Below are positions 1 to 23,021 of a DNA stretch of 23,021 nt, in pieces. A model generated the notes under the pieces. It saw nothing but the letters and a program-made list of their open reading frames with translations, was not told the origin of the DNA and made no database searches. A program made the position numbers and the translations under genes. This stretch comes from a virus. How positions within the stretch are numbered: the stretch's first letter is position 1; each line of letters starts with the position of its first letter. The stretch lies in the IMG/VR virus record IMGVR_UViG_3300028831_000002, positions 1 to 23,021 of that record. One strand, 5' to 3'.

Positions 1-35
1 GGTGACTGGAGTTCAGACGTGTGCTCTTCCGATCT
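1..35 (+). other. Illumina library adapter (artefact)
   Basis: Bases 2-35 match the TruSeq multiplexing (P7-side) adapter as I remember it, ending in GTGCTCTTCCGATCT. Base 1 would be the last base of the i7 index. This is not phage DNA, and the biological insert starts at base 36. The adapter interrupts the minus-strand holin-like gene, so the contig end here is a sequencing or assembly artefact rather than a natural genome end. The short plus-strand open frame over bases 2-244 begins in the adapter and is not a gene. Confidence 0.97.
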
Positions 36-410
36 GGCACCGCTGGCGATTCGGACATTGTTATCCCATCTCTGTTCGGGGTTACGGAATATGTCTGAAT
101 GGTCTTGGCGCGGCTGGAACGGCAGGTTCTGAACCCGCAACATTACCCGTTCCGCAGAACCGTTTCCGTTTAGTTCCTTGTACGGGAGGTACAGGTACTT
201 GTACAGGTTTTCGTATTCGTCATAAGTTACTGACCCCCGCTTGATGTACTCGAGACCGAGCGCAATGATCTGAGCCTGAGCAAGCCCCATCGTAAGGCGA
301 TCCTTAGCCTTACGAGTATTGTCCCTGCTCCGAATATACGTCCACAGGCCGGTCGTAAAGCCTCCGGAGCCGATTATGATCGCCAGGACCCTGAGCCAAA
401 CCTCACTCAT
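36..410 (-). CDS. Probable holin, 3' end truncated by adapter
   Basis: The frame opens at ATG 410-408, with a GGAGG at 425-421 ten bases upstream, and stays open for 125 codons to base 36, where the adapter begins. The start MSEVWLRVLAIIIGSGGF gives one hydrophobic segment at about residues 4-24. A basic loop follows, then a soluble part containing LTMGLAQAQIIALGLEYIKRG and YKYLYLPYKELNGNGSAERV. From memory this layout matches a common actinophage family annotated as holin: one N-terminal membrane helix followed by an 'LG.EYI.RG...YL..PY..L.GNG.AER' block. It would form the membrane lesion that releases the endolysin. It follows the tail-tip genes directly, as lysis genes often do. Holin function is inferred from family resemblance and position; a membrane-anchored tail-associated protein is the alternative. 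The C-terminus is missing. Confidence 0.6.
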
Positions 411-454
411 TATTGTGTTTCCTCCCCTGATTCCCCATGATGAGAGTAGTTGTG

Positions 455-1438
455 TTACGTGGCCTTCTTCCAGACCCCCGCGCTTCGTCCCCATGCTTCA
501 GCTATTTTCCATACCCCACCGACCTTCACGTAGGGCACGGCAAGCTTCCATGTGGAACCCACTAGAATATAGGCCCCTGCAACCGTTCTCATGCTTGTGG
601 GTTTAGACCAAGCACTCCATCCGACAGAGTTCTGTACTCTGACAAATATGTAGTACGTAGTACCAGGAGTGAGGCCGTTGACTACCTGTGGCGAACTAGC
701 CGAGACAGTCGATGTAGGGGCCGACGAACTCGTACCCCAACCGATCTGGCGGGCTGTTACGGAGCTACCGCCATTGCTGTTTTCTGTCCAGGAAACATCA
801 ACAGAGGTCGCTGTGATGCTGGACAGAAGCGGGGCACTTGGAGCCGAGGGCACTGCGAGTGTCTTTGCACTAGCCCTGGCTGACCAAGGTCCCCATCCTT
901 CTGAGTTATGACATCTAGCCCAGAAGTAATACGTGGTATTAGGAGACAGACCTGAGATCGTGGTTGATCCATCAGAACTCACATTGGAAGTTCCACCGGA
1001 TGAACTCGTACCATAGGTGATCTGTCTCGCATCGATTGCGTCTCCGCCATTACTGCCGTCTGTAAACGAAACGACGACAGAGGTGGCTTTGATACCAGAT
1101 ATTTTTGGCGTGCTCGGCGCACCCGGCACACTATCCCGGTTTACCGAGTGGGAAAATGTTGTAGGACCGCCAATACCCGAAATACTGGTATCCGAAAGCA
1201 ATCGGAAGGTAACAGTCTGGCTATACGTAGCAGTCTTTGAGCCTACCTTGTACCAGTCAGCACCTGTTGGGTAGTTGATGGTTTTGTTGTCGGTATCCCC
1301 GTTGACTGTATAGCTGAATTGCAGACCGTTAACCCAGTCACTGCTATGCCCGGCCTTGAACCAGAACTCGACTACATCACCGGTATCCCGGATCATCATA
1401 GTTCCGTTAGTTCCGGTGGTTTTAGTCCAGTCGGTCAC
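455..1438 (-). CDS. Tail-tip protein with two fibronectin type III domains
   Basis: 327 residues, starting at GTG 1438-1436, with the stop of the upstream gene inside its ribosome-binding AGGAAGG. Residues 1-100 form a beta-rich unit of unknown type. Two FN3 domains follow at about 105-195 and 198-287. They are clear duplicates: both have a SNGG...ARQI.(Y/W)GTSSS block and an NS.GW..WS segment before the end strand. The tail (about 288-327) carries three W-K units spaced about 13 residues apart (TWKLAV, VWKIAE, VWKKAT), a pattern I associate with the ends of actinophage minor tail proteins. FN3 domains on phage tails are usually surface-exposed and thought to bind host glycans weakly. The position after the Gp37-like gene supports a tail-tip or fibre role. 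The receptor is unknown. Confidence 0.8.
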   Translation of the reverse strand: MTDWTKTTGTNGTMMIRDTGDVVEFWFKAGHSSDWVNGLQFSYTVNGDTDNKTINYPTGADWYKVGSKTATYSQTVTFRLLSDTSISGIGGPTTFSHSVNRDSVPGAPSTPKISGIKATSVVVSFTDGSNGGDAIDARQITYGTSSSGGTSNVSSDGSTTISGLSPNTTYYFWARCHNSEGWGPWSARASAKTLAVPSAPSAPLLSSITATSVDVSWTENSNGGSSVTARQIGWGTSSSAPTSTVSASSPQVVNGLTPGTTYYIFVRVQNSVGWSAWSKPTSMRTVAGAYILVGSTWKLAVPYVKVGGVWKIAEAWGRSAGVWKKAT

Positions 1439-1446
1439 GGTCCTTC

Positions 1447-1686
1447 CTAACTGAGAATCTTGAAGTAGATGTCTCCGTCAGCTCCGCCAGTTGGGTCCGC
1501 GGTTCCGGTAGTAATACCGCTAGCAGTACGGAAAGCAGCCTTGCCGCCGGGAACAGTTGCCTTGACCTGGGCGACGAAATCCCTGGTTCGGTTGATTTCC
1601 TTCCAACCGTCCTTGACCAGACCGTCAAGACCACTGTTTGCAACGAGTGGATACCCCGCGGCTGTTGCGTCGTCTCCGATTGCCAT
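1447..1686 (-). CDS. Small tail-associated protein, unknown function
   Basis: 79 residues from ATG 1686, preceded by a clear AGGAGG about 5 bases upstream. It starts MAIGDDATAAGYPLV, has a helical middle (KEINRTRDFVAQVKA) and ends in a Gly/Asp-rich stretch, TADPTGGADGDIYFKIL. That last pattern is familiar from phage fibre and tail-tip proteins, where 'GDIY' peptides often precede a beta segment. It lies between the Gp37-like baseplate gene and the FN3 protein, and its stop overlaps the latter's ribosome site, so the two are probably co-translated. A minor structural or connector role at the tail tip is plausible, but no function can be assigned from sequence alone. Confidence 0.7.
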   Translation of the reverse strand: MAIGDDATAAGYPLVANSGLDGLVKDGWKEINRTRDFVAQVKATVPGGKAAFRTASGITTGTADPTGGADGDIYFKILS

Positions 1687-1695
1687 TCAATCCTC

Positions 1696-2874
1696 CTATC
1701 CAGGCATGTCGGACCACTGTTCGGTCGTGAAGTCGCTCCATTGCTTACCAGCCGGCATAGAAGCCCAAGAACCAGGCGTTACGAACTGGTTCAGGCTGAG
1801 GGTAGGATATGAGCGATCCCCGTTCTCGTCAGATACGATGATCTGCTCAGTAACCTGCATACTGTTGGACAGGCCATCATTATTACGCATTTCGACCAGA
1901 TCGCCCAGATTATAATCCACGCCATAAATATAGTTGCTGGTCTGGCTGATCTCGCCGTCGAAAGCAGAAAGCTGACGGTTCTTGGCTAGTTCCTCATAGC
2001 CTCGGCGGGACATTGCCGCAGAAGCGACAACTGGGTCGGTGTCCGTAATATCGGACGCATTCACCAGAAGAACTCGCCGCTCGAATCCGTTGATCGAGCT
2101 GTCCACACCTGACGGATATACTACTTGTGATCCGACCGGAGATATGACATAAGCTACGTTCTTGTATGCGGAGATTGAACGAAGCTCTGTGGGATTCTTA
2201 AGGTTGTCCATACCAGGACTGAATACAACTGCTGGGTAAATGGTTTGGTGGGTTGTTCGATCGCTACCCGTATAGACGTCGAACCACAGTTGCCCCAAGT
2301 CGTAATTCCGGACCAGTCGGAAACCCATCAGGTATAGGTCGCAAATATCCTTTTCCGCATCATATAGTGTCTTTGGGTCGACATCATATGTTATGGAATC
2401 GGAAGGTGGAGCAATTGTGTCCGCCGGGAACAGAACATTGCCCTCATTAATGAGAGGAATGACGTCCCCGGCGTTCAGTATTCCCGTCACGCAAATATCG
2501 TGGAACATCTGGGTGGCGATGGCCTTGGGCGTGCCAGTCAGAGTCCATTTAGGATACGTTGTAGTATCCCCGACTGCTGCCAGAGCCAGACGATTGGTCA
2601 AGATAGACTCGAGCGAGTAGCCGGTGATCTTAAGGATCTGCCGGCCCTCGTCATCGATTCCATCCTGGACAGTCTCGACTTGCATTACCCGGCGAGATTC
2701 GTTTATAGCCAACTTCGTCCCCTCAACAAACCGAGATCGGTTCTCAAGGGTGGAATATAGCTGCAATTCGAAATCGCCCGCCGAAGAGAAGCGTTCCGTC
2801 CAGATGAGTGACTGGAATCGGTCGACAACCTGATTACGGCGGTAGAGGCTGTCCAGGATGAAAATATCCATCAC
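1696..2874 (-). CDS. Gp37-like tail protein (Siphovirus ReqiPepy6 Gp37-like family)
   Basis: 392 residues. The N-terminal pattern (LYRRNQVVDRFQSLIWTERF, then SAGDFELQLYSTLENRSRF, then VMQVETVQDG.DDEGRQILKITG) is the signature of the ReqiPepy6 Gp37-like family. This is a tail-tip/baseplate protein resembling the N-terminal Tal-type domain that caps the tail below the distal tail protein. The C-terminus is short and Trp-rich (KQWSDFTTEQWSDMPG). It shares a GTGA overlap with the distal tail gene. Start choice is open: GTG 2874 sits only 3 bases after a GGAGG, whereas ATG 2871 sits 6 bases after it and may be the real start, giving 391 residues. There is no visible peptidase or lysozyme domain, so it is probably structural. 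Confidence 0.85.
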   Translation of the reverse strand: MMDIFILDSLYRRNQVVDRFQSLIWTERFSSAGDFELQLYSTLENRSRFVEGTKLAINESRRVMQVETVQDGIDDEGRQILKITGYSLESILTNRLALAAVGDTTTYPKWTLTGTPKAIATQMFHDICVTGILNAGDVIPLINEGNVLFPADTIAPPSDSITYDVDPKTLYDAEKDICDLYLMGFRLVRNYDLGQLWFDVYTGSDRTTHQTIYPAVVFSPGMDNLKNPTELRSISAYKNVAYVISPVGSQVVYPSGVDSSINGFERRVLLVNASDITDTDPVVASAAMSRRGYEELAKNRQLSAFDGEISQTSNYIYGVDYNLGDLVEMRNNDGLSNSMQVTEQIIVSDENGDRSYPTLSLNQFVTPGSWASMPAGKQWSDFTTEQWSDMPG

Positions 2875-3689
2875 AAGCCTCCATATCGGGCAACGTATGA
2901 CAGAGTGTATGGGATGGCGGCACCCGTGGCATAAGCCCGGAAATGGTTATCCCCAGGCTTCAGTTGAACCCACGAACCAGATTGTGCGTACAGCAGTGAA
3001 CTAGTAATACCTGATCGAGTAAGGGTCACCCTCTTGTCGCCAGAGAGCGTAGAAACGGTAACCACGTCTCCAGCGACAAGGGATGCCTGAACGTCAAGGG
3101 ACTGCACAATATTGTCTTCGCCCTTGTTGTACAGGGTGAATTCAGTCAAAGACCGGTTCACATTGAGAATGAATTCGAAACCGGTATCGGTATCTCCTTC
3201 GTACTCGATCAGTGTTGTGGAGGTACTGGACACAGTAGATCCGGAAGGCAGTACCGTTTCGGTATTGTCCAGAAAATCCGGATCGAAACAGATTACCGAT
3301 ATGTCAGATTCCGGCGTGTCTGTGAAGATGGGAGACTGGCAGTACTCCACTCTTCCATCGATGTTTGCCACCAGACCTTCACTGTCGTAGAATCTTAGAC
3401 TTACGACATTCTTCACACGAAAATATCGCGCAAGATTCTTTCGGAGACTTGCGACGGTGTTGGTAAGGAAGTCGGACTCGATCCCGATCTTCATCGTGAT
3501 GTTTCGGCTCTCAAGACGACTTGACTGGTATTGTTCACCATCCGTCGCCGCGAAAGCAGAGGACACAATAGTGGCCTTCACGGGATCGAGTCCGGTAATA
3601 TCCTGAACACTGTAGCCATCCGAAATGTCATCGAGCGGCAAACTCAGGAGATCGCCCTGAGGAGTTCGTGCTTCAACTAGCGTGATCAT
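2871..3689 (-). CDS. Distal tail protein (Dit-like, siphovirus tail component)
   Basis: 272 residues, ATG 3689, overlapping the tape-measure stop as ATGA. GGAGAG lies about 5 bases upstream. The first 130 residues fit the siphovirus Dit N-terminal domain: an early GY.V.DITGLDPVK segment, then SSRLESRNITMKIGIES, RKNLARYFR and VSLRFYDSEG. They are followed by the 'V.YC.SPIFTDTPE..ISV.CFDP.FL' strand typical of this family. The remaining part (about 150-272) is a beta-rich C-terminal domain of the kind that faces outward from the Dit ring. It should form the hexameric hub joining tail tube and tip. The order tape measure, Dit, Gp37-like is the standard siphovirus order and supports the call. Confidence 0.88.
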   Translation of the reverse strand: MITLVEARTPQGDLLSLPLDDISDGYSVQDITGLDPVKATIVSSAFAATDGEQYQSSRLESRNITMKIGIESDFLTNTVASLRKNLARYFRVKNVVSLRFYDSEGLVANIDGRVEYCQSPIFTDTPESDISVICFDPDFLDNTETVLPSGSTVSSTSTTLIEYEGDTDTGFEFILNVNRSLTEFTLYNKGEDNIVQSLDVQASLVAGDVVTVSTLSGDKRVTLTRSGITSSLLYAQSGSWVQLKPGDNHFRAYATGAAIPYTLSYVARYGGL

Positions 3690-6600
3690 GGACTCTCCAG
3701 GGCTCCCTTCGCAACAGATATCTGGTTCTTGGTCTGGCGGTAGATTTCCGCATTGGACAATGCCTTGGGCGAATTGTTGTACTGATTCAGGACAACCGAC
3801 TTAACCACGGATGTAGTTTGGTCGGAGACTTCTCCCCTGGAAGTTGCCAGGGAATCGGAGATAGTCTTTGCCTTGAGATAGGACGGATCCACAGACATAG
3901 CACTTGAAGGAAGAATACTCCCAATTTGACTGGCAGACTTCTTCACTGCGGTCAGATCCAGAACCGGCGTAATTGTCGGTTGGAAACTGGTGTCAGACGT
4001 GATCAGATCAGAAAATCCGGTCATTGTCTTCTGCAATGCCTGTAGGGCGGTCTTTCCAGTGTTCTCAGCAGCCTTTCCGACAGATCCGGACATTTCGTCC
4101 AGTCCTTGGATAAGACCCTGCGCGGAATAGTCGCCCACCTCCATGAAAGCACGGGACGGGGACTTGATCTTCAGCTTCTTCTTGATGGCCTTGACCATGG
4201 CGTCCGCGATCTGGTCCATGACCTTTTCGATCTTCTTCTGATTCTTGATCAGACCATCGACAAGACCCTGGGCCGAATTGACCGCAGCCTGGTAAAGATT
4301 GGTAGATGCTGTCTTACCGAGTGCAGCACTAGCCGTATCCAGCTGCTTAGCCAGATCATTGATCTGATTAACACCGGCCTTACCATTCTTAAGAAGATCC
4401 TGAACGAACGGAAGAGCATCAGTTCCCTGTGTCAACAGGTCCTGATACGTTTCATCGTTCAAGCCCATCTTACGGAGCCTCTGAAGCGCATTCGCATACA
4501 CCTTGGTGTCTTCGACTTGCTTCTTAAGATCCGCAATATAGCTAGTTGTGGTGGTCTCAGCAGTGGGACTTGCCATGTTGCCATATTGTTCCGTGATCGA
4601 CTTGTTGTAGTCATCACGGGTCTTCTTGGCATTGGCAAGCGTTTCCTGAGCCGCCTTGATCTTGTCCGTGTACCTGTCGTACTGATCCGCAAGCTTACCG
4701 AGTTCCGTGCGGTCATCGGTGTAACTCTTGGTCAATGTCTTGTACGCGGCTGCAGCCTTAGCCCTCTCCTTGGCAGACTTCTTGGTGTTCTTGGAGAGGT
4801 CCAGCAGCATTTTCTTCAGGTCATTGAACGCGTCATAGACCTGAGACTTATTACCGTCCAGTCCCTTCCTGAAACCGTCATTGACATACTTACCGATCTT
4901 CTCGAATTCCTTCGAAGGCGAATGAATGCCGAGAACACCCTTGGCAGCGCTCAATGCCGAACTTGCAACGTCCTTTGCTGCCGAAGCAACTGCACTAATC
5001 CCACCGGCGATACCACTAACCATACCCTCAATAATTGCCGAAGCGAGGTTACGGCCAGCCGCATTCATAGCGTCAGAATTCTTACGAATTGCTCCGGCAA
5101 CGCCGTTGACAAAGCTGACGATCAACTTCACACCAGCATCGATTACCTTGGGAAGGTTCTTACTGATGCCGTTCAAGAACGCTACAACCGCATTAGTTGC
5201 CGCGGTGGACAATTTGTCAGCGTTCTTGGTAATGCCGTTGAAGACAGCGGTGATCAACTTCATACCAGTGTCGATCATCGGCGGTACATACTTCAACATA
5301 GCTTGAAGCATCATCAGCATAAGCCGGCCGAGAGTGTTGACGATCTTCGGCGTTAGCTGTGCAATGGCGTCGATCAGCGAATTCAGAACTGTCGTGATTG
5401 CCTTGGTAATGGCTGGACCAGCCGTAGAAATAACCTTGGCAAATGCGATGATTCCTAGACCGATTTCTTCCATCAACTTAGGAATAAGACCGATCAGACC
5501 GCTGACAATACCGACCACAGCAGCTGTACCTGCTGCACCAGCCGCCGCGAGAGCTGTAAGCCCTGTAGCGAACAGGAACATGCCTCCGCCAGCCGCCAGC
5601 AAACCGATGCCAAGCAGAGCAACAGCGGCACCCAGACCGATCATCACCGGAATAACCGGAGCAAGCAACAAAGCTGCCGCACCGAATACAGCGAAGACGC
5701 CGGCCAACATGAGAAGGGATTTCCCAATCTCAGCCAAGGACATTTGCGAGAACTGCTGAAGAACTGGCGCCAATATCGCCAAAGCTGCGGCTATGACAAT
5801 TGTGGCTGCTGCACCCGGAAGAGCGCCAGTCATCAAATACATCGCACCGGCGATCAAACCCAGCGTACCCGCCAGCATGACCATAGCCTTACCGATTTCT
5901 TCCCAAGAATATTCCGCAAAGTCCGATAGAACCTTAGCGATCTGATTCAAGGAAATGGCAACCAGCAGAATTCCAGCGGCAGCAAGAGGAGCCGTCGGAG
6001 GAATGACGTACAACGCCGCAGTGATTATACCGAGTGCTCCGAGCATGGTTGTCAGACTGGAGCCGATGTTGGCCCAGCTCAACTTAGCCATGTCTTCCAG
6101 AGCATCTCCGATCATACCCAGGGACAAAGCCACACCGAGTACTCCGGCTGCCGCAAGAGGCGCATTCGGAGGGATCAGCATAAGAGCACCGGTAATAATC
6201 GCCAGCGCTCCAGCCAGAGAGACAAGTCCCTTGGCTACTTCATTCCAGGACATCTTCGAGAGATCAGTAACGGCACTGGCGAGGATCTTGATCCCTGCCG
6301 CCAGTAGCAGAATACCCGCACCCTGACCGATTCCGCCCTTATTTACCTTGGCGAACATCGTGAATAGGGTCAGTGATCCTAGGAGGGCCCCTACACCTAC
6401 AAGTCCCTTAGCTATCTCATTCCAGCTCAAACCGGACAAGTCTGTAACAGCACTCGCCAGGATTTTGATCGCCCCCGCAAGAGCAATCAGCCCAAGTCCG
6501 GTAGATATCATTCCAGTCGGAGTAGGCATGAACTTCAAGGCACCGACGATAAGACCCATCGTCACTGCCAGACCAGTGAGGCCCTTAGCCAGACCGTTCC

Positions 6601-9157
6601 AGTCAAGACCAGAAAGCTGCTTGACGGCTTGGACCAGAACCAGGACAGCCCCCGCAAGTAGGATCAGAGATCCCATCACGAATGGCATCTTGGCGAATCC
6701 GGCCGCACCGATGAACTTCTGGAATATGGAAAGCGTCCCCATCAGCTGTCCGAACAACACTGTGAGGGCGGCGCCGGCCTTTGTAAGGTCTTCCGGATCG
6801 ATCTTGGCAAGCACACTAAGTGAAACCGAAAGAACACCAATAGCAAGCGCAATCTGAAGCAGAGTTGCAGCCTTTAGAGTGTTCTGCATGGTCGTGAATG
6901 AACCGGTAAGGTTTCCGATGCCTTCAGAGATGGCGTCAAATATACCCTCGGCTCCGCCGCCGAATGTGCCCAGGAACTTCTTGACTACAAGGAACAGACC
7001 AGCAAGAAGACCCGTGTCCAAACCGGCGAAAAGGGTCTTGGCATCGAAACCCTCAAACATCGTCGAAAGGTCGATACCAATGCTCTTCAGACCATTGGAA
7101 ATTTTGGTGCCAAGGGTGGAGAAGAAAGTTCCTACGTTCTTCATGACCGTAAGAGTCTTCTCCCAAGCCAGAGAGACCACGTCACCGAGATGGGCCAAAG
7201 GCTCAAGCTTGGATGATGCGCCAGCTACACTCTTCTCGAATCCCTTGGTGTCGGTGTCCTTGAACAGTGAACCGAGGAATCCCGCAAGCTTCTGAATAAG
7301 CTTGATAGGTATCGCAAGTACGGTTCCGAGTCCCTTGAAGAAGTTCTTCAGACCATCACCCTCGCGGATTCCGTTACGAAGGGCAACTAGAAAATCACCG
7401 ATCTTAGCGGTGAAGTTCAGGAATCCGCCGGAGCCCTTGGTAGCGACTCCGATAAGGTCAAATATAGTTCCAACAACAGCCTTTACGACATCTACAGCTA
7501 TTCCAAATACAGCAAAGACGCCAGCAAAGGTGCGCTTCAGTTTATCAGCGGTTTGACTCCCGATTGTAAGCTTTGAAGTGAAGTCTCGGAATTGCTTAGT
7601 CAGATCAGCTAGCTGTTTACCAGTAGTAGCGGGGAATATCTCTCGGAAGGCATCCTTGATGGGCTTGAGAACGGAGAGCAAACCCTTAAATACGTTTCCG
7701 ATAGAATCGATAAGTGCCGTTCGTCCGCCGAGCGCCTTCCAGTCGCTGAGGACCTTGTTACGGGCATTTGACGAAGCACTTACGAAACCATTAAGGGTAT
7801 TGCTGACCCCGGTAAAGAGTCCCTTTGCTTCAGAGAAGTCACCAAATATGGTCTTCCAGGTCTGCGACCAACCAGATCCGAGAGCTTCCTTAAGCGTTCC
7901 GAACAACTGCGTTACAGTCTTGACTTCGGTTGCAGCAGCCTTAGCTGTCTTGGCCTGGTCCTGAATGGCCTTGATCTGAGACTTGCTGAACCCCTGCGCT
8001 GCAAGCTGAGCATCAGTAAGATCGCCGGTGAACTGAGACAGAGTCTGCGTCAGTACCTTGGAAGTCAGCCACGATTCCTGCCCAGGCTTTGCCGTGATGG
8101 ATTCACGGAAAGACTTTCCCTCGATCGTGACATTCTTCATCTTACCCTTGAGCTGTACCGCACCTTCGCTCAGAGTACCCATCTTTACAGCAGTCTGGGC
8201 AAGAGCACGCTGAAATACGGTGCCGCCCATACCAGCATTTACAACCGAGTTCCAATCCTCAAGCGAGACCCTACCCGCAGATATAGCCTGAGAGAGCTGG
8301 TACATGGCTCCGGAAGCCTGCTCCGAATTAGATCCGGAAAGAGCAGCCAGGTTAGCGATACCCTTGATCGCTGCTGTTGATTCCTTCAGACCAACACCGG
8401 CAGCCGTGAAGGTGCCGATATTCTTCGCCATTTCGGAGAAGTTATAGATGGTCTGGTCAGAATAATGGTTCAGTTCGTCAAGAGCATGGTTAACGTCTTC
8501 CAGATTTGTTCCGGCCGCCTGCGTGTTAGCCAGAATAGTCTGGATAGAATTCAGGTTAGTCTCGTACTCCCGAAAGCCATCGAGAATAGGACCAAAAGAG
8601 AACGAGTTAAGGAACCTAGCGCCAGCCTCTGATGCCCTGGCTCCGATGTTCTCAAGTGCACCAGTTGCTAGCCGTCCCAGAACCGTGAACTTGCTAGCGA
8701 TGTTTGAGACTGCACCTTCCATCCGCTGCATAGCCCCAGTGGACTTGTCAGCGGATCCAGCAGTCTGTGAAAGCCCACTGGTGAAACGGCCCAGTGAATC
8801 ACGTCCTGAATCCGTCTTGGAGGCGAAATTGCCCACATGGGTAACCAGATTCGAGAATCCCGTGGTGAACTTGGTGAGGAACCCCTGAGATGCTTCAATC
8901 TTCTGGCTGAACGTGGTAGTGCTGGTAGCAGACTTCGAGACGCTCTCGGTGAACCGGCCGAGAGAATCCCTGTTTCGGGCTATGTGTTGATCGAACTGCT
9001 GAGAGGTTGCGATGACCCCCTGCATGCCCTTCGTCGATCCCTGCATCTGAAGCATCTTGTTCAGACGAGTAAGGGAATCGAGGGTCTGCTGAACACCACG
9101 CTCGAACGCGGCGTTTTCGAACTTCATTTGTACAACGCGCTCGTCGATGCTGCTCAC
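3686..9157 (-). CDS. Tape measure protein
   Basis: About 1,823 residues, by far the longest gene, in the standard place before Dit. I prefer GTG 9157. It makes a GTGA overlap with the previous stop, has AAGGCGGTGA (9174-9165) upstream, and gives the family-like start MSSIDERVVQMKFEN. ATG 9178 would add seven residues but has no good ribosome site. Domains: helical N-terminus; two RDSLGRFT motifs (63-70, 119-126); a tape-measure core around 180-390; a hydrophobic region, about 735-1260, with six repeats of 56-59 residues; coiled coil about 1445-1550; and two 'SPS(K/R)xF' motifs near 1413 and 1666. It sets tail length, fills the tube during assembly and probably enters the host envelope on ejection. 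At a rough 0.15 nm per residue the tail would be near 270 nm. No peptidase or lysozyme domain was recognised. Confidence 0.95.
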   Translation of the reverse strand: MSSIDERVVQMKFENAAFERGVQQTLDSLTRLNKMLQMQGSTKGMQGVIATSQQFDQHIARNRDSLGRFTESVSKSATSTTTFSQKIEASQGFLTKFTTGFSNLVTHVGNFASKTDSGRDSLGRFTSGLSQTAGSADKSTGAMQRMEGAVSNIASKFTVLGRLATGALENIGARASEAGARFLNSFSFGPILDGFREYETNLNSIQTILANTQAAGTNLEDVNHALDELNHYSDQTIYNFSEMAKNIGTFTAAGVGLKESTAAIKGIANLAALSGSNSEQASGAMYQLSQAISAGRVSLEDWNSVVNAGMGGTVFQRALAQTAVKMGTLSEGAVQLKGKMKNVTIEGKSFRESITAKPGQESWLTSKVLTQTLSQFTGDLTDAQLAAQGFSKSQIKAIQDQAKTAKAAATEVKTVTQLFGTLKEALGSGWSQTWKTIFGDFSEAKGLFTGVSNTLNGFVSASSNARNKVLSDWKALGGRTALIDSIGNVFKGLLSVLKPIKDAFREIFPATTGKQLADLTKQFRDFTSKLTIGSQTADKLKRTFAGVFAVFGIAVDVVKAVVGTIFDLIGVATKGSGGFLNFTAKIGDFLVALRNGIREGDGLKNFFKGLGTVLAIPIKLIQKLAGFLGSLFKDTDTKGFEKSVAGASSKLEPLAHLGDVVSLAWEKTLTVMKNVGTFFSTLGTKISNGLKSIGIDLSTMFEGFDAKTLFAGLDTGLLAGLFLVVKKFLGTFGGGAEGIFDAISEGIGNLTGSFTTMQNTLKAATLLQIALAIGVLSVSLSVLAKIDPEDLTKAGAALTVLFGQLMGTLSIFQKFIGAAGFAKMPFVMGSLILLAGAVLVLVQAVKQLSGLDWNGLAKGLTGLAVTMGLIVGALKFMPTPTGMISTGLGLIALAGAIKILASAVTDLSGLSWNEIAKGLVGVGALLGSLTLFTMFAKVNKGGIGQGAGILLLAAGIKILASAVTDLSKMSWNEVAKGLVSLAGALAIITGALMLIPPNAPLAAAGVLGVALSLGMIGDALEDMAKLSWANIGSSLTTMLGALGIITAALYVIPPTAPLAAAGILLVAISLNQIAKVLSDFAEYSWEEIGKAMVMLAGTLGLIAGAMYLMTGALPGAAATIVIAAALAILAPVLQQFSQMSLAEIGKSLLMLAGVFAVFGAAALLLAPVIPVMIGLGAAVALLGIGLLAAGGGMFLFATGLTALAAAGAAGTAAVVGIVSGLIGLIPKLMEEIGLGIIAFAKVISTAGPAITKAITTVLNSLIDAIAQLTPKIVNTLGRLMLMMLQAMLKYVPPMIDTGMKLITAVFNGITKNADKLSTAATNAVVAFLNGISKNLPKVIDAGVKLIVSFVNGVAGAIRKNSDAMNAAGRNLASAIIEGMVSGIAGGISAVASAAKDVASSALSAAKGVLGIHSPSKEFEKIGKYVNDGFRKGLDGNKSQVYDAFNDLKKMLLDLSKNTKKSAKERAKAAAAYKTLTKSYTDDRTELGKLADQYDRYTDKIKAAQETLANAKKTRDDYNKSITEQYGNMASPTAETTTTSYIADLKKQVEDTKVYANALQRLRKMGLNDETYQDLLTQGTDALPFVQDLLKNGKAGVNQINDLAKQLDTASAALGKTASTNLYQAAVNSAQGLVDGLIKNQKKIEKVMDQIADAMVKAIKKKLKIKSPSRAFMEVGDYSAQGLIQGLDEMSGSVGKAAENTGKTALQALQKTMTGFSDLITSDTSFQPTITPVLDLTAVKKSASQIGSILPSSAMSVDPSYLKAKTISDSLATSRGEVSDQTTSVVKSVVLNQYNNSPKALSNAEIYRQTKNQISVAKGALESP
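5680..6630 (-). repeat. Six-fold 56-59 residue repeat in the tape measure
   Basis: The motif (L/M/Y)(D/S)Wx(E/G/N)(I/L/V)(A/G)K(G/A)(L/M) followed by a hydrophobic helix recurs with the key Trp codon at 6601, 6424, 6247, 6076 and 5905; a sixth copy at 5737 has Leu in its place. In the GTG numbering these are residues 853, 912, 971, 1028, 1085 and 1141, spacings 59, 59, 57, 57 and 56. A degenerate earlier copy (IDPEDLTKAG) may lie 65 residues before the first. Confidence 0.85.
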
Positions 9158-9543
9158 GCAGAGGTCACCGCCTTCCATACTTGCTCTGCTATACGATCAA
9201 ACACAGGTCTCATAGCCGGATTGATGTAATCCTGTCCTTGGACGTACCCGCCGGTTCCGGTTCCGTGACCATACTGAAGCATGATGCCAACGGGAAAACC
9301 GTTCTCGACGTCATTGTTGGTCCACTTGATAGTTACGGAACTGGAGGTTCTTTCTATCTCGTAAGACCAGGATTCAGCAGCCAATCCGGAATCAACCGGA
9401 GTACCTGCAATCAAAGCAGACACGCCTTCTCGGGCGGAGGAATCCAAAGCTTTGAAAAGGTCTCCCTGTTTCATCCTCCGGAGAAAATTTTCGGTCCGCT
9501 TAGTGGAGCCGCTGACTGTAAAACTAATCAATTCGGCTCCCAT
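9154..9543 (-). CDS. HK97-gp10-like tail/neck completion protein
   Basis: 129 residues, ATG 9543, six bases downstream of the previous stop and without a strong ribosome site, so probably translationally coupled. The central PVDSGLAAESWSYEIERT followed by a strand, then GIMLQYGHGTGTGGYVQG and INPAMRPVFD, fits the HK97-gp10-like tail-component fold. In that family a 'P.DTG.L..S' turn precedes 'YA..VE.GTG' and a C-terminal 'PF..PA' helix. Members usually act at the head-tail joint or in tail completion and sit next to the tail terminator. Here the gene lies immediately before the tape measure, well away from the neck genes, which is unusual. Family membership is likely; the exact assembly step is uncertain. 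Confidence 0.6.
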   Translation of the reverse strand: MGAELISFTVSGSTKRTENFLRRMKQGDLFKALDSSAREGVSALIAGTPVDSGLAAESWSYEIERTSSSVTIKWTNNDVENGFPVGIMLQYGHGTGTGGYVQGQDYINPAMRPVFDRIAEQVWKAVTSA

Positions 9544-9548
9544 TTTGA

Positions 9549-9803
9549 CTAGAGCGAAAGGTTCGCTTCGGTTACGGAAGTCTTGGTTATAGACTGAACC
9601 GAATAGGTCTCGGATGCAGCTGCGATGGCGTTCGCAAACGTCCGAATAGCTTCCTCAACCGTATCGGTTGAAAGACCGGTAGAATTACCTACGATTTCGA
9701 AATCGAAACTGTCGAATTCTACATCGGGTGCGTTGTCTCGGACAGATACGGCGTAGAGAACTCTAGGTCCCTGAACCGTAACCACTCGATTCAGCTGTGC
9801 CAT
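9549..9803 (-). CDS. Small conserved-looking protein of the pre-tape-measure block, unknown
   Basis: 84 residues from ATG 9803, with AAGGAAGG about 8 bases upstream. Soluble, no signal peptide or membrane segment. A short beta-rich N-terminal half (RVVTVQGPRVLYAVSVRD, then VEFDSFDFEIVG) is followed by a helix (TVEEAIRTFANAIAAAS) and a Ser/Thr-rich end. I do not recognise the family. The gene is tightly placed between the fibre-like gene and the gp10-like gene, so it probably contributes to the same structure or its assembly. Coding status is supported by the ribosome site, close spacing on both sides and a composition like its neighbours. Confidence 0.65.
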   Translation of the reverse strand: MAQLNRVVTVQGPRVLYAVSVRDNAPDVEFDSFDFEIVGNSTGLSTDTVEEAIRTFANAIAAASETYSVQSITKTSVTEANLSL

Positions 9804-9815
9804 TAAATACCTTCC

Positions 9816-11042
9816 TTAAGCTGCTGATTCGTAAACGAAGTTACCTCGGATGGAATTACCGCTGGCCCATGTCCAAGGACTTACCGAGTCTACATCGCCT
9901 GCTGCGGAGCTGATTGAAACAGCGTCACCCTTACCACTGGCGATGTCGATCAGTACAGTGGTCGTATTGTTTGTACGAAGGCGACCCATACAGATTAGGG
10001 TGTTGTTCTGCCTTAGTTCCACCCAACCTACTGAATCCCCAGCCCTGGCAGCGGCCACCGGGATACTCAACAACCAGTTATCAGCTCCAGTAGGACTAGA
10101 GCCAAAGTTGGTAGTGCTTCCGAACGTAATATCCAGAAAACCTTCTACCTTTCGGCCGGTCTTGGTGTACTTGGCAACGATTACAGCATTACCATACGAA
10201 GGGGTCGCAGAGCCGGAAGAGGTAGTCCAGGCAGGCGTGAAGCTAGTCCATGCACCGGCTTCAGAAAGCACAGACCAAGCAGACCAGCCTGTGGTGTTGT
10301 CAGAGGTTCGCATCCACACATTAGGCTTGTTTCCACTTCCGGAAACATGCTGGGTGAACGTCTGACGTCCGTAGTTGTTTGTACTGTCATAATACGTGAC
10401 TACTTCGCCAGCCATACCAGTGAAGTCCCACGAACCGCTCGTACCTGTGGTGTAGTACAAGCGCGACATACCATTTGGATAGAACGACAAAGCTGTAGCC
10501 TGCGTAAAGCTACCAGCGGTGAGAGACATCATCAGCATGTTCTCACGCCAGGCTGTCCAACCACCGCCACCGTTGCTGTCGTGGTAAGACCTGGTTGCCA
10601 GCCGTGGGAACTGGGTCCCGCCGGCGTTGTAAGCGAAAGTCTGAAATGCTCTAGCTGTATCCGTTCGATCCGTCAGCAAATATCCGAAACCACTGTTCAG
10701 AGACCAACCCGAACCAGTACTCAGATTCATAGCCGAGATACCGAGCGGATATGACGATGGAGCAGCGCTTTCAGCGAGGCCGGAAACGATACGTACCGCG
10801 GACAAACCCGCTGGTGTCACAGCACGTACAGCATCCGTTCCGGTAATCGTTTCCGCTGATGTGGCCAGCTCCACAGGACCAGCAAGGGACGTAGAAGCTG
10901 CGTCCATAGCCCCGGCATCGATGGTGGTACCGTCGTACTTGGTCAGGATGAGATGGCCGGCCGAATCAAAATCAGCACTGACAATATGCTTGTCTCTGAT
11001 CGCCGCCATCGCCGCGGCGGTCATTCCCGTGATGGTTGCCAT
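9816..11042 (-). CDS. Fibre-like minor tail protein with pyocin-knob-like segment
   Basis: 408 residues, ATG 11042 preceded by AAGGCGGT. The N-terminus is a short helix plus a beta hairpin (IVSADFDSAGHLILTKYDG). Next comes the fibre motif VELATSAETITGTDAVRAVT, the 'AT.AE...GTD..RAVTP..L' peptide seen in many tail-fibre shafts. Residues about 105-265 contain a repeated pattern of Gly/Trp-rich strands with 'GGGGWTAWRE' and 'TTGWSAWSVLSEAG', resembling the pyocin-knob domain of receptor-binding fibres. A C-terminal beta domain (about 270-408) completes the protein. It is probably a host-binding or decorating tail protein. Its position, upstream of the tape measure and directly after a second tube gene, is odd because fibre genes normally follow the tail tip. 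Attachment to the tube is therefore possible. Confidence 0.7.
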   Translation of the reverse strand: MATITGMTAAAMAAIRDKHIVSADFDSAGHLILTKYDGTTIDAGAMDAASTSLAGPVELATSAETITGTDAVRAVTPAGLSAVRIVSGLAESAAPSSYPLGISAMNLSTGSGWSLNSGFGYLLTDRTDTARAFQTFAYNAGGTQFPRLATRSYHDSNGGGGWTAWRENMLMMSLTAGSFTQATALSFYPNGMSRLYYTTGTSGSWDFTGMAGEVVTYYDSTNNYGRQTFTQHVSGSGNKPNVWMRTSDNTTGWSAWSVLSEAGAWTSFTPAWTTSSGSATPSYGNAVIVAKYTKTGRKVEGFLDITFGSTTNFGSSPTGADNWLLSIPVAAARAGDSVGWVELRQNNTLICMGRLRTNNTTTVLIDIASGKGDAVSISSAAGDVDSVSPWTWASGNSIRGNFVYESAA

Positions 11043-11054
11043 TAGACCGCCTTT

Positions 11055-11843
11055 CTACTCAGAACTGATGGTGTAGGTGTCCTCGTCGATGAATGTAGCA
11101 GTCGGTGAGGTAATTTCGAACGTCTCCTCATCAAGCATGCGAATAACATCGAAGGGGGCAGTTGCCGTCCACGTACCATCGCCATTGTTGGTAATGGTCA
11201 GCGTGGATATGGTGTCATAGGCTTCGATCAGTTCTTCGATGGTGGGAATTCGTGGTTGATCGTCATCAGTGCCGTAAAGAATATCCTCAACGGCTGCCAG
11301 AGAAATAGGATCGGTTGTCCGAGAATCCAGAATCACGTGAGCACTCGGCCTGTATCCAGGCATCAGAGGAGGCTTGCAAGTGATCTTCCAGCTGAATTCG
11401 TCCAATTCGGCGGTTTCAGTGATTGTCGAATTCGATCGTTCCGTAGGTGAAACTGTGGCGTTGTAGACGATATGGATTCTATATCCGGCGTCTTCCGATT
11501 GATCGTTACCCAGTCTCGTTCGGTACGACAAACTGAAAGGCTTTCGCCTCTGATGAGTGAAGAACATTCCAGATCGAGGCTGTGCATTACCATTGCACAG
11601 TTCGAATTCATCGGGGTAGATGAAAGCATTAATAGTGCCTTCGAATTCTTCCGGGGAAGGAAGAACGAGATACTTAATGCCGTCAATATAGAAAGACCTG
11701 GGGTCTCCGCCCGAGGGAGTTTCGTTTACTGAAGTCAGTCCATTCCACGGAACACCGGGGTATCCATCGACATAGAGGACTCCTCGATCCAGGCCGGTTT
11801 CGTAATACTTTGAACCTGGTGTACCCCATTCAAGCCTGGTCAC
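11055..11843 (-). CDS. Second tail tube-like protein, diverged paralogue of the major tail protein
   Basis: 262 residues from GTG 11843, with a perfect AAAGGAGG six bases upstream. Residues 1-210 align end to end with the major tail protein at 12422-13306. Shared blocks, written as major/this copy, include GVLY, WNGLT(T/S)V(T/N)E(S/T)PSG, EEF(G/E)GTI(E/N)AF(M/I)YPD, LSYRT, GND, AGY(K/R)IH(L/I)VY and LYGT...PR(L/I)P. The C-terminal 50 residues differ: here they form a 'NNGDGTWTATAPFDVI' beta segment instead of the domain shared by capsid and major tube. Codon use looks less biased to C/G endings than in the major tube gene, suggesting lower expression. It could form a specialised ring at one end of the tube or a minor tube subunit carrying the next gene's fibre. 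Homology is certain by eye; the role is inferred. Confidence 0.85.
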   Translation of the reverse strand: MTRLEWGTPGSKYYETGLDRGVLYVDGYPGVPWNGLTSVNETPSGGDPRSFYIDGIKYLVLPSPEEFEGTINAFIYPDEFELCNGNAQPRSGMFFTHQRRKPFSLSYRTRLGNDQSEDAGYRIHIVYNATVSPTERSNSTITETAELDEFSWKITCKPPLMPGYRPSAHVILDSRTTDPISLAAVEDILYGTDDDQPRIPTIEELIEAYDTISTLTITNNGDGTWTATAPFDVIRMLDEETFEITSPTATFIDEDTYTISSE

Positions 11844-11856
11844 GTAAATCCTCCTT

Positions 11857-12396
11857 TCATCCGGAACTGCCGAATTGTTCGCGTCGTCTGGCGTTCAATT
11901 CTCGTTGTTGACGAATAGCTTCAGACTTACTCATCTTCTTCGGGGGCATACTCTTTCTTTGACAAACTTGAATGAGAGTAAGCAATCTGTTTAGATGCCA
12001 GGTCTCGCATTCAAAGGGTATGTTGCAACTTACCATCCAATAATAGATGACTTCAGCCGTGACGATTTCCTTGTTCCCTTTAGAAGGAACGGTTTTTGGA
12101 AACCAGGTTGCAGTCATCTTCGCAGCTATATGGTTGGTAATGGAATCAACGTTGTCAGAGGAAAGAGATGCGTAAACCGAATCAGGAACATCGGGAGTGA
12201 GAGTCATGCATTTGATGTATTCCAAAACCTCTTCCGGAGTTTTCTCAGAATCACTCAGGTAGGGTTTTTCGAATTTTGACTCCCATTTTGACAAGGAAGC
12301 CAGAGAGTGCTCCATCTCAAGTATGAAACTATCTCCGATCACAAACTCATTCTTATCGTTGATCTTTTCAGTCAAGGGAACAACAATAGAAAGCAC
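11857..12396 (-). CDS. Tail assembly chaperone-like protein
   Basis: 179 residues from GTG 12396, with AAGGAGG seven bases upstream. It starts LSIVVPLTEKINDKNEF and contains SLASLSKWESKFEKPYL, KCMTLTPDVP, KMTATWFP and EVIYYWMVSCNIPFECETWH, then LNRLLTLIQVCQRKSMPPKK and a basic C-terminus. From memory this matches a family in Gram-positive phages encoded between the tube and tape-measure genes and taken as the tail assembly chaperone, the protein that coats the tape measure before tube polymerisation. Unlike lambda G/GT, I see no obvious slippery heptamer or overlapping second frame, so a frameshifted long form is not indicated. Its place between two tube paralogues, not just before the tape measure, is unusual. 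It is more AT-rich than the adjacent major tube gene. Confidence 0.75.
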   Translation of the reverse strand: MLSIVVPLTEKINDKNEFVIGDSFILEMEHSLASLSKWESKFEKPYLSDSEKTPEEVLEYIKCMTLTPDVPDSVYASLSSDNVDSITNHIAAKMTATWFPKTVPSKGNKEIVTAEVIYYWMVSCNIPFECETWHLNRLLTLIQVCQRKSMPPKKMSKSEAIRQQRELNARRREQFGSSG

Positions 12397-12421
12397 TCTC
12401 TGGCCTCCTTTCTAGGACCGC

Positions 12422-12631
12422 TTACGCGAAGTCAATAGTCCAGTCATTGTCTGCGTCGTCCGGGAACTGGTAGCCGGCCGCAGGCTGAGCCTCGATGAAG
12501 GTGTCCGCCGTAATCGGACCGTAAGGACCGGACGGAACCAGCTCGCCACCGATGTAGTAGTTCACACCGGTGATAGACGGAATGGTGATGATGTCCGTCG
12601 TAGAGTTGTAGGTCGGCTGCGTCGGGGTGAC
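12422..12631 (-). repeat. C-terminal beta domain of the tube protein, copy 1 of a shared domain
   Basis: Residues 226-294 of the major tail protein. Shares with the capsid C-terminus the pattern P(T)(Q/K)P(T/A)(Y/F)(N/D)STT(D/G)(I/V)(I/V)TIP(S/T)xTGV.Y ... AGYxFPDxxxxDWT, using the tube/capsid order at each split site. Confidence 0.8.
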
Positions 12632-13306
12632 CGTGGTGATCGTGCCCGAGAAGAACGCAACGACCTCTGCCGGCGAAGGAAGGCGCGGGTCCTGACCCAC
12701 AGTTCCGTAAAGGGCGTCCTCCAGAGCGGCCAGAGCAGTCGCATCTACCTTGGTGGACTCGATTACAAGGGTAGCCGTGGGCTTGTAGTCGGTACCTCCG
12801 ATGGTCCCCACCTCGACCGGAGTGGTGGTGAACTCCCAACTGAGGTTGATCGGCTCCGGAGAGTCGTTGACCGTGGCGTACGCCTTCTCCGAAGGAGAAG
12901 CCTTGGCGCCGTAGACCAGGTGGATCTTGTAACCGGCCGTCTCGTCCAGATCGTTACCGACCAGAGTCCGGTAAGACAGACCGAAGGAACGTCGCTTCTG
13001 CTGGCCGATGGTGATACCAGCCTGAGGAACCGCAGAACCGTCGCACTCAGCCCAGGCATCCGGGTACATGAACGCCTCGATGGTGCCCCCGAACTCCTCG
13101 GCGGAGTACAGGTTCGCATAGACCTGGTTGTCGGCGTACTGCTTGTTGGACTCAGCGCCAGAAGGCGACTCCGTGACGGTGGTCAGACCATTCCAGGCGT
13201 GACCCTCGTCGTAAACGCCAGACTCGTTGTGGAGATAAAGAACGCCATGGTCAACGCCGTTCTCGTAGAACTTCTCTCCCGTCTGGTCCCATACGAGCTT
13301 ACTCAT
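12422..13306 (-). CDS. Major tail tube protein with C-terminal add-on domain
   Basis: 294 residues, ATG 13306, with AGAGGAAG upstream. Residues 1-220 are the tube subunit: MSKLVWDQTGEKFYENGVDH, WNGLTTVTESPSG, EEFGGTIEAFMYPD, FGLSYRTLVGND and AGYKIHLVYG, of a family I know as major tail protein in Gram-positive siphophages. Residues about 226-294 form a separate small beta domain (TPTQPTYNSTTDIITIPSIT ... AGYQFPDDADNDWTIDFA) that recurs at the end of the major capsid protein of this phage. Such add-ons decorate the outside of the tube. Codons are strongly C/G-ending compared with the genes just downstream, as expected for one of the most abundant virion proteins. It follows the tail terminator gene, the standard position. 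Confidence 0.9.
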   Translation of the reverse strand: MSKLVWDQTGEKFYENGVDHGVLYLHNESGVYDEGHAWNGLTTVTESPSGAESNKQYADNQVYANLYSAEEFGGTIEAFMYPDAWAECDGSAVPQAGITIGQQKRRSFGLSYRTLVGNDLDETAGYKIHLVYGAKASPSEKAYATVNDSPEPINLSWEFTTTPVEVGTIGGTDYKPTATLVIESTKVDATALAALEDALYGTVGQDPRLPSPAEVVAFFSGTITTVTPTQPTYNSTTDIITIPSITGVNYYIGGELVPSGPYGPITADTFIEAQPAAGYQFPDDADNDWTIDFA

Positions 13307-13319
13307 GAACTACTTCCTC

Positions 13320-13634
13320 TCAGAAGTACAGATTGAAGATGAAGTGGTGAAGATTGTCTACCACCATGCTTCTTTCGAAAGAACATTTAGGCAGAACACC
13401 GATCTGATCAGGAATATCAGTATCCGGATCCCGGTCGATTACCGTCACCTGGTAACGCTTATCACGTCTGTACGGGCGGTTGTCAGCGAACTGGGTCTTC
13501 ACGTCGTCAAGGTTGTAAACGACACAGGGGTACTGCAATTTAATATCCGAGGTAGGCTGGAAATATGCTTTCTTTACTCCCACCATACCTTCGAAAACCA
13601 GCTGAAGCTCAAGGCGCTTCGGGTCTGGGGCCAT
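13320..13634 (-). CDS. Tail terminator-like protein
   Basis: 104 residues from ATG 13634. A GTG nine bases further up (13643) is in frame, but it would sit inside the ribosome site AGGGGGT (13648-13642), whereas ATG 13634 lies 8 bases after it, so the ATG is preferred. The sequence MAPDPKRLELQLVFEGMVG, FQPTSDIKLQYPCVVYNLDD, RYQVTVIDRDPDTDIPDQI and CSFERSMVVDNLHHFIFNLY matches, from memory, a phage family assigned as tail terminator, the ring that caps the head-proximal end of the tube. Its position between a head-closure-like gene and the major tube gene agrees. It overlaps the upstream gene by 26 bases. Confidence 0.7.
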   Translation of the reverse strand: MAPDPKRLELQLVFEGMVGVKKAYFQPTSDIKLQYPCVVYNLDDVKTQFADNRPYRRDKRYQVTVIDRDPDTDIPDQIGVLPKCSFERSMVVDNLHHFIFNLYF

Positions 13635-13938
13635 TGTAGACACCCCCTAGCCTCAACAGCAGACGGGGACTCTGTATTTCAATGTTCGAAACTTCCCACA
13701 GAGTCCCAGCCCACTCGACATAACGAATTGCGAAGAAATGCCCATTAGCATAAGCATCCGCAACGATACTGATGGTATTAGTCACCGAGACGTCGTTGTT
13801 GACGCTCTCACCCGGCTGGAATTGAGATGAGTTTCGCAGAACATCGCCATAATATACGCGTTCTGTGATTACATCATCATGGACTCCTGGCCGGATTTCT
13901 GTTTGTTCGCCGTATCCCACCTTTCCTGAAAATCGCAT
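13609..13938 (-). CDS. Head-closure / head-tail connector-like protein
   Basis: 109 residues from ATG 13938. The ribosome site is weak (AAGG about 12 bases upstream); the start follows the capsid stop by 17 bases, so coupling to capsid translation is likely. The sequence is nearly all beta: MRFSGKVGYGEQTEIRPGVH, DVITERVYYGDVLRNSSQF, VSVTNTISIVADAYANGHFF, AIRYVEWAGTLWEVSNIEI and RLLLRLGGVYNG. I recognise the 'ISIVADAYA..HFFAIRYVEW.G..W.V..VE...PRL.L..GGVYNG' pattern as a conserved phage family located between capsid and tail terminator and usually called a head-tail connector or head-closure protein. The adaptor that normally precedes it is absent here and appears instead upstream of the terminase (20778-21143). 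Confidence 0.7.
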   Translation of the reverse strand: MRFSGKVGYGEQTEIRPGVHDDVITERVYYGDVLRNSSQFQPGESVNNDVSVTNTISIVADAYANGHFFAIRYVEWAGTLWEVSNIEIQSPRLLLRLGGVYNGPRPEAP

Positions 13939-13955
13939 AGTTGAGTCAGACCTTA

Positions 13956-14180
13956 TCAGGCGTGCTTACGAGTGAAGGTCCAGTCATCCGTCTGGTTGTC
14001 CGGGAAGTAGTAACCCGAACCGGCGACCGCGGTGATGGTGGTAGACTCGCCAGCCGCGAGCGCAGTCTGAGCGCCGGCGGACAGCGTGGTACCAGCCTCG
14101 TCCTTGTAGGTGACACCAGTCTGAGTCGGGATCGTCACGACACCAGTGGTCGAGTCGAACGCCGGCTTGGTCGGGATGAC
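13956..14180 (-). repeat. C-terminal beta domain of the capsid protein, copy 2 of a shared domain
   Basis: Residues 596-669 of the protease-capsid fusion: PTKPAFDSTTGVVTIPTQTG ... GYYFPDNQTDDWTF. Homologous to residues 226-294 of the major tail protein; short identical DNA blocks remain at the two ends of the genes. Confidence 0.8.
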
Positions 14181-15965
14181 CTTGTTGGCAGCCGTAGTCG
14201 TCTTGATGACGATCGCAGTCTTCGGCTTGATGAGGGCACCGGACATGCGAGTCTCCAGCAGGTACTTCTGCTGGTTGTAGTCGATGTCGAAGTCCTCGAA
14301 CATGGTGAGTTCGCCACCACGGTCCGTACCGACGTTGTAGTCATCCAGGTTGACGATGATTCCGATGAGGTCAGAAACCTCCTTCATCGGCTCCACGTTG
14401 ACGATCTTGGAAACGCCGAGGGCGTCCGCGACCTCCTGGTTGTTGGCGTAGTAACGCCGGCCCATCTCGTCCCGGGCCTTCTTGAACTGGTTGACCTGGG
14501 GGATGGTGGTGTAGAACGTCGGGCTACCAGCACCCTTGTAGAACTCCATACCGTCCATGACGGCGTCCACAACCTCCTCGTAAGAGGAGTTGGCGTCGCT
14601 GACGTTGACGTAAACGACCGTAACGAACAGCTCGTGGTCGTTCAGGATGGAACGGATACCGGTGCCCTCAGAGGCACCGGCCGGGTCCTTGATCTTGTCG
14701 TCGGCACTCGGGGAACGACCGTCACCGATGAGGATCGCGCGGGCGATCTCTTCCTCGGTCATGAGACGCATCTCGGCCTTGAGGAAGGCGACCACGTCGA
14801 AGTCCGTGATGTCGATCATGTCATCACGGTCGAGCTTCTGCTTCTTGTAGATCGTGGTGGGAGAGGTCGTGCGCTTGGTAACGCCGATCCACTCCTCCTC
14901 CTTGTAGTCACCCGTGATGTAACCCTTGGCGCGGGCCTCTTCCTGGGTAAGGTCCGCCACGAAGGTCTTGATGCGGGCGAAAGGAGTCTTGCGGGTGCCG
15001 TTGAGAACATCGGCAACCCACTCGGTGCGACGCTTCTCCAGCTCGATCGTGCCCGTAGCCATCTTGGCGTCCGGGAAGAGAACATCGATGTTGTCGATGC
15101 CGTGCTGAAGAGCAGCGGAATGAGCCGCCTTCTTCAGGGAGCCGACCTTCATGGCGTCGTCGAAGATCGCCGCGATCTCGGCATGGGACAGCGTCTTAGC
15201 GTCGTCCTTCTTGGTGGTCTCGTCGAACACATTGCGGCCGCTCATGTCGTCGGCTCCTTCCTTGTGGGTGAGTTCGTTCTCAGGGTCGGACTTCTCGGAG
15301 TGTTCGGCTGTGGCAGACTTGCGTGCCTCGTTCACCGCGAAGTAGAAGACGTCTTGCTGCTGCTCGTTCATGGAGTTGACGATGTCCATAAGGGACTTGC
15401 CATCACCCTCAGCATGCTTGAGCTCTGTCTCCGACTCCTTGCCTTCTTCAGCCGCGGGAGCCTCTTCCTTCGGCTTCTCGGAAGCGTCCGTTTCGGAAGA
15501 GTGCTGAAGTTCGATCTCGGAATCGGTGTAGATGATGACCTCGTCATCCTGCTCGGTGTAAGAACCATCACCGTGCTTGATGTTGAGGTTATCGATGACC
15601 GCGCCGGGATTAGCACCGGCGAGAACCAGACTGACTTCGCGAATCTGTCCATGGGTGACCTTCTTACCCTGCTCAACCAACTGGTTAGCAAAGATCGAAA
15701 GGTACTTCAGATCGCCATGCTGGACCATGGTCTTGGCGTTCTGTCCCTGCGGTGTCTCATTGAAATAACCGTAGGCGTAAACGCCCTCGTCACGGTGTTC
15801 CAGCGTAGCGTAACCGAGAACGTTCTCGATCTTGTTATGCACGTGCTGGTAGACGAGAGGAATCTGGACCTTGTCCATGTGCTGAAACGCGCCGGACATG
15901 ATGGTTCGCCCGTCGGTGCACTTGAGACCGGTCTTGGTAGCCCAGCCGCCGAAGTCTGCTTCCAT
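13956..15965 (-). CDS. Prohead protease - scaffold linker - major capsid protein fusion
   Basis: 669 residues from ATG 15965, chosen because AAAGGAGA lies 8 bases upstream; ATG 16016 lies inside the portal gene without such a site. Residues 1-135 are an HK97-type serine prohead protease: YQHVHN (His41/His43 candidate), DLKYLSIFANQ and REVSLVLAGANPGA (Ser112). Residues about 136-240 are an acidic, low-complexity linker, likely scaffold. Residues about 240-595 are the capsid domain (SHAEIAAIFDDAMK, IDNIDVLFPDA, YKKQKLDRDDMIDITDFDVV, EEEIARAILIGDGR). Residues 596-669 form a C-terminal beta domain like the one on the major tube protein. In most HK97-type phages protease, scaffold and capsid are separate genes; protease-capsid fusions are known but less common. 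An internal ATG at 15245 with its own strong ribosome site could give a free 429-residue capsid protein. Codon use is strongly C/G-ending. Confidence 0.9.
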   Translation of the reverse strand: MEADFGGWATKTGLKCTDGRTIMSGAFQHMDKVQIPLVYQHVHNKIENVLGYATLEHRDEGVYAYGYFNETPQGQNAKTMVQHGDLKYLSIFANQLVEQGKKVTHGQIREVSLVLAGANPGAVIDNLNIKHGDGSYTEQDDEVIIYTDSEIELQHSSETDASEKPKEEAPAAEEGKESETELKHAEGDGKSLMDIVNSMNEQQQDVFYFAVNEARKSATAEHSEKSDPENELTHKEGADDMSGRNVFDETTKKDDAKTLSHAEIAAIFDDAMKVGSLKKAAHSAALQHGIDNIDVLFPDAKMATGTIELEKRRTEWVADVLNGTRKTPFARIKTFVADLTQEEARAKGYITGDYKEEEWIGVTKRTTSPTTIYKKQKLDRDDMIDITDFDVVAFLKAEMRLMTEEEIARAILIGDGRSPSADDKIKDPAGASEGTGIRSILNDHELFVTVVYVNVSDANSSYEEVVDAVMDGMEFYKGAGSPTFYTTIPQVNQFKKARDEMGRRYYANNQEVADALGVSKIVNVEPMKEVSDLIGIIVNLDDYNVGTDRGGELTMFEDFDIDYNQQKYLLETRMSGALIKPKTAIVIKTTTAANKVIPTKPAFDSTTGVVTIPTQTGVTYKDEAGTTLSAGAQTALAAGESTTITAVAGSGYYFPDNQTDDWTFTRKHA
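15243..15263 (-). promoter_or_regulatory. Internal ribosome-binding site and in-frame start for free capsid protein
   Basis: Inside the protease-capsid frame, AAGGAAGGAG (15263-15254) lies 8 bases before an in-frame ATG (15245-15243). The product would start MSGRNVFDETTKKDDAKTLS, precisely where the linker ends and the capsid domain starts, and would be 429 residues. The site is as good as those of separate genes in this cassette. Use in vivo is inferred, not shown. Confidence 0.6.
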
Positions 15966-15981
15966 TTTGACGGTCTCCTTT
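15963..15981 (-). promoter_or_regulatory. Ribosome-binding site that fixes the protease-capsid start
   Basis: AAAGGAGA (15981-15974) lies 8 bases before ATG 15965-15963. The longer in-frame ATG at 16016 has no comparable site and would overlap the portal gene by 32 bases, so the shorter form (MEADFGGWATK...) is preferred. Confidence 0.75.
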
Positions 15982-15984
15982 CTG

Positions 15985-17304
15985 CTAGGTGTTTGGCTTG
16001 ACTCCGACGGAGCCATTAGTTAGCTGTTTCAGGGGAACCTTCTTGGTAAGAGTGTTCACCGGGGTTTCAGGAGGAGCGGCTCCGTATCCCATAGAAGTTC
16101 CAGGCTGGGGCATGTTGCTATTGATCAGCATGTCAGCCTTAGCGTCCTTCGAGGGCTTGAACCCGATTCCCTGACGTATCTCGTTGGCCGTAAGAATCTC
16201 GTTTCGGGTGAACTTGTCCGCGATCTCCGCAAGCTGCTCCATCGGGACCAGGGCGAACGGATCACGGAAGTACATAATCGACTGACCTTGAGTTCGAGCA
16301 GTCTTGGTAAGGAAACGAGCCTTCATGGCTTCCGAGACAGCCTGAACGATCGGGATGACGGTTCGGTTCATGTAATTGATCATGACCTTTTCGTCAGCCG
16401 TGCCGTTCATTACTTCTGGTGTCAAACCAAGTTCAACATAAAGTTTGTCGGTGAGATACTTGATCTGTTCCAGAAGATTATTCTCAACTGGCCGATTCAG
16501 CTGCTGGATCTTCTCAGTTCCGTCGGTATAAGCGATACCGTACTTACTGCTCGTAAGCTGGAACTCAATATCCTTCATACGCTGGTCGGCCTGCTGCCTT
16601 CGAGCTTCAGACCTGACTACGTACGGAAGCTGAATGATCATGTCGAGCTTGCCGGAGCTAGCGGCTTCGTCTGCGCTATCCAGCAAACTAATCTTTCGAG
16701 CAAGCCTCTGCATTGTTGAACTGTTTTCGTTCATCACAGTAAACAGAGGATTCTCGACAATTGCTGTCATCCGCTTAGGTACTTCTACGATCTGTCGTTC
16801 GCCTCGACGCTGATCGTAAAGACTTACCTTGACAGTCTCTGGAGTCCATCCAACAATTTCGCCAACTCGGAGTTGCTGAATGTCGAAGTTGCCGGAATTA
16901 GTGGGGTCCATCGTAGTTTCGACTGGAACAATAGCGATGATTCCCTTTTCGAACAGGGTCATTGCAATGTCTCGTCGGAACTGGCGCGGACCTTGATCTA
17001 GGTTGGGATCTACCGTGAGACAGTCTTGAAGTCCGCTTTTGACGTCTTCTAGATACCGTTCTTCCGCATCTTGTCGAACGTGCCGGAAGATGATGCCCGA
17101 AACGTCAATAGCCAAACGAGTATAGATCGATGGGATGATCGACCGTTCCCCGCCCATGTAAGATGAACGAGGACGATGAGGAGGAGAGTAATAACCAATC
17201 CCGCTACTTCCTGTGGAGTGCAGTCCATTGATGTAGTTAGGATCGGTAAATATGTTCCATCCGTGCCGAAGACTACTCTTTACTTTTGAGAACAAGCTAG
17301 CCAT
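15985..17304 (-). CDS. Portal protein
   Basis: 439 residues, ATG 17304, with AAGGGGGTGA upstream (one mismatch to the full anti-Shine-Dalgarno partner). The early YTRLAIDVSGIIFRHVRQD is a typical portal segment, followed by a long central region and the stem-type segment LLEQIKYLTDKLYVELGLTP, then EVMNGTADEKVMINYMNRTV and a helical C-terminus with TRNEILTANEIRQGIGFKPS. The last pattern, 'R.E.LT.NEIR...G..P', is characteristic of HK97-type portals. Twelve copies form the ring through which terminase pumps DNA and to which the connector attaches. The gene sits between terminase large subunit and protease-capsid, the canonical order, with a 22-base gap on one side and a 19-base gap to the chosen protease start on the other. 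Confidence 0.93.
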   Translation of the reverse strand: MASLFSKVKSSLRHGWNIFTDPNYINGLHSTGSSGIGYYSPPHRPRSSYMGGERSIIPSIYTRLAIDVSGIIFRHVRQDAEERYLEDVKSGLQDCLTVDPNLDQGPRQFRRDIAMTLFEKGIIAIVPVETTMDPTNSGNFDIQQLRVGEIVGWTPETVKVSLYDQRRGERQIVEVPKRMTAIVENPLFTVMNENSSTMQRLARKISLLDSADEAASSGKLDMIIQLPYVVRSEARRQQADQRMKDIEFQLTSSKYGIAYTDGTEKIQQLNRPVENNLLEQIKYLTDKLYVELGLTPEVMNGTADEKVMINYMNRTVIPIVQAVSEAMKARFLTKTARTQGQSIMYFRDPFALVPMEQLAEIADKFTRNEILTANEIRQGIGFKPSKDAKADMLINSNMPQPGTSMGYGAAPPETPVNTLTKKVPLKQLTNGSVGVKPNT

Positions 17305-17326
17305 GAGTCACCCCCTTTCCAAAACG

Positions 17327-19072
17327 TCACTCGAACTCTTCCTTATGCAGTTTGTATGCGACCCAGGCATCCATCAAGGCAGCGACGTTGTCAATCTTCG
17401 CGTCTTGCCGCTTTTTCAAAAGTTTCCGGTTGCCATTGGTGTCTTCCATGGTGATGGAGTTGCCCATGGCAAACGTCATCAAAGCCTGATCAAATATGAG
17501 CAAACGTTCGCCACTTAGAGTCTTCAATTCCCCAAGCGGGACAGACTCTGTTCTCGCCCCCTGGATTACCTTTTCGATGCCGTGAGGCCCGTTCTCGCCT
17601 TCCCAGCGAGTGATGAACTCCTTAGCATTGTAGGGGTCATAACCAACTGCGCGCACATCATAATTCATCTCCTGGATGAAAGTATCCAGGTCATCGTAAA
17701 CCTCCATCATGTCCAGAATAGTTCCTTCTAGAACATGGAGGCTTCCCTCTTGAATGAAGTCTTCGTACTTCAAACGCATAGCCGCTTGAAGATTGGACAA
17801 TGTCAGAGAGGTAATATAGCTTCGAGTTTTTATCCCGAATTTGCCATTCGGCAGTGGAAAGAGGAATGTGAATGCACAGAAGTCGTCACCCTGCGAAAGG
17901 TCAGCACCCATTGCGCATGGCAAGTTCCAGAATTCACGGTAAGGATGGGGGAGAGTCTCTTCATAAGTGAAGAAGTACGTGAAACCTTCCATCGGAATAC
18001 CGAAACGCTTTGCCAGAATATCATTCCTGGCGTGAGGAGCCTTTTCGGCTCGTTCAACGTCGAGGTGGTAGACGTCATACGTAACAGTCTTTCCTAGATT
18101 AGGATTGGCTTTCGGCCATGTGGCCGGGTCGCCCACTTCTTCAATCTCGTCCAAGCGGTAATGCCAGATCGAGACATGAGGAGCCAGATACTCCCCCTTG
18201 AGAATATCCGCCAGCTCAAGCTTGATGGTGTCGCCACTGCCATTTCGAACAGTTCCCTCGGAACTGACGGCAACGATCAAATAATCATCAAGCTTAGAAG
18301 CACCCTGTTCGATGGCGCCAATAACATCTTCCCGGAGATCTCCGGATAGCCACTCATCAACAGTGGCTATTTTGGTCCGGAGCCCCTGGAGCTTATTGAT
18401 CGTCATCGGTCGAACTTCAAGCATCGAACCGGTGAGAAAGTTTTCGACACCCTTTTTGGTTGCCGCCAGCTTTACCCGGTTCATCTTTGATCCAGTGGTG
18501 TTCTGAAGTGAACCCTCTGTGAGAAACGCGAAGAGGGGCCCTCGGCTTCGGGTGATTGCCGTCCTGATTGGCGACATCACCTCTTCGGCCTGCTTCATTG
18601 TAGGAGCCGTAGTAATCTGGTGAGTCGTTGATGAATCGATGTTCAGAAAATAGCTCTGAAGACACGATTCGTAGAGGGACTTTGCGGCACCTCGTGCAAC
18701 GATCAGATACTGCTTGTTAACGAGTCGTTTCTTGATGACTCGGTTAACATATCGTCCGCCCATACCATCCGGAGATGGTTCATACACGCTTCGGTTAGTG
18801 AAGTGATACCAGCAGAATATCTGCTCAGCCCACAGCTTGAAGGTGTCCAGTAGGTGAAGATCGCTACCATCTGTTAGGGTAAGCTCATTCTCGCAATAGA
18901 GAACAAACCCCTCTACCGGATCAGGATCATAGTAGATGTTCGGGTCTTCGATGAGAGCGTCGATACGGTTCATCTCCATGGAGATTTCCCGATTGACAGG
19001 AATTTCTCCCCTGAGTACCGCGTCACGGAATTCCCCGTAATATCGGGGCACCGCCGTGTTCGACAAAGCCAT
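17327..19072 (-). CDS. terL: Terminase large subunit
   Basis: 581 residues, ATG 19072 with GGGAGGG upstream. ATPase domain: adenine/Walker A region LIVARGAAKS (about 123-132), Walker B KIATVDEW (Asp239-Glu240) and coupling motif VSSEGT (269-274). Nuclease domain: MGADLSQGDDF (Asp391 as first metal ligand), VGYDPYNAKEF in the middle, and DNVAALMDAWVAYK near the C-terminus, where a third acidic ligand is expected. It cuts concatemeric DNA and drives packaging through the portal encoded next. No small-subunit gene is recognisable in this window; the gene just upstream is the 2H/GNAT fusion. Length is normal for the family. Confidence 0.95.
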   Translation of the reverse strand: MALSNTAVPRYYGEFRDAVLRGEIPVNREISMEMNRIDALIEDPNIYYDPDPVEGFVLYCENELTLTDGSDLHLLDTFKLWAEQIFCWYHFTNRSVYEPSPDGMGGRYVNRVIKKRLVNKQYLIVARGAAKSLYESCLQSYFLNIDSSTTHQITTAPTMKQAEEVMSPIRTAITRSRGPLFAFLTEGSLQNTTGSKMNRVKLAATKKGVENFLTGSMLEVRPMTINKLQGLRTKIATVDEWLSGDLREDVIGAIEQGASKLDDYLIVAVSSEGTVRNGSGDTIKLELADILKGEYLAPHVSIWHYRLDEIEEVGDPATWPKANPNLGKTVTYDVYHLDVERAEKAPHARNDILAKRFGIPMEGFTYFFTYEETLPHPYREFWNLPCAMGADLSQGDDFCAFTFLFPLPNGKFGIKTRSYITSLTLSNLQAAMRLKYEDFIQEGSLHVLEGTILDMMEVYDDLDTFIQEMNYDVRAVGYDPYNAKEFITRWEGENGPHGIEKVIQGARTESVPLGELKTLSGERLLIFDQALMTFAMGNSITMEDTNGNRKLLKKRQDAKIDNVAALMDAWVAYKLHKEEFE

Positions 19073-19086
19073 CTAAACCCTCCCTT

Positions 19087-20808
19087 CTACCTTCCTACAT
19101 TGGTGTAGTGATTGGCGGCTCGACGAACGGCTACTTCGGCTCCTACACGGGCTGCAGCACCGGCTCCACCGGTATAAGCTGCCGCGGCAACCTTACCGGC
19201 TGCAAAAGTACCCTTGAGAGTGTTCTTGAGTATTTTTCCTGTGGGGGAATTCATAAACTTCCTGACATCTTCAATGGTCTTGCCCGCTTGAAGAATGTCC
19301 TTTACTACCTTGTGTCCCCGCTGAATATCAGACTTGTTGGTGGCCTGAAGCTGGCTGTACTGCTTTTCCAGATTCAGTCGATTGACCAGATGCTGAAGTT
19401 CCTGGTTACTTACAGTCTTGACGCCACCGGTGTTGATCTTGGTCTGGGTCGCAGAGGCAAGATTCGCATCTGATGAGGCTGGAGTAGAGGACGAAGATCC
19501 AGAACTGTTATCAGCCTTTCGTACACCCCACTTCATACCCTTGGTTCCGTAATGCTGAAGAAAATCGTTTACTTCTTCGAAGCCAGAATGCTTAGCATCG
19601 AAGTTGTACTCCATGTTCGTCAAACCGCCCCAAATCTCGGTACCGGGTCCCTTGTCTTCGCCGGTGACCTTGAATCCGAGCTTTTCGTAGATATGGCGAG
19701 CATCAGGAGAACGTCCTGGAACTTCAAGAGTCATCTTCTTGAAGCCCTGCTGCTTTCCGAAGTCCCGTCCAGCCTTCATAACGGCTGTGGCATAACCCTT
19801 ACCTCTTGCTGACTTGTCGATCCCAAGCCAGTTGAGATAGAGTTCTTCATCGTTCTTTTTCTGAACGTAAGCTTCCCCGACTTTCTTGCCGGATCCGTCC
19901 AGAATATTGAGTGAAGCCCTCTTCGAGTAACCTTCGCGAAACTTCTTACTGACCCTCCCCAGGGACTTAACCAGAACGTTAGGCTTTACCTTCTGGAGAG
20001 TAATTGTTTCTCCAGACTTGGTCTTCCTGGAAACTGAATCAGGGCCTAGGGACTTCAGTTCTGGACGGGGCTTTGACGAATCAGCCTTTCGAACGCCCCA
20101 GTGCATTCCCTTGACACCGTGGTGTTCAACCGAAGGATCGGTTTCTTCCGGAATATAGGTTTCCAGAAGATCAAGGAAGCCACCGTACTCGGCATCCAGA
20201 TTGAAGTCGTCGGAGGGGGATTCATCTAGATGCTTCAGAAAATCGTCTACTGCAGTACGACCGGAATCGGTCATTTGAGACATGGCTACCGCCGGATAGT
20301 CGTGATCGTAAGGCAGCAGATCGAATGTCGGCCCAATCGAGTTACCGACCCAGATAGCTACTCGATCGAAACGGACACTGTAGAACTCCCCGAGACCTTC
20401 TTCGAAATCCTTCGCAGGGGTTTCGGGGTAGCCTAGAGTCAGATGAGGTGTCCAGCCCTCAAATTGCTCTGTAGCGTTGTACGCAGCGTTGATCCTAGGA
20501 TCCTGAAGAAGGGTGTCCCGGAAACGAGCAATATTCTCAGACCACTTTTTGTTAAAGAAAAGGACGTCCGCGTCCTTATCCCCCAGGGTCCCCCTGGTTA
20601 CAACATCCAGGGAGAATTTCGCCAGCATGGAGGATGCATACTCAACATAGTCAGTCACATGGCTCAAACCATCAGAGCCAAAATCAGCGTCACCCAAGTA
20701 GAGAAGAGTGAGATGCGGCTCCTTCTCGCTGGAGACCTTTCGAACGAGGTCATTCTCAGCAGGGAGAGCTACAATGACTACACTATTTCCATTGCCGGAT
20801 TCTGCCAT
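19087..20808 (-). CDS. 2H phosphoesterase - GNAT acetyltransferase fusion with two HxGxKGMxWGVRK motifs
   Basis: 573 residues, ATG 20808 with GGAGG seven bases upstream; the first 31 bases overlap the connector gene. Residues 1-170 are a 2H phosphoesterase (2'-5' RNA ligase-like) domain with both active motifs intact: PHLTLLYLGD (His32, Thr34) and PHLTLGYPE (His122, Thr124). Residues about 300-385 are a GNAT domain: YLNWLGIDKSARGKGYATAV, the acetyl-CoA loop, and ARHIYEKLGFKV. Two peptides, HHGVKGMHWGVRK (229-241) and HYGTKGMKWGVRK (419-431), flank the GNAT part. The C-terminus has SNQELQHLVNRLNLEKQYSQ and an Ala/Gly-rich helix. From memory this motif and the C-terminal helices recur in head-module proteins of actinophages, often minor capsid proteins; the motif's function is unknown to me. 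It may be an internal or ejected head protein. Enzyme substrates are not evident. Confidence 0.8.
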   Translation of the reverse strand: MAESGNGNSVVIVALPAENDLVRKVSSEKEPHLTLLYLGDADFGSDGLSHVTDYVEYASSMLAKFSLDVVTRGTLGDKDADVLFFNKKWSENIARFRDTLLQDPRINAAYNATEQFEGWTPHLTLGYPETPAKDFEEGLGEFYSVRFDRVAIWVGNSIGPTFDLLPYDHDYPAVAMSQMTDSGRTAVDDFLKHLDESPSDDFNLDAEYGGFLDLLETYIPEETDPSVEHHGVKGMHWGVRKADSSKPRPELKSLGPDSVSRKTKSGETITLQKVKPNVLVKSLGRVSKKFREGYSKRASLNILDGSGKKVGEAYVQKKNDEELYLNWLGIDKSARGKGYATAVMKAGRDFGKQQGFKKMTLEVPGRSPDARHIYEKLGFKVTGEDKGPGTEIWGGLTNMEYNFDAKHSGFEEVNDFLQHYGTKGMKWGVRKADNSSGSSSSTPASSDANLASATQTKINTGGVKTVSNQELQHLVNRLNLEKQYSQLQATNKSDIQRGHKVVKDILQAGKTIEDVRKFMNSPTGKILKNTLKGTFAAGKVAAAAYTGGAGAAARVGAEVAVRRAANHYTNVGR

Positions 20809-21143
20809 TCCCTGCCCTCCCTTTCCACATTAAGGAGCCACTCGTACTTTTCTACCTGACGTTCCATTGAATTCAGAACTGTGGGGTTTGTTGGGGGGTC
20901 AAATATCAGGCGAAGCCTAAGATACATGTAAGACTTAACCTGATTCTGCTTTGGACCATAGATGAATTCATCCCACGTGGCAGTATCGTCCACGATCTCG
21001 AATCCCTCGTCTGGACCAAGCCCCAGCATAGCCAGATCTGCGAATACCGAGTTGATATGCACCAGAACATCTTCGTCAAATGACGGATCGTCAGGGTTTT
21101 GACTAAGAAGCTTCTTGGTGGTGTTGAGTATGCTCTGACTCAC
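20778..21143 (-). CDS. Possible free head-tail connector from internal start
   Basis: Alternative product of the gene above: GTG 21143-21141 in the same frame, with AAAGGAGG (21159-21152) 8 bases upstream, encodes 121 residues starting MSQSILNTTKKLLSQ. This is close to the usual length and start of gp6-like connectors as I remember them. It would form the ring on the portal to which the head-closure protein (13609-13938) docks. It is not a separate open frame because no stop precedes it, and whether both forms are made cannot be told from sequence alone. Confidence 0.6.
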   Translation of the reverse strand: MSQSILNTTKKLLSQNPDDPSFDEDVLVHINSVFADLAMLGLGPDEGFEIVDDTATWDEFIYGPKQNQVKSYMYLRLRLIFDPPTNPTVLNSMERQVEKYEWLLNVEREGREWQNPAMEIV

Positions 21144-22028
21144 ACTGGATCCCTCCTTTCGTATAGAATTTGCTGTGGAGGACTCCAGCGCAGGTGACAG
21201 AGTTGCAGTCTTGCCCCCAGTGACTGCCTGAGAACTCGCATTCTCTTCGGAAACGCTCAGTGTTCCTGAACGATTACCAGAAATATCCCCAGCGGTATCC
21301 GACTCAGAAGTCACCGACAGGGTCACAGACTTTTCACCACTAAGCGGCATAGACGAATCGCCGCTTGATGATATGGGGAATCCGCCTGTTTTGTTTCCAC
21401 CAACCGCCTGAGTGTCATCGTTCTCTGAAGAAAATCCCAGAGAAGACGACTTCTCGCCAGTTATCGGTTGAGAAGTCTCAGAGCTGCTTGCAGTGGGAAG
21501 GGTAGCCCCCGCAGAAACGTCTCCGGAAACGAAATTATCCCACAGAACAGACGCTGAGGATTCGCACCTGATACCTACATTGGTTCCCGTAGGAATGTCG
21601 GTGTTTGTGACTGAGACGCGTTCAACACCATTAACGAAACACTTGATCGTAGACCCTACGGCCTGGACTTTGGCTATGTCGTTAACTGCTGCAGGGGCTA
21701 CATAAGTCCCAAGTACAGTGAACGACCCTCCAACGACAGAGAACAAATCCCATTCAGATCCGTTGTTTCGCCATAGGTAACCGGAGGTTATGTTGGCGTT
21801 CCCTCGACACCAGACACCTTGTGACACAGACCCTGTAGCCGCAATAGTGGCCTGGGCAAAGTTATCGCTGGTGTCCATCGAAGCAGCGGCTCGGAGAATG
21901 ATCGTTCCACCAGCGGCTCCGGGTGAAAGCCGTCCGGAAGAAATCGACCAGTCACCAGATACCTCGACCCAGTTAGGTCCCAGGTCGCTATTATCGGCCC
22001 GGTCGAAGTTGTCGCTGAAGGTCGCCAT
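20778..22028 (-). CDS. LamG-like lectin/repeat protein fused to gp6-like head-tail connector
   Basis: 416 residues, ATG 22028, two bases after the previous stop. Residues 1-170 are a LamG/concanavalin-like beta sandwich (FSDNFDRADNSDLGPNW opening, GYLWRNNG middle, VLWDNFVSGD closing strand). Residues 177-288 hold tandem 20-residue repeats. Residues 296-416 are a compact helical domain: SQSILNTTKKLLSQ, SFDEDVLVHINSVFADLAML, GFEIVDDTATWDEFI, VKSYMYLRLRLIFDPP, EKYEWLLNVEREGREWQNP. From memory the last part is the phage gp6-like head-tail connector (adaptor) family, whose members are normally free proteins starting 'M..SILN..KK.LG'. A strong ribosome site and GTG sit exactly at that boundary, so connector may also be made alone. 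Position upstream of terminase is unusual for an adaptor; none follows the capsid gene here. Confidence 0.8.
   Translation of the reverse strand: MATFSDNFDRADNSDLGPNWVEVSGDWSISSGRLSPGAAGGTIILRAAASMDTSDNFAQATIAATGSVSQGVWCRGNANITSGYLWRNNGSEWDLFSVVGGSFTVLGTYVAPAAVNDIAKVQAVGSTIKCFVNGVERVSVTNTDIPTGTNVGIRCESSASVLWDNFVSGDVSAGATLPTASSSETSQPITGEKSSSLGFSSENDDTQAVGGNKTGGFPISSSGDSSMPLSGEKSVTLSVTSESDTAGDISGNRSGTLSVSEENASSQAVTGGKTATLSPALESSTANSIRKEGSSVSQSILNTTKKLLSQNPDDPSFDEDVLVHINSVFADLAMLGLGPDEGFEIVDDTATWDEFIYGPKQNQVKSYMYLRLRLIFDPPTNPTVLNSMERQVEKYEWLLNVEREGREWQNPAMEIV
21141..21159 (-). promoter_or_regulatory. Internal ribosome-binding site and GTG start for the connector
   Basis: AAAGGAGG (21159-21152), then an 8-base spacer, then GTG (21143-21141), lying at the junction between the 20-residue repeats and the connector domain. 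It is one of the best Shine-Dalgarno matches in the window. Confidence 0.65.
21165..21500 (-). repeat. Tandem 20-residue (60-base) repeats
   Basis: Five units of exactly 20 residues (177-196, 197-216, 217-236, 237-256, 257-276), plus a degenerate sixth that runs into the connector start. The loose consensus is hydrophobic-x-x-x-S-(S/E)-E-x-x-x-x-x-(I/V/L)-(T/S)-G-x-K-(S/T)-x-(S/T). Related to 'ETDTAQPxxxxK' style repeats I remember from phage and bacterial surface proteins. Diverged at DNA level, so old rather than recent duplication. Confidence 0.85.
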
Positions 22029-22030
22029 GA

Positions 22031-22474
22031 TCAGCCCGTAGAGTTGGCCCGGAACAGATCAGTGATGTTCAGAGTGAACGGGTTACCGTCCGGAGTCCAG
22101 CTAAGATCGGCCTTAGTAAGCGGAATCAGATCAGCGTCCGTACCGGTAGTAACATCCGGATCATAAAAGATCGCTACAGCAGCAACCTTATTACCCACAG
22201 GAGCAGACCAGGTAACACTGTTAGCACTTACAGTGACTCGGTCATTGACATCGTCAATGGCAGTGGTAACTCCGGTCAAAGTCTTTCGACCGACGGCAGA
22301 CTCGTTAGTGCTGCCGGAGAGAACATCCGCAGCAGTGTCCTTGTCCCGGAGGACGGCGTCTGATTCCAGACCAGTTTCTTCAAGAGGAATCAGAATGAAC
22401 GCATCATTCGGAGTAGGGAGATCAGCGTAGGCCGCCAACCGCCCAAGGGCTCGGTTGAAAGTTAGATTTGCCAT
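22031..22474 (-). CDS. Conserved beta-rich phage protein, possibly virion-associated
   Basis: 147 residues from ATG 22474, with a weak AAAGG about 7 bases upstream. The sequence MANLTFNRALGRLAAYADLP, DAFILIPLEETGLESDAVLR, ESAVGRKTLTGVTTAIDDV, RVTVSANSVTWSAPVGNKVA, FYDPDVTTGTDADLIPLTK and a final FRANSTG resembles a family I remember from actinophages, where it sits at the start of the structural cassette. The family function is not established to my knowledge. It is soluble and beta-rich, with no signal peptide. The next gene starts two bases after its stop without a clear ribosome site, so the lectin/connector gene probably depends on its translation. A head-associated or fibre-base role is possible. 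Confidence 0.75.
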   Translation of the reverse strand: MANLTFNRALGRLAAYADLPTPNDAFILIPLEETGLESDAVLRDKDTAADVLSGSTNESAVGRKTLTGVTTAIDDVNDRVTVSANSVTWSAPVGNKVAAVAIFYDPDVTTGTDADLIPLTKADLSWTPDGNPFTLNITDLFRANSTG

Positions 22475-22519
22475 TTAGCAACCTTTTAGATTGATGACCT
22501 ACGCTGTCATTTTGACGGT

Positions 22520-23021
22520 TTAGCGTCGCCGCTGGGCTACCGCCAGGAGATTGACCTCTCGCTGAACGGCGACCGGGTCGTAACCAGCCTCCCGGAGGTC
22601 CTTGGACCGGGAAGGATCGTTACCCCACTTACCTCGCATGACCTCAGCGGCAACAGTCTTGATGGACTTCTTACCGCGAGGAGGATTGAGAAGCTGGTTA
22701 ACCCGCTCCTGCACCTTCTCATAGCTGTAACCGTCGGCAAGCAGCTTCCGCTTGCGCTCGGACCCGGTTCCGTACTTCCCGGCGATGACGTCCTTAGCCA
22801 CCTCGTCCAGAGACTTCTTGGAGGGGGTGGAGGAGCCCGAGGAGGAGGGGGAGGAAGGCTTAGCCGGGGCCTTCTTGAAGCCGTCGTACGCCGTCTGAGC
22901 AGCCTTGAGGATCTTGGCATAGATCTTCTTCATGTACGGGCCGGCGCAAGCCGTAGAAGACCAGTGACTGTGGAAGAGAAGAGTGTCCTTGGTGGGTCGA
23001 GTACCAATGACCTTCCAGTGA
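22520..23021 (-). CDS. Endolysin, amidase_2-type with two Cpl-7 (CW_7) repeats, 5' part outside window
   Basis: The frame is open to the window edge (first full codon 23020-23018), giving the last 166 residues. It begins HWKVIGTRPTKDTLLFHSHW and continues SSTACAGPYM. The H...C spacing (His at 22972-22970, Cys at 22948-22946, eight residues apart) matches two of the zinc ligands of T7-lysozyme-like N-acetylmuramoyl-L-alanine amidases. A Pro/Ser/Lys linker (about 22873-22814) leads to two Cpl-7 repeats at 22819-22688 (SLDEVAKDVIAGKYG...GYSYEKVQERVNQLL) and 22672-22544 (SIKTVAAEVMRGKWG...GYDPVAVQREVNLL), which bind peptidoglycan. A methionine at 22933 is internal, not the start. Codons are strongly C/G-ending. 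The stop is 45 bases from the next gene; that gap shows a weak inverted repeat only. Confidence 0.9.
   Translation of the reverse strand, partial: HWKVIGTRPTKDTLLFHSHWSSTACAGPYMKKIYAKILKAAQTAYDGFKKAPAKPSSPSSSGSSTPSKKSLDEVAKDVIAGKYGTGSERKRKLLADGYSYEKVQERVNQLLNPPRGKKSIKTVAAEVMRGKWGNDPSRSKDLREAGYDPVAVQREVNLLAVAQRRR
22544..22819 (-). repeat. Two Cpl-7 cell-wall-binding repeats
   Basis: Two units of about 43 residues with the shared pattern (S)(L/I)xxVAxxVxxGK(Y/W)Gxxxx R...LxxxGYxxxxVQxxVNxLL. A 5-residue linker with Pro-Arg-Gly-Lys lies between them. These are peptidoglycan-binding modules typical of the Cpl-7 lysozyme family. Confidence 0.88.

Follow-up and report, generated by a model that had tools for sequence, protein, structure and literature searches.

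A lectin-fold arm fused in frame to a phage head-tail connector that retains its own internal start

We found that the head-tail connector gene of a virus record is preceded, in the same frame and without a stop codon, by a lectin-fold domain and a run of 20-residue repeats, and that the connector's own ribosome-binding site and start codon are preserved inside the fusion. The window analyzed is the whole 23,021-nucleotide stretch of IMG/VR record IMGVR_UViG_3300028831_000002, and its minus strand is the structural region of a siphophage near Streptomyces phages, e.g., Rainydai. A sequence-only reading of this DNA had claimed such a fusion, and the three parts indeed lie in one open frame of 416 codons (Table 1). 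The same arrangement occurs in a second record, L029 (IMGVR_UViG_3300045976_000025). The fusion with its intact internal start is genuine, being present in two divergent records.

Table 1. Positions in the window of the fused gene, its parts and its neighbors
Feature	Position	Strand	Evidence or remark
416-aa fused ORF: lectin domain, repeats, connector	20778..22028	minus	ATG at 22028; 416 codons open
Lectin-fold domain, residues 1-172	21513..22028	minus	phrog_2804, AF2, Foldseek, dN/dS
Six 20-residue repeats, residues 174-293	21150..21509	minus	lag-20 self-identity, phrog_14065
Internal Shine-Dalgarno AAAGGAGG	21152..21159	minus	8 nt upstream of GTG; dG -20.9
Internal in-frame GTG, the family start codon	21141..21143	minus	same codon in 69/90 free relatives
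Connector cistron, 121 aa (predicted), Phage_connect_2	20778..21143	minus	PF24829 at residues 300-405 of long form
147-aa cassette partner	22031..22474	minus	phrog_26662, weakly phrog_644
GTCAAAATG past the lysin stop	22508..22516	minus	in free relatives immediately 5' of connector SD
Next gene: 2'-5' RNA ligase-like, GNAT and DUF7211 parts	19087..20808	minus	connector end overlapped by 31 nt

The N-terminal domain had been described as LamG-like. Residues 3 to 168 match phrog_2804, a virion structural family (E = 2e-9), and the AF2 model of residues 1 to 172 is a beta sandwich with a pLDDT of about 95. A Foldseek search with these residues gave CBM66 as the best PDB fold match (E = 1e-9), then galectin-like and legume-lectin-like folds; domains of mycobacteriophage Douge also were among the matches after CBM66. 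A profile search of the protein with the Pfam LamG models, including Laminin_G_3, returned no LamG family match, so the lectin-like part of the description stands and "LamG" is valid just as a description of fold. The repeats are as they had been read: six copies of exactly 20 residues, with a lag-20 self-identity that none of 10,000 shuffles reached and a match to phrog_14065 over residues 179 to 289. AF2 predicts that they are disordered as a monomer, and for this reason "lectin-tipped flexible arm" is a safer wording than the "fibre" of the sequence-only reading.

Analysis of the C-terminal part placed it in the Phage_connect_2 family (PF24829; E = 1.6e-33, 115.5 bits against a cut-off of 24.3), and this part also matches phrog_4247 (E = 1e-39). 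The gene lies between the lysin and terminase genes, as is usual for the Phage_connect_2/phrog_4247 family, but the connector is joined to a 295-residue arm rather than being a free protein of about 115 to 125 residues. The fused connector is a variant architecture and still a member of the domain family; the internal start is the one feature from which a free 121-aa form is predicted. The AF2 model of this form is all-helical (pLDDT of 88). Its top six Foldseek matches all are Sf6 gp7 or P22 gp4 adaptors, at a weak level (best E of 0.33, probability of 0.75, TM-score of about 0.5). PDB sequence searches gave no useful match. A search for PF24829 in 393 Streptomyces genomes, in which the controls were silent too, found none. 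That the connector normally is a separate protein was borne out: it is free of any lectin fusion at about 200 further connector loci, against the two fused records. Long open frames also stand ahead of the connector in four loci (L088, L188, L190 and L219); they match no lectin and were rejected as fusions. The connector of Arthrobacter phage Gordon (gp5; L008, 3846-4349) is annotated as 167 aa, but about 34 codons precede the family start in that gene, and the annotated start may thus be too far upstream.

The internal start was assessed by its pairing with the 16S rRNA tail. At -20.9 kcal/mol, the GTG at 21143 is the best of 236 internal in-frame ATG and GTG codons and of 634 such codons in all frames of the minus strand, and it equals the best true gene start in the window, that of the portal (-20.7). 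The ribosome-binding site is overlapped by the last of the six repeats. A strong Shine-Dalgarno (SD) start lies near this position in 86 of 90 free relatives, and 69 use the exact codon, which agrees with the earlier statement that AAAGGAGG and GTG remain at the family start. Many free relatives have an in-frame TGA just upstream of the SD; the window reads CGA there, and L029 reads GGA. By comparison, the long form's own ATG (22028) has an SD energy of just -2.5. It stands 2 nt past the TGA of the 147-aa gene (TGATCATG; the arrangement is identical in L029), which suggests that the long form would be made by termination-reinitiation. The ORF resembles nested genes of the Ms6 lysA type in having, in the same frame, an internal start preceded by a consensus ribosome-binding site. 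Alternative initiation, as the sequence-only reading had it, is compatible with the strength of this site and with its retention in two records; both products remain predicted.

In L029 the fused ORF (3386-4702) encodes 438 aa, and the gene order is that of the window: endolysin, a 150-aa gene, the lectin domain with seven repeats and the connector, the RNA ligase-like gene, terminase and portal. The two fused proteins are 49% identical. Their junction peptides have diverged (IRKEGSSV and LTHSGEGGTPV) while the SD and GTG are retained, and the internal GTG of L029 is the strongest in its ORF (-16.8; next best, -7.0), although somewhat weaker than the sites of free relatives. Comparison of the lectin domains gave a dN of 0.24 and a dS of 1.91 (dN/dS of about 0.13); the corresponding values for the connector are 0.49 and 2.77. 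Purifying selection acts on the lectin arm, which is maintained. A close-relative scan of viral contigs with the whole fused protein gave no match, and the fused-protein search succeeded only with an alignment that included L029. In the connector and terminase trees, L029 groups with phages that have a free connector rather than next to the window. This suggests either two separate fusions or a single one with later losses; AU tests did not reject a single clade of the two (P = 0.19 and 0.36).

The surroundings of the fused gene point to an inserted cassette. After the lysin stop the window reads GCTAAACCGTCAAAATGA, the same as a free-connector relative (L013) in which the connector SD comes immediately; in the window, the connector SD is separated from this stretch by the 147-aa gene and the lectin-repeat ORF. 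Since GTCAAAATG is directly 5' of the connector SD in free relatives, it marks the insertion point. Many relatives conserve this motif just upstream of the connector SD, and it may have a regulatory role in the phage. It occurs four times on the minus (coding) strand, against 0.19 expected (22508-22516, 15963-15971, 12284-12292 and 9541-9549).

Several other features of the window were recorded. The gene at 19087-20808 encodes a single 573-aa protein with a 2'-5' RNA ligase-like part, a GNAT acetyltransferase part and DUF7211 motifs. The protease-capsid ORF (13956-16016, minus strand) has an internal ATG at 15965 with the SD GAAAGGAG (-13.4) and probably starts there, rather than at the upstream ATG. 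Two paralogous major tail protein genes (12422-13306 and 11055-11843) both belong to phrog_2645; the product of the former is also similar to the C terminus of the protease-capsid protein, and the two may share a surface domain. Positions 1 to 36 are untrimmed Illumina TruSeq adapter read-through (GTGACTGGAGTTCAGACGTGTGCTCTTCCGATCT), and a plus-strand ORF (2..244) consequently starts in artefact.

The arm is not confined to connectors. It occurs in Streptomyces genomes (L229 to L240; 9 of 393 sampled), mostly behind the same small gene, and phage Hiyaa carries the small gene and a phrog_14065 protein right upstream of its head-to-tail adaptor. In five further loci (L111, L113, L114, L116 and L117) the same arm is fused to a tail terminator-related domain, and L107 has such a fusion with a more divergent arm. 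The terminator domain is about 30% identical to the annotated tail terminators of Zuko, KimJongPhill and Isperia (E values down to 3e-10) and matches phrog_123 (E = 0.0035). In L116 the arm-terminator gene has the neck genes on one side and the major tail protein gene on the other, and a gene that matches phrog_240, a head protein, precedes it; at this place Zuko has a free terminator and no cassette. No internal ribosome-binding site or start was found in these terminator fusions, so a neck ring seems able to bear the arm on all of its subunits. Arms on neck rings thus recur in unrelated phages, and phages seem to have added sticky arms to their necks time and again. Other lectin arms (L098 to L106, L121 and L229 to L239) end in short WxVGAP or PAERR tails and often are followed by a gene of about 92 aa (phrog_4137-like in L100). 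In L108 (6001-7122) and L110 (6001-7113) the fusion partner of the arm is a short cysteine-containing domain (WYxxLSI...CPYDGEPL), and the L108 join retains a GTG with a moderate SD (-9.3).

We favor, as rather probable, the explanation that a two-gene cassette was inserted and fused, and that the phage makes plain and arm-bearing connectors and displays glycan-binding arms at its neck. The cassette (the 147-aa companion and the lectin arm with its repeats) would have entered the genome of a Streptomyces-type siphophage, with the endolysin gene on one side and the connector gene on the other, and the arm frame would have become joined to that of the connector, whose ribosome-binding site and GTG survive within the fused gene. 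Initiation at the strong internal GTG would yield many plain 121-aa connectors, and coupled translation from the 147-aa gene would yield fewer 416-aa arm-bearing connectors from the same mRNA. If both forms join the connector ring, some flexible arms with putative glycan-binding tips would protrude at the neck and might help to hold the host surface. The arm itself would be a mobile module, which other phages have joined to different neck proteins. More tentatively, with slightly less than an even chance in our estimate, actinobacterial phages may share a mobile cassette of a small head-type protein and a lectin-repeat arm, fused repeatedly and independently to downstream neck ring proteins (connector, tail terminator and perhaps others) to give a glycan-binding collar in which the internal start, where kept, sets the number of arms. 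Considerations against the proposal are the rarity of fused connectors (two records against about 200 free), the predicted disorder of the repeats and the weak fold match of the connector to adaptors.

Four other explanations were weighed. An unlikely one, which still deserves some weight, is that only the 121-aa form works as a connector and the long form is a proteolytically released adhesin or a low-level nonvirion product; the stop could have been lost without harm because the connector starts on its own. The long form has by far the weaker start, the repeat region, if disordered, could be cleaved, and incorporation of the long form is something we infer. Yet both records, divergent as they are, retain the open junction, purifying selection acts on the lectin, and the terminator fusions have no separate short form; there the fused chain itself must work, unless it is cleaved. 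The apparent restriction of terminator fusions to the long form lends some credit to the converse notion, which we regard as improbable, that every ring subunit is armed and the internal ribosome-binding site is a leftover of the fusion event that is no longer used. The lower strength of the L029 site relative to those of free relatives fits this notion, but no real gene has a stronger site than that of the window, and in L029, whose junction peptide has diverged, the site still outranks every other in the ORF.

A duplicate also might be involved, with a free connector elsewhere building the ring and the fused connector part serving as an anchor or decaying. The window is a 23-kb fragment, whereas the genomes of relatives are 43 to 57 kb, so a second connector gene could lie outside it, and the window connector sits on a long branch of the connector tree. 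We nevertheless judge this highly improbable: in both records the fused copy occupies the syntenic connector position, the listed relatives each have a single connector place, and the conserved residues of the family are kept in both fused connectors. Hardly any credence is given to a sequencing or assembly artefact hiding a stop near 21160, a reservation that the sequence-only reading had attached to its claim. The adapter at the start of the contig shows that the record is not clean, and several free relatives have the in-frame TGA where the window has CGA. An error is made very unlikely by L029, a different record that shares the same open junction at 49% protein identity and has the codon GGA.

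Neck rings usually are regarded as conserved plumbing of fixed copy number. If the favored explanation is true, a lectin arm in the connector or terminator chain makes the neck a site of adhesion, and an internal start is a simple means of arming part of a symmetric ring. The signature of lectin-repeat ORFs ending in neck domains would also make collar devices findable in unannotated phages.

No system with which we compared the fusion has all three of its elements (lectin arm, connector, internal start), and the open-licence papers searched do not describe a connector or terminator with a fused lectin arm. The neck passage structure (collar and whiskers) of lactococcal 936 and TP901-1 phages equips the neck with sugar-binding domains that serve in accessory host binding (PMC6669499, PMC4493119), and the neck also is the location that we infer for the arm. 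Unlike the fused connector, the neck passage protein is separate, with about 500 to 900 residues comprising a BppU-like N-terminal domain, a helical stalk and a C-terminal CBM (PMC6669499, PMC4493119); it has no connector fusion and no short form from an internal start, and the domain order of the window (lectin, disordered repeats, connector) does not follow its architecture. In MTP-TpeX of 936 phages, a programmed frameshift adds a CBM to part of the major tail protein copies (PMC6669499). A carbohydrate module on a fraction of structural protein copies, set by a translational device, is what we predict here too; the arm, however, is N-terminal, the protein is one of the neck, and an internal start takes the place of the C-terminal frameshift. 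Two in-frame products of one ORF were shown by experiment for lysA of the actinobacterial phage Ms6, with its embedded Lysin241 (PMC3111421); the short product likewise comes from an internal ribosome-binding site, as predicted for the connector, but it is a lysin and not a structural ring protein. The adaptor of roseophage R4C has, like the fused connector, an additional N-terminal domain, which is Ig-like, sits on a long flexible loop and contacts the portal and capsid, according to excerpts of the R4C report (PMC10276861); those excerpts mention no lectin fold, repeats or short form. Finally, domains of mycobacteriophage Douge with a fold similar to that of the lectin arm bind actinobacterial surface glycans (PMC13033339), although in Douge they belong to the central fibre and baseplate and not to the connector.
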